Assembly (NCBI GenBank): GCA_016342755.1
Contig: JAEINS010000005.1
Span: forward strand, 186,001-250,000
Source of the DNA: Melioribacteraceae bacterium
GTDB lineage: Bacteria > Bacteroidota > Ignavibacteria > Ignavibacteriales > Melioribacteraceae
Length of the DNA: 64,000 bases
Direction of reading: 5' to 3'
Below are positions 1 through 64,000 of this stretch, in pieces. The notes beneath the pieces were generated by a model. It worked only from the letters and a program-made list of their open reading frames with translations, was not told where the DNA came from and searched no databases. The translations under genes were made by a program, and so were the position numbers. The stretch's first letter is position 1, and every line of letters starts with the position of its first letter.

Positions 1-2894
1 AATTTCCCATTCACATAAATACTTGCTCCTTCAGCCATCTTTATTTCAACGCCTTCTTCAATATTTAGAGTTGTATTCGGACTTATATTAACATCGCCTT
101 CGGTATAATATGTATTACCCTTTTTTAAAGTTGTGCTGACAGATATATTCTGCTCTAATTTTAACTGAAGGTTTTTCACAAATACCGGGAATAGAGTTGT
201 ATCACTTGTTAATTCCATTTCCAGTGAATCTGAATTGGATAGATCTTTCCATTCAATAAACTTATACCCTGATCTTGGAACAGCTTTTATTTCGATGGGA
301 ATATCAGCAAAAAATTTAAGCGGGTTTTCAAAATTTGTAATAGGAATATTATTTATAAGTATTTTTGATAAACCCGGATCATTATTATTTATTTCTAAAT
401 TGATAATTCCTTTCAAACCAAACTGGCTTTTTAAGTGTTCAAAGACAATTTCGTCCCGCTTATTTCCAAACCTTTTTATATCATTAAGATGCGAATACCA
501 GCTTTCAACGGATGAAATTCCGCCCGCGGATGCCCATCTGTTTACATGCCCAGGAATTTCCGGCGCTAATATTAAACTTAAACTGTCAACAATACTATTA
601 ACTCTTTCTGAAGAAAAAGTGCTGTTAAGATGCGCGGCAAACTTTTGGATAAATCTATTATAAAACTTTTCATTTTTTAAAAGTGAATTAAATAATCCAT
701 AATCAGAAATAAAACTGCCAATCAGATTACTGGAAATATTACTATAATTAAATCCTCTGTCAATATCGGGTAAAAGCCATTTCCATTTAGCACCTTCTTT
801 ACCAGACCGCCACCATTCCCTATTATGTTTCCAGCTTGTATTGCATACATATAACTCAGCAATAATGAAATCGATAAAATTATCTATATCCATTTGTGAT
901 GCTGCAAATTCATAATGCTCAAAAATTTCCAGATTGTTATTTTCCGCATAATTAAGAAACTCTTGATATTCGTTTAAACTTCCTTCAATAACCTGCATCC
1001 CGAATCTTCCATCGGGCGGCAGAAAATTGTATTCTATATGATCAAAATTATTAGGATCAACATCAAAATTTGAGACAAAATACTGAACATCTGATTTTTC
1101 TCTTATATTGTGTATTCCCCAGTATTCTCCATTTATAAAAACTATAGAAGGCGCAAAAGCCTGAATACCATTTTCCATTTGACCTTTTAGCAAACTTTCA
1201 GACATTGCATCGGTTAAAAATGATTTTGCCCAATTATCGCCGCCGTTTCTTAACCGCAGACCTTTAAACTCACCTATCTGTTTATTTTCGAACAATTTAT
1301 AAGAAATTAGATCATCACCATATTTACTTCGCATATAAATATTCAAGGGTTTCTGATCGAACCGCCAAATGTTGTAACCACCAATTCTAGCGCCTGCGTT
1401 AACATTAAATTGAAATGCGGAGTTTTTATCAAAGTATTCTAATGTTACGGAAATTTCTTTCTGCTTATAGTTATTTTCAATAATTCCAATATCATCATCC
1501 CAAAGAAGAAATGGATCGGCTATAAATGATATAACCGGAAGAGTAAATTTTTCTTGGGAAATAAAATATGTTTTTGATTTTACCGGACCGTCAATTAAAC
1601 CGGATGTAATTGTTCTTGCCCTTACTACACAATTTTTGTCGATTATAATTGGTTCCAGATAAGGTTCTGAATTAACTGTAGGTACCGATCCATCTTTTGT
1701 GTAGAAGATATCTTCATTTTCCGAAGACAAGTTTAATGTTTGTACCGAATTATAAAATCCGCTTTCTAAAGAAAATTCAACTACACCGGAATATTTTATT
1801 TGATCTGTTGAATAAGTATTATTTGCGGATCCGGGAGTTGGCTCACCAAAGTAAGACCAATTATCAGAATTTTCATTTGTTCTGCCAAAAGAAATATCGC
1901 TGCTTTGTCTTTTGAAAACTACTGAATCGATTAGAACTGATGAAGAAATATCTTGTGAAGAATATGTCAGCATTTCTAAATCAAATCCCAAATCAGAACT
2001 ATTACCGCTATTCTGATGAACTTCGACAGCTATTGAATTTTCACCGTCAAGTAAATATTTATTAGGGATTATATAATTACTAAAACTTGATTCGTTATTT
2101 CCGCCAATTGCCGAGCTTGCGTATGACTGATAATTAAGAGTTCCTGAAGACATATTTGTCCGAAGGACTTCATCTCCATTAATATAAATTGCACAACCGT
2201 CATCAACTAACAAATTAATAGAAATAGAATCATATTCAGCCGCATTAGCTAATTCAAAAGTTTTTCTAAAATACGTAGTTACATATTTATTGCCGGAATC
2301 CGGTCCATAGCCAATTGTTGTTGTTTCATCATTATCACCATAGCCAAATTTTGCCTTTCCTACTTTCCAATTGTTATCATCAAACACAGGGTTCCGCCAC
2401 AACTCATTTTGATCGGAGCCATTATCTAAATATCGCCAGCTGTCACCTTTGGTTATAATTTGCTCATAATTAATATTACCGCTTTTAAATAGTCCAATCT
2501 CTTCGCCAAGACTGCTTAACTTAAAATTAGAATGATAATTCCTTGTATCAAAATATTCCCAGGGCCAATATTCATGTATAAAATTTACACCTGTTCCCGT
2601 ATTATATCCATCTGCCCAAATAACGAGGTATCCTTTAGCGGCAATCTTAGTACCAAATGGAATTGGCCATTTATTTGGATTTGAAAGATTATCGGTTAAA
2701 TAATAACCGCTTAAATCGACAGTATTTTCACTTCTATTATATAGTTCAATCCAGTCAGAATAGTCATCAAAATCTTTCATCTCCGGATTAATTGTAACAT
2801 TATCGGCAAAAAATTCATTTATAACTACCTGGGATTTTATATTATTAAAAGCGAAGATTAATAGAATACAAAACAAAAAACTTCGAATACTCAT
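1..2894 (-). CDS. Secreted lamin-tail-domain / CotH-kinase-like protein, C-terminus beyond window
   Basis: An open frame of about 964 codons runs off the left edge without a stop. It starts with a signal peptide (MSIRSFLFCILLIFAF, then a short stretch to SQ). Residues about 20-135 resemble a lamin-tail domain (NEFFADN, DWIELYNRS, LSGYYLTDN). Residues about 150-300 look like a galactose-binding jelly roll (QWRYLDNG, DDGCAIYING). Residues about 375-415 resemble the chitobiase C-terminal fold (IFYTKDGSVPT). From about residue 465 to 790 it resembles CotH (GEYWGIHNIREK, then LLPDIDRGFNYS). CotH homologues include atypical protein kinases in spore coats, and the family is common in secreted modular proteins. 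A C-terminal sorting domain cannot be seen because the end is missing. The substrate is unknown. Domain calls are by motif recognition only. Confidence 0.8.
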   Translation of the reverse strand, partial: MSIRSFLFCILLIFAFNNIKSQVVINEFFADNVTINPEMKDFDDYSDWIELYNRSENTVDLSGYYLTDNLSNPNKWPIPFGTKIAAKGYLVIWADGYNTGTGVNFIHEYWPWEYFDTRNYHSNFKLSSLGEEIGLFKSGNINYEQIITKGDSWRYLDNGSDQNELWRNPVFDDNNWKVGKAKFGYGDNDETTTIGYGPDSGNKYVTTYFRKTFELANAAEYDSISINLLVDDGCAIYINGDEVLRTNMSSGTLNYQSYASSAIGGNNESSFSNYIIPNKYLLDGENSIAVEVHQNSGNSSDLGFDLEMLTYSSQDISSSVLIDSVVFKRQSSDISFGRTNENSDNWSYFGEPTPGSANNTYSTDQIKYSGVVEFSLESGFYNSVQTLNLSSENEDIFYTKDGSVPTVNSEPYLEPIIIDKNCVVRARTITSGLIDGPVKSKTYFISQEKFTLPVISFIADPFLLWDDDIGIIENNYKQKEISVTLEYFDKNSAFQFNVNAGARIGGYNIWRFDQKPLNIYMRSKYGDDLISYKLFENKQIGEFKGLRLRNGGDNWAKSFLTDAMSESLLKGQMENGIQAFAPSIVFINGEYWGIHNIREKSDVQYFVSNFDVDPNNFDHIEYNFLPPDGRFGMQVIEGSLNEYQEFLNYAENNNLEIFEHYEFAASQMDIDNFIDFIIAELYVCNTSWKHNREWWRSGKEGAKWKWLLPDIDRGFNYSNISSNLIGSFISDYGLFNSLLKNEKFYNRFIQKFAAHLNSTFSSERVNSIVDSLSLILAPEIPGHVNRWASAGGISSVESWYSHLNDIKRFGNKRDEIVFEHLKSQFGLKGIINLEINNNDPGLSKILINNIPITNFENPLKFFADIPIEIKAVPRSGYKFIEWKDLSNSDSLEMELTSDTTLFPVFVKNLQLKLEQNISVSTTLKKGNTYYTEGDVNISPNTTLNIEEGVEIKMAEGASIYVNGK

Positions 2895-2904
2895 TTTCCC
2901 AGAC

Positions 2905-3444
2905 TCAAAATTTATAGGATAAGTTAAAGCCAAAAGAATTTCCTTCAATAGAAGGAATAATATTAACTTTTTCATATTTATCTGTAAAAACATAACTGCT
3001 TAAAATTCCTAAAGCTGCTCCAGCTAAAACATCGCTAGTATAATGTTTTTTTGCGTAAACTCTGCTATACCCGACAAAAGCGGCAGCTAAATAACCAGGT
3101 ATCGCGTATTCAAATCCATATCTAAAATGGATAAATGAAGCAGCCTGAAATGAAGAGGATGTATGTCCTGAGGGGAACGACAGACTGCTGCTGCCATCAG
3201 GCCGTTCGCGCTTAATTGTAAATTTTAGAAGGTATGTTGCACTTAAACAAGTTGCAAACGCTTCAATAAATTCTATTCTTCCACTTTTATCATCCTTAAA
3301 AAAAGTGGATGCCGCAGCACTTACCGGGATTAAAATCTGTACATAATCGCCGGCTATTTGAACATTACTCTTTTGCGCGTAAAAAGTATTTCCAAGTATT
3401 ATCAATAATATAAATATAAGTTTCAAATTTTTAAGCTTTCTCAA
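2905..3444 (-). CDS. PAP2-family membrane-associated phosphatase
   Basis: A 179-residue PAP2 (type 2 phosphatidic acid phosphatase) protein with the three-part phosphatase signature: KFTIKRERP (KxxxxxxRP), PSGHTSSSF (PSGH) and SRVYAKKHYTSDVLAG (SRxxxxxHxxxD). An N-terminal hydrophobic segment ending in FYAQ looks like a signal peptide. Family members remove phosphate from lipid phosphates such as undecaprenyl pyrophosphate, phosphatidate or lipid A, acting at the periplasmic face. The substrate here is not readable from sequence. It lies downstream of a PepSY-like gene and a two-component system on the same strand, so it may be in their regulon, but a 180-base gap containing a palindrome separates it from them. 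Confidence 0.85.
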   Translation of the reverse strand: MRKLKNLKLIFILLIILGNTFYAQKSNVQIAGDYVQILIPVSAAASTFFKDDKSGRIEFIEAFATCLSATYLLKFTIKRERPDGSSSLSFPSGHTSSSFQAASFIHFRYGFEYAIPGYLAAAFVGYSRVYAKKHYTSDVLAGAALGILSSYVFTDKYEKVNIIPSIEGNSFGFNLSYKF

Positions 3445-3488
3445 TAACTATCCATTAATTATTTAATTTAAATATAAAAAGTTTTTGC

Positions 3489-3504
3489 TGGTAATCGTTT
3501 ACCA
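3489..3504. promoter_or_regulatory. Palindromic CG-centred operator candidate upstream of the PAP2 gene
   Basis: TGGTAATCGTTTACCA is a 16-base inverted repeat with 7 of 8 positions symmetric and a central CG, the form typical of LacI-family operators. It lies 45 bases upstream of the PAP2 start codon. The half-site TGGTAA differs from the TTGAA half-site found near the LacI gene in this window, so a different regulator would be expected. Confidence 0.4.
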
Positions 3505-3624
3505 TACATGTCTAAAGTCTACTGTTAATCCCTCATTTTACTAAAAGGAAGAGTGAAGTTTTTTATTACACAATAGAAGATTTCCCAAAATTTAATATCA
3601 GTATAAAAAGAAATTTATAATTCA

Positions 3625-4116
3625 CTATTCTTCGTCTCTCTCATTGTCTTCTTTTTCATCTTTACCTTCATCATCGTCTTCATCTTCGAGAGCAACTTTT
3701 TTAATAGTAAGTTTACCGGATTTTGTTGCTAAAACTTCAACTGAAGTATCTTCTTTTTCTAACAGTAATTCAAAACCTTCAAATTCCGGACGCATAATAC
3801 TTTCCACACTTTCAATTTCAAAACCCTCAAATTCTAATGAAAGAGATTTAAAAACTTCGGGCGGTAAATTTTCTTTTTCCATTGACGACTCAGTTTCAAG
3901 CCATTTCCCGGTATTATCGATACTAACTGAATAATTTTTACCTTCAGAAGTAAATTCTGCTTCCCAGACATTTGAATCTTCCAAATCCCATTCAACATCA
4001 GTTGCTTTTGGGAATAATGAATTAAGCTTTGTTTTAACATTTTCCGGCACATTTACTTCCTGAGCAAATATTCCGCAAGTGAATAACGCGATTAATACTA
4101 TTGTTAAAGTTTTCAT
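3625..4116 (-). CDS. Secreted PepSY-like (DUF2874-type) protein
   Basis: A 163-residue protein with a clear signal peptide (MKTLTIVLIALFTCGIFAQ). The body has the PepSY-like pattern: FPKATDVEWDLED, WEAEFTSEGKNYSVS, then a second repeat-like half with FEGFELLLEKEDTSVEVL. Proteins of this type are periplasmic, small, and often sit beside two-component systems in Bacteroidota and relatives; their biochemical role is not established. The last 20 residues are almost all Asp and Glu. The gene follows the histidine kinase gene by about 75 bases, and a 17-base motif shared with the regulator's upstream region lies about 55 bases before its start. Response to, or modulation of, the adjacent sensor is inferred, not shown. 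Confidence 0.7.
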   Translation of the reverse strand: MKTLTIVLIALFTCGIFAQEVNVPENVKTKLNSLFPKATDVEWDLEDSNVWEAEFTSEGKNYSVSIDNTGKWLETESSMEKENLPPEVFKSLSLEFEGFEIESVESIMRPEFEGFELLLEKEDTSVEVLATKSGKLTIKKVALEDEDDDEGKDEKEDNERDEE

Positions 4117-4170
4117 AGTTACCTCAAAATTAAAAAATATTTTTTTGTCATTATTAAAATAAGTAACAAT

Positions 4171-4187
4171 TCTGGATGAATTTAGGA
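4171..4187. promoter_or_regulatory. 17-bp motif, copy A, upstream of the PepSY-like gene
   Basis: TCTGGATGAATTTAGGA occurs between the kinase stop codon and the PepSY-like gene. It matches 16 of 17 bases with a copy upstream of the response-regulator gene. In the direction of transcription it reads TCCTAAATTCATCCAGA. This is a candidate binding site for the adjacent OmpR-family regulator. Confidence 0.5.
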
Positions 4188-4191
4188 TTTG

Positions 4192-5448
4192 CTAACTGAA
4201 TTTTAAATTTATTTGGTAGCATTTATCCGAGTATAAATAAGTAATACTTATACTGTTTTGTTCACAAACTTTTTTTACTATTGAAAGACCAAGTCCGCTT
4301 GATCCGCCTTTATTATCATCTTTTTTTAATCGTCCAAATAATACTTCAGGTTTTAATTTTAGTGGTTTCCCGCTGTTTGAGATACTAATAGCATTTTTGC
4401 CTGTTACTATTTTAATATATCCGTTTTCCAAATTATGTTTAATAGCATTTGAAAGTAAATTATAGATTATAGTTTCCGCTAAAAACCGGTTGATTGCAAC
4501 TTGCGATTTATTATTAAACTCCGTAACAATCTTTATTTTTTTACTATTTATTAGTTCAGTAAAATTTTCCAGCTGAATTTTAATTTCTTCATCAAAATTA
4601 ATTAATTCAGTGTCACTATATTCATGGTTCTCTATTTTAGTTAACAAACCTAATCCCCTGCTTAAACCGGATAAACGTTTTACTGCTCCAAAAATTGGTT
4701 TTATTGATTTAGCCTGTATATCAGAAAGATTTTCATCCTGTATTAGCTGATCTAAATTGGCCTTAATAATGGCTAAAGGTGTTTGCATTTCATGAGAAGC
4801 GTCTTCATTAAAATTTTTCAGTATCTTAAAATCATTTTGAATTTTATTAGCCATTCTCTCAATTGTTGAGTTTAGTTTTTCAAATTCTAAAATAAAGGAA
4901 TGCTCAAGTTTAATTGGTAAATCATTCGAAAATTCGAAACCTTCTAGTCTGGTTAGATTTTTATAAAACGGATCCCATATTCTTTTTCCCAGAAAATAAT
5001 TAATTAGGTTTAATGCTATTAAAACCGCTATGAAAACGCCCATAAAAACGGCCGAAATAGAAGCAATAAGATCTTCTTGTTCAATTAGAGATTTACGAAT
5101 TACTATTTTGTAATTACTCCCGTCTATATTTTCGAACCAGCTCAGCTGCCTAAAAGGAACAAACTCATGTTCTTCCTCAATATATATAGGGATATTCTTA
5201 AATTCTAATTCCTTAACTGAATCTAATTCAACTTGAAAAATATCTAAGGAATTAGTTCTAAATTTTTCCGAATCATTTTTCCAGTCATGTATATTCATAT
5301 TAAATTGGGATTTTTCAAATAATAAAGATTCATCTAATTCTTCGAGTACTACTAAACGCAGAATAGTACTTAATAAAAATCCGCCTACAATAAAGATGAT
5401 AATTGATGAAGCTAAAAAGTACCGGCTTATTTTATTTAATAATTTCAT
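4192..5448 (-). CDS. Membrane sensor histidine kinase
   Basis: A 418-residue class I sensor kinase. An N-terminal membrane segment (about residues 10-32) and a second (about 133-153) flank a periplasmic domain of roughly 100 residues. The H-box is DASHEMQTPLAII, the N-box NLLSNAIKHN, and the G-box GGSSGLGLSIVKKVC. Phosphorylation is expected on the His of SHEMQTP. It starts two bases after the stop of the response-regulator gene, so the two are co-transcribed and very likely cognate. The periplasmic domain is not recognised; the PepSY-like protein and PAP2 phosphatase downstream point to an envelope signal, which is inference. Confidence 0.9.
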   Translation of the reverse strand: MKLLNKISRYFLASSIIIFIVGGFLLSTILRLVVLEELDESLLFEKSQFNMNIHDWKNDSEKFRTNSLDIFQVELDSVKELEFKNIPIYIEEEHEFVPFRQLSWFENIDGSNYKIVIRKSLIEQEDLIASISAVFMGVFIAVLIALNLINYFLGKRIWDPFYKNLTRLEGFEFSNDLPIKLEHSFILEFEKLNSTIERMANKIQNDFKILKNFNEDASHEMQTPLAIIKANLDQLIQDENLSDIQAKSIKPIFGAVKRLSGLSRGLGLLTKIENHEYSDTELINFDEEIKIQLENFTELINSKKIKIVTEFNNKSQVAINRFLAETIIYNLLSNAIKHNLENGYIKIVTGKNAISISNSGKPLKLKPEVLFGRLKKDDNKGGSSGLGLSIVKKVCEQNSISITYLYSDKCYQINLKFS

Positions 5449-5450
5449 AG

Positions 5451-6122
5451 TTACCCGAACTTATATCCAATTGAATATACAGCCTTAATATAGTCTCCGC
5501 CTTTAGCATCAATAATTTTTTTTCTAAGATTTTTTATGTGGCTATATATAAAATCCAGAGAATCGAGTGTTTCGTCTTGCTCACCAATCAGGTGTTCGGC
5601 AATTGCTTCTCTCGATAAAACTTTATTTATATTACTCATAAAAAAAGAGAGTAAAATGTACTCTACCTTTGTTAACCAGATTTGCTGCTGATTTACAAAT
5701 GCGTCTCTTAAATTTATATCCAGTTTAATTTCATTATATAATATTTCACTGTTTCCATTAAAATTTCTTCTTCTAATAACAGCTTGTATTCTGGCTGATA
5801 ATTCGGATATGTGAAAAGGTTTTGCAAGATAATCATCAGCGCCAATCTTTAAACCTTTCAGTTTATCATCCAAAGAATTTTTAGCAGAAGCTATTATTAT
5901 ACCGCAATTTACATTTGTTTTTTTTATTTCATCAATAAGATCAATTCCATTTCCATCGGGCAGCATTATATCTATAATAACACAGTCATATTCATAAACC
6001 CCGACTTTATCTAAAGCTTCATTAAAATTGGATGCCATATCACAGATAAAATCCTCACTTTTTAAGTAGGCTTTTATTGATTCCAACAAATCAATTTCAT
6101 CTTCAACTAAAAGTATTCTCAT
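5451..6122 (-). CDS. OmpR/PhoB-family response regulator
   Basis: A receiver followed by a winged-helix DNA-binding domain. From the chosen start (MRILLVEDEIDLL) the phospho-acceptor is Asp51 in VIIDIMLPDGNG, with the conserved Lys in YLAKPF. The C-terminal half carries the trans_reg_C pattern (LTKVEYILLSFF, SHIKNLRKKI, SIGYKFG). An upstream ATG would add 11 residues (MLMFNQKKKCN), which are unlike the family, so I prefer the internal start; the short poly-A stretch before it gives no clear ribosome site. The partner is the kinase gene immediately downstream. A 17-base motif upstream, repeated before the PepSY-like gene, suggests autoregulation. Confidence 0.9.
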   Translation of the reverse strand: MRILLVEDEIDLLESIKAYLKSEDFICDMASNFNEALDKVGVYEYDCVIIDIMLPDGNGIDLIDEIKKTNVNCGIIIASAKNSLDDKLKGLKIGADDYLAKPFHISELSARIQAVIRRRNFNGNSEILYNEIKLDINLRDAFVNQQQIWLTKVEYILLSFFMSNINKVLSREAIAEHLIGEQDETLDSLDFIYSHIKNLRKKIIDAKGGDYIKAVYSIGYKFG

Positions 6123-6269
6123 GTTACATTTTTTTTTTTGATTAAACATTAACATTTAATAATATTACAAACTATTGATTTTCTTGTGACAAAAGCTCAT
6201 TACTATTTGGTTAACAATATAATACCAACCGGAATAATTTAATTACAAGGATTAAATATAAGTTTAAAA

Positions 6270-6286
6270 TCTGGATGAATTTTGGA
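6270..6286. promoter_or_regulatory. 17-bp motif, copy B, upstream of the response regulator
   Basis: TCTGGATGAATTTTGGA matches copy A at 16 of 17 positions and has the same orientation relative to the downstream gene. It lies about 150 bases before the response-regulator start, in the otherwise featureless 319-base gap between the regulator and the symporter gene. It is a candidate autoregulatory site. Confidence 0.5.
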
Positions 6287-6380
6287 GTTAAGATTACTTG
6301 TAAATAATTAAACATTTACTTTTGATTTCATTCGAAGATATGTTCATAAAAATCTGGAATAAAGGTTTTTAAAATTAGAA

Positions 6381-6406
6381 AAGTCCCAGCTTTAAGCAAA
6401 GGACTT
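6381..6406 (-). terminator. Probable terminator of the symporter operon
   Basis: AAGTCC and GGACTT pair around an inner GCTT/AAGC stem, and on the - strand the hairpin is followed by TTCTAATTTT. It lies 36 bases after the symporter stop codon, which is the expected place for the end of the galM-ara-symporter transcript. The stem is short, so confidence is moderate. Confidence 0.5.
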
Positions 6407-6441
6407 ATCTAACAAACATCTATTTTTTGATTAGCATTTTA

Positions 6442-8196
6442 TCAGCCGGTAAAATACAAATAAGCAGCTAATATAAGCACTACAACTATACTTGATGTAA
6501 CAACATCAATTGCAGTCCAGCTTTTTCTGGTTTCCTCTTTATCCTTTTCAGAAACTAATCCAAATGCCAGTCCGCTTATTTTTTTATAATCCGGCTTTTC
6601 TGTCATATAACTGACTATAAACATTACTGCTGCCGAAACAATAAAGATAATAAGTCCATAATACTGGAAGAAAATATTATTTATTATCCATAAAAACGAA
6701 CCTTGATCATATGTAAATCCTTCTATCATTTTTACGGGAGTATCTATTGCTAACCTTATTATACCTAAGGCAAAACCGGATAACATTGCCGCCAGACTTC
6801 CTTTTGCATTTAATCTTTTGAAGAATACTCCGAAGAAAAATACTACAAATATTGGAGGTGCTAAATATGCCTGAACACCTTGAAGATAATCATATAATCC
6901 TCTGCTACCCTGTATTACCGGAATCCAGACTAATCCAATTATTACCATTACTACTGTTGCAACTCTTCCTATCCAGACCAGTCTTTCCTGAGAAACATTA
7001 GGTCTGATTCTTTGATAAAAATCCATTGTAAATAATGTTGCCGATGCATTAAACACTCCTGCTAACGAACTCATCAAAGCGGCTAACAATCCGGCTACAA
7101 CAATACCTCTAATACCAATTGGCAATATTTGCGTTACCAATAAAGGGAATGCTTTCTGCGCATTAACACGAATTACTTCACCATCAGGACCAATTAATTC
7201 TTTAGCTATTTCTGGCGAAATACCTTGCTGCGCTATTGCAAAAGCTATCATTCCGGGAATAATAAAAATAAACACGGGTAATAATTTTAAGAATGCCGCC
7301 GCTATTGTTCCTCTTCTTGCTTCCATTTGGTTTGGAGCACCAAGAACACGCTGAACAATATATTGATCGGTTGTCCAATACCAGAGTCCAATTATAGGTG
7401 CCGCAAACAGCATTCCTATCCATGGATAGTTATCATTAAAATACCACGCCATTTTACCGGCTTCTTTAACCGGAACCCAGGTAGATTCTATACCTTCTGG
7501 CACAAGCGGTTTCCAGAGATTAAACATTTCAGAATCTAATGATGCTCTAAATGCGTCCCAGCCGCCTAAAGCTTCAAGTCCAAAGTATGTAACCATTATT
7601 GAACCGATTATTAAAATAATTGTCTGAAGTGCTTCTGTATAGGCAACAGCTCTTAGTCCGCCAAGAATTGTATAAATCCCGGTTAAAACAATAACCAGTA
7701 CCGAACCAATCCAAAAGCTATCCAAGCCCATAAAATTTACATCCGGTAATAAAACTCCAAATACAATACCTCCGGCAAAAATACCTACTGCTATCTTTGT
7801 TATTACATAGGCAACTAACGAAATTACCGATAATACTGTTCTTGAAGCCGGCGAAAATCTTTTTTCCAAAAATTCCGGCATGGTAAATACTTTTGACCGC
7901 ATATAAAACGGAGCCATAACCCAGCCAAGCACCAGCAAACACCAGGCGTGTAGTTCATAGTGTGCCATTGCAACACCATCTGTTGTACCCGAACCTGCTA
8001 ATCCCACTAAATGTTCTGATCCGATATTTGATGCAAAAATTGACGCACCAACTACAAACCAGCCTAAATTACGCCCGGCTAAAAAATAATCTTCTGAATT
8101 TTGATTTCTTTGCCTGATAACCCACCAGGCTAAACCAAGGATTATTCCAAAGTAACCGAGAATAATCAACCAGTCAACAACGTGTAATGATGACAA
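6442..8196 (-). CDS. Sodium:solute (sugar) symporter, SSS family
   Basis: A 584-residue integral membrane protein with about 13-14 hydrophobic segments, of the SLC5/SSS family (SEDYFLAGRNLGWFVVGASIFASNIGSEHLVGLAGSG at the N-terminal core, residues about 34-70). Members couple sugar uptake to sodium. The start codon is TTG, with a strong GGAGG site five bases upstream. It is the last gene after galM and the AraB-AraA chimera, and an AraR-type regulator lies nearby, so L-arabinose or a related pentose is the likely substrate by analogy with Bacteroides arabinose loci. The substrate is inferred from neighbours only. The frame is intact, unlike several neighbours. Confidence 0.9.
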   Translation of the reverse strand: MSSLHVVDWLIILGYFGIILGLAWWVIRQRNQNSEDYFLAGRNLGWFVVGASIFASNIGSEHLVGLAGSGTTDGVAMAHYELHAWCLLVLGWVMAPFYMRSKVFTMPEFLEKRFSPASRTVLSVISLVAYVITKIAVGIFAGGIVFGVLLPDVNFMGLDSFWIGSVLVIVLTGIYTILGGLRAVAYTEALQTIILIIGSIMVTYFGLEALGGWDAFRASLDSEMFNLWKPLVPEGIESTWVPVKEAGKMAWYFNDNYPWIGMLFAAPIIGLWYWTTDQYIVQRVLGAPNQMEARRGTIAAAFLKLLPVFIFIIPGMIAFAIAQQGISPEIAKELIGPDGEVIRVNAQKAFPLLVTQILPIGIRGIVVAGLLAALMSSLAGVFNASATLFTMDFYQRIRPNVSQERLVWIGRVATVVMVIIGLVWIPVIQGSRGLYDYLQGVQAYLAPPIFVVFFFGVFFKRLNAKGSLAAMLSGFALGIIRLAIDTPVKMIEGFTYDQGSFLWIINNIFFQYYGLIIFIVSAAVMFIVSYMTEKPDYKKISGLAFGLVSEKDKEETRKSWTAIDVVTSSIVVVLILAAYLYFTG

Positions 8197-8260
8197 CTAA
8201 ACCTCCAGACCTTTTTTATAAATTTCTAATTTTGTTTTAAAAAACCTCTTTACTAATAAT

Positions 8261-9643
8261 CTATTTATACGCCACAGAATTCCAAAGTAACTCTTGTTTG
8301 AAACTTCTGATTTTTGTATCCGCGTCAATAACCACAATTTCAACACCTGCAATAGCACACCAGTCATCAATAAACTCCGTTGTAACTGACTGTGAGAAAC
8401 CTGAATGATGGGCAGCACCCGAATGTATCCAGGCAGCGGCTCCTATTTGCAAATTAGGTTTTGGTTCCCACATTACTCTTGCAACAGGTAAATTTGGGAA
8501 ATCAGCATCGGGTTTAACAACATCAACTTCATTAACAACCATTCTGAATCTGTTTCCCATATCTATTAACGAAACATTTATTTCGGCTCCGGCCGCAGTA
8601 TCGAAAACCAAACGCGCAGGATCATCTTTACCGCCAATTCCTAAGGGATGGACTTCTAAGTTTGGCTTTCCTTCGGCAATTGAGGGACAAACCTCTAACA
8701 TGTGAGCTCCCAGAACTTTCATTCCTGATGGATCTAAATGATAGGTATAATCTCCCATAAATGATGTACCGCCTGTTAAGTCGCTTCCCATAACTTTTAT
8801 TGCACGGACTAAGGCTGAAGTTTTCCAGTCACCTTCGGCACCAACAGCTCCCATGTGTGCGTCAAAAGCTCCTACAGAAATCGCAACGTCTCTGCTTAGT
8901 CCTAATTTCTCTGCCCAGTCAGCCGAAAGGTTGCCAAGTTTTTCTTCGGCAGAATAAGCCTTTGTATAAAGCCTGTCTCTTAGCTCAACAAGTTCAGGCG
9001 ATAAAAGCGATAAAAAATCTTTATCAGGCAATCCGTTCCATTCATCACAGAACATTGCTTTATGCCCTACAGCGCAGATACTTCTTTTAATATTTTCCGG
9101 TTTTAAGTCTCCGCATAAATTTGCTGAGATCCAGTCGCATATTTCTATAAAGCTATAAGCATCTTTAAACACCTGGTTTGAAGATCTTTTACATTTTAAT
9201 ATTTTACTCCAAAACCATTCTGAAGAATAGACTCCTCCAATTTTTGCTAAATACTGAGGTCGTATTTCCGCGGCTTCTTCATGAGCAGTGTGATCTTTCC
9301 ATAACCACACGTAAGCTGCTTTATCATCCTTAAATTCTTCCTTATATGATAGCGGCATACCTTCTGGATCGACTGGTAAAGGACTTGAGCCTGTTGTATC
9401 AACACCGATTCCAATAATATCTTTCGGATCAAACTCACTGTTTAGTTCTTTAGCTTTTTTAATTGCTTCAGTAATTGTTACTTCAATTCCCAGTATATAA
9501 TCAGCCGAATCTACAATTATACCTTGTTCTCCCGTTGAGTATGGAAATACATAACTTGCTAATTCATTTCCATTCGAAAGATCAACAATTAACGACCGGC
9601 ATGAATTTGTACCGTAATCTAAACCTATTGCGTATTTGCTCAT
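8261..9643 (-). CDS. In-frame chimera: L-ribulokinase N-half fused to L-arabinose isomerase C-terminus
   Basis: The 460-residue frame is not a normal enzyme. Residues 1 to about 267 match ribulokinase AraB ([33 protein letters not shown], then [13 protein letters not shown]). From about 268 to the end it matches the last 190 or so residues of arabinose isomerase AraA ([76 protein letters not shown]). The FGGY C-terminal domain of AraB, the N-terminal 300 residues of AraA, and any araD between them are missing. The join falls at GTTGGTGCCGAAGG, around 8840-8848, where AraB and AraA both encode Gly-Ala. The frame stays open throughout, so the event is a recent deletion or an assembly collapse. 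Neither activity should survive, since AraB lacks its ATP-binding half. Confidence 0.85.
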
Positions 9644-9660
9644 GTTAAAGCTCTATATAT

Positions 9661-10806
9661 CTATTTTGCTGAAAAACGATAAACTGTTTTCTGGGAATAT
9701 GTATCGCCTGGTTTAAGAATAACTGATGGGAAATTTTCTTTATTTGGTGAATCAGGATAATGTTGAGCTTCAAGACATAAACCGCTTCTATAATTATACA
9801 CAACATTATTTTTACCTGTAATTGAACCATCCAGAAAATTGCCAGAGTAGAACTGCAATCCAGGTTCAGTAGTTAGAACTTCCATAACTCTGCCGCTATT
9901 TTTTTCATACAGAGTTACAGCTAATTTTAAAGTTCCGTCATAATTATTAAGCACCCAGTTATGATCGTAGCCAAGACCAAATTTCAATTGTTCTTCATCG
10001 TTAGTTATATCTTTCCCAATAGCTTTAGCCGTTCTAAAATCGAATGCGGTATTTTCAACATTTACTAACTCTCCGGTTGTAATTAATCCGCTATCTACCG
10101 GAGTAAACTGATCTGCGTTTATAATTAGTTCGTGATCAAGAATAGAACTTTCTTTGCCTGTTAAATTAAAATAAGAATGGTGAGTAGGATTAAAAATTGT
10201 CTTCTTATCTGTTTTACCCGAATACTCAATTATTAATTCATTTTCATTTGAAAGAGTATAGAATACCGTAATATCAAGATTTCCCGGATAACCTTCTTCG
10301 CCATCATAACTGTGGTAACTCAATTTTAAAGCTGATCCATTTTCAACTTTAACAGGCTCTGCCTGCCAAACAACTTTATCAAAACCATTTAAACCACCGT
10401 GCAGATGATTTTCGCCATTATTAATAGTCAGTTGATAAGGTACATCATCAATTTTAAATTTCCCGTTTCCAATCCTATTTCCGTATCTGCCAACAATAGC
10501 TCCAAAATACGGGCTTTCTCTTAAATATTTATACAGACTGTCATTACCTAAAACAATATCTTCAAATTTATTATTACGGTCAGGCATAGTTAAAGAAACT
10601 ATTATAGCTCCATAGTTTGTAACCTGCATTACAGACCCTTTGTTATTCTTAAGCGTATAAAGATCTACATTATTTCCATCCCCGGTTTTACCCCACGAAA
10701 TTTTTTCAACTTCTGCTGGTTTCAATTCTTCCTTCTGGCAAGAATTTAATATTGGTGAAATGATTAAAATTAATGCCATAATAATTTGTTTCGAATATTT
10801 CTTCAT
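9661..10806 (-). CDS. galM: Aldose 1-epimerase (mutarotase), lipoprotein form
   Basis: A 381-residue GalM-family mutarotase, which interconverts alpha and beta anomers of aldoses. The catalytic His lies in NPTHHSYFNLTGK and the catalytic Glu in GLCLEAQHYPDSPNK; substrate-binding NGENHLHGG and YGNRIGNGKF are present. The N-terminus is a lipoprotein signal with the lipobox Cys at residue 23 (ILNSCQKEE), so it acts outside the cytoplasm, anchored to a membrane. It is 17 bases upstream of the AraB-AraA chimera and presumably co-transcribed with it and the symporter, consistent with conditioning arabinose or another sugar before uptake. The remnant of a XylR-like gene ends 12 bases before its start. 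Confidence 0.9.
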   Translation of the reverse strand: MKKYSKQIIMALILIISPILNSCQKEELKPAEVEKISWGKTGDGNNVDLYTLKNNKGSVMQVTNYGAIIVSLTMPDRNNKFEDIVLGNDSLYKYLRESPYFGAIVGRYGNRIGNGKFKIDDVPYQLTINNGENHLHGGLNGFDKVVWQAEPVKVENGSALKLSYHSYDGEEGYPGNLDITVFYTLSNENELIIEYSGKTDKKTIFNPTHHSYFNLTGKESSILDHELIINADQFTPVDSGLITTGELVNVENTAFDFRTAKAIGKDITNDEEQLKFGLGYDHNWVLNNYDGTLKLAVTLYEKNSGRVMEVLTTEPGLQFYSGNFLDGSITGKNNVVYNYRSGLCLEAQHYPDSPNKENFPSVILKPGDTYSQKTVYRFSAK

Positions 10807-10818
10807 ACTTAAAATCCC

Positions 10819-11154
10819 TTATAAAAAAGTATTAAAATTTTGTTTTTCATTTGTTGTAAAACTAAAGTTTGTAATAACGGATGGAATACGTGAGACTCCC
10901 TTTTTTAAATGAAGAACAGTTATTATTGATAGCTTCATTGCTTTTAACTCATTGCTAATAGGAACATCACGCATAATTATTCCATCAGCATCCCATTTTT
11001 CTATATTGGGTATTGCAGATTTTAATCCGCGAGGATCTCTGTAAAAAGTCCAGGGGCTATGTATTCCAGAGTATCTGACAATTCCATTAAGCAAGTCACG
11101 TCCAAATGCACGGGAAGTTTCTACCAGTAATATTACTTTTTTAAGATTATTCAA
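10819..11154 (-). pseudogene. Truncated XylR-like (periplasmic-binding/AraC) regulator
   Basis: The first 95 or so residues match the N-terminus of XylR-type regulators, which bind a sugar in a LacI-like domain and DNA with a C-terminal AraC domain (VILLVETSRAFGRDLLNGIV, SPWTFYRDPRGL, DADGIIMRDVP, PSVITN). Normal length is about 390 residues; here the frame stops after 111. After PSVITN the sequence turns into unrelated residues and ends just before galM. About 280 codons including the whole DNA-binding domain are gone, apparently through a deletion that joined the gene to the galM leader. It should not function. Confidence 0.75.
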
Positions 11155-11362
11155 TCTATATATTTATATAATATTAAATAATAACCGACTTTTACATTCA
11201 TGGTTTTAATCACTTTTAATATTTCATAAAAACAATTTCACATCCTGTTACCAAACAAAAACTAATCCTTATCCAGTGAAATCAGTTTTATACTTCAAAA
11301 ATATTGGTTCAGCAATTTCCCGGATATGATTTTTTTATAATTATATCTTCAATTTTCTCTCA

Positions 11363-12058
11363 TCACAATTGAAAATTAAATCCTTCATCTTTCAGTTTTT
11401 TAAATGCCTTAGAATCAAATTTATATAATCTGGCAGCTCTGTGCGAAACACCTTTCTGATACTCGTTTAACGGAACTAACATTTTTAAGCTTAAAATTCT
11501 TTTTCTGTAATTCCTTTTATCAACTTCCTCTCCAAGGATCGATTCATAGAGATTCTGTAATTGGGTTAATGAAAATTTTTCCGGCAATAATTCAAAACCA
11601 ATTGGTTTAGTTCTAACTCTTTTCCTTAGCTGATTAAGTGCCCTGTCAAATATTTCCTGATGATCGAATGGGAAATCAATAGGATCCTTAACTTTTTGCC
11701 ATTTCACATCAGTTGCATCAATACCCGGTTTTAATGAATGTTTTTCCGGGTTCACCAAGGCTAAGTACGCAACACTAATAACTCTCCTTAAAGGAAATCT
11801 GTCTGTTTTACTGAATGTATGCACCTGTTCCAGATAAATATTTTTCACATTACTGGTTTCTTCAAGAAGCCTGACTGCGGCATCATCTAAAGTTTCGCTT
11901 TTTAAAATGAATCCCCCGGGTAATGCCCAACTATCTTTACCCGGATTAAGTTTTCTTTTTATTAATAGCACTTCGAGTTCAAAATTTTCAAATCCGAATA
12001 CTACACAATCGACTGATAAATTCTTTATAATTTGTTTTGAAACATTTGTCAATTCCAT
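11363..12058 (-). CDS. araR: AraR-type regulator with a NUDIX-like domain
   Basis: About 231 residues. The N-terminal 140 form a NUDIX-like fold (DSWALPGGFILKSETLDDAA), but the catalytic box is degenerate: RLLEETSNV stands where REUxEExGU is expected, so hydrolysis is unlikely. The C-terminal part (LQNLYESILGEEVDKRNYRK, then HRAARLYKFD) is the winged-helix DNA-binding region of the NrtR/AraR group. In Bacteroides, AraR proteins of this architecture repress L-arabinose genes and release DNA on binding the sugar. The ATG three codons' reach inside an upstream GTG is preferred, although its GAGAGG site lies close to it. A perfect 8-2-8 palindrome sits about 20 bases upstream. Assignment rests on fold and ara neighbours; other sugar ligands are possible. 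Confidence 0.75.
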   Translation of the reverse strand: MELTNVSKQIIKNLSVDCVVFGFENFELEVLLIKRKLNPGKDSWALPGGFILKSETLDDAAVRLLEETSNVKNIYLEQVHTFSKTDRFPLRRVISVAYLALVNPEKHSLKPGIDATDVKWQKVKDPIDFPFDHQEIFDRALNQLRKRVRTKPIGFELLPEKFSLTQLQNLYESILGEEVDKRNYRKRILSLKMLVPLNEYQKGVSHRAARLYKFDSKAFKKLKDEGFNFQL

Positions 12059-12078
12059 CACCTCTCTTAGTGTTATTT

Positions 12079-12096
12079 TACAATAACCTTATTGTA
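12079..12096. promoter_or_regulatory. Palindromic operator candidate before araR
   Basis: TACAATAACCTTATTGTA is a perfect inverted repeat with 8-base arms and a 2-base spacer, ending 21 bases before the chosen araR start codon. The position suggests autorepression by AraR. I saw no second copy upstream of galM or the XylR remnant, which weakens a wider role. Confidence 0.5.
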
Positions 12097-12410
12097 TTTT
12101 TTACACTTATCAAGTATATTGTTTTTTGGTAATTTTAACAACGAAAAAGTATATAAATAAAGGTGAAAATGTCCTTGTGTAACTTATTAATTTGGGTTTG
12201 TAAACTCCTGCTGTTATAAATTTGCCGTTAATTAATTTAATCCTATTCAAAAAAAAAGTATGTACAGCTTAGACTTTTTTTTATACAAACCTAATAATGC
12301 ATTTTATTGTTCCCGCAATTTAGCCACTGAATTATCAATAAAATTTCATTTAAGCTAGCCCTTCCCACAATTAACAGGCACTAATTTAATCAAAAATAAA
12401 AGCAGATAAA
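12097..12410. other. Intergenic, no gene seen
   Basis: This AT-rich stretch separates araR from the dehydrogenase remnant. It holds a run of A with GT, and ACTTTTTTTT about 13 bases later (12250-12282), which can form an all-A/T hairpin. No coding remnant, tRNA-like fold or convincing promoter was recognised. Confidence 0.5.
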
Positions 12411-12797
12411 ATAAACTACTTAAATAATCTATTTAACCTTAATGGAAAAGTTACGGCTAAAATTCTTAGCAAATTTGGAAGAATTGATATTCTTGTAAAT
12501 GCTGTCGGCGGAAATATGCCAGGCGCTACTATTGGTTTATGTCAAACTATTTTAGACTTAAAAATTGAAGAATTTAATAAAGTTACAAATCTAAATTTCG
12601 AAGGCACAGTTTTACCGATACTGGTATTTGGTAAAAAGATGGCAGATCAAAAATCGGGATCAATTATTAATATCTCTTCGATGACCACTTTTAGAGCAAT
12701 AACAAGAGTAGTCGGATATTCAGCGGCTAAATCAGCTGTATCAGACGAATGGTGGTTATTTTTAATTATTAATCCCTTCTTCCAAACTGATAGTTAA
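12411..12797 (+). pseudogene. Broken short-chain dehydrogenase (mannonate/fructuronate-type SDR)
   Basis: A + strand frame keeps SDR pieces: NYLNNLFNLNGKV matches the family's first residues, then jumps directly to AKILSKFGRIDILVNAVGGN, omitting about 70 codons with the Rossmann GxxxGxG motif. It continues through GSIINISSM and the active-site region GYSAAKSAV (Y and K of YxxxK), then turns into unrelated residues and stops. No ATG opens the frame; ATA stands where a start would be expected. The order of motifs resembles SDRs of hexuronate metabolism (UxuB-like). Lost start, internal deletion and lost C-terminus make this a decayed gene. Confidence 0.75.
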
Positions 12798-12806
12798 AAA
12801 AATGGT

Positions 12807-13009
12807 TTAATTCCCGTCAAAATTCGTGGCAGCTCCAAGTGTAGTTCCTTTTACCATAACATTTGCGCCGGTTAAAGAATTACCTGATTCCTTTTCGGTA
12901 ATTACACCTTTTATTCTGCCTGTCTGCGCCAAAGTAACAGATTGCAGCAGAAACACAGATAATAAAATAAATATTGCTAAACTAATTTTACCCGATCTTT
13001 TATTTTCAT
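12807..13009 (-). pseudogene. N-terminal remnant of a SusC-like TonB-dependent receptor
   Basis: Reading the - strand, a signal peptide (ISLAIFILLSVFLLQSVTLAQ) is followed by TGRIKGVITEKESGNSLTGA and NVMVKGTTLGAATNFDGN, the start of the carboxypeptidase-regulatory-like domain of SusC/RagA-type outer-membrane receptors. A stop then truncates it. The ATG is out of frame with this peptide: ATGAAAATAAAAG would need one more A (ATGAAAAATAAAAG) to encode MKNKRSGK. About 900 residues including plug and barrel are missing. It is a dead fragment, pointing to a lost polysaccharide-uptake receptor. Confidence 0.75.
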
Positions 13010-13108
13010 TCTTACTTCTTCCTTAAGAATTATATGCAATATTTTCTATTATAGTTTTCAATTAAATATTATAACTTCTAATTAAAAGAGATAATACTGT
13101 AACCAATT

Positions 13109-14509
13109 TTATACTGATTCATGTAATCGTCTTTCAGTTAAATCAAATTCAATTTCTTCCATTTTTTTATTATTTAATGGATACCAGATAATTATTATTC
13201 CTCCTATAATTCCTATAATTGCTGGAATAATACTCATCAGCATTTTTATTCCTTCCATCGATTCTAAAGTCTGATCCTGATTAGCTATAAATCCATAATA
13301 TGCTAATATCCAGCCTGCAAGTGCTCCGCCTAATGTTAAGCCAAGTTTAAGCGCAAATAACGAAGCCGACATAACTAATCCTGTTGCACGTCTTCCATTA
13401 ATCCATTCAGAATAATCTGCTGTATCTGTATACATTGCCCATTGAAGTACTGAAACAGGGCCTAAGAAAAATGATAATACTATGTTAAAAGCAAATATAA
13501 GAATCACATTTTCTGGTGTTAAAAAGAAATATACTGTATATAGAGCCGAGGAAATTATAAGGAAAAAGGAATAAGTGTTTTTCTTATCAAATACTTTTGA
13601 AATCCATTTTGTTAAAATTGCTCCAATAATTGTTGCTATTGTTCCAACAAGCATAAATGATGAAGTAAATACTGCCGTTGATAAATCGATGTTATAATTA
13701 AACAGAGTAAATGACTGTTCCTGAATATAATATTTAAAATAATATGCTATAGTTCCGCCTCTCATTACTATTGAAGTCAACTGAAATACAGTTGCACCGG
13801 CAATAAGCAGCCATGGTTTATTTGTAAAAAGATCTTTTATATCTTGTTTGAAATCTGATTTTTGTTCATGTAGAGGAACAACACGTTCTTTTGTAGTGAA
13901 AAATGTAATGAAGAATAAAATAATTGCCAGACCAGAAATAAGACCCATTGCCCATTGCCATCCAAGAGCTTCATCACCGCCGCCAAAATATTCAACCAAT
14001 GTCATAGTAGCAGATTGGACAATAACTCCGCCAAAAAACGCGGCTACAAATCTAAAAGAAGAAAGTACAGTCCGCTGCATTGAATTTGGTGTTATAACTG
14101 CCATAAGAGCAGAATATGGTACATTGATTGCGGTATAGAACATCATCATTAAAGTATATGTTATATACGCATAAATTAATTTACCATTAGCATCAAAATC
14201 CGGTACAGTAAATGTTAAAATTCCTATTATACCAAAAGGAACCGCAAGAAATAATAAATAGGGTCTAAATTTACCCCAGCGTGTGTTTGTTCTGTCTGCA
14301 ATCATTCCCATTACAGGGTCATTTACAGCATCCCAAATTCTTGTAACCAGAAACATTGTACCAACTGCGGCTGCCGATAGCCCAAATACATCTGTATAAA
14401 AGTAGAGCAAAAACAAAATAAAAGTTTGAAAGAATAAATTTGACGCAGTATCACCGACACTATACCCAATCTTCTCCTTTAATGAAATTCTTATAGGACT
14501 ATGCTGCAT
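13109..14509 (-). CDS. GPH-family sugar transporter (MelB-like)
   Basis: A 466-residue 12-helix major-facilitator-type permease of the glycoside-pentoside-hexuronide:cation symporter family. The signature lies at the start (KIGYSVGDTASNLFFQTF) and in WDAVNDPVMGMIADRTNTRWGKFRPY (residues about 60-86), where the Asp residues bind the coupling cation in MelB. It starts after a GGAG site six bases upstream and lies 22 bases after the GH3 gene, so the pair should import an oligosaccharide or glycoside and cleave it inside. The exact sugar is not readable. The gene appears intact. Confidence 0.9.
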   Translation of the reverse strand: MQHSPIRISLKEKIGYSVGDTASNLFFQTFILFLLYFYTDVFGLSAAAVGTMFLVTRIWDAVNDPVMGMIADRTNTRWGKFRPYLLFLAVPFGIIGILTFTVPDFDANGKLIYAYITYTLMMMFYTAINVPYSALMAVITPNSMQRTVLSSFRFVAAFFGGVIVQSATMTLVEYFGGGDEALGWQWAMGLISGLAIILFFITFFTTKERVVPLHEQKSDFKQDIKDLFTNKPWLLIAGATVFQLTSIVMRGGTIAYYFKYYIQEQSFTLFNYNIDLSTAVFTSSFMLVGTIATIIGAILTKWISKVFDKKNTYSFFLIISSALYTVYFFLTPENVILIFAFNIVLSFFLGPVSVLQWAMYTDTADYSEWINGRRATGLVMSASLFALKLGLTLGGALAGWILAYYGFIANQDQTLESMEGIKMLMSIIPAIIGIIGGIIIIWYPLNNKKMEEIEFDLTERRLHESV

Positions 14510-14531
14510 TAATTACTCCAAATATTAAATG

Positions 14532-16865
14532 TTATTTAACTGTTAGTAATACTTTTATCAGATCTTTATCCCGGGATGAATTTCCGACCATAATTTCAAA
14601 TTGCCCCGGTTCAACTTTATATTTCATATCAATAGCTGTAAAAGAAAGATGATCCGGCATAATTGGTATTCTCACAGTTTTTGATTCACCTGGCCGGAGT
14701 TCAATTTTTTCAAATCCCTTTAGTTCTTTAACCGGACGCGCGACTGAACTAATTAAATCTCTTATATATAACTGAACTACTTCTTTACCTTTGCAGTCAC
14801 CTGTATTTTTAACATCAACAGAAACAATTGTGGACTGATCTTTTTCAATTATATCTTTTTCAAGTTTAACGTTGCTTAACTCAAATGAAGTATAACTTAA
14901 TCCGTATCCGAATGTATAAAGTGCCGATTTATCATCAAATACATAACCTCTTCTTGATGACGGTTTATGACTATAATGACATGGAATATGTCCTACAGAA
15001 CGAGGAAATGAAATTGGAAGTTTACCGCAAGGATTAAAATCACCGAATATAACATCAGCAACCGCATTCCCGGATTCCTGACCCAGATACCAGCATTCCA
15101 AAATTGCAGGTACATGTTTATCTAAATTAGTTATTGATAATGGACGTCCATTAAATAAACTTACAATTACCGGCTTGCCGGTTTTTAATAGTTCTTCAAC
15201 CAATTCATTTTGCCGTCCAAAAAGATCGAGACTTGTTCTATCACCAAGATGCTCTTTGCTCCAGGCTTCGCGCGATGTTTGTTCGTTACCGCCAATAGCT
15301 AAAATAACTACATCAGCTTTTTTTGCCGTTTCAACTGCTTCTTTAATACTTTTCTTATCTTCTTCCAGAGTTGGTAATTCTACTTCATCTTTAAACCAAT
15401 TCCCACCGACGGTTATTTTACAGCCTTCACTATATAAAACTTCCGCTCTATCGCCGACTTTAGCTTTTATTCCTTCAAGCACAGTTGTATTATATTCAGG
15501 TAAACCGCTGTAACCTCCTAATAAAACTCTATCAGCATTTGGCCCAATAACAGCAATTGATTTAATCTCTTCTAAATTAAGAGGCAGTAAATTTTCTTCG
15601 TTTTTAATTAGTGTTATTGATTCTTGGGCGGCACGCAAAGCCGGGATTCTATTTGCTTTCAGCTTTTCCGCGTTATTAATTTTTGTTACATCAACATAAG
15701 GATTTTCAAACAGGCCGATCTGGAATTTATGCCGTAATATTTCGGTTACTAATAAATCAATTTCAGACTCATCTATAATTCCTTCAGCAACCAATTTACT
15801 TAAAGCAGGATAACAATCCGGATCAGGCAGTTCTATATTTACCCCGGCTTTAACTGCTAAAGCTGCTGCCTCCTCTTTACTTCCGGCAACAAAATGTTCG
15901 TTGGTACCTTCTTTTGTAAATAACTCAGTAACAGCAAAATAATCTGAAACAACCACACCTTTAAATCCGAACTCGCCACGAAGAATATCTTGTAAAAGCC
16001 ACTTGCTACCATGTGAAGGAACACCATCTATTTCGTTGTATGAAGCCATTACACTCATTGCGCCGGCTTTTTCAATTACTTCTTTAAATGGATAAAGAAA
16101 TGTATCGCGTAAAAACCGTTCTGAATAATTTGCAGGTCCGCAATTAGTGCCCGATTCCGGCTGTCCGTGAGCTGCAAAATGTTTAAGTGTAGCAATTAAT
16201 TTATCGTTAGTTTTAAAAGTACAATCGCCTTGAAAACCCTTTACAGCGGCTATTCCAAGCTGGGAAATAAGATATGGATCTTCTCCGAAAGTTTCTTCTA
16301 CTCTGCCCCATCTGGCATCACGGGCAACGTCTAAAACCGGCGTAAGTGCCTGATGCGCTCCTCTGGCTCTGGTTTCTTCGGCTATAACACTATAAATTTC
16401 TTCAACTAAGCCCGGATTAAAAGACGAAGCAATTGCTATTGGCTGTGGAAAACTTGTTGCTTCTCTTCCCATTAAACCATGTAAACATTCCTCATGATAA
16501 ATTACCGGTATTCCTAATCTTGTCTCTTCAATAAAAAATTTCTGGATTGCATTTGATAATTCTGCCATTCCCAAAGCACTCTGTCCTAAACCGATATCAT
16601 GTATATGACCGCCAGTATCACTTAACCGGCCAATTTGCCCCATACCGTTCTTTAAATTTTTCCTTAATTTTTCGTAATCAAGCTCATTATTTTCATCTAA
16701 CAATAATTCAGCTTTCTCAGCCCAAATACAAACCATCTGAGCAATTTTTTCTTCAAGAGTCATTTGATTTATTAAATCCTTAACTCTCTCATTAATTGGT
16801 AAACTACTATTCTTAAATTTAAAGTTGTTTTTAAGTACAGTTTCGTTATGCGGTATATCTTTCAT
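14532..16865 (-). CDS. Cytoplasmic GH3 beta-glycosidase (beta-glucosidase/xylosidase)
   Basis: A 777-residue glycoside hydrolase family 3 enzyme. The N-terminal (alpha/beta)8 domain carries ARWGRVEETFGEDPYL, KHFAAHGQPESG and the nucleophile Asp308 in VVVSDYFAV; the second domain holds IGPNADRVLLGGYSG; the C-terminal 80 residues form the fibronectin-III-like domain (VKNTGDCKGKEVVQLYIRD). There is no signal peptide, so it acts in the cytoplasm on glycosides delivered by the adjacent GPH transporter. Family members release glucose or xylose from non-reducing ends; which one is not decided by these motifs. A LacI-type operator lies about 185 bases upstream and the lacI gene follows further upstream, so control by that repressor is likely. 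Confidence 0.9.
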   Translation of the reverse strand: MKDIPHNETVLKNNFKFKNSSLPINERVKDLINQMTLEEKIAQMVCIWAEKAELLLDENNELDYEKLRKNLKNGMGQIGRLSDTGGHIHDIGLGQSALGMAELSNAIQKFFIEETRLGIPVIYHEECLHGLMGREATSFPQPIAIASSFNPGLVEEIYSVIAEETRARGAHQALTPVLDVARDARWGRVEETFGEDPYLISQLGIAAVKGFQGDCTFKTNDKLIATLKHFAAHGQPESGTNCGPANYSERFLRDTFLYPFKEVIEKAGAMSVMASYNEIDGVPSHGSKWLLQDILRGEFGFKGVVVSDYFAVTELFTKEGTNEHFVAGSKEEAAALAVKAGVNIELPDPDCYPALSKLVAEGIIDESEIDLLVTEILRHKFQIGLFENPYVDVTKINNAEKLKANRIPALRAAQESITLIKNEENLLPLNLEEIKSIAVIGPNADRVLLGGYSGLPEYNTTVLEGIKAKVGDRAEVLYSEGCKITVGGNWFKDEVELPTLEEDKKSIKEAVETAKKADVVILAIGGNEQTSREAWSKEHLGDRTSLDLFGRQNELVEELLKTGKPVIVSLFNGRPLSITNLDKHVPAILECWYLGQESGNAVADVIFGDFNPCGKLPISFPRSVGHIPCHYSHKPSSRRGYVFDDKSALYTFGYGLSYTSFELSNVKLEKDIIEKDQSTIVSVDVKNTGDCKGKEVVQLYIRDLISSVARPVKELKGFEKIELRPGESKTVRIPIMPDHLSFTAIDMKYKVEPGQFEIMVGNSSRDKDLIKVLLTVK

Positions 16866-17321
16866 TTTTATTCATCCCCTCAAATCTGCGAACAAATATT
16901 TAGCCACAAATTTGATTGATTACATTTAGTATTATTTATATTCTTTATAACTCATTCTTTTTAACATGGTGACTGTCATTCATCTTTAATTTCAAATATT
17001 CATTACTTATTGCTTATCATCGCTCAAAGATTTGATATGTTTTATTTTTTGAACCGTTTCAATACTTTTATATAGTTCGATATTCCAACAAAAGAAAGTG
17101 TCATGTATGATTGAATTTCATTATAGCTTTCCAATTCCACCATTCACTTTATCTGCAAAACTTTCGTACCAATTCTATTTATTCACGATAAAAAAGCGTA
17201 GAAATGAAGCATAAACATTATATAATCTATTGAATTTGATAAATATGCCATCCGAACAAAGATATATTTTTATAGTTATGACAAGAATAATAATTGAAAA
17301 TCAGTATTCCTCTGTCAGTAA
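16866..17321. other. Regulatory intergenic region between GH3 and lacI genes
   Basis: This 456-base stretch contains the LacI-type operator near its middle. The remainder is AT-rich with no recognisable remnant. It should carry the promoter for the GH3-transporter operon, but no -10/-35 pair stands out against the background. Confidence 0.5.
17049..17062. promoter_or_regulatory. LacI-type operator upstream of the GH3 gene
   Basis: TTGAACCGTTTCAA is a CG-centred inverted repeat. It matches the form TTGAAnCGnTTCAA and is nearly the same as the site just before the lacI gene (TCGAAACGGTTCAA, read on the opposite strand as TTGAACCGTTTCGA). The shared sequence links the repressor to the GH3-transporter operon. 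Confidence 0.65.
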
Positions 17322-18353
17322 TTATTTACTAAGTACCCGCGAAGATTCCCTGACAATTAACTCAGTATCAAAAACAACTTTTTCTACTGGCAGCAAAGTT
17401 GTCGCTTCAATATTTCTAATAAGAATTTCAGCCGATTTTTTCCCAATTTCATGCTGCGGAGCGCAAATTGTTGTTAAAGGTATTGGATAATTTTTTGCGT
17501 AATAAATATCATCATTGCCAATAATAGAAATATCATCCGGAACTTTTATGTTTAATTCCTTTAAGACTGTAAGCACAGCTAAAGCCTGTTGATCGTTAAA
17601 ACATACAATGGCGGTTGGATAATCTTTTTTAGCTGTATTCTTAAAATACTCTTTTGTCTTAGTAAAACTTTCTTCATACTTTGAACCAATCTCGACAACC
17701 ATATTTTTATTAAAAACCAAAGTTCTTTCGCTAAAAGCATATTTAAATCCCTCAATTCTCTCTTGCGTGTGCGAGGAATTGGGAGGCCCGGTAAAATGAA
17801 CAATTTTTGTATGACCGTTATCAATAAGGTATTTAACAGCTTTTTTTATTGCCCTAATATTATCAATGGCAACTACGTTAGCCTGTATTCCTTTAACATC
17901 TTCCAAAAGAACAAAAGGATAATTAACCATTTTAAGTCTAAATAAATGTTCAATCTCGGCAGTTCCCTCTAATAACGGAGCAATAATAGTTCCTTTAATA
18001 TCTTTTTGGGAGAACAAATGGGAAATTCGTTTTTCAGTTTCATGGTTATTTTCAGAACTTGTAATAACTAAAGAATATCCTTTACTATTAGCATATTCTT
18101 TAACACCTGCAGCTATCGAGTAATAAAAGGGATATTGTAAATCCTTTATAATTAGTCCAATTGTCTTATCAACATCACCACTTTTTAGGTTTCTGGCAAT
18201 TCCCTTAGGTCTAAAATTGAGTTCTTTCATTACATTTAGAATATGCTCCCTCGTTGAAGATTTCACTGACTCTTTTGCATTAATTACTGCTGAAACAGTA
18301 GCTTTAGAAACCCCGGCACGTTTAGCAACATCTATTATTGTAGTTTTTTTCAT
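17322..18353 (-). CDS. LacI-family transcriptional regulator
   Basis: A 343-residue LacI/GalR protein. The N-terminal helix-turn-helix is TIIDVAKRAGVSKATVSAVI (residues 4-23), followed by the hinge region (FRPKGIARNLKSGDVDKTIG) and a periplasmic-binding-like effector domain ending in TTICAPQHEIGKKSAEIL. Family members repress sugar genes and release on binding an inducer. Two CG-centred operators, one before its own start and one before the GH3 gene, indicate autoregulation and control of the GH3-GPH operon that it precedes. The inducer is unknown, probably the GH3 product or substrate. Confidence 0.9.
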   Translation of the reverse strand: MKKTTIIDVAKRAGVSKATVSAVINAKESVKSSTREHILNVMKELNFRPKGIARNLKSGDVDKTIGLIIKDLQYPFYYSIAAGVKEYANSKGYSLVITSSENNHETEKRISHLFSQKDIKGTIIAPLLEGTAEIEHLFRLKMVNYPFVLLEDVKGIQANVVAIDNIRAIKKAVKYLIDNGHTKIVHFTGPPNSSHTQERIEGFKYAFSERTLVFNKNMVVEIGSKYEESFTKTKEYFKNTAKKDYPTAIVCFNDQQALAVLTVLKELNIKVPDDISIIGNDDIYYAKNYPIPLTTICAPQHEIGKKSAEILIRNIEATTLLPVEKVVFDTELIVRESSRVLSK

Positions 18354-18367
18354 TTTCCACCTGGAAT

Positions 18368-18381
18368 TCGAAACGGTTCAA
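18368..18381. promoter_or_regulatory. LacI-type autoregulatory operator
   Basis: TCGAAACGGTTCAA lies 15 bases before the lacI start codon, overlapping the expected promoter or leader. It differs from a perfect TTGAAACGGTTCAA palindrome at one base and matches the operator upstream of the GH3 gene. A weaker half-match (ACGGTTTGAA) follows a few bases further upstream. Confidence 0.65.
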
Positions 18382-18625
18382 TTTTACGGTTTGAAAATAA
18401 AATTTAATTAATATAAAGTCAATAAAATCATTTCGTTTAATCTGATTTTAGTATTTTAAAAAACACATTCTCCCCAGCCCGGCTTATTAATATCCCAATT
18501 ATCAAATAACATAATAAAAGATTTTATAAGAGTAATTCCCTAAACCATCATAACAGAAATTATTTTACACACTTTATTTTAACTTCTTTTCTATTCTTTT
18601 CATAAATTTACAATTCAAAACTAAA

Positions 18626-21019
18626 ATGGATTTTATGCCACAAATAGATAAAAATAATATTGAAATACTTGCACCGGGCGGTGATCCAGATTCGATAAAA
18701 GCGGCAATTCTTGCTGGTGCTGATGCAGTTTATCTTGGATTGAAAAAATTTAATGCCCGTAAAAGAGCTGAGAACATTGATAATCAGCAGTTAGCAGACC
18801 TTATTAATATTGCGCATTCCCGTAATGTAAAAATATATATTACCATGAACATTCTTCTTACCCAGCAAGAAATCCCGGAAGCATTAGAAATAGTAGATGA
18901 ACTTATATATTTGGGAATAGATGCTCTTATTGTTCAGGATGCCGGACTTTGTTACCTGTTAAAAAAAGAATTTCCAGATTTAGAAGTTCATGCCTCAACC
19001 CAAATGACAACACACAACTTTCTACAGATTGAGTTTTTAAAAAAACTTGGTGTTAAACAGCTTAATTTTTCGAGAGAATTATCGGCAGACGAACTTAAAC
19101 CACTTATCAAATGCTCACATAATAACGAAATAAAAACTGAATTTTTTGTTCACGGTGCTTATTGCATTTCATGTTCGGGCATTTGTTATATGAGTGCTGC
19201 CATTGCTGCCCAGCCGGGAAACAGAGGCGCGTGTCTTCAGCCTTGCCGCAGGCAATACAGCACTAACGAAGAATCTGAAAAAGATTACTTACTTAGTCTT
19301 AAAGACAATAATGCTCTTCCGCATGCCGAAGAATTAATTGAAGCGGGTGCCGATACTCTGAAAATAGAAGGCCGCATTAAAGGTTATAATTACGTTTACG
19401 AAGTAACTAATACCTGGCGCGAAACAGTTGATAAATTATTTTCTTCTAAATCGGCAGATTTTAAAAGAGTTGAAAAGGTTTTTAACCGCGATTTTTCTAC
19501 AGGCTATTTTCAAGGTTCAGTTTCCGATAAAATGTTTATCACCTCGCCTCTCGATCAGTCATTAAAACAGATTGGCATAATTGAAAATTATACCGCAAAT
19601 ACTAAACAACTTTTTATTGATAGAAAAACCGATCTTAAAAATGGAGACCGGATAAACATATACACACCCGAAAATAAATTTATTTGCGGTGCTATTATTA
19701 AAGGATCACTAAAACAAAATACGTTTAATATTGAAATTGAAAATCAGTTAAAAGGAAAAATTCTTAAAGGTCAGCTGGTTATGTTTTTGTCAGATCAAAG
19801 TCAGGCTGAAATTCTAAAATCAAATATTGATCAACTCGCGCCAATTTCGGATAAATTGAATGTTACAGTTACCGGAAAAATTAACGAACCATTACGGGCA
19901 ACATTCAGTTCGGGAAATAAAAAGATTGAAGTTATAAGTGAATCGGTTCTTGCCGCCGCCCAAAATTTAGGTTTAAATAAAGAAACGTTAATTAAACAGT
20001 TTGGCAGGCTGGGCGAAACACAATTTCAGTTAGGAGATATTGATGTTTCCCAGCTTGAAGATAGTTTATTTATACCTGTTAAAGAACTTAACAATATGCG
20101 GCGTTATGCTGTTGATAAATTTGTTATTGTAAAACCGGAATTTATATTTAAGAAAAAAGAACCCGGAAAAGTTAAGCGGACAAAAAAACTAGCTCTGTTA
20201 ATTTCGGATGAAAGTGAGATAGAATATTTTTCAAATAATTTTGACGGGCAAATATTTTTTGAAACTACTACATATACTAAAATTGAAAAATTGAACCGCC
20301 GAATAAATCTATGGCTTCCCCCTTTTATTGTTGATAAAGAAATTCCTTATTATCAGAATTTAATTACAGAATTAAATCCAAACCTGGTAGTAAGCGAGAA
20401 TAGCGGGTTGGGAAATTGGTGCGGTAATAATGGACAAAACTGGATTGCCGGACCGCAATTAAACAGCAGTAACGGGTATTCGTTTGATACTTACAAAGAA
20501 TTAGCCAATGCATCCGGCGGATTTTATTCCACAGAAATCAATAAAAATCAGATTAAAGATTTTTCTGTGCCGGATAATTTTAATACATATTATAATGTTT
20601 TTGGTAATGTACTGCTAATGACTACAAGACAATGTCTTTTTCTAAAGCCGAATCTTTGTCCGTTTAATAAAAGCAAAACAGATATTAGCTGTATAAAAGG
20701 ATGTGATAATTACACCAAGTATTTTGATGAACGAAACATTCCATTCCACATAGTTAAAAGTTACGGTCACATTAACAGAATTTTTAACGATGCCTTGCTG
20801 TTTTTACCCGAAGCAATTAACGATATAAACGCAGAATATTTCCTTCTGGATTTTAGACAATTTGCGTTTTCGAAATTAACACGCGAACAAAAACTGAGGA
20901 TAACCAGATTTTTCCAATCGACAATTGATCTTAAGAAACTTGATCAGACTGAGCTAAAGTCGATAAAAGGAATCATTGGATCTGTTACAAGAGGAAATTA
21001 TCAAAGAGGATTTGAATAA
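18626..21019 (+). CDS. U32-family peptidase-like protein, probable RNA-hydroxylation type
   Basis: A 797-residue U32 protein. The N-terminal barrel has EILAPGGDPDSIKAAILAGADAVY and NARKRAENI. The central cysteine cluster includes GICYMSAAIAAQPGNRGACL and QPCRRQYS (about residues 188-208), a signature of U32 proteins that hydroxylate RNA (RlhA on 23S rRNA, TrhP on tRNA) with an iron-sulphur centre. A long C-terminal part carries further cysteines (RQCLFLKPNLCPFN, CIKGCDNYTKYFDE). Length fits the RlhA-like group with a DUF3656-type middle domain. Earlier annotations call this family collagenase-like proteases, but protease activity is doubtful for this branch. It is transcribed divergently from lacI and ends at a strong hairpin. 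Confidence 0.8.
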   Translation: MDFMPQIDKNNIEILAPGGDPDSIKAAILAGADAVYLGLKKFNARKRAENIDNQQLADLINIAHSRNVKIYITMNILLTQQEIPEALEIVDELIYLGIDALIVQDAGLCYLLKKEFPDLEVHASTQMTTHNFLQIEFLKKLGVKQLNFSRELSADELKPLIKCSHNNEIKTEFFVHGAYCISCSGICYMSAAIAAQPGNRGACLQPCRRQYSTNEESEKDYLLSLKDNNALPHAEELIEAGADTLKIEGRIKGYNYVYEVTNTWRETVDKLFSSKSADFKRVEKVFNRDFSTGYFQGSVSDKMFITSPLDQSLKQIGIIENYTANTKQLFIDRKTDLKNGDRINIYTPENKFICGAIIKGSLKQNTFNIEIENQLKGKILKGQLVMFLSDQSQAEILKSNIDQLAPISDKLNVTVTGKINEPLRATFSSGNKKIEVISESVLAAAQNLGLNKETLIKQFGRLGETQFQLGDIDVSQLEDSLFIPVKELNNMRRYAVDKFVIVKPEFIFKKKEPGKVKRTKKLALLISDESEIEYFSNNFDGQIFFETTTYTKIEKLNRRINLWLPPFIVDKEIPYYQNLITELNPNLVVSENSGLGNWCGNNGQNWIAGPQLNSSNGYSFDTYKELANASGGFYSTEINKNQIKDFSVPDNFNTYYNVFGNVLLMTTRQCLFLKPNLCPFNKSKTDISCIKGCDNYTKYFDERNIPFHIVKSYGHINRIFNDALLFLPEAINDINAEYFLLDFRQFAFSKLTREQKLRITRFFQSTIDLKKLDQTELKSIKGIIGSVTRGNYQRGFE

Positions 21020-21050
21020 CCGTTTATTTTTTTGATCAATCCGGAATTTA

Positions 21051-21075
21051 ACCCGGCTTTTTTATGAAGCCGGGT
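21051..21075 (+). terminator. Terminator after the U32 gene
   Basis: ACCCGGCTT pairs perfectly with AAGCCGGGT over nine bases with a 7-base loop. It lies 31 bases after the stop codon. The downstream T-tract is weak (GTTTATATT). Confidence 0.75.
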
Positions 21076-21296
21076 GTTTATATTAAACCTCAACTTTTAC
21101 AATGTAATTTAACAGTTTGTATATATTCTATTAAATCTGTACAACTCAAGCATTTTATAATTGAGTAGTAATAATGAAGTTTTCCCTGCCAAATTAAAGG
21201 TAGCTTTTAGATAATTTTCCTAATTTGATATATCTAATTTAAATTTTATTGGAAATTAGGTCTTTCTTTAAAGTAGATATTACCTAGAGATATAAA

Positions 21297-22232
21297 ATGT
21301 ATATATACACAGATAACACTGAATTTACAAAAGGATTCTTAAACCGGCAATTTGACTGGAAGAATGTTAACCTTGAAGAAATGCCTGATTATTTATCAAT
21401 ACTATCTCAAAAAATATTTCCATCAAAAGACATTTATAAATCAGCTGTAGATAATTTTACCGGCTGGGATTACCTGTTTATTACAGAAAGTTCAAATTTT
21501 TCTCAGTTTGATCTATTAGTGGAAATTGGGCAAAAAAACTTAGATATAACTGAAAATATTTTGTGTGTTGCCGGTTCTGGAAATAATTTCCATGGCTTTA
21601 GAAACAGAAACTGGGAAAGCATTTTCGGGAATATTCATTTATCTATCTTATTAAGTCCGAAAATGGAACTAGAAAATATATCTTCAGCAATAATAATGTT
21701 ATCGGCTGTTTCTCTGGTAGAAACTATAGATTCTTTAAAAGAATTAAATAATAAAGCAGCTATAAAATGGGTTAACGATATAATTATTAATAACTCGAAA
21801 GTGGGCGGCATTATTACACAGGCCCAGCTCGAAAAACAGACAGTTAAAAATATTGAGATTGGTATTGGGCTTAATGTTATGAAAACACCACAAATAGAAT
21901 CGGATTCTATAATACCAACTGCAACCTCTTTGTACCAGGAAGCTGTAAATAAAAAATCAATTAAAGTTTATAAAGTGTTTAATAACCTGGCTGAAATTTT
22001 ATACACTAATTATGAGCTGCTGTTAAGCGATGGTTTTGATCTGATTTATAATAAATATATTAAGCGGTCTGCCATACTTGGTAAAAAAGTAAGAGTAATA
22101 ACCGATCCTTTACATGGGGAAAACGAAGTAGTTATAGAAGGGATGGTAGAACATATTGGCGAAAATCTGCAACTAAATTTTTACGGTAAAAACAGAACTA
22201 TTTCTAAAGGAAGACTAATTTATATGGAATAA
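21297..22232 (+). CDS. birA: Biotin-protein ligase-like protein
   Basis: A 311-residue protein of the biotin/lipoate ligase fold, without a DNA-binding domain. The catalytic core is recognisable: AGSGNNFHGFRNRNWES replaces the usual GRGRxGRxW biotinyl-AMP loop, and KWVNDIIINNSKVGGIITQ and IGIGLNV are the canonical substrate-binding motifs; a small C-terminal SH3-like domain follows (EVVIEGMVEH). The enzyme would attach biotin to the carrier Lys of the carboxyltransferase encoded just downstream. An extra N-terminal region of about 65 residues is not recognised. The altered loop makes activity plausible but not certain. The 75-base gap to oadG suggests co-transcription. Confidence 0.75.
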   Translation: MYIYTDNTEFTKGFLNRQFDWKNVNLEEMPDYLSILSQKIFPSKDIYKSAVDNFTGWDYLFITESSNFSQFDLLVEIGQKNLDITENILCVAGSGNNFHGFRNRNWESIFGNIHLSILLSPKMELENISSAIIMLSAVSLVETIDSLKELNNKAAIKWVNDIIINNSKVGGIITQAQLEKQTVKNIEIGIGLNVMKTPQIESDSIIPTATSLYQEAVNKKSIKVYKVFNNLAEILYTNYELLLSDGFDLIYNKYIKRSAILGKKVRVITDPLHGENEVVIEGMVEHIGENLQLNFYGKNRTISKGRLIYME

Positions 22233-22307
22233 CACTTAGAAATTTAATATTTTCATAGTTTACATATAAAAAAACAATTTTCATATTTAACAAAACGGCA
22301 CCAATTT

Positions 22308-22544
22308 ATGGAACAACCTACAATTATTTCAATATGCTTTTCTGCACTTATAGCTATTTTTATTGTGTTACCTCTTCTGGCTCTTATTATGCATTTTATA
22401 GTTATCCTCTTTCCAAAAGAGAAAGATGAAAAGCAGACATTAACCTCCAGTAATACAGATGCGGCTCTTTATGCTGCCATTTCAACAACTTATCAAACAT
22501 TATATCCGGGAACAAAAGTAACCGGAATTGTGGAGAAAAAATAA
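22308..22544 (+). CDS. Small membrane subunit of sodium-pumping decarboxylase (OadG-like)
   Basis: A 78-residue protein with one membrane helix (about residues 8-33) and a charged cytoplasmic tail (FPKEKDEKQ), the form of the gamma subunit that holds together sodium-translocating decarboxylases. Sequence identity in this family is low, so the call relies on size, topology and its place directly before the carboxyltransferase (one base between stop and start) and the beta subunit. It would tether the soluble alpha subunit to the membrane. Confidence 0.7.
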   Translation: MEQPTIISICFSALIAIFIVLPLLALIMHFIVILFPKEKDEKQTLTSSNTDAALYAAISTTYQTLYPGTKVTGIVEKK

Positions 22545-22545
22545 A

Positions 22546-24378
22546 ATGATATTTACAAAAGATCCGAAGAAAATCAATGTCCACTTTACTCCCTTTAGAG
22601 ATGGTTTACAAAGCTCTTTTGGCGGTAAAGTAAGATTAAAAGACTTTTTACCTGCTATGGAAATGGCAGCAAAAGCCGGAATTAGACACATGGAGTTTGG
22701 AGGCGGAGCAAGATATCAGGCTCCTCTATTTTATCTGAATGAAGATCCGTTTGAAACAATGAAAACTATTAGAGAAAAAGTAGGTCCAGATGTGGATTTA
22801 CAAATTCTTACAAGATCAGTATCCGGCGTTACACTTACAACACAGTCTATTGAAGCGTTACAGCTTCAGGCTAAATTGATGTTTGAACACGGTACTACTT
22901 ATGACCGTAACTTTGACTTTATGAATGACGTGCGTAATCTGGTTAAAACGGGTCAGCCTATTGTTGATTCAGGAATGCATCATCAGGTTTGTATAGCTTT
23001 AATGGGATTGCCGTTCCATTCAGATAAAGTTCATTCAGCCCAATATTATATTAGTGTTGGTAAACAGCTGCTAGAAAGCGATATTCATATTGATAGTCTT
23101 TGTTTAAAAGATGCCAGCGGAACTACCGATCCTAAAACAGTATACGAAACAGCAATTGGCTTAAAGAAAATTATGCCGGCGGGAATGAAATTATGGATGC
23201 ATACCCATGATACCGCAAGTATGGCTGTAGCATGTTATATGGCTGGTATTGCGGGCGGTGTTGATGGTGTTGATCTTTCCGTAAGACCAATGGCCAGCGG
23301 TACAGTTCAGGCCGATGTTCGTTCTTTGGCTCACGCGCTAAAAGGAACCGGTTATTCACTTGATATAGAAGTTTCAAAAATGGCTGAAATTGAAAGAGTT
23401 TTAACTGATGGCTTAAAAGATTATGCTTTTAATCCTACAACTACAACAGCCGATGCAAGAGTATTGGGATTCCCAATGCCTGGCGGCGCAATTGGACCAA
23501 ATGTTCACATGATGGAAAAAGCCGGTATTCTTGAAAAATACAGCGAAGTACTTGCCGAATTTCCGGTTGTTGTTGAAGCTGGCGGTGCATGGACAAGTGT
23601 TACACCAGGAAGTCAGCAATATTGGCTGCAGGCATTTAACAATGTTATGTTTGGCCGCTGGGAAAAAATTGATCCCGGTTTTGGTAAATCAGCACTTGGG
23701 TATTTTGGCAGAACACCACTCGCGGCCGATCCAAAAGTTATTAAAAAAGCTTCAGAACAGCTTAATTTACCTTTCTTCGAAGGTGAACCGCTTGCTGCTG
23801 CTCCAAATAATATTGGTGCCGCAAGAGAAGCACTTGCTGAGAGAAAATTACCAATTACCGATAAAAATATTTTCTTAGTACTTTCCGCAATGGTTCCAGG
23901 TAAAAAAATGGAAGCTAACGAAGGAATTAGATTTTTAACTGGGAAAGGAAAAGTTGATATTCCTTTAAAAAAGGCGGAACCAACTACTGTTAAAACTGAA
24001 ACTAAACCAATAGTAACAACCGGTATTAGCGCGCCTGTTACTTCAAAATGTACAGTTAACGAAAAAGGTGTTGAAAGAACTTTCACAGTTACTATTGAAC
24101 CAATAGAAGGATCTGCGGCTCCAAAAGTAAAAACCGAAACACCAAAAATTTCTAGCGAAGAAGGAAAAGTTTATTCAACATTTGCCGGTTCTGTTGATAT
24201 TGTAGATATATTAGTTAAGGTTGGTGATACTGTAGAGAAAGGCGATACTATTGCCCAAATTGAAGCCATGAAAGCTAAATTTGACATTAAGTCTCCTAGA
24301 AGTGGTGAAATAGCAGAAATCTTTGTCGCAATTGGTGATGAAGTGGATTCCTCCAGACCAATCTTAACAATTAAATAG
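22546..24378 (+). CDS. Biotin-dependent carboxyltransferase with biotin carrier domain (OadA/PycB-like, divergent)
   Basis: About 610 residues. The N-terminal TIM-barrel carboxyltransferase has FTPFRDGLQSSFGG, the carbamylated-Lys motif as CLKDASGTTDP, and metal ligands in WMHTHDTA. It differs from standard OadA (for example KDASG and VDLSVRPMASGT rather than KDMAG and VDTAISSMSGGT). A Pro/Thr/Lys-rich linker leads to a C-terminal biotinyl domain; the biotin acceptor is Lys576 in IEAMKAKFD, where the usual motif is AMKM. The enzyme should transfer carboxylate from a keto or acyl acid to biotin, for release by the membrane subunit encoded next. Oxaloacetate is the commonest substrate but is not proven. 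I start at MIFTKDP rather than an in-frame upstream ATG that overlaps oadG. Confidence 0.8.
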   Translation: MIFTKDPKKINVHFTPFRDGLQSSFGGKVRLKDFLPAMEMAAKAGIRHMEFGGGARYQAPLFYLNEDPFETMKTIREKVGPDVDLQILTRSVSGVTLTTQSIEALQLQAKLMFEHGTTYDRNFDFMNDVRNLVKTGQPIVDSGMHHQVCIALMGLPFHSDKVHSAQYYISVGKQLLESDIHIDSLCLKDASGTTDPKTVYETAIGLKKIMPAGMKLWMHTHDTASMAVACYMAGIAGGVDGVDLSVRPMASGTVQADVRSLAHALKGTGYSLDIEVSKMAEIERVLTDGLKDYAFNPTTTTADARVLGFPMPGGAIGPNVHMMEKAGILEKYSEVLAEFPVVVEAGGAWTSVTPGSQQYWLQAFNNVMFGRWEKIDPGFGKSALGYFGRTPLAADPKVIKKASEQLNLPFFEGEPLAAAPNNIGAAREALAERKLPITDKNIFLVLSAMVPGKKMEANEGIRFLTGKGKVDIPLKKAEPTTVKTETKPIVTTGISAPVTSKCTVNEKGVERTFTVTIEPIEGSAAPKVKTETPKISSEEGKVYSTFAGSVDIVDILVKVGDTVEKGDTIAQIEAMKAKFDIKSPRSGEIAEIFVAIGDEVDSSRPILTIK

Positions 24379-24390
24379 CGAAGGTGTTGT

Positions 24391-25518
24391 ATGAATACAT
24401 TTGTAAAACTATTACAACAGTCCGGTTTCGCTAATTTAGAATTTGGCAACTATTTAATGTTTATAGTTGCAGGAATCCTGATTTACTTAGCTATCAAAAA
24501 AGAATATGAACCGCTATTATTAATTCCTATTGGCTTTGGTATTATCCTGGCAAATCTGCCTTTAGGAATGATGGGTTCCTACGATGAAGGTATTATTGGG
24601 CTAATTTATAATATGGGAATAAAAACTGAATTATTGCCTCCAATTATATTTTTAGGAGTAGGAGTTCTAACCGATTTTCGTCCATTACTCGGCCGCCCAA
24701 TAACATTCTTGTTGGGAGCTGCCGCTCAGGTTGGAATATTTGTAGCCGCAATAGGTGCAGTTTATCTATTTGGTTTTACTATTGAAGAAGCGGCAAGTAT
24801 AGGAATCATCGGAGGTGCCGACGGTCCAACTTCAATATTTCTGGCAAGTCAGCTTGCACCCCATTTAATAGGTCCCATAGCAGTAGCTGCTTACAGTTAT
24901 ATGTCGTTAGTGCCTATTATTCAACCTCCTATTATGAAACTGCTAACAACTAAGAAAGAGCGAGCAATTGATATGCCCCAGGCAAGACCTGTATCAAAAA
25001 CCGCTGTTATTTTATTTCCTATAATTACAGGAATTGTTTCATCGCTAAGTATTCCTTCCAGTGCCCCATTAATTGGGATGTTGATGTTTGGAAACCTGAT
25101 AAGAGAAAGCGGTGTTACAGACAGGCTACGTAAAACCGCGGGAACTTCGCTAATTGATATAGTAACTATCTTTCTTGGTGTTACAGTCGGTGCTACAATG
25201 GACAGTGTACATTTTGTAAACATGCAGACTCTTATGATTTTAGTGATGGGTGCGGTTGCATTTAGTTTTAGTACAGCCGGAGGAATTTTGCTTGCAAAAG
25301 CATTGAATTTGATTCTTAAAAAAGAGAACAAAATAAATCCATGTATTGGAGCCGCTGGTGTTTCTGCTGTACCTATGTCAGCCAGAGTTGTACAGAAATT
25401 TGTTTCTGAACATACAGATGGCGAAGTAAATCCGTTAATGCAGGCTATGGGTCCTAATGTAGCCGGAGTTATTGGTTCTGCTGTTACTGCCGGAGTTTTT
25501 CTCAGTTTGCTTAGATAA
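24391..25518 (+). CDS. oadB: Sodium-translocating decarboxylase beta subunit
   Basis: A 375-residue integral membrane protein with the OadB/MmdB/GcdB signature: GVGVLTDFRPLLGRP, IGIIGGADGPTSIFLASQLAP, and GAAGVSAVPMSARVVQ near the end. It carries out decarboxylation of carboxybiotin coupled to sodium export. It follows the carboxyltransferase by 12 bases and has an AAGGTG ribosome site. It ends the unit at a strong hairpin. Together with the OadG-like and carboxyltransferase genes it forms a complete pump. Confidence 0.9.
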   Translation: MNTFVKLLQQSGFANLEFGNYLMFIVAGILIYLAIKKEYEPLLLIPIGFGIILANLPLGMMGSYDEGIIGLIYNMGIKTELLPPIIFLGVGVLTDFRPLLGRPITFLLGAAAQVGIFVAAIGAVYLFGFTIEEAASIGIIGGADGPTSIFLASQLAPHLIGPIAVAAYSYMSLVPIIQPPIMKLLTTKKERAIDMPQARPVSKTAVILFPIITGIVSSLSIPSSAPLIGMLMFGNLIRESGVTDRLRKTAGTSLIDIVTIFLGVTVGATMDSVHFVNMQTLMILVMGAVAFSFSTAGGILLAKALNLILKKENKINPCIGAAGVSAVPMSARVVQKFVSEHTDGEVNPLMQAMGPNVAGVIGSAVTAGVFLSLLR

Positions 25519-25552
25519 TAAACATTCAAAATACAAATTGTTTGTTTATAAG

Positions 25553-25583
25553 AAGCCGTTCATTAAAATTTATTGAACGGCTT
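25553..25583 (+). terminator. Terminator after oadB
   Basis: AAGCCGTTCA pairs with TGAACGGCTT over ten bases with an 11-base AT loop, followed by TTCTATTTC. It lies between two converging genes, so it may also stop transcription from selD on the other strand. Confidence 0.8.
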
Positions 25584-25640
25584 TTCTATTTCGTAGTAAT
25601 TGTGGTTTTATTTCTATTCCATTTAATAAGAATACAATTA

Positions 25641-26675
25641 TCATTCAGTAACTTTAATCAATACTTCTGATTTTTTACACAGCGTACCAAACACAACCGG
25701 ATCAATATTATTCTCTTTTAATAACGATTCAACTTCATCTATTGCACTGTTTTCAACGGCAATTAACAATCCCCCGCTTGTTTGCGGATCACAAAGAATC
25801 GATTTTTTACTCTCATCTTTTAGTTGAACATTATGTCCGTAACTTTCCCAATTTCTATTTGTACCGCCAGGCATACATACCTGTTTAATATATTTCTCAA
25901 CATTTTCGAAAGTCGGGATTTTATCGAATTCAATTTCAGCAGAAAGATTACTTCCTTCACACATTTCTGTAAGATGTCCAAGCAGACCAAAACCGGTAAC
26001 ATCAGTCATAGCCTTTACGCCTTCAATATTTGCTAATTCTAATCCTATTTTATTCAGTTTCGACATTGAATCGGGAGCAATTTTTTCATGCTCTGGCAGC
26101 AGTTTACCTTGTTTCTGTGCTGTTGTAAAAATGCCGACACCCAGAGGTTTTGTAAGATACAGTTTGCATCCTTCTTCGGCCGTATCATTTCTCTTTAATT
26201 TAGCTAGATCAACCTGACCGGTTACAGCCAATCCAAAAATAGGTTCAGGGCTATCGATACTGTGACCTCCGGCTAAAGAAATTCCGGCTTCAGCGCATGT
26301 TTGCCGACCGCCTTCTAATACTTGCCGGGCAACTTCGGGCGATAATTTATTTAATGGCCAGCCTAAAATAGCTATAGCTAAAAGAGGTTTTCCGCCCATT
26401 GCATAAACATCACTTATAGCGTTTGTTGCTGCTATCTTCCCAAAGGTGAACGGGTCATCTACAATAGGCATAAAAAAATCTGTTGTACTTATAATTGCGG
26501 TTCCGTCTCCCATATCGTAAACAGCCGCATCGTCCCTACTGTCATTGCCAACAAGTAAGTGCGCATCATTTATAGGAGTTATATTTGTTTCTAAAATTGT
26601 TGATAATACTTTAGGAGAAATCTTGCATCCGCAACCTGCTCCGTGGCTATACTGTGTTAATTTAATTTCATTCAT
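25641..26675 (-). CDS. selD: Selenophosphate synthetase
   Basis: A 344-residue SelD that makes selenophosphate from selenide and ATP. The redox-active site is present as [11 protein letters not shown] near the N-terminus, with Cys rather than selenocysteine. The ATP-grasp-like AIRS fold carries [27 protein letters not shown] and [12 protein letters not shown], and [13 protein letters not shown] near the C-terminus. It overlaps the mnmH stop by four bases (ATGA), so the two are translationally coupled. With mnmH as partner, the selenophosphate should go to 2-selenouridine in tRNA. No selA, selB or selC is visible here. Confidence 0.93.
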
Positions 26676-27691
26676 ATTTTATAATCGTTTCCAATTTTTA
26701 ATGCATTTTCATAATGGTTAGTTGATGGCAGCGGAATTGTAATTATACTTTCGCTTTCCCTTTTGTTCATACCTTTTAAGTAATACTTGTCATAATAGCT
26801 AAGTGTAATTATTGCAACTTCATAATATTTATTTTCCTCAAGCAATTTGATAGAGTTTTTTACATTTAATCCGCCAAGCCGTTTTGCGATCTTATTAATA
26901 GAGTTAACCAATAACTCTTTATCACAGTTTGCGTATCCTGTTACTAAATGTTTTGCTCTTTCTTCTTTGGGAATATCTATAAAATAAAGTTTAGCATTTC
27001 TCATTTGCTCAAAAAACTGAATAGGTATCAGTATCCTTCCAATTTTGTGTGATTCATCTTCAACCCAGATTGGTTTATTCAAATTAAGACTAATTAATTC
27101 TTTATGCAGATTGTTTTCAAATTGCTCCCAGGAAGGCTGTTCAAGCTGTCCTATTCCGCCAAAGACCGATCCTTTATGGTTTGCAAGACCTTCAAGATCG
27201 AGGATCTGATGACCAAGTTCCTTTAATTGATCTAATATATAAGTTTTGCCGCTTCCGGTATAGCCACCCAAAACTTTAAGATTTACGGGAATTGACAGAT
27301 TTTCTAAAACAAGATTTCTATAAGATTTATATCCTCCAATTACCTGCTTTACATCGCTAAATCCATTATCAGATAAATGCCGGGCAAATGCCAGACTGCG
27401 CATTCCTCCGCGCCAGCAATGAACTATTACTTTTCCATCAGGTGCTATTTTTAATGAGCTCTTTATATAATGGTCTAATTTTGGGTTCACATATTTATAA
27501 CCCAGTTCTACTGCTTTTTCCTTTGATTCCTGCTTATAAACTGTTCCAATATGCGCTCTTTCATCATTAGAAAACAGCGGTATATTTACCGCAGAAGGGA
27601 TATGACCTTTCTCAAATTCACCCGGCGAACGAACATCAATAATGGGCAGGTTAAGTGAAAGTGCTTCTTCTATTTTTATTTCTGAAACCAT
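26672..27691 (-). CDS. mnmH: tRNA 2-selenouridine synthase
   Basis: A 339-residue MnmH (SelU/YbbB). The N-terminal rhodanese domain has [19 protein letters not shown] and the active-site loop [13 protein letters not shown], with the catalytic Cys in HCWRGG; a P-loop domain follows ([12 protein letters not shown]). The enzyme replaces sulphur with selenium at the wobble position of Lys, Glu and Gln tRNAs, via a geranylated intermediate, using selenophosphate made by SelD. The gene overlaps selD by four bases, which fits direct coupling of donor synthesis and use. Confidence 0.92.
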
Positions 27692-28015
27692 ATAAGCTTT
27701 ATAATTGAATGTTATTTTAAAATTACTGTTAAATTATTTTTCGGAATCTTATATAAATCAGTTTTATTATTTCACAATAATAGCATCTTTAATTTTTAAT
27801 ACTATTACAAACGCACAAATAATAAAATAAAGTTTTTTATTACGATGCAAAAATATTCAAAATTAGGGAGAATTGAAACGACGTTTATCTTATAAAACTT
27901 TTCAACAACTGATTATTACTCTTTTTGATAGCTATTTTGGAAAGAAGTTTCCGGTTCTTATTTTTAAAGCCTTAAGGCAATATTATAATTGCCCTATTTA
28001 AAAATAATCGTCTTC
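27692..28015. other. Intergenic with a short unidentified + strand frame
   Basis: AT-rich spacer between mnmH and the epimerase gene. At 27873-28001 a + strand frame of 42 codons begins with TTG after AGGGAG and reads LKRRLSYKTFQQLII then FDSYFGKKFPVLIFKALRQY. It could be a mobile-element tail or chance. A 6-base hairpin (GGCAAT/ATTGCC, 27976-27993) may act as a weak terminator for the epimerase gene. Confidence 0.3.
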
Positions 28016-29230
28016 TTATTTTTTCATGATTATTTTTTCTATTCTATTTATAATTTCCATACAGGCTCTTCCATTATGATATGGACCTTTCCATTCGGAC
28101 ACTTTGTGAACCGACGTATCAATTTTCTTATCTGGCAAAACCTTATAATGCCACTCACCTTCAATTTTATCAACAAGATATTTATTTGCAAACTCCCAGC
28201 ATTTAAGCGATGCTTCTAAATATTTTTCATTATTAGTAATCTGATATGAATTTAAGAATCCAATTACAGCTTCAGCTTGTGGCCACCAGTCGGTGTAATC
28301 ATGCAGTTTTCCATTGTTATCTATTTCGTATAAAATATTGCCATCTTCTTTAATAGCACCGGACAAAATTACATCGCTAATCTTTATTGCTGTATTTTCA
28401 ATTTTTGAAATTAAACTCTTGTCGCCAATTACTTCGGCAGCTTCGCACAATAACCATGCAGCTTCAATATCGTGCCCATACGAAACTGCTTTTGACCGTC
28501 TGTTCCAAAGTTCATCAAAGAACAAGATTAGATGCTGTGTTTCCGAATTTATTATATGATCGGTAAAATTATTTATCAGCTGAATTATTTTTTCTTTAAG
28601 AACCGGATTTTTCCAGTATCTATAAAGGTTTGTATAGGCTTCAATAATATGCAGATGATTATTCATCGATTTCTGCTCGTTCATATCAACTTCGCTTAAA
28701 CGAACATCATTTGCCAATTTCCAATTGCGGTATGAAACTTCAAAATAACCAGTGTTTATTTTATCATAATTGTGTTCTTCAATTTTATGAAAAAGTTCAA
28801 TTGCTTTTTTTAACACAGCTTCATTTTTAGTAATGTTAAAGTATTCGGCTAACCCATAAATTGTAAACGCTTGCCCATATATCTTTTTACAGTCATCAAT
28901 AGGATTTCCCATGGAATCTAGCATCCAGTAAAAACCGCCATATACTTTATCCTCAAACTTGTCCATTAGATAATTGTAAGCTCTGTCCGCAATTTTCGAA
29001 TACTCTCCTCCCGGATACTTCGCAGCAGCATTAGAAAATGTCCAGAGAATTCTAGAATTTAGAATTAATCCTTTTGGAGAATCTTTCTCAACTATTCCAT
29101 TATCCGTAATTCGTCCGTAAAATCCCCCGTTGTCATTATCCTGAGTATTGTTTATCCAGTAGGATAAAATATTATTCTCCAGAATATCACTGGCTGAGGC
29201 TTTAAATTTTTCAAGTACTTTTATTTCCAT
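28016..29230 (-). CDS. Cellobiose 2-epimerase / AGE-family epimerase
   Basis: A 404-residue (alpha/alpha)6-barrel epimerase of the N-acylglucosamine 2-epimerase family. Motifs fit the cellobiose 2-epimerase branch: NGGFYGRITDNG, SRILWTFSNAA, SYGHDIEAAWLL (catalytic His), DWWPQAEAVIGFLN and SEWKGPYHNGRACMEI. The enzyme converts the reducing-end glucose of beta-1,4-disaccharides to mannose, which is used in cellulose and mannan pathways. There is no signal peptide, so it acts in the cytoplasm. Its neighbours are remnants rather than mannan genes. An AGE-type N-acetyl sugar epimerase cannot be fully excluded. Confidence 0.85.
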   Translation of the reverse strand: MEIKVLEKFKASASDILENNILSYWINNTQDNDNGGFYGRITDNGIVEKDSPKGLILNSRILWTFSNAAAKYPGGEYSKIADRAYNYLMDKFEDKVYGGFYWMLDSMGNPIDDCKKIYGQAFTIYGLAEYFNITKNEAVLKKAIELFHKIEEHNYDKINTGYFEVSYRNWKLANDVRLSEVDMNEQKSMNNHLHIIEAYTNLYRYWKNPVLKEKIIQLINNFTDHIINSETQHLILFFDELWNRRSKAVSYGHDIEAAWLLCEAAEVIGDKSLISKIENTAIKISDVILSGAIKEDGNILYEIDNNGKLHDYTDWWPQAEAVIGFLNSYQITNNEKYLEASLKCWEFANKYLVDKIEGEWHYKVLPDKKIDTSVHKVSEWKGPYHNGRACMEIINRIEKIIMKK

Positions 29231-29259
29231 AATCTCAAAATCTATTTTTCAATATTTGT

Positions 29260-29362
29260 CAACTCTTCGTATTCTATTTTTGTACAACGCTGCCGTTTGC
29301 CGTATTTACAACAGCCTTACACTCCCAAGATGGTCAGTTATAAATGTGTAAGCGCCGTAACC
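29260..29362 (-). pseudogene. Remnant of an RHS/YD-repeat protein
   Basis: Reading the - strand, GYGAYTFITDHLGSVRLL is followed, after a one-base frameshift, by VVNTANGSVVQK and, in the third frame, by KIEYEEL. Together these reproduce the conserved RHS core end (ITDHLGSVRLVVNTANGSVVQKIEYDEF in intact relatives of this family as I know it). Stops and frameshifts mark it as decayed. Only about 100 bases survive, ending 30 bases before the epimerase start. RHS proteins are large secreted or toxin-delivery proteins. Confidence 0.6.
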
Positions 29363-29843
29363 TTTTATCCATATTCTTAAAAAGTACACAGGTTATATTT
29401 GAATATTTTAAATTACATTTTACCAAATAAATTTAAGTTCTCATTATTTTAAAACCTTCATAATTCCAATTATACTGATAATTAATTCTTAATATGAAAC
29501 TCCAGCTTCAATACAATTACAGGCAATATTAACTGAATATTTAAACATAAATAATGCCACAAAAAAGCCAGCTATTTTTAACAATAGCGGGCTTTTAATT
29601 AATGTTTTTTTATCAATTTAATAAAACTTTATTATTCTAATAAACTCTTTAAAATATTATTGCCCAATGGACTTCATTTTTATAGCATTTTTTTATGGTG
29701 TTAAATTAGCTTTATCATAAGATTATTCGAAGAATAATTTGTAATACAGTTATATATTCAAGTTCTATTAATGACCCTGGTAAAACCCCTAATTATATTA
29801 GCTGATCTGGCTGATTAGAAAAAAAATAAGATTGAGATTAAGG
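29363..29843. other. Non-coding stretch with one hairpin
   Basis: No coding remnant was recognised between the RHS and GH28 fragments. At 29563-29596, AAAAGCC-A-GCTATT pairs with AATAGC-G-GGCTTTT around TTTAAC, ending in T-rich sequence on both sides, so it looks like a bidirectional terminator left from deleted genes. Confidence 0.5.
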
Positions 29844-30065
29844 TTAATTAATTATCACATCATCAAATACAATATCCTCGGTAAAATTGATTTCAAAATC
29901 TATTTCAGCTTTAATAATATTAGAGTTTTTCAAATAAACCCTTTTGATGTTTTCTGATTCAACACCAATAATTTTAAAAGCTGTTCCTTCAACTTTACTG
30001 CAATTAATATTGCTCACATAAAAATCATTAAACTTAGTAGGATAATTGTTGCCTCTATACCAATT
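29844..30065 (-). pseudogene. C-terminal remnant of a GH28 polygalacturonase
   Basis: A 73-residue tail reads NWYRGNNYPTKFNDFYVSNI, then NCSKVEGTAFKIIGVESE, NIKRVYLKNSNIIKAEI and FTEDIVFDDVIIN, the last coils of the right-handed beta-helix of GH28 pectinases (a pattern of N-I-x-x-S-K, A-F-x-I-x-G, I-x-x-V-x-L-x-N). A stop codon precedes it and no start is present. The catalytic Asp and His motifs are upstream and lost. This is a decayed pectin-degrading gene. Confidence 0.6.
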
Positions 30066-30173
30066 TCAGACTTATTATTCTGTGCTAATGTTTGTACAAA
30101 TAAATATTTTAAGAAATGAATTGTCTGGAAAAGGTTGCTACAAATTATTTTTGTGATTGACTAAAGCTATTAT

Positions 30174-30854
30174 TTATTCAACAAGTTTCTTTTTTTTCTT
30201 TAGAACTCTAATAATCAGATATAAAACTAATGCTATCAGAAAATAAATTGCGAATTGTATAGCTGTAATAAATGATTGAAATAATAGTGACAGCAACATG
30301 CCTGAAACATATAAAAAGGTTGAACCATATTCCTTTTTTATCACTCTTATAAAATTGAATTTATATCCTTTATGAAATGAACAAAGCTTTGATAATTTTG
30401 GAAATAACGCATTGGAATCCTTTTTATATTCAGGATACTCGACAGGGAATTTAGATATTAAGAAATTTTCTTCGGCACTGATTATTGCAATATAAAAAAG
30501 ACAAAAGAGTGGAAACATTACAACTAAGAAAAACAAGGAGTTTGTAAAAAAAGCAAAACCCAGTATTAATAGAATATTTCCTAAGTACATCGGATTTCTA
30601 CAAACACTATAAACGCCTTCTGTAACAAGCTTTTCAGCATGTATCTTTCTATTTTTACCGCCCCGTACTATATATACAAAGCCGATAGTGCCTGCTCTGA
30701 TAATCATTCCTAAAAAAATAATTATTGCCCCAATTATTAAAGCAGTACTGCTGTTGTTAATTACTTGGGGAGCCGGAATAAATAGCGTAGCGTAAAAAAA
30801 TATGAACAAAAAATTTCGGTAGTGAAATACCCAGTTTCCAAGTTTAATCAGCAT
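30174..30854 (-). CDS. Isoprenylcysteine-methyltransferase-like membrane protein
   Basis: A 226-residue membrane protein with five or six hydrophobic helices, related to the ICMT/PEMT phospholipid-methyltransferase superfamily. The SAM-binding C-terminal signature is present: LVTEGVYSVCRNPMYLGNILLILGF (about residues 77-101) and EENFLISKFPVEYPEYK. In bacteria such proteins methylate lipids or other membrane substrates; the substrate here is unknown. It lies 22 bases after cmoA on the same strand and is probably in its operon. Confidence 0.75.
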   Translation of the reverse strand: MLIKLGNWVFHYRNFLFIFFYATLFIPAPQVINNSSTALIIGAIIIFLGMIIRAGTIGFVYIVRGGKNRKIHAEKLVTEGVYSVCRNPMYLGNILLILGFAFFTNSLFFLVVMFPLFCLFYIAIISAEENFLISKFPVEYPEYKKDSNALFPKLSKLCSFHKGYKFNFIRVIKKEYGSTFLYVSGMLLSLLFQSFITAIQFAIYFLIALVLYLIIRVLKKKKKLVE

Positions 30855-30876
30855 AGATAATAGTTCTCTTTTAAAA

Positions 30877-31602
30877 TTATTTAATTGCTACAATACCGGT
30901 GAAATTATACCACTTAAAAAAAGTTTCGCACTCAGCAAAACCGGCTTCAAATATCATATCAATATTTTCACTTAGTTTAAATGGGACTAAAATATTTTCA
31001 AGCGCCTCACGCTTTTGTGCAATCTCCATATCATTGTAATTATTACGTCTTTTGAAATCATAGTAATACTCAATGAATTCACGATTGAACTGATTTTTCT
31101 CGCCAATAACTTTTTCTACTAAAATTAAACAGCCGCCAGGATTTAACTGACTATAAATTGAATTAATAAGTTTAGCTCTGTTAAGCGGTCTTACAAACTG
31201 CAGTGTTAAACATAGTACTACAACTGAAGCATTTTCAATTATAACTTCTTTATTCAGATCAAAATTCTTTAATGCAAATGGATTTTCAATTTTATGTTCA
31301 TTTAAATTCTTTTCACAACTTTCAAGCATCTGCGGAGACTCATCAACACCAACAAGTTTAACCGATTTGTCAATTTTTGAACTTAACGATAAAAAGTTAG
31401 TACCCGTTGAACAACCTAAATCATACAGCGAAGTGTTTGGCTTAGCATGTGTTCCGGCAATCTCAGCCATCATTCTATGAATTTCTAAGTAGAATGGAAC
31501 AGAACGTGAAACCATATCATCAAATACATTTACTACATCAGAATTAAATTGAAAATCTGAAACATGTTCAGCTTTTTCTTTGAAAATATTATCAGTACTC
31601 AT
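30877..31602 (-). CDS. cmoA: Carboxy-S-adenosylmethionine synthase
   Basis: A 241-residue class I methyltransferase-fold protein with CmoA features: FQFNSDVVNVFDDMVSRSVP, the SAM-binding LYDLGCSTGTNFLSL, and LTLQFVRPLNRAKLI. CmoA converts SAM plus prephenate into carboxy-SAM, which CmoB uses to make 5-oxyacetyluridine (cmo5U) in tRNA wobble positions. CmoB is not in this window; the adjacent ICMT-like gene is the only partner seen. Confusion with a generic SAM methyltransferase is possible but the VFDDMVSRSVPFY pattern is specific. Confidence 0.82.
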   Translation of the reverse strand: MSTDNIFKEKAEHVSDFQFNSDVVNVFDDMVSRSVPFYLEIHRMMAEIAGTHAKPNTSLYDLGCSTGTNFLSLSSKIDKSVKLVGVDESPQMLESCEKNLNEHKIENPFALKNFDLNKEVIIENASVVVLCLTLQFVRPLNRAKLINSIYSQLNPGGCLILVEKVIGEKNQFNREFIEYYYDFKRRNNYNDMEIAQKREALENILVPFKLSENIDMIFEAGFAECETFFKWYNFTGIVAIK

Positions 31603-31852
31603 AAATATTATTCCTGAAATATAAAAATTTTATACAGAGTTTAATTTTAAACAATTCAAATTTAGCAATTATAGTTTTAATTATACAACCCTTTATAAAA
31701 TATTCCATTTAATAAAGCTTTAATATTATTATTTCCCCATATCTTTATAAAGAAAATCATTATTTTTACGATAATAGCAATTGAACTTCTGAGTTGTATG
31801 CGGGAATTATAATATTTCAATTAAACCGGACTCAATAAAAAATTATAAATAG

Positions 31853-33139
31853 ATGCTCAATAAATTCATTGAAAATAGAGTCGTAAAAAACATTCTCCTT
31901 ATGCTGGGATTTGGTCTCCTTTCATATGTACTTGGAGAAATAAAGTTTGTTATGCCGGGTGTTGAAGGCGGCACAACTGATCTGCGTGAGGTCGGATTTT
32001 TATTAGGTATTTTCTATTTGCCGCATTGGATCTACTTCATAGGAATTTCTTTAATAACTTCAATTGCTACGCCCTCTGATGGTTCATATATTACAACAGT
32101 AATAATGCATATTGGATCAGCTATTTTCATTTATTATTTATATCATTCCTTAATTAAAAAAATTAAGAATGATGTTCTATCAGTTATAACATGGGTTGTA
32201 GGAGTACTGCTGAATTATTATGTAATTCTAATGCCTATTTTGGTGGTTTTATATAAACTGCTGGAAATTATAAAGGAAACTTCATTCCTCGATGCTTATT
32301 TAATTATTATTGAATCTGCCAAATATGAAGTCTTTACAACTACAATAGTAACTTCACTGTTCCTTGTTTCCTACAAGATGCAGAGACGACTTCGTCAAAA
32401 TAATCTACAGTTAATGGAAACAAAAAAGAAAGCGGAAAAAAGTGATAATTTAAAAACTGAATTTCTGATGCAGATGTCCCACGAAATTAGAACTCCTCTT
32501 AATTCCATACTAAGTTTTTCCAGTTTATTAAAAATGTCAATAAACAATAATGAAAAAGATGTTGAAGAATGTTTTAACTCGATAGAAACTTCAGGAAAAC
32601 GAATTATAAGAACAGTTGAACTTATACTTAATATGTCGCAAATGAAAACTGATACTTATGAGATGAAATTAAAATACATTGATCTTAAGAAAAACATTCT
32701 AAACGATGTTATTAATGAATACAAACCAGTTGCTCTTCAAAAGAATATTGATCTGTCATTCCATTGTAATACTGAAAATACTGAGTTGTTTCTGGATGAA
32801 TATTCTACCCGACAAATATTTCTTCACCTGCTTGATAACGCCACAAAATATACCGACAAAGGATTTATTGAAGTAATATTAAGAGAAAATGAAACCGGAT
32901 TATCTGTATCTATAAAAGATTCAGGCATTGGAATATCTGATGAATATCTGCCATTTTTATTTGACCCTTTTATACAAGAAGAGCAGGGTTATACAAGAAG
33001 TTACGATGGTTGCGGACTTGGATTAAGTTTAGTTAAAAAATGTTGCGACATAAATAATGCGTTAATTGATGTAGAAACCGAGAAAAACAAAGGCACTACA
33101 ATTACCCTGAATTTCCGGACAAAAAAGCCCTCAAAATAA
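31853..33139 (+). CDS. Membrane histidine kinase with multi-helix sensor
   Basis: A 428-residue kinase on the + strand, opposite to the array that follows. The N-terminal 170 residues form about five membrane helices with short loops (LLMLGFGLLSYVLG, WVVGVLLNYYVILMPILVVL), not a recognised sensor type. A short coiled coil precedes the H-box MSHEIRTPLNSILSF, the N-box LLDNATKYTDKG, and the G-box SYDGCGLGLSLVKK. It ends 31 bases before the end of a converging stand-alone receiver, which is a plausible partner. No receiver is fused to it. Confidence 0.9.
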   Translation: MLNKFIENRVVKNILLMLGFGLLSYVLGEIKFVMPGVEGGTTDLREVGFLLGIFYLPHWIYFIGISLITSIATPSDGSYITTVIMHIGSAIFIYYLYHSLIKKIKNDVLSVITWVVGVLLNYYVILMPILVVLYKLLEIIKETSFLDAYLIIIESAKYEVFTTTIVTSLFLVSYKMQRRLRQNNLQLMETKKKAEKSDNLKTEFLMQMSHEIRTPLNSILSFSSLLKMSINNNEKDVEECFNSIETSGKRIIRTVELILNMSQMKTDTYEMKLKYIDLKKNILNDVINEYKPVALQKNIDLSFHCNTENTELFLDEYSTRQIFLHLLDNATKYTDKGFIEVILRENETGLSVSIKDSGIGISDEYLPFLFDPFIQEEQGYTRSYDGCGLGLSLVKKCCDINNALIDVETEKNKGTTITLNFRTKKPSK

Positions 33140-33170
33140 ATAATATCATTTATTGTTTTATAAAATAGAG

Positions 33171-33572
33171 CTATTCTTTTATTAAATTAAAATCCTTCAA
33201 TAAATTAATCAATTTTTTCTTTTCAATTGGCTTAGTTAAATAAGCATCACAAACACCGTTATGGTAAGCTTTCATAACATCCTTAGGGTCGCTAAGCGCG
33301 GTTGTCATTATTACTTTAGATCGTTTCCTTGGTTTAACCGACAATAATTCTTCGTGCTCACGAATTAATTTCAGAGCATCCTGACCGTCCATTCCCGGCA
33401 TCATAATATCCATACATATTAATTCATACGGACTATCGGAATCATAAGATATTTTTACGGCTTCAACTGCTTCTTCACCGTTAACCGCTATGTCGCAATC
33501 GCCGTATTTTTCTAGAAAAGTCTTAATAACCAGTCTGCTTGCAAAGTCGTCTTCAACAATTAATATTTTCAT
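33171..33572 (-). CDS. Stand-alone receiver (CheY-like)
   Basis: A 133-residue receiver without an output domain. Acidic pocket EDD near residue 8, phospho-acceptor Asp55 in CMDIMMPGMDG, Thr in MTTALS, and Lys in YLTKPIEKKK. It has an insertion after the acceptor helix (HEELLSVKPRKRS) shared with the receiver at 47072-47461, so the two are paralogues within the array. It follows the PAS-PAS kinase by 14 bases with a GAGGA site. It likely shuttles phosphate or binds a target protein. Confidence 0.88.
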   Translation of the reverse strand: MKILIVEDDFASRLVIKTFLEKYGDCDIAVNGEEAVEAVKISYDSDSPYELICMDIMMPGMDGQDALKLIREHEELLSVKPRKRSKVIMTTALSDPKDVMKAYHNGVCDAYLTKPIEKKKLINLLKDFNLIKE

Positions 33573-33586
33573 GTTTATTCCTCATC

Positions 33587-35095
33587 CTATAATTTTTCTT
33601 CGTTTAACGGAATTGTAAAATAAAAAGTACTTCCGGCTCCTTCTATACTATCAACCCAAATTCTTCCGTCCAGTAAATGTACAATCTGTTTACTTATTGC
33701 AAGCCCTAATCCGGTTCCATCATATTTGCGGGTATAGGTATTATCAACTTGTTCAAAACTATTAAAGATAGAATTAAAAAACTCTTTTTTAATTCCAATA
33801 CCAGTATCTTTAACCGCAAATAAAAATTCACTTTTATTTTGCCCGCTAGAAAAATCGAGACTTATAGATATAGCTCCCTTCTCTGTAAATTTGATACTGT
33901 TGCCAACTAGATTAATTAATATCTGCTTTAGTTTTATTGAGTCAGTTGAAATATTATCCGGCACATTTTCGCTTATGCTGATGTTTAGTTCTAAACCTTT
34001 CAAAGCTACAATTGGTCTCTGATATTGAACAAAATCATTAATAAAATTCTTAACATTAAAACTTTGAATATACGTTTCCAGACTACCCGATTCTATTTTT
34101 GACAGATCAAGTATAGAGTTTATAATAGCCAAAAGAGAATTTGCAGAGTTCTTCTGTACAGATAAAAACATCTTCTGTTCTTTAGTCGGATTCGAATCGA
34201 GCAGTACTTCAGTCATACCTAAAACACCATTAAGCGGAGTTCTTAGTTCATGACTCATGTTAGATAAAAAAGAGCTTTTAGCTTCGCTGGCTTTCTGAGC
34301 TTCAATCATAGCTTCACGCATCTTCTCTTCACTTAATTTTCTTTCAGTTATATCAAGCCCCATCCCCAGAAAACCAGCAACTTTTCCGTTCAAGCCCTCG
34401 AACGGCTTAAAATAAAAATATATCCACTTATACTTATTGTCTTTATCTTTTAATCTTATTTCGGTATGGAATTCTGTTAATCTATCAAAATTTTCATTAA
34501 ACAGTTTATAGAATTGATCAAAATCATCTTTATGAATTAGGCTGAACCAATTGATATGTATATTTTCATGAATTTCCGTTCCGGTAAAACTGAGCCATGA
34601 ATTATTAAAATAATTAAATAATCCTTCGTTATTAGTACGGCAAATTAATGCGGGAAACTCTTCAAATATTTTCAAATAAACATTGGAAGATTCAATGGCT
34701 CTCTCTTCAAGCTCCCTTTTATCGGTTGCATCTTTAATTATATAAAGGGTAAAATTGTTTTTTTCATCTATCGAAATTGTTTTTCGTTTCTCCAGAATTG
34801 AAATATTATCACCATTATTGAGCTGAATAATTTTTTCATCAATTCCGTTTTTCACTTTTAAAAGTGATGTGAAATTTCTGATTAAATGAGAACTATCGTA
34901 ATCTGAAACATGATTATAAATATCACTTAATTTTGTTCCTATAATATTATCCCTATTTATTAGCAACAGATTTATTGCCTGCTTATTTACATAAATTACT
35001 TCCTGGCAGTTATTTGCAATAATTATAGCATCATCCATTAAATCAAGGGATTGGGCTAATACAAGTTCATATTCAATATTTTTAATATTCAGCAT
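33587..35095 (-). CDS. Soluble PAS-PAS histidine kinase
   Basis: A 502-residue kinase with no membrane segment. Two PAS domains (about residues 12-125, with ANNCQEVIYVNKQAINLL; and 140-258, with DKYKWIYFYFKPFEG) precede the H-box NMSHELRTPLNGVLGM, N-box LINLVGNSIKFTEKG, G1 DTGIGIKKE and G2 YDGTGLGLAISKQIV. It has no fused receiver; the stand-alone receiver 14 bases downstream is the natural partner. It follows cheB by 7 bases, within the chemosensory operon. Confidence 0.9.
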   Translation of the reverse strand: MLNIKNIEYELVLAQSLDLMDDAIIIANNCQEVIYVNKQAINLLLINRDNIIGTKLSDIYNHVSDYDSSHLIRNFTSLLKVKNGIDEKIIQLNNGDNISILEKRKTISIDEKNNFTLYIIKDATDKRELEERAIESSNVYLKIFEEFPALICRTNNEGLFNYFNNSWLSFTGTEIHENIHINWFSLIHKDDFDQFYKLFNENFDRLTEFHTEIRLKDKDNKYKWIYFYFKPFEGLNGKVAGFLGMGLDITERKLSEEKMREAMIEAQKASEAKSSFLSNMSHELRTPLNGVLGMTEVLLDSNPTKEQKMFLSVQKNSANSLLAIINSILDLSKIESGSLETYIQSFNVKNFINDFVQYQRPIVALKGLELNISISENVPDNISTDSIKLKQILINLVGNSIKFTEKGAISISLDFSSGQNKSEFLFAVKDTGIGIKKEFFNSIFNSFEQVDNTYTRKYDGTGLGLAISKQIVHLLDGRIWVDSIEGAGSTFYFTIPLNEEKL

Positions 35096-35102
35096 AATTC
35101 AA

Positions 35103-36158
35103 TTAACAATGTTTTAAAACTTCGTAGGCAATATTATTTAGATGAAGAACCTTCATAGCCGCATCTAATTCAATGGCTTCACGCGGCATTCCAAAAACTA
35201 CACAGGATTCCTCATTCTGAGCTATGGTATAAACTCCGGATTCCTTCATCTCTTTCATTCCTTTAGCTCCATCGTCTCCCATGCCAGTCATTATTACGCC
35301 AACTGCATTACGTCCGGCATATCTGGCAGTGGATCTAAACAATACATCAACCGAAGGTCTGTGTCTGCTTACTAATGGACCATCTTTAACTTCAACAAAA
35401 TATCTTGCACCGCTTCTTTTAACAAGCATATGTTTATTTCCCGGAGCAATTAAAGCTGTCCCGCGTACAATTGTGTCTCCGTTTTCGGCCTCTTTAACAG
35501 AAACTTTGCATTGTGAATCCAGCCTTTGCGCAAAGGATCTTGTGAAATTTTCCGGCATATGCTGAACTATAGCTACACCTGGAGAATCAAGAGGCAAACT
35601 TTGCAAGAATACTTTTAGCGCATCAGTCCCACCGGTTGAAGCACCAACAACAACAATCTTCTCTGTAGTTTCTATCATTGCATTCGAAGTCGGTTTTCTC
35701 AACACAACATCTGCCGAATACTTGGGCTCAATTTTCATTTCTGAAAATTTCTTAATCCTTGCTTTTGCGGCAGCTTTTACTGTATCACAAATTGTAACTC
35801 TCGATTCTTCTAAGAACTGCTTTGTTCCAAGTTTTGGTTTCTGAATAATTTCGATAGCACCCAGTTCCAGAGCACGTAAAGCTGTATCGGAACCTTTAAC
35901 TGTAAGACTGGAGCACATCACAACCGGAATTGGTTTTTGCGACATTATTTTCTTTAAAAATGTTAACCCATCCATTTTGGGCATCTCAACATCAAGAGTT
36001 ATAACATCCGGCAATTCTACACTCATTTTTTTTGCGGCAATATAGGGATCAGATGCGGTTGACATAACTTCCAGTTCCGGATCGCTGGCAATAATATCGG
36101 CCAGTGTCTGCCTCACTATTGATGAATCATCTATAATTAATACTTTAATTTTTGACAT
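35103..36158 (-). CDS. cheB: Chemotaxis methylesterase/glutamine deamidase CheB
   Basis: A 351-residue receiver-methylesterase. The receiver has [13 protein letters not shown] and Asp56 in [11 protein letters not shown]. The catalytic C-terminal domain carries the Ser of [12 protein letters not shown], the His of [12 protein letters not shown] and the Asp of [12 protein letters not shown]. It removes methyl groups from chemoreceptors and is activated by CheA phosphorylation. It lies after cheD, cheR and cheW in the same operon, 20 bases after cheD. All catalytic residues are present. Confidence 0.95.
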
Positions 36159-36178
36159 ATAATTAGTCCTTCAATAAT

Positions 36179-36682
36179 TTAATGAGGAATCCTTTTTAAC
36201 AATACTACCCCATCCGAAACATCAAAAATAATTTTTCTCCCATCCGAACCGCCAATATCAGTCGACTTAAGATTAAGCCTAAATTCCTTTAATATTTTTC
36301 TTGCTGTTTCAATGTTATTTTTACCTACATTAAAAATTCTTTTATCCCCGGCAGCTCTTAATAAATAATTTGCGCCGCCAAACATTTTAACTTCCAATTT
36401 TCTTATATCAATATTTTTTGATTCAAACCATTCAATCATCTTGTAAATAGAACTATCAACATATTTAAATACTAACGGAGAATTGATATTCAGATTTAAT
36501 TTTAGGTCAGGACATATTGGAAGAGACGCATGGCAAATGGCTCCGGCTCTATCATGTTCACAATACATTGTTATAGCTATACATGATCCAAGTACAGTTG
36601 TAATTCTCCCGTTATTTAGCTGTGTCATTAAAGCATTATCCGGATGAAGGAATTTATCGTTTTTATTCTTTACATACTGCAT
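36179..36682 (-). CDS. cheD: Chemoreceptor glutamine deamidase CheD
   Basis: A 167-residue CheD. The catalytic Cys lies in VLGSCIAITMY and the His in AICHASLP; MFGGANYLLR and NVGKNNIETARKIL are conserved core motifs. It deamidates specific Gln residues of receptors and can interact with CheC-type phosphatases; no CheC is seen here. It overlaps cheR by one base. The HxxLP variant (HASLP) of the usual HxMLP keeps the His. Confidence 0.9.
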   Translation of the reverse strand: MQYVKNKNDKFLHPDNALMTQLNNGRITTVLGSCIAITMYCEHDRAGAICHASLPICPDLKLNLNINSPLVFKYVDSSIYKMIEWFESKNIDIRKLEVKMFGGANYLLRAAGDKRIFNVGKNNIETARKILKEFRLNLKSTDIGGSDGRKIIFDVSDGVVLLKRIPH

Positions 36683-37539
36683 TACAATTTTCTATAAATT
36701 GTTGATTGAATTCTTTCCAGCGGTGCTTTAATTCCGTTTAAACTTTCAGCGTGGCCTAATAATAAGTATCCTCCTTTGTTAAGATACTTGCACATAGTAT
36801 TTACTATTTTTTCTTTTGTCGGGTTATCAAAATAAATTAGAACATTTCTACAAAATATTATGTCTTGTATATCCTCAATGTTATAACTATCGTGAATAAG
36901 ATTTTGCCTGAAAAACTTAACTAACTTTCTAATTTCCGGTACAATACGATATAATCCCTGCTGATTATTTTTTCCTTTAAGTAAATATTTTCTTTTAAAT
37001 ACAGCAGGTATCGGATCAATTTTTTCTTTTTCATAAACTGCCAGAGCAGCCTTTTTTAATACACGTGTTGAAATATCGGAGGAAATAAATTCAAAATTAA
37101 ATGAGGGATTAGCTGTCTGAAACTCATTTAGATAAAACGCTATTGTATAAGGCTCTTCTCCGGATGAACTTGCCGCGCACCATATTCTAAGCTTATTGTC
37201 TCTGCCAATACCTTTTCCAAATAAAGTTGGGAGCAGATCATTTTGTAAAACCTGAAAATGTTGTTCCTCCCTAAAAAAATCAGTTTTATTAGTAGAAATC
37301 AGATCAATAAGAATCCTTGTTTCTTCCTTCTGACCTTCAAAACTTAAAACATAGTTTATATAGTCGCGAAAAGAATTGAACTCTAACAGTTTAATTCTTT
37401 TGCGCAACCTGCTTTCTACCATCGTTTTTTTATCGCCCGATAGATTTATTCCGCATATATTTTTTATATGATTACTCAGTTTAGAAAACTGAGTAATCGT
37501 CATTTCATTTTCATAAATCTTCGAGCGTTCAATAACCAT
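36682..37539 (-). CDS. cheR: Chemotaxis protein methyltransferase CheR
   Basis: A 285-residue full-length CheR: an N-terminal helical domain (FSKLSNHIKNICGINLSGDK), then the SAM-binding RIWCAASSSGEEPYTIAFYL, ISSDISTRVLKKA, and FCRNVLIYFDNPTKEKIV. It methylates receptor glutamates. An AAGG site lies six bases before the start. It should act on the MCP encoded upstream, which ends in a CheR-tether-like sequence (DFEKF). A second, shorter CheR-like protein is encoded nearby. Confidence 0.94.
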   Translation of the reverse strand: MVIERSKIYENEMTITQFSKLSNHIKNICGINLSGDKKTMVESRLRKRIKLLEFNSFRDYINYVLSFEGQKEETRILIDLISTNKTDFFREEQHFQVLQNDLLPTLFGKGIGRDNKLRIWCAASSSGEEPYTIAFYLNEFQTANPSFNFEFISSDISTRVLKKAALAVYEKEKIDPIPAVFKRKYLLKGKNNQQGLYRIVPEIRKLVKFFRQNLIHDSYNIEDIQDIIFCRNVLIYFDNPTKEKIVNTMCKYLNKGGYLLLGHAESLNGIKAPLERIQSTIYRKL

Positions 37540-37559
37540 AATATACCTTCATGAACAAA

Positions 37560-38066
37560 CTACTTTTCAGCAACTTCATTATTTTCAGTTAACTCTTGTA
37601 CAAAATTTATTTCATCAATAGAAAAAGCTTTATCAATATTTAGAATCATCAAAAAATCTTCATCCTTTTTCCCGATTCCATATAAATAATCTACATTAAA
37701 TTTTGTACCAAGCTTAGGTGCAGGATCAATTTGATCAGGCTCCAATTCAAAAACTTCGCGTACAGAATCGGCCAATGCGCCAATTACAAGAAATTCGCCT
37801 TCTACATCAATCTCCAGCACAATTATACAAGTATCTATTGTTGCCTCAACTTCTTCCATTCCAAATTTTAATCTAAAATCTATTACCGGAACTACATTGC
37901 CGCGCAGATTTATTACACCTTTCATATATTTTGGTGTCTGGGGTACTCTTGTTATTTTTGTTAAATCTAACACTTCCCTCACCTTTCCAACATCAACAGC
38001 AAACAATTCCTCTTCTAATGTGAAAGTCAGATATGGTCTGACTTCATTTATTTCAGCTACACTCAT
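37560..38066 (-). CDS. cheW: Chemotaxis coupling protein CheW
   Basis: A 168-residue CheW: YLTFTLEEELFAVDVGKVREV, TRVPQTPKYMKGVINLRGNV and VPVIDFRLKFGM are the typical double beta-barrel core. It links the receptor tips to CheA. It lies 78 bases after the MCP stop, separated from it by a strong hairpin, and 20 bases before cheR. A GGAGAT site precedes the start. Confidence 0.95.
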   Translation of the reverse strand: MSVAEINEVRPYLTFTLEEELFAVDVGKVREVLDLTKITRVPQTPKYMKGVINLRGNVVPVIDFRLKFGMEEVEATIDTCIIVLEIDVEGEFLVIGALADSVREVFELEPDQIDPAPKLGTKFNVDYLYGIGKKDEDFLMILNIDKAFSIDEINFVQELTENNEVAEK

Positions 38067-38098
38067 TTTATCTCCAATTATAATTTTCAGAAATAATA

Positions 38099-38117
38099 CG
38101 GGATAGAATCTATCCCG
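38099..38117 (-). terminator. Intra-operon hairpin between the MCP gene and cheW
   Basis: CGGGATAG and CTATCCCG form a perfect 8-base stem with a 3-base loop. It is not followed by a long T-tract on the transcribed strand (TATTATTTC), so it is more likely a partial terminator or RNA-stability element that sets different levels for the MCP and the downstream genes. Confidence 0.5.
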
Positions 38118-38144
38118 CTTATAAATCTAATTTATCAATAATGT

Positions 38145-41100
38145 TTAGAACTTTTCAAAATCTTTATCCAGATTATCGTCACCGCCCATATCCAGTTCAT
38201 AACCGGCATCAGTAGCTGTTTCAGAAATCTGTTTTAGACTTTCTTTTCTTCGTTCAATTGGTTTAGCTGAAGCAGTTCTTAGTTTTTTACTTCTCCCGTT
38301 ACCGCCTTCAATTTGAAAGAAATCTATATTCTCAATTAAATCTTCAGATAGATTTGTTAATCCTCTGGCAGTTGACGCAAGCTCTTCTGAGGCCGACGCA
38401 TTCTGCTGAATTACTTTATCTAATTCTTGTATTGCCTGATTTATCTGATTTGCACCAGTATTTTGCTCATTACTAGCAGCCGTAATTCCCTGAACAAGTT
38501 CAGATGTTTTTTGAATATCAGGAACAAGTTTAGAAAGCATTTCGCCCGCATTTTCGGCAACCTCAACACTTGATGCTGAAAGTTTATTGATTTCACCGGC
38601 AGCTTCCTGACTTCTGTCAGCCAGCTTTCTAACTTCAGAAGCAACAACAGCAAATCCTTTACCATGCTCACCCGCTCTGGCAGCTTCAATTGAAGCATTA
38701 AGTGAAAGAAGGTTTGTCTGTCTTGCAATTTCTTCAATTATCTTAATTTTTCCTGCAATTTCGCGCATTGCGGAAACTGTTTTCTCAACTGCCGCTTGTC
38801 CTATTTGCGCGTTTTCTGCCGACTGCAACGCAATTTTTTCAGTTTGGGAAGCATTATCAGCATTTTGTTTAATGTTAGAAGACATTTCTTCCATCGATGA
38901 AGAAGCTTCTTCCGCAGCAGCTGCCTGCTTACTTGCACCGCCGGAAATCTGCTCACTGCTTGCACTTAACTGTGTACTGCCGGATGAAACATTATCCGCC
39001 GCGTCTTTTACATTAGCAACAACTTCTGTTATACTAGAAATCATTTCAGCAAGAGCCAGCATCAGTCCGTCTTTTGTTGACCGTGCTTCAACTTTCACTG
39101 TTAGATCACCAGTTGCAATTTGCTCTGTTACTTTAATAATTTCTTCCAAAGCTTCTTTAGAATTCATTACCGCCGCCGCAATTGCGTCAAATATTTTTTG
39201 AGTTTCGGAAGTATCTCTGTCACCTTGCTCAGTTGTTAAATTAAACGTCATATCTCCAACAGCTAACATTTCTAATGTCTGTGTAAGCTTTTGTACTTCT
39301 ATATTTTGATATTCTTTTATTTTATCAGCCTTTTTCATAACAGTTTTAATTGCTGTCTGATCTGTAACAACTTCAAGAGCTCCGGTAATATTACCTTTTC
39401 TGTCTTTTGTAGGAACAGCGTTATACGCTATTTCTAAATTATTATTACCTGGTTTAGCGTAAGTTTCACTTGAAGATTTTTGGCTGCTTGCAATTGCTCT
39501 GCTGCACGCACATTTTTCTGTATTACAATCACCGGTTTTGAAATGGTTATAACACTTTGTACCTATTAATTGCTCTGGAGATTTTCCGCCAATTTCGGCA
39601 CCTACATTGTTCATATAGTTAATATTATAATCTTTATCAATTAACATAACCGGAGTTGGTATAGAATTAATGAAACCGACAAATGAATCGAGTGTATTAT
39701 TTACACCACTTACTATTTCTCTAAAATCGCCTTCGTGTTTGGCTGCGTCAGCTCGTTTTGTAAGTTGTCCTTTTTCAACCGCGCCTGCTAACATATCAGC
39801 ATCATCAACTAATGCCTTAACAGAATCGATACAAAGATTCAGATTATTTTTGATTTCGTTGAAATCGCCTTTATAATTATCTGTAATTCTTGGAGGTATA
39901 TCGCCTTTGGAAATTCTGTCAATATATTCGGCCGCAACATTTAGAGGTCCTATTACAGCGTCTAAAGTATCATTAATACCCTGAATAATATCATTATAAA
40001 CACCCTCGAAGTTTGAAGTATCACCACGGCTGTCTAGCTTACCATTTTTAGCATAGTCAATAAGTTTTTCAGTTTCATTATCAAGCGCGCCTAATTTCTC
40101 CCTTACTAATTCATAAGAATCAATTCCGCCCTGTGCCAAAGTAATCATTTCATCAACTGAGTTTGCCATATCCCCAAGTTCATCCTTAGAAGTAAACCGA
40201 AGATGTTTGGTAGCCTTTTCAACTTTGGCATTCAGATCTCCTTTAGACATAGCAACTAAACCGTTACCCAGATTAGTTATACAAACACTCTGAAGCTGTT
40301 TTACCCTTTCAGCAATTGTTAAAATTGGGGCTGTAAGATTTTTGGCAATCCAAAACGCCGCTAAAACACCTATTAATAAAGCTGCCAGACTCGCAAAAAT
40401 CACAATTAAATTACCGGTCGCGTTTTGGGCTTGTACTGCCGGACCAATTATGTCCTGTTGTGCTTTTAAGCCTAATTTTATTTGTTCCACATCGTCAGCA
40501 ATTTTAGGACCAATTTTATCGAGTTTATTATCTATAATATCATTTCTTTCTTTTATAAGCTCTACTAATCTTTCAAAGTTCTTTTTGTAATTATTTACAC
40601 TTGTTGTTATTTGGTTAGAATTAAGTCTTTGCACATAACTGTGCACTTCATCAAATTCATCAAAGACTCTGTTTTTACTAGCTTCCGAATTATCTTCCAT
40701 AAATTTAACCGCGTATAATCTGGCTAGCAGCATATGTATACTTGCGTTACCGGCAACAGAACTACCTGCGTTCATTCTGGGCAATAATTGTTCGACTACT
40801 TCTACACCAAGGTTCGCTAAAACAACATTTACCAGTTTATCACGTTCTTTTCTAAACTCCGCAACTTTGTCAAAATTTTCGTGATATTCCTCTGAAAGAG
40901 TATTTACTTCGTTTAATGCTTTTTCATATTCTGTACCTTTTAATTCTTCCACACTATTATGAAGAATATCATCAAAAGCTTTAAAACGTTCGCCAAAGTC
41001 TTCAAGAGATTTTTCCGAACCTGTATCATTAAAATTCTTTACCTGAAGCCTTGCTTCCAAAAGATTTGCCTGAACCCTTCCAAGCGTATTTGTACTAATA

Positions 41101-41249
41101 GCCGTACTGCGATAATCCGAGAAACCGGAATCAGCACTGGAAATTGTATAGTAGGACACAGCTGATACAATAACAAGCAGGACCAGAACTAACGAAAACC
41201 CACTCAGGATTTTGTTTTTGATTTTTAGGTTGTCAAAAAACTGCTTCAT
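38145..41249 (-). CDS. Methyl-accepting chemotaxis protein with helical sensor, poly-HAMP and Cys-rich PAS
   Basis: About 1034 residues. A membrane helix (about 13-33) precedes a helical periplasmic sensor (about 35-275), a second membrane helix (about 282-302), several HAMP-like repeats, and a PAS domain (about 526-634). The PAS holds four Cys in [18 protein letters not shown]. The signalling tip has [20 protein letters not shown], followed by a 60-residue tail ending in DFEKF, which fits the CheR-tether pattern. I use the ATG seven bases after AGGAG; a GTG two codons earlier sits too close to that site. A stretch beside cheW and the CheA system makes it the main receptor of the array. The sensed molecule is unknown. 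Confidence 0.9.
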
Positions 41250-41284
41250 TTTCACTCTCCTTATTATTAAAAAAATAATTTACT

Positions 41285-41896
41285 CTAGACTGTTTCTTTA
41301 TTTGTAATCATACTCGAATTCAGTTTATTCATAGAATTCAATAATATTTTATCAACATTTTCTGTTATAATATTGCCATGACCCGGATAAATTATATTTA
41401 CACCTTTTTTAGCCAACGCTTCAAAATTATTAACAAATAGCTGTGAAAAACTTCCGTCACTATTTTTTATATCAAAATTTGTATCTCCGGAAAACAAAAC
41501 TTTGTGTTCATGATTATAAAGCACTATGGAATCGTATGAATGGGACGGCATATGGTAAACAGTAAAGTATTCATCGCCTATTTTTACCTGCGACTGATCC
41601 TCAACAGTTTTAGTAACATACACTGCGTTATTAAAGCCAATCACTTCCGGTTTATATTTTTTAATAATATACTTCAGACCGCCTGTATGATCGAAGTGAT
41701 TATGAGTAAGGATAACCTTATCAACTGATTTTTTACCAACACCTGTATAAATTTCATCCAGCGATTTCATTATGTAATCATCAATACCTGTATCAATAAG
41801 AACATTTCTGTCTTCAATAGTTGCCCAGTTACCTAACGCCAGATAGACATTAGAAGAGTATAACCCGGGATTTGTATTTAACTTAAAAACCCGCAT
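41285..41896 (-). CDS. Metallo-beta-lactamase-fold hydrolase inside the che operon
   Basis: A 203-residue MBL-fold protein with all metal ligands: THNHFDHTGG (HxHxDH), PSHSYDS, the Asp of LFSGDTNFD, and YPGHG. Family members hydrolyse thioesters, lactones, nucleotides or glutathione conjugates, or act as flavodiiron oxygen/NO sensors; none is indicated specifically. It overlaps the short CheR-like gene by one base and precedes the MCP by 35 bases, so it belongs to the operon. Role in signalling is unknown. Confidence 0.85.
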   Translation of the reverse strand: MRVFKLNTNPGLYSSNVYLALGNWATIEDRNVLIDTGIDDYIMKSLDEIYTGVGKKSVDKVILTHNHFDHTGGLKYIIKKYKPEVIGFNNAVYVTKTVEDQSQVKIGDEYFTVYHMPSHSYDSIVLYNHEHKVLFSGDTNFDIKNSDGSFSQLFVNNFEALAKKGVNIIYPGHGNIITENVDKILLNSMNKLNSSMITNKETV

Positions 41897-42507
41897 TACA
41901 CATTAACCTTCTTAAAAACCTGACCGTTCGGGATTAATCTTTCGAACAGATGTTCAATTTCCTGAGGAATTTTTTGTGTCTGTTCTGTAGCAAAAACTCC
42001 GTTTGTATCTAAAGAATTATGAAACATTTTTATAACTTCAATTCGTTCTTCATAATTAAAATGGAGAAGTACATTTTTACATATTATTAAATTGAAATTT
42101 GAATCGACTGGTTTTAAGGTTAAAAGATCATGTTTAACAAACTTCAGTTTAAGCCTTATTTCATCAACTATTTTATACTTATCTTCATCAGAGTTAACTT
42201 TAGTAAAATACTTCTCGAACAACTCTTTTGGAATTCGTCCCAATTCAGTTTGCGAATAAACTCCGTCGCTAATTATTTTATCGAACAAATTACTTCCGTC
42301 AATATCGGAAGCAGTTATCGATACATTCTTAAATGCGAATTTTCCCATTTGTTCGGCTAAAATTATCGCAAGTGAATATGGTTCCGGTCCCATAGCGCAT
42401 CCGGCATCCCATATTTTTATTTTGCTTTTGCCAACTACATTTGGCAGTAATTGTTTAACACCATTTTCAAGTGTATTTATATCTCTAAAGAAAAAAGTAA
42501 ATGCCAT
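41896..42507 (-). CDS. Short CheR-like methyltransferase
   Basis: A 203-residue protein matching the catalytic part of CheR: KIKIWDAGCAMGPEPYSLAI, ITASDIDGSNLFDKII, and LIICKNVLLHFNYEERIEVI. It lacks the N-terminal helical domain and the receptor-binding beta-subdomain seen in the full CheR encoded downstream. The SAM site is altered (GCAMGPEPYS where CSSGEEPYS is usual) but looks complete. It lies between cheA and the MBL gene, 2 bases after cheA. It may methylate a different protein, perhaps the MCP-like coiled-coil protein, which is inference. Confidence 0.8.
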   Translation of the reverse strand: MAFTFFFRDINTLENGVKQLLPNVVGKSKIKIWDAGCAMGPEPYSLAIILAEQMGKFAFKNVSITASDIDGSNLFDKIISDGVYSQTELGRIPKELFEKYFTKVNSDEDKYKIVDEIRLKLKFVKHDLLTLKPVDSNFNLIICKNVLLHFNYEERIEVIKMFHNSLDTNGVFATEQTQKIPQEIEHLFERLIPNGQVFKKVNV

Positions 42508-42509
42508 TA

Positions 42510-44582
42510 TTACACCTTACAAAAAATTTCGTTTTCTTTAACTTCCTGATCCTGCGATAGTTTTATAATATCTAAAATCAGCGCTACTGTACCATCGCCC
42601 AATATAGTCGCGCCGGAAACTCCTTCAACATTCTCAAAAGCTTTTCCCAGTTTTTTAATTACCGTCTGACGCTGACCCACAACCTCGTCAACTACAAATC
42701 CAATACGTGTGTTATCTATATTAGCAATTACAACCTGTTCTATCTCCGGTTTAATGCCTTTAATATCGAACTGTTCACGAAGCCTTATATATGGCACTAT
42801 TTCTTCACGTATGTTAACAATGTGCCGTCCATTATGCCTTGCTACAATTTCGTCAGACAGCTCAATACATTCTTCAACCGCTGTTAGCGGAAGAACAAAA
42901 AATTCTTCACCAACATCAACTAAAAGACCGTCAATAATGGCTAAAGTAAGAGGCAGCTTCAGAAATATGGATGTTCCCTTACCTTCTACACTTTCAACTG
43001 TAACAGATCCTCTAAGGCTTTCTATAGACGTTTTAACTACATCCATTCCTACACCTCTACCAGATACATTTGAAACTGTTTGCGCTGTTGAAAAACCGGC
43101 ATGAAATATTAGATTAAATAATTCTTGATCTGATAGTTCTGCCCCAGTTGGAATAATTTCGTTTTTTATGGCTTTATTTAATATTGCTTCTCTGTTTAAT
43201 CCTTTTCCATCGTCCTTAATTTCGATAATAACATTACCGCCCGACTGTGTAGCATTTAAAGTAACTGTCCCTTTGGGATTCTTTCCTTTACTAACTCTTT
43301 CAGAAGGAATTTCAATTCCATGATCAACAGAGTTTCTAATGATATGTACCAGTGGGTCGTTTAATTTTTCTAAGACAGTTTTATCAAGCTCTGTATCACC
43401 GCCAAAAGTTACAAGTTCAACTTCTTTATCAAGATCGTTGCAAAGATCTCTAACCAACCTTTTGAATCTTGAGAAAGTACTTCCAATCTGCAACATTCTA
43501 ATATTTAGTGTGCTGTCTCTTAGTTCTCCTGTTAATCTTTCTATTTGTTCAGCAAGAGCAGTTAATTCAGCATCATGATTTTTATCTGCCATCTGATTTA
43601 AGCCGGCCTGAACTATTACAAGTTCGCCTACCAGATTAACAAGTTCGTCCAGTTTATCGGAACTTACTCTAATACTGCTTCCCGCGGCTTCTTTAGATGA
43701 TGATGGTGTGGATGGCTGTTTCTGCTTTACAGTTTTTATTTTTTCAATTGAAGTTGTTTTTTCTTCAATTATCTTTTTAATAGTCCTCAGATCGGCATTA
43801 AAGTTACCTTTAATACTTTCGCAAATATTATTTATAATTTCTTCATCTTCCGGCAGATCGGAGTCTTTAACTTTATCTATAGATAACTCGCATGAATCTT
43901 CAACAAAGATAAATACATCTTTAATATCATCCGCAGCTTTATTTGTAGATATTAATATTTTCCAATTAGTATAATTTTTATCAGGCTCAATTTCTTTTAA
44001 ATCGGGCAGATTTTCGAAGTTGCCAATAACAACACATTTGCCTAAAGTATTTAGTTCTTCAATTAAAAGTGCCGGATCGGTTCCGGTCATAAAAATTTCT
44101 TCTTCCGGTTTTAGATCAATTAAATATGTAACCAGTTTATCGGTGCCTGCCTTAACTTCATCTTTTTCTTCAGAAGTATTTTTATCTTCTTCAACACTGC
44201 TAACTTCGCCTAATATTCTTTTGAACTCTGTAATAATGCGTTCACTTTCATCTTCATTAATATCCTTACCCGAAGCTTCGCCAAATAACATTAGCTCAAT
44301 TTGATCCTTTGCTGAAAGAGTTAAATTGATTATCTCTTTATTAATATATAAATCGCCGTTTCGTATAAAGTCGTAAACCGATTCTATATCATGAGTAAAC
44401 ATTGAAACATCTTCGCGCCCAAACATACCGCTGGAACCTTTTATTGTGTGCATAGCTCTAAATGCTCTATCCAGCAAATCATTGTCCTCAGAGTTATCTT
44501 CCAGCTCTATTAGTGTGTTTTCCAACTCAACTAACAGTTCTCTTGCTTCTTCTAAAAATACTTGAAAATGACGATCCATCAT
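42510..44582 (-). CDS. cheA: Chemotaxis histidine kinase CheA
   Basis: A 690-residue CheA. P1 Hpt domain with phospho-acceptor His45 in RAMHTIKGSSGMFG; a long acidic linker/P2-like region (about 125-300); P3 dimerisation (VGELVIVQAGLNQMA); P4 kinase with HIIRNSVDHGIEIP, KDDGKGLN and SGRGVGMDVVKTSIE; and P5 CheW-like end (LPLTAVEECIELSD). It overlaps cheY by four bases (ATGA). It phosphorylates CheY, CheB and perhaps the other receivers in the array. All catalytic parts are intact. Confidence 0.95.
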   Translation of the reverse strand: MMDRHFQVFLEEARELLVELENTLIELEDNSEDNDLLDRAFRAMHTIKGSSGMFGREDVSMFTHDIESVYDFIRNGDLYINKEIINLTLSAKDQIELMLFGEASGKDINEDESERIITEFKRILGEVSSVEEDKNTSEEKDEVKAGTDKLVTYLIDLKPEEEIFMTGTDPALLIEELNTLGKCVVIGNFENLPDLKEIEPDKNYTNWKILISTNKAADDIKDVFIFVEDSCELSIDKVKDSDLPEDEEIINNICESIKGNFNADLRTIKKIIEEKTTSIEKIKTVKQKQPSTPSSSKEAAGSSIRVSSDKLDELVNLVGELVIVQAGLNQMADKNHDAELTALAEQIERLTGELRDSTLNIRMLQIGSTFSRFKRLVRDLCNDLDKEVELVTFGGDTELDKTVLEKLNDPLVHIIRNSVDHGIEIPSERVSKGKNPKGTVTLNATQSGGNVIIEIKDDGKGLNREAILNKAIKNEIIPTGAELSDQELFNLIFHAGFSTAQTVSNVSGRGVGMDVVKTSIESLRGSVTVESVEGKGTSIFLKLPLTLAIIDGLLVDVGEEFFVLPLTAVEECIELSDEIVARHNGRHIVNIREEIVPYIRLREQFDIKGIKPEIEQVVIANIDNTRIGFVVDEVVGQRQTVIKKLGKAFENVEGVSGATILGDGTVALILDIIKLSQDQEVKENEIFCKV

Positions 44583-44944
44583 CTTAGAACCTTTTTAATT
44601 ATTGTTAATAATTGTTCCGGTTTAAATGGTTTTATAATCCAGCCTGTAGCCCCGGCTTTTTTGCCATCAAGCTTGCGTGATTCCTGCGATTCTGTTGTAA
44701 GCATTATTAGCGGCGCAAATTTATACGCGGGATTTTGTCTCAGATTCTTGATCAGTGTAATACCATCCATGTTGGGCATATTAAGATCAATAAACATCAT
44801 ATCAACTTTTTGAGTTTTAATTTTACTTAAAGCATCAACGCCGTCTTTTGCTTCAAGAACATTATAACCAGCAGACTTTAAGGTAAAAGACACCATTTGT
44901 CTAATGCTCATCGAATCATCCACCGTCATTATTGTTTTTGACAT
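44579..44944 (-). CDS. cheY: CheY-like receiver
   Basis: A 121-residue receiver with VDDSMSIRQMVSFTL (acidic pair at residues 9-10), phospho-acceptor Asp53 in FIDLNMPNMDG, Thr in MLTTESQ, and Lys in GWIIKPFKPEQL. It overlaps the start of cheA by four bases. The position before cheA and the sequence mark it as the main CheY of this system. An AAGGGAAAG site precedes the start. The output target is unknown because no motor genes are present. Confidence 0.9.
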   Translation of the reverse strand: MSKTIMTVDDSMSIRQMVSFTLKSAGYNVLEAKDGVDALSKIKTQKVDMMFIDLNMPNMDGITLIKNLRQNPAYKFAPLIMLTTESQESRKLDGKKAGATGWIIKPFKPEQLLTIIKKVLR

Positions 44945-44960
44945 AACTTTCCCTTATTAA

Positions 44961-45266
44961 TCAATTTATATTATTTATTTTATCATACTCTATATTTAAT
45001 CCTAAATCGGAAAATGATTTAGATAACAAATTATTTTCATCTTCAATAGTTTTCTCAATATCAGTTCCTTTGTTTATGAACATTGAATAAATGAGGAGAC
45101 AACAGGAAACATGTATTGGCTGTTCAGTTTTTACTAATAGTTTTATATTGCCTTTCTTTTCTAAGGCGGCAACAAATACTTCTTTTAATTCAGCTCCGTC
45201 CGCAACTCCCGAAGGATCTGTAATTGTTACAACTGAATTTCCATTGTTTTCATCATATTCAATCAT
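44961..45266 (-). CDS. STAS-like domain protein
   Basis: A 101-residue protein with the beta-alpha pattern of STAS domains (VVTITDPSGVADGAELKEVF, GNIKLLVKTEQPIHVSCCLL, ending SKSFSDLGLNIEY). STAS proteins bind nucleotides or partners and often regulate sigma factors or kinases; small ones are common beside CheA-CheY clusters. No phosphorylatable Ser in the usual DSS loop was recognised. It lies 16 bases before cheY. The call is tentative. Confidence 0.5.
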   Translation of the reverse strand: MIEYDENNGNSVVTITDPSGVADGAELKEVFVAALEKKGNIKLLVKTEQPIHVSCCLLIYSMFINKGTDIEKTIEDENNLLSKSFSDLGLNIEYDKINNIN

Positions 45267-45278
45267 TTTAATTCCCTA

Positions 45279-47054
45279 TTAAAAAAGTTCAATGTTATCA
45301 TCTTCAAGATCATCACTAACATTTGATTTAGATGTACTTCCAGAAAGTGAGTGTTCATGAATTTGTCTTTCGCTATCCATTGTAAATTTTATATCCAGAT
45401 TTTTAACTTCATCCACTATCTCTTTTTGTAAATAGTTATCTACATACGGAGAAACATTCATTCTGGCATTTTCCAGCTTCTTCGAAATCATATTTGTTTT
45501 ACTCTCAAATAAATCGCCAACGCTTATACTTTTAATTACATCTATTAAATCTTTATGATACTCGTTATTTGTATGTTCATACTTTGCTGTATTATGTTCA
45601 ATGTTTTCGTTAGTTGTTATCAGCCTTCTAAAATAATCGGATAAATTATTTGTAATATTTGAAACAATATTTTTTGTTGAGTTGGAATCAGTATGATCAG
45701 ATTCAATTTTAATACCGTTAGCGTGTTCAGCAACATTGCTTAATATTCTTTCGAATAAGCGGACCTGTTTTTGAGATTCACTTGATAAGCTCTGAATATT
45801 ATCGGCAATTACTCTTAAAGCATTCCCCTCGTTACCAATTCTGGATGCATGAATTAATCCGTTAAAAGCCAGTACTTTTATAGTTTCATCAAGTTTATCA
45901 ATTTTTTTTAGCGCTACTATAATTTTGCTGACCAGATTTAATGTTTCTCTAATATCAACAGTAACCTTATAATGTATTTCTGCCGTTTCTGTTAATGATG
46001 AAGAAATTTCTTTAATCTGTTTTCCCGCTTCACTAAGAACATTTAAACTACCCGCGCTGTTATCTTTTAATCCGGCAGAATCATTTTTAATTTCAACCGA
46101 GTTTTGATAAATAGTATGTAAGCCGTCGTTTACATTTTGCACAGAATTTTGAATAGAATTGTTTGCGGCTAATAATTGGTCATTCTGCATATTTGTTAAA
46201 ATTGAAATTCTTGTTGCCATATGAACATCAGTTTTTAGTCCCTCTTCATAAAGCTTTAAAATTTGCTCTTCTATTATTTCACTTACATGCTCAAGTTTTT
46301 GTCTCGCAAAATCGTGCGATTGCAATGATACAACTATGCTGCTTATACTATCAGAATTCTCTTTCATCCTTTCAGAATTTATCTGATTTAACTCCGAATA
46401 CTTTTGCTGTTCTATCCAAAACTCGTTTAAGGCATTTTTTACAGGCTGAATTTTTTTGTGCGATGTTAAATATTCTTCATTTCTCAACTGATCAATTTCT
46501 ATAAAAAGCCTGTCAATACGCTGCTGTATCTCTGTTATTAGTTTCTCAATATCAGAAAGCATTTCTTCGGCTGATGTTGCCAGATTATAAACATCGTTTG
46601 CCAATACTTCAAAAGTTTGCTGTTCTACTGATAGTCTGGCACTTTCAATTCTAATTGATACACTTAACAGATTTAAATGTTTTACAATTTTTTTGAATAC
46701 TGAAAAAGGAGTTTTTATTTTATCGAAATCCTCAAGCACTTTGTCTAACAGAGTTTTATCAACATCAACTTTATCCATACTGAAAACAAAGTATGATTCG
46801 AGGTTCTTAAATTTTGTTCTAAGATCACCTATAATTGATCTTGTTTTTTCGCCCATTAAAAGTTCAGCATTTTGCAGCGCAAAATCAGCAACTTCATTAG
46901 CCTTATCGGAAATGCCAAACAATCTGGTTCCGGTTTCCAGAAAATCCTTTTCAGAATCTTCGGATAGACTTTTTATTTCACCGCAAACGGCATAAAGAGT
47001 TTTAACCGTTCGCTGTAATACTGATTTTATATTGCCCGACTGACTATTTTGCAT
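45279..47054 (-). CDS. Soluble MCP-like coiled-coil signalling protein
   Basis: A 591-residue protein, almost wholly helical, with no membrane segment. It carries two sequences that resemble the MCP signalling tip but are degenerate: LNLLSVSIRIESARLS with VLANDVYNLATSAEEML (about 127-170) and LDETIKVLAFNGLIHASRIG with ALRVIADNIQSLSSES (about 388-430). Between them lies SLQSHDFARQKLEHVSEIIE (about 243-262). The canonical E-A-A-R-A contact residues are largely changed, so binding to CheA/CheW may be altered. It sits between the STAS-like gene and a receiver. Its role, scaffold or receptor, is not known. Confidence 0.65.
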   Translation of the reverse strand: MQNSQSGNIKSVLQRTVKTLYAVCGEIKSLSEDSEKDFLETGTRLFGISDKANEVADFALQNAELLMGEKTRSIIGDLRTKFKNLESYFVFSMDKVDVDKTLLDKVLEDFDKIKTPFSVFKKIVKHLNLLSVSIRIESARLSVEQQTFEVLANDVYNLATSAEEMLSDIEKLITEIQQRIDRLFIEIDQLRNEEYLTSHKKIQPVKNALNEFWIEQQKYSELNQINSERMKENSDSISSIVVSLQSHDFARQKLEHVSEIIEEQILKLYEEGLKTDVHMATRISILTNMQNDQLLAANNSIQNSVQNVNDGLHTIYQNSVEIKNDSAGLKDNSAGSLNVLSEAGKQIKEISSSLTETAEIHYKVTVDIRETLNLVSKIIVALKKIDKLDETIKVLAFNGLIHASRIGNEGNALRVIADNIQSLSSESQKQVRLFERILSNVAEHANGIKIESDHTDSNSTKNIVSNITNNLSDYFRRLITTNENIEHNTAKYEHTNNEYHKDLIDVIKSISVGDLFESKTNMISKKLENARMNVSPYVDNYLQKEIVDEVKNLDIKFTMDSERQIHEHSLSGSTSKSNVSDDLEDDNIELF

Positions 47055-47071
47055 TTCAAACCTAATTAGTC

Positions 47072-47461
47072 TTAAATTATTTTAATTTTCTTTAAAGCGT
47101 TTTCAATATCACCAGGTGTAATCGGTTTTTTTAAATACCACTCACATCCGTTATAGAAAGATGAAATAATATTGTTTTCCTGCCCTTTAACTGTTACCAT
47201 TATAATTTTTAACGGTTCATATTTGAAACTGAAATTTTTCTCAAGCTGCCTTATTCTTTCAACAGTTTCAGTACCGTCTAAATTGGGCATTTCAATATCC
47301 ATTGTACAAAGATCAAAAGGAGTACCGTTTTCATAAGCTTTTTTTACCAGATTTATGGAATCTAAACCGTTATCTACTAATTCTACACTTCCATACTTAG
47401 ACATAATGGCTTTCATTTTAGCCAGACTTACATTGTCGTCATCAACAACAAGAACTCTCAT
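47072..47461 (-). CDS. Stand-alone receiver
   Basis: A 129-residue receiver with VVDDDNVSLAKMKAIM, phospho-acceptor Asp55 in CTMDIEMPNLDG, and Lys in WYLKKPITPGD. The insertion after the acceptor helix (KNFSFKYEPLK) and overall pattern match the receiver at 33171-33572, so they are paralogues. It precedes the MCP-like protein by 17 bases and has an AGGAG site. Confidence 0.88.
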   Translation of the reverse strand: MRVLVVDDDNVSLAKMKAIMSKYGSVELVDNGLDSINLVKKAYENGTPFDLCTMDIEMPNLDGTETVERIRQLEKNFSFKYEPLKIIMVTVKGQENNIISSFYNGCEWYLKKPITPGDIENALKKIKII

Positions 47462-47474
47462 TGTTTTTCTCCTA

Positions 47475-48227
47475 TTACAAAATGGTACTGATTGTATTTA
47501 CAAAATCTGTTTTTCTTTCTTTCATTAAAAAGTGGTAATGTTCAAGAATATCATTTGGTGTATCATCATCCGATTCTTCAATTAACTCGGCTATATCAGC
47601 TAAAGGTTTTGCTGTTAAGTTTATTGACGCACCTCTAATCTTATGTGCTATTTTTCTAGCTGTAATTAAATTTTCATTCTTAATTTCTTCTCCCAATTCA
47701 AAAATTTGTGCTTCAAGATCTTCCACAAATCTAGTCAGGGTTTCTATTAGTATTTTCTTTTCTCCGGCAAATTCGTCTAGTGCTTTCTCAAAATTAAACG
47801 GAGCCGAAGAATTTTCGTATTCTTTATATGAACTTTGATTCTCAGTTTTTTTATAATTCCCCGATATTAAATCTTCAATCTCCTGCACCAAAATTTTTCT
47901 TGATATAGGCTTAAATAAAACCGCGTCCATACCTCTATCCAAACACTGCATTTCGTAATTAAACTGTGATGAAGCAGTTATACCTATTATTGGAGTTTTC
48001 TGGTTTATTGAATTCTCTTTTTTTCTAATAAGCTCTGTAGCGTCTATACCATTAATTACAGGCATCTGAATATCCATTATAATAGCGTCGTATTCTTTCT
48101 GCTTACACATTTCATAAGCGGTTAAGCCGTTATCCGCAAATTCAATCTGCTCAAACAATTTCACAGTATATGCCTGTAACAATAATTGGTTTGCCTTAAC
48201 ATCGTCTACTATCAAAATTCTTTTCAT
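47475..48227 (-). CDS. Receiver-Hpt phosphotransfer protein
   Basis: A 250-residue protein: receiver (Asp52 in AIIMDIQMPVING; Lys in VLFKPISRK) followed by a linker and an Hpt domain with the phospho-His in ITARKIAHKIRGASINL (about residue 195). Such proteins pass phosphate from a kinase to another receiver. It belongs to a phosphorelay linking the array's kinases and stand-alone receivers. It lies 13 bases before the next receiver gene. Confidence 0.85.
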   Translation of the reverse strand: MKRILIVDDVKANQLLLQAYTVKLFEQIEFADNGLTAYEMCKQKEYDAIIMDIQMPVINGIDATELIRKKENSINQKTPIIGITASSQFNYEMQCLDRGMDAVLFKPISRKILVQEIEDLISGNYKKTENQSSYKEYENSSAPFNFEKALDEFAGEKKILIETLTRFVEDLEAQIFELGEEIKNENLITARKIAHKIRGASINLTAKPLADIAELIEESDDDTPNDILEHYHFLMKERKTDFVNTISTIL

Positions 48228-48259
48228 TTCTATTTTTTACACCGTTATTATTTTTTAAT

Positions 48260-49342
48260 TTATTCAGAAATCTCTTTTTCAATTGGCAGTTTAACTTCAA
48301 TTGCAGTACCGGTTCCTTTAGAACTATTAATAGAAACTGATCCGTTTATTAGATCCAGAATTCTATTTACAGCTGTTAAGCCTAATCCGTTACCTTCCTG
48401 CTGCTTGCTTTCTCTGCCTATTTGAATAAAGGCGGAAAGCTTAGCAATTTCATCCATTTCTATCCCTATGCCTTTATCTTCAATAACCAAATAATATAAG
48501 TCCGTATTTTTCTTTCCGGTAACTTTAATTTCATTACCCGGATTAGAGAACTTACAGGCGTTATCTATTAGTTCATGAATTAGAACTTCCAGATAATATT
48601 TAGGAATATTAATTTTAACCGGTTCCGCGGTTACTTTTAGATCTTTATTTCTATTATAATACCCAATCGGATTTGCGCATAACTCAACTATCAAATTCTC
48701 ATCAACAGATATTACACTATTAATTTCATGTTTAGAATCAATATCAAGTTCAATCTCGGTTAGAAGAATTAACTTTTCTATTCTGTCTTTTAATCTTAAA
48801 CATGATTCCTCAACCAGCCCGACCATCGAAATAATTTCGTCAGTTTCTAATTCTTTATAATCTTCCAGTATTAAATTTGAATAACCGAGTATAACACCGA
48901 TAGGCGTGCGTAATTCGTGAGGTATGTATTTGCTTATATTACTTTTTATTACATCAATTCTATTAAGTATCTGTTTCGATTTTTTCAGCCTTACATTTAC
49001 AGCATCAATAAGATCTTTCATCTTAAACGGTTTTCGTAAATAATCTGAAGCACCTAGTCTCATAGCTTCTCTAAAATCAGCTTCTTCTGATTTTGCGGTC
49101 AAAAATACAAACGGGATGTTCCAGAATTTACCCTCATCAACAATATTTTTGTAAAGAGAAATACCGTCCATTTGCGGCATCATTATATCAGAAAGAATTA
49201 AATCTATTTGGTTTGATTTTAGGACTTCTAACGCCTCTAGTCCGTTATGCGCCGATATACAGTTGTGATTTTCAATTGATAAGATTTCGCAGATATTTTC
49301 ATTTACAGAAATTTCGTCTTCAACTACTAAAATATTTGCCAT
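48260..49342 (-). CDS. Receiver-histidine kinase hybrid
   Basis: About 360 residues: N-terminal receiver (Asp52 in LILSDIMMPQMDG, Lys in DYLRKPFKMKD) followed by a kinase with H-box YIPHELRTPIGVILGY, N-box ELIDNACKFSNPG, G1 DKGIGIEMDE and G2 EGNGLGLTAVNRIL. The receiver-first order suggests kinase output controlled by phosphorylation from another kinase. I start at MANILVVEDE, six bases after AAAGGTG, rather than an in-frame GTG three codons earlier. A 119-base gap with repeated GGTAT motifs lies upstream, which may hold an internal promoter. Confidence 0.88.
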   Translation of the reverse strand: MANILVVEDEISVNENICEILSIENHNCISAHNGLEALEVLKSNQIDLILSDIMMPQMDGISLYKNIVDEGKFWNIPFVFLTAKSEEADFREAMRLGASDYLRKPFKMKDLIDAVNVRLKKSKQILNRIDVIKSNISKYIPHELRTPIGVILGYSNLILEDYKELETDEIISMVGLVEESCLRLKDRIEKLILLTEIELDIDSKHEINSVISVDENLIVELCANPIGYYNRNKDLKVTAEPVKINIPKYYLEVLIHELIDNACKFSNPGNEIKVTGKKNTDLYYLVIEDKGIGIEMDEIAKLSAFIQIGRESKQQEGNGLGLTAVNRILDLINGSVSINSSKGTGTAIEVKLPIEKEISE

Positions 49343-49461
49343 AGTAAACACCTTTTTTATAGCAAATTATCGGTATGCGGGTATACTATTCCAGTGAAAT
49401 GGGAAATTAGGTATAAGCTTGGTAAATTCGAGTATAGGGCGAAATATCCGCGTAGTGGTTT
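49343..49461. promoter_or_regulatory. Gap with GGTAT repeats before the receiver-kinase gene
   Basis: This is the largest gap in the - strand array. It holds GGTATGC (49372), GGTATAC (49380), GGTATAA (49410) and GTATAGG (49432), a short-repeat pattern of the kind bound by LytTR or other regulators. The upstream neighbour encodes a LytTR-type regulator. An internal promoter here is likely but not shown. Confidence 0.35.
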
Positions 49462-50211
49462 TTAGGTGCTAAATTTCTCTTTTATTAAGCGTGAGTATCG
49501 CTGGCTTATCGGTAAAAATTCTGTGTAGTCACGGATTTTAAGTGTATAATTCCTGGCTGATATTCTTTCAATTTTTTCAATTCTTGAGATAGAAACTATT
49601 ATAGATTGATGAATTCTTAAAAACTTATCGGCCGGTAAAATTTCTTCCCAATCCTTAATCAGTTTCCTTACCAGCAGTTTTTTCTTATTCGAAAAGTAGA
49701 GATGTGTATAATTCCCTTCCGATTCAATATATGTAATCATTTCGGTATCAATAAGATCGGGACTGTTATTTATAGTTATATATCTTCTTTGAGTCTGTTT
49801 TGGTTCTGCCGGTGTGCCTTTAGCAAAATGGTTTTTATAAATCTGAACCTTATTTAACCTTGCTTCAATTGATTCTACAAGATCATTCATTTTAAAAGGT
49901 TTTAAAATATAATCATCAGCACCAAGATTCATTCCCATTCTTACATCCGAAGAATCAGCTTTTGCGGTTAAAAAGATAAACGGAATAATTGATGTATCTT
50001 CTTCCATGGAAAGTGCTTTTTTAACTTCATAACCTGATAATCCGGGCATCATAATATCACAGATTATTAGATCCGGCATTATCGAATTAATCAGTTTAAT
50101 ACCGTTTTTACCGCAATCGGCAGAATAAACATCAAAACCCCAATCGTCAAGTATTTCAAAAATATTTTCTCTAAGAGCTTCTTCATCTTCAATAACAACA
50201 ATTTTTTTCAT
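49462..50211 (-). CDS. LytTR-family response regulator
   Basis: A 249-residue regulator with receiver (Asp52 in LIICDIMMPGLSG; Lys in DYILKPFKMNDL) and a C-terminal LytTR DNA-binding domain (MITYIESEGNYTHLYF, ADKFLRIHQSIIVSISRIEK). It is the only recognisable DNA-binding protein in the array, so it should drive transcription in response to the phosphorelay, perhaps of the genes downstream of the adjacent gap. It starts three bases after the end of the previous receiver. Confidence 0.92.
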   Translation of the reverse strand: MKKIVVIEDEEALRENIFEILDDWGFDVYSADCGKNGIKLINSIMPDLIICDIMMPGLSGYEVKKALSMEEDTSIIPFIFLTAKADSSDVRMGMNLGADDYILKPFKMNDLVESIEARLNKVQIYKNHFAKGTPAEPKQTQRRYITINNSPDLIDTEMITYIESEGNYTHLYFSNKKKLLVRKLIKDWEEILPADKFLRIHQSIIVSISRIEKIERISARNYTLKIRDYTEFLPISQRYSRLIKEKFST

Positions 50212-50214
50212 ACT

Positions 50215-50583
50215 CTATAAACTGCCATATTTTTTTACAACCAAATTAACTATATCATCAATTTTATATGGTTTGGGAATTACATCATATTTCCCAAGAT
50301 CATGAGCACCCAAAACATTATCCTTATTATTTAATGCCGAGATATAAAGAAAAGGGATCTTTTTTGTTTTTTCTGATTTCAAAATTTCTTTCCTAAATTT
50401 AATCCCGTCCATTTTAGGCATTCTAACATCAGAAATAATAATATGCGGAGAACAGATATTAACCTTTTCTAACGCTTCCAGACCGTTTACCGCTACAGTA
50501 ACGTTAAACCCAAGTTCTGTTAACAGATCCATTAAATTATCCCGTATAAACGGGTCATCTTCAGCTAATAATATATTTTTCAT
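50215..50583 (-). CDS. Stand-alone receiver
   Basis: A 122-residue receiver with LLAEDDPFIRDNLMDLL, phospho-acceptor Asp52 in IIISDVRMPKMDG, and Lys in DVIPKPYKIDDI. It begins directly at the stop of the giant PAS kinase (no gap), so that kinase is the likely phosphodonor. Followed three bases later by the LytTR regulator. Confidence 0.9.
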   Translation of the reverse strand: MKNILLAEDDPFIRDNLMDLLTELGFNVTVAVNGLEALEKVNICSPHIIISDVRMPKMDGIKFRKEILKSEKTKKIPFLYISALNNKDNVLGAHDLGKYDVIPKPYKIDDIVNLVVKKYGSL

Positions 50584-53500
50584 TTATTTTTCCTTTATAG
50601 GTAAAATAACACTAAATCTTGTTCCTTCTCCTAATTCACTTTTAACGGTCATTTGTCCATCATGAAGTTCAATTGCTTTTTTCACAATAGAGAGTCCCAG
50701 TCCGCTTCCCGGTATGTTTTGTATATTTTCTCCCCTGTAAAACTGTTCAGAAATATTTTTCAAATCCAGGTCAGAAATACCAATTCCATGATCTTTAATT
50801 TCAAAAAACAATTGTTCTCTTTCAATCCACAATTTAAGAACTATTTCACCGCCGCCCGGTGAATACTTTACCGCGTTTGATAGAAGATTTGTTAAAATTA
50901 AGGTTATAAGTCTTTTATCCAGCAGAAAATTTTCCCTTCCGTTAAGACTATCGGTAAATTCCATTTTATGTTTATAGTTGTTAGAAACCTTTATATCAGA
51001 AAAAACTTCACGGGCAAGATCTTTTATATTTAATATTTCCGGTTCATATTTAATATTTCCGGTTTCAGTTTTATTTAGAAGCAATACATCATTTATAAGA
51101 CCGTTTAAAAAATCAATTGAACGTTTTATCCTGTCTACATGTTTATGCATTTTTTCTGTTTCGTTTTTATTTACAAACAATTCTACTAATTCTATGGAAG
51201 AAAGAATTGTTGTAAGAGGAGTTTTGAACTCGTGCGAAGTAGTAGAAATAAATTTTGTTTTCATTTCAGAAAGTTCCGATTGCTTTTCTAATGCGGTTAA
51301 AGCCTGCTGTTCATCATACTGGCTTTTATCTATTTCTATTTTCAGCAACTCATTAGTTCCTACCAGTTCTTTTGTTCTACGGTCAACCAGATTTTCCAGA
51401 CTTTCTCTATAATTTTTAAGTTCTTTCTCCGTTTCTATTCTTTCTGTAATATCTTCCTTAACAGCAACAAAATGGGTTATTTCCCCTTTAGCGTTACTAA
51501 TAGGAGAAATTATAGCGGATTCCCAAATTAAAGATCCGTCTTTTATCTTATTACGGAATACTCCGGACCACTCATTGCCGCTTTTAATAGTAGACCACAT
51601 TTCTTCGTAAAACTTACTTTCATGCATACCCGATTTTAGAATATTTGGATTTCGCCCGATTAATTCTTCTTCACTATAACCTGTTACTTTACAATATTTT
51701 GGGTTTACATATTCAATTAGTCCGTCAACCGAAGTTATTACAATTGCCACCTGACTCTGTTCAACCGCACGGCTTAATTTTTTCAAGTGTTCCCTGGACA
51801 TAATTTTTTCGGTTGAATCCTGTACAATAGTCGCAAACTGACCTTCCTGTGGTGAATATGCAAGAACTTCAAAAAACTTGCCTAATTCTCTTGAATTATT
51901 TTCAAAAGTTTTAGGATGCCCGGTTTTTACAATTTCGCCATAAGTATCAATCCAGTATTTTTCTGTATTCGGCATAACTTCCAAAACAGTTTTATTAATT
52001 ATATTTTCACGCTTTAATCCCGTAAGTCTTTCAAAAGCCGGATTCACATCTATAAATCTGTAATCGGCAGGATCTCCGTTTTTATCATATATCATTTCGT
52101 GCAGAGCAAAGCCGTTTAACATACTATTAAATAACATTTCATAACGTTTTCTGTTTTCATTAATTTTGGCTTCAGCAATTATCCCAACTGTAAACTTATT
52201 GATTTCATTTTTAAGTTTATTAGTAATAATTTTTTGGTAAGCGTTAAAGTTTTCTTTTTTATAAGAGCCAACTATTAAAAGTGCTACAAACTTATCTGAC
52301 TTTAGTATAGGTATAAATATAGAAGATTTTAAGTTTTCTTTTAATGCTGTTCCAAAACCATTTGCTTTAATTTTGTCGAAATCCCGGAATACTGGGTTAT
52401 CATTTACTGTAATTTGTTCAATCTGGGGATCATTTATTGAAAGGGGGTTAACACTTTCTAAAAACTCCTCACTGATATTATTACTAACTGCAATGTATAA
52501 TTCTTTTTTTATTTCGTGTACCAAATAAATTGCGCCACCATCCATACCAATAATATTAATTGAATTATCTAATATTATTCTTAATTCCTCCTCAAATTCA
52601 TTACAATTGTTCATTTCTTCATAAAACGAAATTAGCTGTGAAGCAAAGTTGCTTTCAATATATTCTTCGGTTATATCGCGTCCAATACTAGCAATCTGGA
52701 TTTTATCATTTTCCTGATCTAATGTTGAATTTGACCATTGAATAATTCTGGTTTCTCCGTTTTTCAATAAAATTTCGTTTATATTTTTATCCAAAAACTC
52801 TATCGAGTTAGTGTCATTATTAAATATTTTATTAATATAATCGCCTATTTTTTCCGGGATAAAAGTATCCATCCAGTTTTTACTATAAAGTTCCTCAGAA
52901 GTCCAGCCGGTAAATTCGCATAAATATTTGTTGCAATAAGCTATACTGGCATCATTGTTTAATATAACTCCTATTAAAGGCATATCCTCCAATATTCTTC
53001 TAAATCTTTTTTCACTGGTTATAAGTTTTAGTTCTGTCTTTTTCTTGTCTGTTATATTACGTACAAACGCTATTACAGATTCACTGTCTTTTTGTACCAT
53101 TCTTACTTCAAAATAGTAGATTATATTTTCAATAGGATATTCAAGCTCAAACTCCCTCATTTCACCCGATAAAAAAACTTCTTTAATATTGTCTATTAAC
53201 AGTTTTGCGACATCTCTATTTGATATCTCATTAATATTTTTATTTACCAGCTTCTTAAAGGACGGAAGCGGAAAAACTGTATCCATTGAATAATAAATTA
53301 AAAGTTTACCATACTGGTCAAATTCAAACAGCAAGTCGGGTATTGCCTTAACAACAGCTTTGTTCTTAGCTTCACTTTCATTAAGTTTTGCGCTAATTTC
53401 TCTTTCTTTAGTTACATTCCTGGCACTTCCAACTGTTCCAATTAACATGCCTTCTTCATCGTATAAAGGAGCTTTATAAACATCAAGATATATAAATTCG

Positions 53501-56500
53501 CCTTTTACATTTCCCCATTCATCAAACTGTGTACCTTTTTTTGTTTTAAGCACAACATCATCCGAATCCATACACAATTCGCCAAATGTATGATATGTTA
53601 AATTTTCAGGATGCTGTTCACGTTCTCTTTTTGCAAAAAACATATCATTTTTACCAATAGGTTCCCGGGTATCTTTTGCGTTCAATAAATTGCGGGCCAT
53701 AGCATTGTTAATAAAGATATAATTTTTGTTAAGGTCTTTTGCCCAGAGCATATCCTCAAGATTGTCGCTCATTGAAACAAATAATTTTGATAAATGACGG
53801 TATCGTTTTTCACTGTTCAAAAGTTCTTCGTCAGCTTTTTTACGTTCGGTAATATCTTTAATAAATACTACACAAATACCGCCGTCTAAATTAACATACT
53901 TTACAGAAATTTCTACATGAAACCGGCTGCCGTCTTTTCTTATATGAACGGATTCAAATGAATCGGAACCATTTTTAACAATGTTATTTAAATGTTCTTT
54001 AACACTAGCAGTAGATTCAATTGCTTCTGCATCGGCTATTCCCATTTTCAGCAGTTCTTCTCTTGTATAACCGCTCATACTTATATATGCTTCATTAACC
54101 GCCAGAATTTCCCCGTCCATACTGGTAATCCAGAATCCGTCTTGTGCTGTTTCTAAAATTGTTCTAAATTTTGTTTCACTTTCAACCAGTAGTTTTTCTC
54201 TTTCTTTTCGTTCAACTACTTCTAATTGCAGATCTTCCATCAGATTTAGAGAAGCGTTCTGTTCATCCGCAATTTTTTTATAAAGCTGTTTTAATTCTTC
54301 AACTTTTCGCTTGTTTTCATTTAAGGCATCTTTAAGAATAATATCCTTTTTAACTTCTTCGGTTATATTTCTGTTTGTTCCTCTATATCCAATAAAAATT
54401 CCATTATCATCAATAATCGGTCTGCAAATATGCCCAATCCAGTGTATTTCACCCTTTTTGTTTTTAATTCTAAATCTAATTTCTTTCTCAACAATATCAG
54501 TCCCGCTCGTTCTCTGGCTGTGTCTCTCCCAAATTGGCATGTCTTCATTTATAACTATTTTCTTAAATAAATATTTATCTTTCATAAATTCATCAACAGA
54601 ATAGCCGGTTATTTTTTCACAAGCTGGTGATACAAATATCGGATTTCTTTCAGGGTCATTCCAATATTCCCAGTTATAGGTATATTCAGAAACTGTACGG
54701 TAAAGTTCTTCGGCTTCTTTAAGTTTTCGTTCATTTTCCCTAAGCGCGGTTATATCAGTAGAAAACAACGGATAAATTTCATTTCCCAAATGATCATAAT
54801 TTGAGGAGACCGACATAAGAGTTATAAAAGCAGAGCCGTCTTTCTTTTTAGCTTTAAATTCAATTTTAACTTCACCTTTTTCATCCGCTTCATTTAATAT
54901 TATGGCGGGAATGGCGGGATCAACACACTGATCGGCAAAACCTACATTTTGTATTTCTTTTTTTGAACTATATCCCCACATTTTTACATAAGAATCATTT
55001 ACATAAGTTAATTTTCCGTCTTTACCTACAATTGCAAATCCGGTTACAGAATTTTCAATTGAGCTGTAAACTGTAAGGAGTTTATTTTCAAGTTCATACT
55101 TTTCTGTTATATCTCTGCCAACCACTAATATTTTAATACAATTGCCATTATCATCTAAAATTGGAGTAACTGTATTTTCAGAGATTAACACACCGCCACT
55201 AATTGAACTATCTCTTACATAAACTATTGTTTCTTTAGTCTGGGCAACCTTCTTGTACAAATCTATAATTTCAGAACACTTTTCTTTTTCATAATGCAAT
55301 TTTTCCGTCAAAAATTTTTCATAATCCATGTTTTTCACTTCTTCCGGATTAATAATTTTTCCTATTTTTGACATTTCAATAATCATGTTCCGATTCAATT
55401 CTTCTAGAATAAATTTACCGTCAGAATTAATAGCAATTAAACCAATGGTTTCATGAGTACCGTTAAAAATCTGAGATAACTTTTTCTCCGATTCAAGTAT
55501 TTCTAATTCGGTATTTTTTCGTTCTGTTATATCAGACGTAATTCCAATTATTTTAAGAGGATTATTATTTTCATCACGCTCAATTATTTTTCCTCTGTCT
55601 AATATCCAGATCCAGCTGCCGTTTTTATGTTTCACCCTGAATTCCGCTGAATAAAAATCTTTTTTGCCGGAAAGATGTTCATCAAAAGCCAGATTATAAT
55701 TTATAATATCATCCGGGTGTATATTTTTAGTTACAATGTCTCGATTCAGCGGCAAAAGTTCTTCAACTGTATAACCAAACATTTCACCAAGTTTAGGGCT
55801 CAGTTTACTCTTACCTGTTCTTAGGTCTATTTCCCAGGTTCCGTCATTTATACTTTCAAGAACAAACCCGGTTTTTTCTTCCTGGCTATGGAGTTCTTTT
55901 TCAACTTCAATTTGTTTTTCTATTGAATACGAAAGTTTTGAACTGTAATATTTAATTCCCACAAACCCAATAACCATAAAAATTACATGAGCCAGTACAA
56001 TCCTAAAATTATTTGCGTTCATACTTGCTGTATAAGGTTCCATTAAAATGGAAACACCAACTCCGCCGCGAACATCGCCAACCTTATAACCCTGCTCTCC
56101 ATGGCATTTTAGACAGGATTTTTCAGTCATCATAGGTTTTATTAATCTTAAATATTTTTTCCCGTTAATTTCGGAGTATTCAAAAACTTCTTCTGTTCCC
56201 TTTTCAAAATCAAGCAGAGCCCTGCGCTCCCATTCATCCGGCAGATTGTTTGGATTAAAAGCTTTAGTACTTACAATTCTTCCATTAACCCCGTAATCTT
56301 CAGGGTATTCATCAAACATTTGTCTTATAATATAAGCCGGGTTCATAAGAGTTAAAGTATCTTTTCCGTTTTTTATAATATCGCGGTCAGTAATATGAGA
56401 CAAATAAGGATTACCGGGAGTTCTTTCATTTTTAGGAACATAAATACCGCCATGTTTTGATGCCCAGAACCTTATTGCCTGATCTTTCTGAAATTGTCCT

Positions 56501-56673
56501 CTGGCAAAATCTCTTACCAGTCTTTCGGTATGATTAATCTCGAAATATACATTCCATATCATTGAAATAGAAACGATTAATATCCATAATAGTATAATAG
56601 CATTAGTATATTTTTTAAATCTGTTAATGTTTTTTAATCTATTTTCAGACTTATTTTTTTCTTTTTTTAACAT
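50584..56673 (-). CDS. Giant membrane histidine kinase with c-haem sensor, about ten PAS and one GAF
   Basis: 2029 residues. A membrane helix (about 24-43), then an extracytoplasmic DUF3365-type domain with a c-type haem site CLKCH (Cys187, Cys190, His191), then a second helix (about 224-243). Cytoplasmic PAS domains follow (for example INDGTWEIDLRTG; TAQDGFWITSMDGEILAVN; QSQVAIVITSVDGLIEYVN); I count about ten, with a GAF domain (MDGGAIYLVHEIKKELYIAV) before the last two. The C-terminus is a kinase with phospho-His near residue 1814 (TTSHEFKTPL), N-box NLLSNAVKYSPGG and G2 PGSGLGLSIVKKA. It should sense redox state or a gas through the haem and relay to the receiver and LytTR genes after it. 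Confidence 0.92.
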   Translation of the reverse strand: MLKKEKNKSENRLKNINRFKKYTNAIILLWILIVSISMIWNVYFEINHTERLVRDFARGQFQKDQAIRFWASKHGGIYVPKNERTPGNPYLSHITDRDIIKNGKDTLTLMNPAYIIRQMFDEYPEDYGVNGRIVSTKAFNPNNLPDEWERRALLDFEKGTEEVFEYSEINGKKYLRLIKPMMTEKSCLKCHGEQGYKVGDVRGGVGVSILMEPYTASMNANNFRIVLAHVIFMVIGFVGIKYYSSKLSYSIEKQIEVEKELHSQEEKTGFVLESINDGTWEIDLRTGKSKLSPKLGEMFGYTVEELLPLNRDIVTKNIHPDDIINYNLAFDEHLSGKKDFYSAEFRVKHKNGSWIWILDRGKIIERDENNNPLKIIGITSDITERKNTELEILESEKKLSQIFNGTHETIGLIAINSDGKFILEELNRNMIIEMSKIGKIINPEEVKNMDYEKFLTEKLHYEKEKCSEIIDLYKKVAQTKETIVYVRDSSISGGVLISENTVTPILDDNGNCIKILVVGRDITEKYELENKLLTVYSSIENSVTGFAIVGKDGKLTYVNDSYVKMWGYSSKKEIQNVGFADQCVDPAIPAIILNEADEKGEVKIEFKAKKKDGSAFITLMSVSSNYDHLGNEIYPLFSTDITALRENERKLKEAEELYRTVSEYTYNWEYWNDPERNPIFVSPACEKITGYSVDEFMKDKYLFKKIVINEDMPIWERHSQRTSGTDIVEKEIRFRIKNKKGEIHWIGHICRPIIDDNGIFIGYRGTNRNITEEVKKDIILKDALNENKRKVEELKQLYKKIADEQNASLNLMEDLQLEVVERKEREKLLVESETKFRTILETAQDGFWITSMDGEILAVNEAYISMSGYTREELLKMGIADAEAIESTASVKEHLNNIVKNGSDSFESVHIRKDGSRFHVEISVKYVNLDGGICVVFIKDITERKKADEELLNSEKRYRHLSKLFVSMSDNLEDMLWAKDLNKNYIFINNAMARNLLNAKDTREPIGKNDMFFAKREREQHPENLTYHTFGELCMDSDDVVLKTKKGTQFDEWGNVKGEFIYLDVYKAPLYDEEGMLIGTVGSARNVTKEREISAKLNESEAKNKAVVKAIPDLLFEFDQYGKLLIYYSMDTVFPLPSFKKLVNKNINEISNRDVAKLLIDNIKEVFLSGEMREFELEYPIENIIYYFEVRMVQKDSESVIAFVRNITDKKKTELKLITSEKRFRRILEDMPLIGVILNNDASIAYCNKYLCEFTGWTSEELYSKNWMDTFIPEKIGDYINKIFNNDTNSIEFLDKNINEILLKNGETRIIQWSNSTLDQENDKIQIASIGRDITEEYIESNFASQLISFYEEMNNCNEFEEELRIILDNSINIIGMDGGAIYLVHEIKKELYIAVSNNISEEFLESVNPLSINDPQIEQITVNDNPVFRDFDKIKANGFGTALKENLKSSIFIPILKSDKFVALLIVGSYKKENFNAYQKIITNKLKNEINKFTVGIIAEAKINENRKRYEMLFNSMLNGFALHEMIYDKNGDPADYRFIDVNPAFERLTGLKRENIINKTVLEVMPNTEKYWIDTYGEIVKTGHPKTFENNSRELGKFFEVLAYSPQEGQFATIVQDSTEKIMSREHLKKLSRAVEQSQVAIVITSVDGLIEYVNPKYCKVTGYSEEELIGRNPNILKSGMHESKFYEEMWSTIKSGNEWSGVFRNKIKDGSLIWESAIISPISNAKGEITHFVAVKEDITERIETEKELKNYRESLENLVDRRTKELVGTNELLKIEIDKSQYDEQQALTALEKQSELSEMKTKFISTTSHEFKTPLTTILSSIELVELFVNKNETEKMHKHVDRIKRSIDFLNGLINDVLLLNKTETGNIKYEPEILNIKDLAREVFSDIKVSNNYKHKMEFTDSLNGRENFLLDKRLITLILTNLLSNAVKYSPGGGEIVLKLWIEREQLFFEIKDHGIGISDLDLKNISEQFYRGENIQNIPGSGLGLSIVKKAIELHDGQMTVKSELGEGTRFSVILPIKEK

Positions 56674-56677
56674 AATG

Positions 56678-59600
56678 TTATTTCCTGGTTGAATATTTTT
56701 TAGGAAGACCCTGTTTTACAAGAAGTTCATTAATCTCGTTTTTAAGCTCAACCATTTTTAATTCTCTATTAACCACAACGTTATTAAAGCGTTCAAGTTT
56801 TTCTATCTTTTCTTCTAATTCTTCTTGTGCATTCTTTTGGTCAGTTATATCTTCCTGAAGTGCTAAATAATTTTCAACTGTTCCATGTTCGTTTTTTATT
56901 GGATGAATAATACACCTTTCCCAATAAAGGCTGCCGTTTTTTTCCTTATTGCAAACTTCTCCTTTCCATATTTCACCATTCTTCATATGCGACCGGATAT
57001 CTTCGTAAAATTCAACATTATGTAAGTCGGAACTTAAAATAGTCGGTTTTTCACCTATTACTTCCGCTGAATTATATCCTGATCTATAACAAAAGTATTC
57101 ATTAACATAAGTTATTATTCCCTCTTTATTAGTAATAATTATGCTTAGCGGACTTTGATCAACAGCTTTATTTAAAAGGGACAGATTCTCCTCAATTTTT
57201 TTCCTCTCAATAATTTCAAAAACCAAATTTGCGAATGAAGAAACCAGTTCTTCATCTATTTTGTTGTAATCATAATCTTTATTACCAACACCTAAAATTG
57301 CTCTTACCTTTTCTCCCCGCATTACAGGAACAACAAGTTCTCTTATTAATTCAGCGTGTCCTTCAGGCAAACCCTTTTTAGATGTTAACGATTCATAATC
57401 GTTATGGATTACCGTGGCTTTGGTTTTTATACAATCAGCCCAGACACCCGCTTTATCGGCGGAATACTGATGACCTTTGATATCAGCTTTACAAAATTTA
57501 TTTTTTGTATTGATAGACCAGTTTTGTAAAGTTATAGTAACCTGGTCATCTTCAACAAAGTGGAAAAATCCAATTTTACTTTCAGTTAACTTTTCAAGTT
57601 CATTAAGTGTTTCTTCCAACAGATCATCTAAAGTGTGTTCAACAGCATATTTATATAAATATAATCTGGCATTATTTACACTATCCAGATATATTTTCTC
57701 CGAAATATCAGTCCCGACAGAATAAATTAATTGTTCCTCTAAATTTGCAATTCCGGACCATGCTATTGTTTTAAAGTACCCGTTTTTATGTTTATATCTA
57801 TTAACAAAACTAAATATTGTTGCCCCTTGTGTAAGATTTTCAACTTCATGTAAAGTTTTTTCAATATCATATTCGTGTATTAATTCAAGTACCGGTCTGC
57901 CTTCTAATTCGTCAGGTTTATATCCAAGGACATTCTCCCATCCTAAATTTGTCTTTTTTATTATCCCTTCAAATGACGCAATCAGATTTAAACTTATTGG
58001 CTGATTAAAAAAATTATTTAGTTCTGTTTGTAATTTAGTAATTTCTGTAACATCCATCAGGTTACCAATAACTTTTATAATTTCGCCATTCTCTTTTATT
58101 GCTTTAGCGGTTGTTCTAACTCTGATCCTTTTACCTTCAAATGTTGTAAACGGAAATTCCAGATCATAAGGTATTCCCTCAAAAACACATTTATTAAAAG
58201 TACTTAAGACAATTTCCCTGTCCCCTTCATCATAACACTTTATACTTTCCCCAATAAATTCTTCCGAAGCAAATTCAGAATAACCAGGTTCCAGACCATG
58301 AATTCTATAAGTCTCATCTGTCCATGTCATAATTCTTTTTTTAAGATCCCATTCCCAGCCGCCAATTTTAGAAAGTTTCTGGGTTTCATTAAGAAGCGAT
58401 TCACTATCTTTTAATTTTTTTAGTATTTCATTTTTATCAGTTAAATCAACATGGGTTCCAACAACTCTTACCGCTTTCCCTTCTTCATTAAAAATAGCCG
58501 AAGCACGGGAAAGTATTTCCACCCAGTGGCCGTCTTTATGTTTCATCCTAAAGTCAACTTCAAATCTGGCTCTATCGCCGGAAATATGCTCATTTAACAT
58601 TTGCCATGATTTTTTAAGATCATCCGGGTGTATTAATGTTTCCCAGACGCTAAAATCATTCTTCAATTCATCATCCTCATAACCGATCATTTTTTTCCAT
58701 GTTGGCGAATAGTAGATTTCGTTTGTTTCTAAATTCCAGTCAAATATACCATCTGAGGTAGCGCTAATTGCAAGGTTAAATCTTTCTTCACTTTCTTCTA
58801 AAGCTCTCGCAAATTTTTTCTCTTTGGTAATATCTTTAAATACACAATAGGTTTGTTTAAAACTTCCATCTATATTATAACCAACTTCAGCTTCATACGA
58901 TACATCCAGAATTTTACCGTCTTTACGTTTTAATTGTAATTGCAAATCATTTTTGCATCCGCACTCTTTTAACTCACAAAATTTTTGAGGGAAATATTCT
59001 TGTACTTCTTCAGGCCAAAAACTGCCAAATGATTTTCCAATAACTTCTTCTTTTGTATAACCCAGAGTTTTTAGCCAATGAACATTAACATCCAGCATAT
59101 TGCCGTCTATATCTAATGACTGATATGCCAACGGAGCATTTTCATAAAGTGCCCTAAATTTTTCTTCACTCGATTTTAAATCATTTTCCATTTTTTTAAA
59201 TGATGTAATATCTTCTGTAGTAAAAATAACTCCTTTAGACCAGTCTTCCTGATCAATAGGTCTGGAATACATGGCAATATCAAGAATCCTTCCATCCTTG
59301 GTCTTAAATTTAGTATTTATAAAACCTACCCCGGTTTCAGCAATCTGTTTATACTTTACATCACCAACACGCTTAAATTCTTCATCCGAAGGATAAAGAA
59401 TTCTAGCACTTTGCCCAATCAGTTCTTCTTTATTGTAGCCAGTCATATTAAGAAAATGTTTATTAAGCTCAGAAATTTCTCTATTAATAGTTACACCAAT
59501 TCCAAGCGGTGCTGTATTAAAAATTACACTGAATCTTTCTTCGCTAGTGCTGATTTTTTCTTCCGCTAGCTTTCGTTCCGTTATATCCTGAGTCATCCCT

Positions 59601-60343
59601 AATGATTTAACAACTTTCCCCTCGTCATTAAAAACATGATCACATTTTTCAATTACATATCTAACTTCACCGTCATTTGGTCTTATAATACGGTGCTCAA
59701 CCCGGTAACCGGGAGCTCTTTTTTCCAAAGAACCTAAATATGCGTCGCTAACTTTTTCTAAATCCTCAGGATGTATACAATCCATAAACGACTGAAGATT
59801 AAGATTTTTTTCTCTAACATCTACACCAAAAAGTTTATATGATTCATCAAACCAAATAAGCCTGTCATTTTCAACATCATATTCCCATCTACACAAATTA
59901 GCTAAAGATTGTGCCTTACTTAAAAGCAATTCGCCTTTTTTAACCTTTTCTTCGGCTTTACTTATTTTATTTTCGCTTTCAATCTCATGTTCAATTCTAT
60001 TAATAATACGCGGCATTATTTCCCAAAACTCGTAGTCTTTAACAATATAATCTCTTGCACCAAGTTTCATCATTTCAACCGCTATTCTTTCATCGCCGCC
60101 GCCGGTAGTTACTATAAAAGGAGGAATCTGTTCTTTAACTTTTATTAATTCTTTTATGAAGGCTTTTCCATCGTAATCGGGCAGTTTATAATCGAGAAGA
60201 ATTAAATCTATATCAGAATCAATTATTTTAGATATCGCTTCTTTTCCTGTTTCAACCTGAACCACAGTGTGGTTCATAGCATTAAGATTTTTTGTCATTA
60301 ATTTGATTATGCCCGGATCGTCTTCAATTAGAAGAATTAACAT
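56678..60343 (-). CDS. Receiver-PAS-GAF protein without kinase domain
   Basis: 1221 residues. A receiver (Asp51 in LILLDYKLPDYDG; Lys as YIVKDY) is followed by about six PAS domains, a GAF_2-like domain (KIGFFHFVEDDQVTITLQNW) and a last PAS (NKAVDQSPLSIIITNKEG), then a coiled-coil linker (ERFNNVVVNRELKMVELK) that ends after about 35 residues. No HisKA, HATPase, GGDEF, EAL or DNA-binding domain is present. The frame is intact and starts the array; the giant kinase begins four bases later. It may receive phosphate and gate that kinase by contact. A lost kinase is the alternative. Confidence 0.88.
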   Translation of the reverse strand: MLILLIEDDPGIIKLMTKNLNAMNHTVVQVETGKEAISKIIDSDIDLILLDYKLPDYDGKAFIKELIKVKEQIPPFIVTTGGGDERIAVEMMKLGARDYIVKDYEFWEIMPRIINRIEHEIESENKISKAEEKVKKGELLLSKAQSLANLCRWEYDVENDRLIWFDESYKLFGVDVREKNLNLQSFMDCIHPEDLEKVSDAYLGSLEKRAPGYRVEHRIIRPNDGEVRYVIEKCDHVFNDEGKVVKSLGMTQDITERKLAEEKISTSEERFSVIFNTAPLGIGVTINREISELNKHFLNMTGYNKEELIGQSARILYPSDEEFKRVGDVKYKQIAETGVGFINTKFKTKDGRILDIAMYSRPIDQEDWSKGVIFTTEDITSFKKMENDLKSSEEKFRALYENAPLAYQSLDIDGNMLDVNVHWLKTLGYTKEEVIGKSFGSFWPEEVQEYFPQKFCELKECGCKNDLQLQLKRKDGKILDVSYEAEVGYNIDGSFKQTYCVFKDITKEKKFARALEESEERFNLAISATSDGIFDWNLETNEIYYSPTWKKMIGYEDDELKNDFSVWETLIHPDDLKKSWQMLNEHISGDRARFEVDFRMKHKDGHWVEILSRASAIFNEEGKAVRVVGTHVDLTDKNEILKKLKDSESLLNETQKLSKIGGWEWDLKKRIMTWTDETYRIHGLEPGYSEFASEEFIGESIKCYDEGDREIVLSTFNKCVFEGIPYDLEFPFTTFEGKRIRVRTTAKAIKENGEIIKVIGNLMDVTEITKLQTELNNFFNQPISLNLIASFEGIIKKTNLGWENVLGYKPDELEGRPVLELIHEYDIEKTLHEVENLTQGATIFSFVNRYKHKNGYFKTIAWSGIANLEEQLIYSVGTDISEKIYLDSVNNARLYLYKYAVEHTLDDLLEETLNELEKLTESKIGFFHFVEDDQVTITLQNWSINTKNKFCKADIKGHQYSADKAGVWADCIKTKATVIHNDYESLTSKKGLPEGHAELIRELVVPVMRGEKVRAILGVGNKDYDYNKIDEELVSSFANLVFEIIERKKIEENLSLLNKAVDQSPLSIIITNKEGIITYVNEYFCYRSGYNSAEVIGEKPTILSSDLHNVEFYEDIRSHMKNGEIWKGEVCNKEKNGSLYWERCIIHPIKNEHGTVENYLALQEDITDQKNAQEELEEKIEKLERFNNVVVNRELKMVELKNEINELLVKQGLPKKYSTRK

Positions 60344-60441
60344 TTTTAATCCTAAAAATAAATTTCAAATACTATTTACTATCGAATTCTTTTATAAATA
60401 TTTAACCTTAAAAAAAGTACTCATATTGCTAGTCTTTATTT

Positions 60442-61311
60442 CTAATGCTGATGAAAAGCGTCTGAAACAAACTTTAATACTTCCGGTAACGATTCCCGCC
60501 AGTACGTCCAGTTATGCGCTCCGTTTCTAACTCTGTATTCATGAGCAATATTCTTTTTCCTCATAGCTATATGAACTAAAGAATTTCCCTCGAAAAGGAA
60601 ATCATCATCGCCGCAGTCTATAAACCATCTAACTGAGTTTAACTTTTCAGCAGGTAGTTTTTCTATTAAATTAAGTACACTATACTCATCATAAAATTTT
60701 TCTATTTGTCCGGCTGTAAAATCTTCTGTCCCGGGATTTCTCCATTTCAACTGATTTTTAGTATCTTCGAGCGATAAAGGTCCACAACTTGCGCTTAAAG
60801 GACAAGCTGATGAAAATAAATCAGTTTTGTGCAGCGCGTAAAAGAAAGTTCCGCCGCCGCCCATACTTAACCCTGCAATTGCACGGTAACGTTTTGCCGA
60901 TTTGATTCTATATTTTTTTTCAACATGAGTAACTAATTCATCGAAGAAAAAATCTTCATATCTCCAATCTTCAGTAACAGAATTTACATAACCTCTTTTT
61001 TTTGTGTCAGCGTCGGGCATAACAATTATCATTGGTGTCGCGCTGCCGTTTTTAATGGCTTTATCGGTTATATGAAGAACTTCACCAAATTGAACCCATC
61101 CTGTATGATCATCTCCGGCTCCATGCAATAAATAGAGTACCGGATACGATCTTTCTGATGTTTCATAATCGGGAGGCAGATAAATTGCGTACTTCCTTTC
61201 CATTTTAAGAATTTTACTTTCAACAGTTAACTCATCAAATACCTTTCCGGTCTGGGCAAATATAATTACCGGGAATAAAATTAGCAGTAAAAATATGGTT
61301 TTCTCTTTCAT
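60442..61311 (-). CDS. Secreted CE1-like esterase (feruloyl/acetyl-xylan type)
   Basis: A 289-residue alpha/beta hydrolase of the putative-esterase group. A signal peptide (FLLLILFPVIIFAQ) precedes LPPDYETSERSYPVLYLLHG. The catalytic Ser lies in AIAGLSMGGGGTFFYA (GxSxG form), the Asp in DCGDDDFLFEG and the His in VRNGAHNWTYW. Relatives deacetylate or deferuloylate xylan, or act as S-formylglutathione hydrolase-like esterases; secretion favours a polysaccharide role. It follows the TolB-like gene by 29 bases and precedes the array by about 100 bases. Confidence 0.85.
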   Translation of the reverse strand: MKEKTIFLLLILFPVIIFAQTGKVFDELTVESKILKMERKYAIYLPPDYETSERSYPVLYLLHGAGDDHTGWVQFGEVLHITDKAIKNGSATPMIIVMPDADTKKRGYVNSVTEDWRYEDFFFDELVTHVEKKYRIKSAKRYRAIAGLSMGGGGTFFYALHKTDLFSSACPLSASCGPLSLEDTKNQLKWRNPGTEDFTAGQIEKFYDEYSVLNLIEKLPAEKLNSVRWFIDCGDDDFLFEGNSLVHIAMRKKNIAHEYRVRNGAHNWTYWRESLPEVLKFVSDAFHQH

Positions 61312-61340
61312 TTGATAATCCTTTGATATTAAATTTATAA

Positions 61341-62828
61341 TTATTTAGAAACCAGTTTATAACTTACAAAAGCAATTTGTTTACTATCGGGCGACCATGA
61401 AGGCACATTAATAGTACCCTGACCTCCAAATAATTTAGTAAGTGTTTTTACTTCGCCGCCCGCCGCAGGCATAATTCTTAGCATTACATCTTTATTTGCG
61501 GGATGACCCTCAACATCTTTTTCGTAAGAAACAAATACAATCCAATTCCCGTCAGGTGAAGGATGCGGGAACCAGTTGTTATACTCATCATTTGTAACCC
61601 GGGTCTGTTTGCTGCCGTCGGCGTTCATTCTCCAAATCTGCATTTTCCCGGTACGGACAGAATTAAAATAAATAAATTTACCATCCGGAGAGTATTCAGG
61701 TCCATCGTCTAATCCTTCAGTATCAGTTAACTGAATTTCTTTTCCGCCATTAACGGGAATTGTATAAATATCATATTGCCCGTCTCTTTCGGCACAGTAA
61801 GCCAATGTATTTCCATCAGGCGACCATCCATGCCAGTAGCTGGGCGCGTTTTTTGTAACCAGCTTCGGAATTCCGCCATCAATTGGAAGAGTATAAATTC
61901 TCGATTTACTATCATCTTTTGTATGATGACTAATTACAATCTGTTTGTTATCAGGAGAGAGGCCGTGATCGTTATTACACTTGTCCGCAAAATCTGTATT
62001 AATTTTTTCAGGAGCTCCACCTTCAACCGGTATCTTAAAAAGGAGTCCGTTACTGTTGTATATAAGGGTTTTTCCATCCGATGTCCAGTTTGGAGCTTCT
62101 ATATGTGATTTTGTATTGAATACTACACGCCTGTCAGTTGATTCGATATTTATGGTTTCTAATGTGCTTTCAACCATTTTTTCTCCTACAATATTTTTAT
62201 CCAATTGCTTAATTTTTACATTGCTGAATATTGCCGATTCACTAACGGTGCTGTCATGAGAACATACGCCAAGACCGATATAATAAGGCTCCGACAGTTC
62301 CAACTTAAAACATCCACCGGCTGATTTTAAATCTTCGCCTTTAACACCAACAGACATATAAACGTAATTGCCTGTTCTCTCTAATTTTACTTTGTCGGGA
62401 GCTTTAATATTTGCCTGAATCTCATGAGTTTGTCCGTTTTCTATTTCTCTATATTGAAGTGAAGTTAATCCATCGCCATGAACAACAACATCCGCGTAGG
62501 CTGCGCCCGGTTCTAAATTTTGCCTGATAATTACACCGGCTTTACGATGAGGATTTACTCCGTTTCCCTGCCAGTTTAATTCCGTTGAAATAGCCGCGTC
62601 TCCTTCTATTTTTTTCCAGACATAGTGAAACGCGTCTTTATCAAACCACATATTTTCACCGCTTCCGCTTATTGTATAACTTTCATTCTTAGAATCGTAT
62701 ATAACAGATCCTTTAAGACCGGTTTTTCCAATATCATTATTACCCTTAAATATCCCTATTGAATTCTGGCTGCAAGCGATTGATACAATAATAATTAGAA
62801 AATATATAAACGGTAAATTCTTGTTCAT
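61341..62828 (-). CDS. TolB-like beta-propeller lipoprotein with DUF1349-like domain
   Basis: A 495-residue lipoprotein (lipobox Cys19 in VSIACSQNS). Residues about 30-205 form a concanavalin-like DUF1349 domain ([20 protein letters not shown]). Residues about 235-490 hold WD40/TolB-type propeller repeats ([96 protein letters not shown]). Family members bind or sense glycans or other ligands at the cell surface. The 29-base gap to the esterase gene suggests an operon for extracellular polymer attack. Confidence 0.85.
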
Positions 62829-63025
62829 AATAATTCCTTATAATTTAATTGTGGTTCCGGTTCTACATAATATTTAATATGTTCAATTCAGACTATTTAC
62901 AAAATGTACAATCAAATTTATGATGTCACTCTGAAATAGCTTGTTCCCAACTTAGCCCGGACTGACATAATTTTCATTTTTTTATAGTAATATGTTTATC
63001 AACAAACTCTATTGAATATTTTCAA
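62829..63025. other. Intergenic, no gene seen
   Basis: Spacer upstream of the TolB-like gene and downstream of the epimerase remnant. AT-rich with a slightly GC-richer patch around 62948-62975. It should carry the promoter for the TolB-like gene and esterase. I saw no coding remnant that I can name. Confidence 0.4.
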
Positions 63026-63181
63026 TTATTTAACACCTGTATCTAAATCAGAATTATTTATTAATACGGAAACTTTGTTTTTATTACGCGCCAATATTGT
63101 TACTTCCTGCCCGGGTATTTCTAATTTAAGTACGGCATAAGGATCAATGGAACCGGTTCCGCCAGCTAAAAAAATTTTCAA
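63026..63181 (-). pseudogene. N-terminal remnant of an NAD(P)-binding sugar epimerase
   Basis: A 51-codon frame reads KIFLAGGTGSIDPYAVLKLE, then IPGQEVTILARNKNKVSVLI and NNSDLD. It matches the start of NAD-dependent epimerase/dehydratase proteins (KxxLxGGTGxIG, HEVTxLxRNxNK), with GTGSID replacing GTGxIG. The first codon is TTG where ATG would be expected, and the frame stops after the second strand-helix. Most of the protein is missing, so it is decayed. Confidence 0.55.
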
Positions 63182-63280
63182 ATTTAACTCCGCTAGTTAA
63201 AATGATGTGTTCTGTTAACTTACAAATTTTTAAGTTTAGATTAAATTGTGATTAAAAAAAATGATTATAAATTTTAAATG

Positions 63281-63317
63281 AAAAAACCCGATTAAAGTAA
63301 ATTAACTCTAACCGGGT
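63281..63317 (-). terminator. Terminator of the RND efflux gene
   Basis: ACCCG pairs with CGGGT, with an inner TTA/TAA and AGT/ACT stem interrupted by single mismatches (loop AAATTA); on the - strand it is followed by six T. It lies 24 bases after the stop codon of the efflux gene, an ordinary intrinsic-terminator layout. Confidence 0.75.
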
Positions 63318-63340
63318 GTGTTTCTAACTTCAATTAGTCT

Positions 63341-64000
63341 TTATTTTGTTTTGCCAAACTTAAAATAAAGACTTGGTACAACAATCATATTCAAAGTTGT
63401 TGATGTTATCAATCCGCCTAAAATTACAATTGCCATCGGAGCTTCAATTTCTTTTCCAGGCTCTCCCGCACCAATTGCTAAAGGTATTAAAGCTAATCCG
63501 GCAGTAATAGCAGTCATTAATATAGGGTTAAGTCTTTCTAATGATCCCTTTATAATTACTTCCTTAAAATCCATACCTTCTTTTAATAAATGTTTAAAAT
63601 GGGATATCATTAAAATCCCGTTCCTGGTAGCTATACCAAACAGTGTAATAAAGCCGACTAATGAAGCAACACTTATTATTCCGTCAGTAAAATAGACAGA
63701 CCAAATGCCGCCTATCAGTGCCAAAGGAAGATTTAATAAAATAAATAGTGCCGGTTTTATTTCGTTAAACTGTAAATACAAAATCAAAAATATTACACCT
63801 ATTGAAACGATTGTTAAAAGCGTTATTATTCTTGTCGCCTCTTGTTCACTTTCAAACTGTCCACCAAACTCAACAAAATATCCTTGCGGCAGTTTTATAT
63901 TTGTTTCAATATTTTGTCTCATTTCATCAATAACACTTCTCAAATCTCTACCGGAAACATTTGCCTGTACAACAATTTTTCTTTGAACATTCTCGCGGCT
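63341..64000 (-). CDS. CusA/CzcA-type RND efflux pump, C-terminal part
   Basis: The last 220 residues of a heavy-metal-type RND transporter, entering from the right edge without its start. It begins in SRENVQRKIVVQANVSGRDL and contains LPQGYFVEFGGQFESEQEA, LFILLNLPLALIGGIWSVYF, SLVGFITLFGIATRNGILMI, RLNPILMTAITAGLALIPLA and APMAIVILGGLITSTTLNMIV. These are membrane helices and periplasmic loops of CzcA/CusA, which export divalent or monovalent metal ions with a membrane-fusion and an outer-membrane partner. Partners, if any, lie beyond the window. It ends at a clear terminator. Confidence 0.92.
   Translation of the reverse strand, partial: SRENVQRKIVVQANVSGRDLRSVIDEMRQNIETNIKLPQGYFVEFGGQFESEQEATRIITLLTIVSIGVIFLILYLQFNEIKPALFILLNLPLALIGGIWSVYFTDGIISVASLVGFITLFGIATRNGILMISHFKHLLKEGMDFKEVIIKGSLERLNPILMTAITAGLALIPLAIGAGEPGKEIEAPMAIVILGGLITSTTLNMIVVPSLYFKFGKTK

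Follow-up and report, generated by a model that had tools for sequence, protein, structure and literature searches.

Is the open frame that lies between a mutarotase gene and a symporter gene in this Melioribacteraceae genome an enzyme, or is it what remains of two enzymes? The earlier note had read this part of the window (the whole stretch of 64,000 nucleotides that was analysed) as a single 460-codon frame with a ribulokinase start and an arabinose isomerase end. Profiles from Pfam and NCBIfam bear out this composition; the coordinates given for the frame were exact, and the minus strand, which had been left unstated, is now added (Table 1).

Table 1. Features in and around the fused frame (window positions; strand as given).
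Feature	Position	Strand	Remarks
Sodium:solute symporter (AraP-like)	6442..8196	-	584 aa, whole; begins 64 bp downstream of the fusion
araB'-'araA chimeric frame	8261..9643	-	460 codons; ATG at 9643, TAG at 8261; no internal stops
AraA-derived part	8261..8835	-	tail of central domain and complete C-terminal domain; no N-terminal domain
Codon GGA (Gly297) at the AraA catalytic Glu position	8753..8755	-	E333 in 2AJT, E332 in 4R1Q numbering
Joint TTGGTGCCG	8836..8844	-	Gly-Ala codon pair at 8842-8837
AraB-derived part	8845..9643	-	ribulokinase N-terminal half (FGGY_N); no C-terminal FGGY_C
Aldose 1-epimerase (AraM/GalM-like mutarotase)	9661..10806	-	whole; 17 bp lie between its end and the start of the fusion
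XylR-type regulator stump	10819..11154	-	111 aa; 24.5 bits, slightly below the cut-off of 27
NrtR/AraR-type regulator (Nudix and winged helix)	11363..12061	-	whole; Pfam
SDR stump (D-mannonate oxidoreductase-like)	12516..12797	+	93 aa; equivalent in L134 is 274 aa
CarbopepD_reg-start stump	12810..13010	-	66 residues; 32.0 bits, cut-off 32.2

The NCBIfam ribulokinase profile PRK04123 matches residues 2-279 of the fusion with its positions 3-294 of 554 (E 1.9e-83), and the L-arabinose isomerase profile PRK02929 matches residues 267-460 with positions 303-496 of 499 (E 8.3e-88). Half a ribulokinase and half an isomerase cannot have come to share one frame by chance. Pfam finds FGGY_N (residues 4-268, positions 1-245 of 245) and Arabinose_Iso_C (residues 292-435, positions 1-144 of 144) complete, together with the last 21 positions only of AraA_central (residues 267-287; 22.2 bits, slightly below the cut-off of 24), and its scan of the 460 residues reported no match to FGGY_C or AraA_N. 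An L-ribulokinase is recognized by both FGGY lobes and a score above the curated cut-off, and an L-arabinose isomerase by three domains and such a score. The fusion has neither set of domains and neither score, reaching 281 bits against 428 for ribulokinase (a second NCBIfam ribulokinase score is 229.7 against 583.25 bits) and 295.3 against 622 bits for isomerase, far below the cut-offs for complete enzymes. Nor does it retain the catalytic domains of both parents, as a functional enzyme fusion would, since FGGY_C and AraA_N are missing.

The arrangement from which such a frame could have come was sought in 15 related loci holding both araB and araA; L032 and L094, both labelled as members of the window's family, are likely copies of L135 and L140 and were left out of the locus, joint, invariant-column and fit analyses. 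A comparison with intact araB, araD and araA of relatives had been called for, and in all 15 loci araB, a frame at the araD position and araA are separate, consecutive genes on one strand, with the araB of one locus (L134) interrupted. The middle frame is 228-237 aa long in each locus, and the eight that were scanned are all AraD (PRK08193, every one above its cut-off). Between the points that are joined in the window lie 2323-2556 bp (median 2473), in agreement with the earlier estimate that about 2.4 kb, including araD, is missing from the usual araB-araD-araA order. The two truncated genes stand in the order and orientation found in 15/15 loci, and the AraB half is up to 70% identical to araB of the relatives. 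The related clusters (e.g., L127, L131 and L135) thus carry the same genes in the same order, but as three separate genes where the window has one fusion. In L134 (positions 6465-8010, genome G131) the interrupted araB consists of 371 codons followed by an overlapping frame of 187 codons, with araD and araA that look whole; this possibly marks a further case of arabinose genes beginning to be lost, or else an error in the sequence.

The two genes had been proposed to join at a Gly-Ala codon pair common to both, near 8840-8848, and such a pair indeed lies inside the nine-base joint, where the window reads GCTG-TTGGTGCCG-AAGG. The fusion stays in frame because Gly-Ala is read in one and the same frame at both places. 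The whole nine-base run was found in araB of one of the 15 relatives (L128) and in araA of one other (L140), and in both genes of none; the shorter TTGGTGC occurs at the equivalent place in 8/15 araB and 9/15 araA, and in both genes of five relatives. As measured in the relatives rather than in the lost copies of this species, the longest run shared by araB and araA is at least seven bases in six loci (nine in L127 and L141; seven in L134, L136, L137 and L139) and four to six bases in the remaining nine, in a few of which it lies off the Gly-Ala codons. Since four to nine bases are thus common to both genes within single relatives, the deletion likely occurred between short direct repeats, which the sequences would put at 7 to 9 bases; the lack of a relative with the full nine-base run in both genes, and the nine loci with shorter overlaps, count against it.

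We searched the window's own genome (56 contigs totalling 4,731,990 bases, with ratings of 100% for completeness and 0.48% for contamination) with profiles for full copies of araB, araD and araA elsewhere, as the earlier note had advised, and found none. Arabinose_Iso_C gave one match, the fusion itself, and AraA_N gave no match in this genome (5 of 14 control genomes were positive). FGGY_N matched three proteins: the fusion, a rhamnulokinase that passes its cut-off with 540.5 bits, and a xylulokinase-like protein for which NCBIfam lists a single match, to xylulokinase (307.8 bits, below the cut-off of 380.25). The class II aldolase domain gave three matches, two of which fall in a single protein of 426 residues, one in each half. 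As a backup for AraD, this two-domain class II aldolase, on contig C12, was rejected, as it adjoins the rhamnulokinase, has its best matches in fuculose-phosphate aldolase models and matches no AraD model at E 1e-40; that on contig C5 exceeds the cut-off of model PRK08660, and its contig is archaeal-looking and so foreign. The archaeal-looking genes of C5 (L143) also include, as judged by eye, a sulfite-reductase-like protein and a surface protein whose tail is sorting-like; the contig is probably contamination, and the assembly may derive from a mixed sample. The profile searches of the 56 contigs thus recovered no AraA beyond the fused part, no further ribulokinase and nothing recognized as AraD, and the lost segment has no copy in the remaining genome. 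Because of this, the AraBAD route is, by gene content, gone from this assembly; xylose genes remain, among them a xylose isomerase above its cut-off. The proposed loss of L-arabinose catabolism accordingly stands with its scope set to the AraBAD route.

The transporter, mutarotase and regulator that had been described as retained are all whole by Pfam and NCBIfam. The symporter is 72-76% identical to symporters adjoining araB in 9 of the 15 relatives; in those nine loci it stands directly before araB, and in the window it follows the cluster. GalM is adjacent in six of the nine, and two of the other three end at contig edges, so that galM-symporter-araB is the order in 6/15 related loci, whereas the window has galM-fusion-symporter. 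The AraR-type regulator is 77% identical to one that in L127 lies some 3 kb away from araA. According to PMC4666351, Bacteroides possesses an AraR-controlled araMPRDAB operon, which like the window brings together a mutarotase, an inner-membrane transporter, an NrtR-type AraR and arabinose enzymes; the Bacteroides operon has its enzymes, whereas those of the window are reduced to one fused remnant. By analogy with this AraR system, the mutarotase, symporter and regulator of the window are predicted to have arabinose roles. Just before the AraR-like gene, GTGTAAAAAATACAA at 12092-12106 (minus strand) resembles the Bacteroides AraR operator and has no mismatch to a loose pattern of it; this loose pattern occurs 24 times in the window, where 13.7 occurrences would be expected, and 2 of 100 shuffles reach 24, which is only weakly above chance and too slight to build on.

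Three further gene stumps, all within 5 kb around the fusion, accompany these whole genes. The XylR-type stump is 44-54% identical to proteins of L133 and L135, and its relatives are 379-386 aa long. The stump at 12810-13010 is probably the beginning of a SusC-type receptor. Such side-by-side truncations suggest that this stretch is losing genes by several deletions.

The AraA half carries a change at a catalytic position. A glutamate numbered E331, E332 or E333 according to the enzyme is catalytic in AraA, as stated in PMC4929721, PMC11172353 and PMC12842569, and the catalytic residues are given in the literature as E306, E333, H350 and H450 (E. coli numbering). In the alignment, isomerases of solved structure have Glu where the fusion has Gly297. 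The equivalents of E306, H350 and H450 are present in the fusion. A census of distinct AraA fragments that fit a motif pattern around both catalytic glutamates in the sampled loci found Glu at this position in 83 of 83 other fragments and Gly in the window alone (84 distinct fragments). The Gly297 codon is one base away from a Glu codon.

Elsewhere in the frame, decay is less marked. Of 100 invariant AraB columns, 4 are changed (0-5 in the controls). For AraA, 8 of the 83 invariant columns listed are changed; with three set aside that are misaligned at the joint, this becomes 5 of 80 (0-7 in the controls). In a leave-one-out profile fit, both halves of the window's frame are the poorest of 16, its GalM is the poorest of 12 and its symporter the third-poorest of 10 (these rows, 10 and 12 with the window counted, were limited to symporters of more than 60% and GalM of more than 50% identity); its terminal branch is the third-longest for the AraB part, the second-longest for the AraA part and the symporter, and the longest for GalM. 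Fit and branch lengths are no proof of relaxed selection, since GalM and the symporter of the window are divergent as well and the poorer fit is in part a divergence of the lineage. The event had been called recent on the ground that the frame carries no stop, and this holds loosely: of 1000 trials of simulated neutral point change, 25.5% left the frame without a stop when 2% of sites were changed, 3.7% did so when 5% were and 0.1% when 10% were, from which the event is young if the frame is unconstrained.

The fusion protein was searched for in three overlapping sets of genomes, with the window's own genome counted among the matches of each: 19 of 58 relatives gave a match, as did 44 of 164 genomes of the order and 98 of 395 genomes from the phylum. 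Among the matches listed, a full-length one occurs in the window's genome alone, all others cover one part, and a second AraB-AraA fusion is absent; nor does one occur among the 80 related loci covered, out of 267 relatives. The 58 relatives include no genome of the same genus, and no other occurs among 64 of the 164 genomes of the order. Two candidates for a second fusion were rejected. In L106, residues 1-459 are matched within one locus, yet this locus has araA, which runs off the start of its contig, and then a separate araB. In genome G284, a 1054-codon open frame around araB was taken as a chance extension; an 821-codon frame there starts within the gene before araB, out of frame with that gene, and enters araB, and the DNA looks GC-rich. 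Among the papers listed in literature searches, no title or abstract opening names a natural AraB-AraA fusion. In genome G429 (L149:1537-3909), FGGY kinase domains and a class II aldolase domain stand together in one frame of 790 residues, a natural AraB-AraD fusion that, like the frame in the window, unites two arabinose enzymes; FGGY_C, Aldolase_II and part of FGGY_N are matched there, whereas the window's fusion retains part of each parent.

We conclude, with a probability of about 0.86, that one deletion in araB-araD-araA produced a young fusion pseudogene and with it the loss of the AraBAD route. As comparison with the relatives shows, a single deletion of about 2.5 kb took all of araD together with the second half of araB and the first 60% of araA. 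It most likely ran between short alike runs such as the one now at the joint, near profile position 294 in araB and near 303 in araA, presumably by slipped replication or strand annealing. The two stumps would thereby have been joined as one open frame within the galM-fusion-symporter cluster, and being in frame may, speculatively, help the downstream symporter stay expressed. As predicted from its families, the product should have neither kinase nor isomerase activity, because the kinase half is without its second lobe and the isomerase tail without its first domain and the catalytic Glu.

It is unlikely that the frame is instead an assembly collapse or chimeric joining, with an intact araBDA cluster in the cell and 2.5 kb lost in assembly or binning. 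Such an error would be in keeping with a genome in 56 contigs, at least one of them apparently foreign (C5), so that the sample may be mixed. What argues against it above all is the catalytic change, since a working araA should keep the Glu that 83/83 other fragments have. The run shared by the two genes is moreover at most nine bases in the relatives, and a nine-base run is too short for assembler overlap or k-mer collapse; the lost domains are on no other contig, and three more gene stumps lie within 5 kb. A working chimera, in which the sugar-binding FGGY_N lobe and the AraA C-terminal domain would serve as a binding or regulatory protein, would account for two complete Pfam domains joined at the end of FGGY_N, for an open frame closely spaced with its neighbours and for changes at invariant columns that stay inside the control range. 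We nevertheless hold it to be very improbable, given that the fusion occurs in one genome only among the matches listed in the 58, 164 and 395 overlapping genomes, that the catalytic Glu is lost and that the neighbours are stumps too, as decay predicts; in the natural AraB-AraD fusion, moreover, the two kinase lobes are still matched, as is the epimerase domain. That the fusion was retained as a non-catalytic binding protein for L-arabinose or L-ribulose, with the transporter cluster now serving other uptake or regulation, is likewise very improbable.

Deletion between short direct repeats is an established source of gene fusions and fusion pseudogenes, as in the classical lacI deletions. As in such deletions, the segment between the repeats would be lost, one copy would stay at the joint and the truncated neighbours would be joined; the present case differs in that two enzymes of one pathway are fused in frame, a whole third gene is lost and the repeat is deduced from relatives. 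The deletion pseudogene is an ordinary, common kind of gene loss, and its mechanism is not new. Its consequence for the organism is that one deletion would hit three enzymes of a sugar pathway, with the transporter, mutarotase and regulator staying behind as leftovers. Lastly, it carries a warning for annotation, as automatic naming could label the frame 'ribulokinase' or 'arabinose isomerase' and so credit the organism with a use of L-arabinose that is probably absent.
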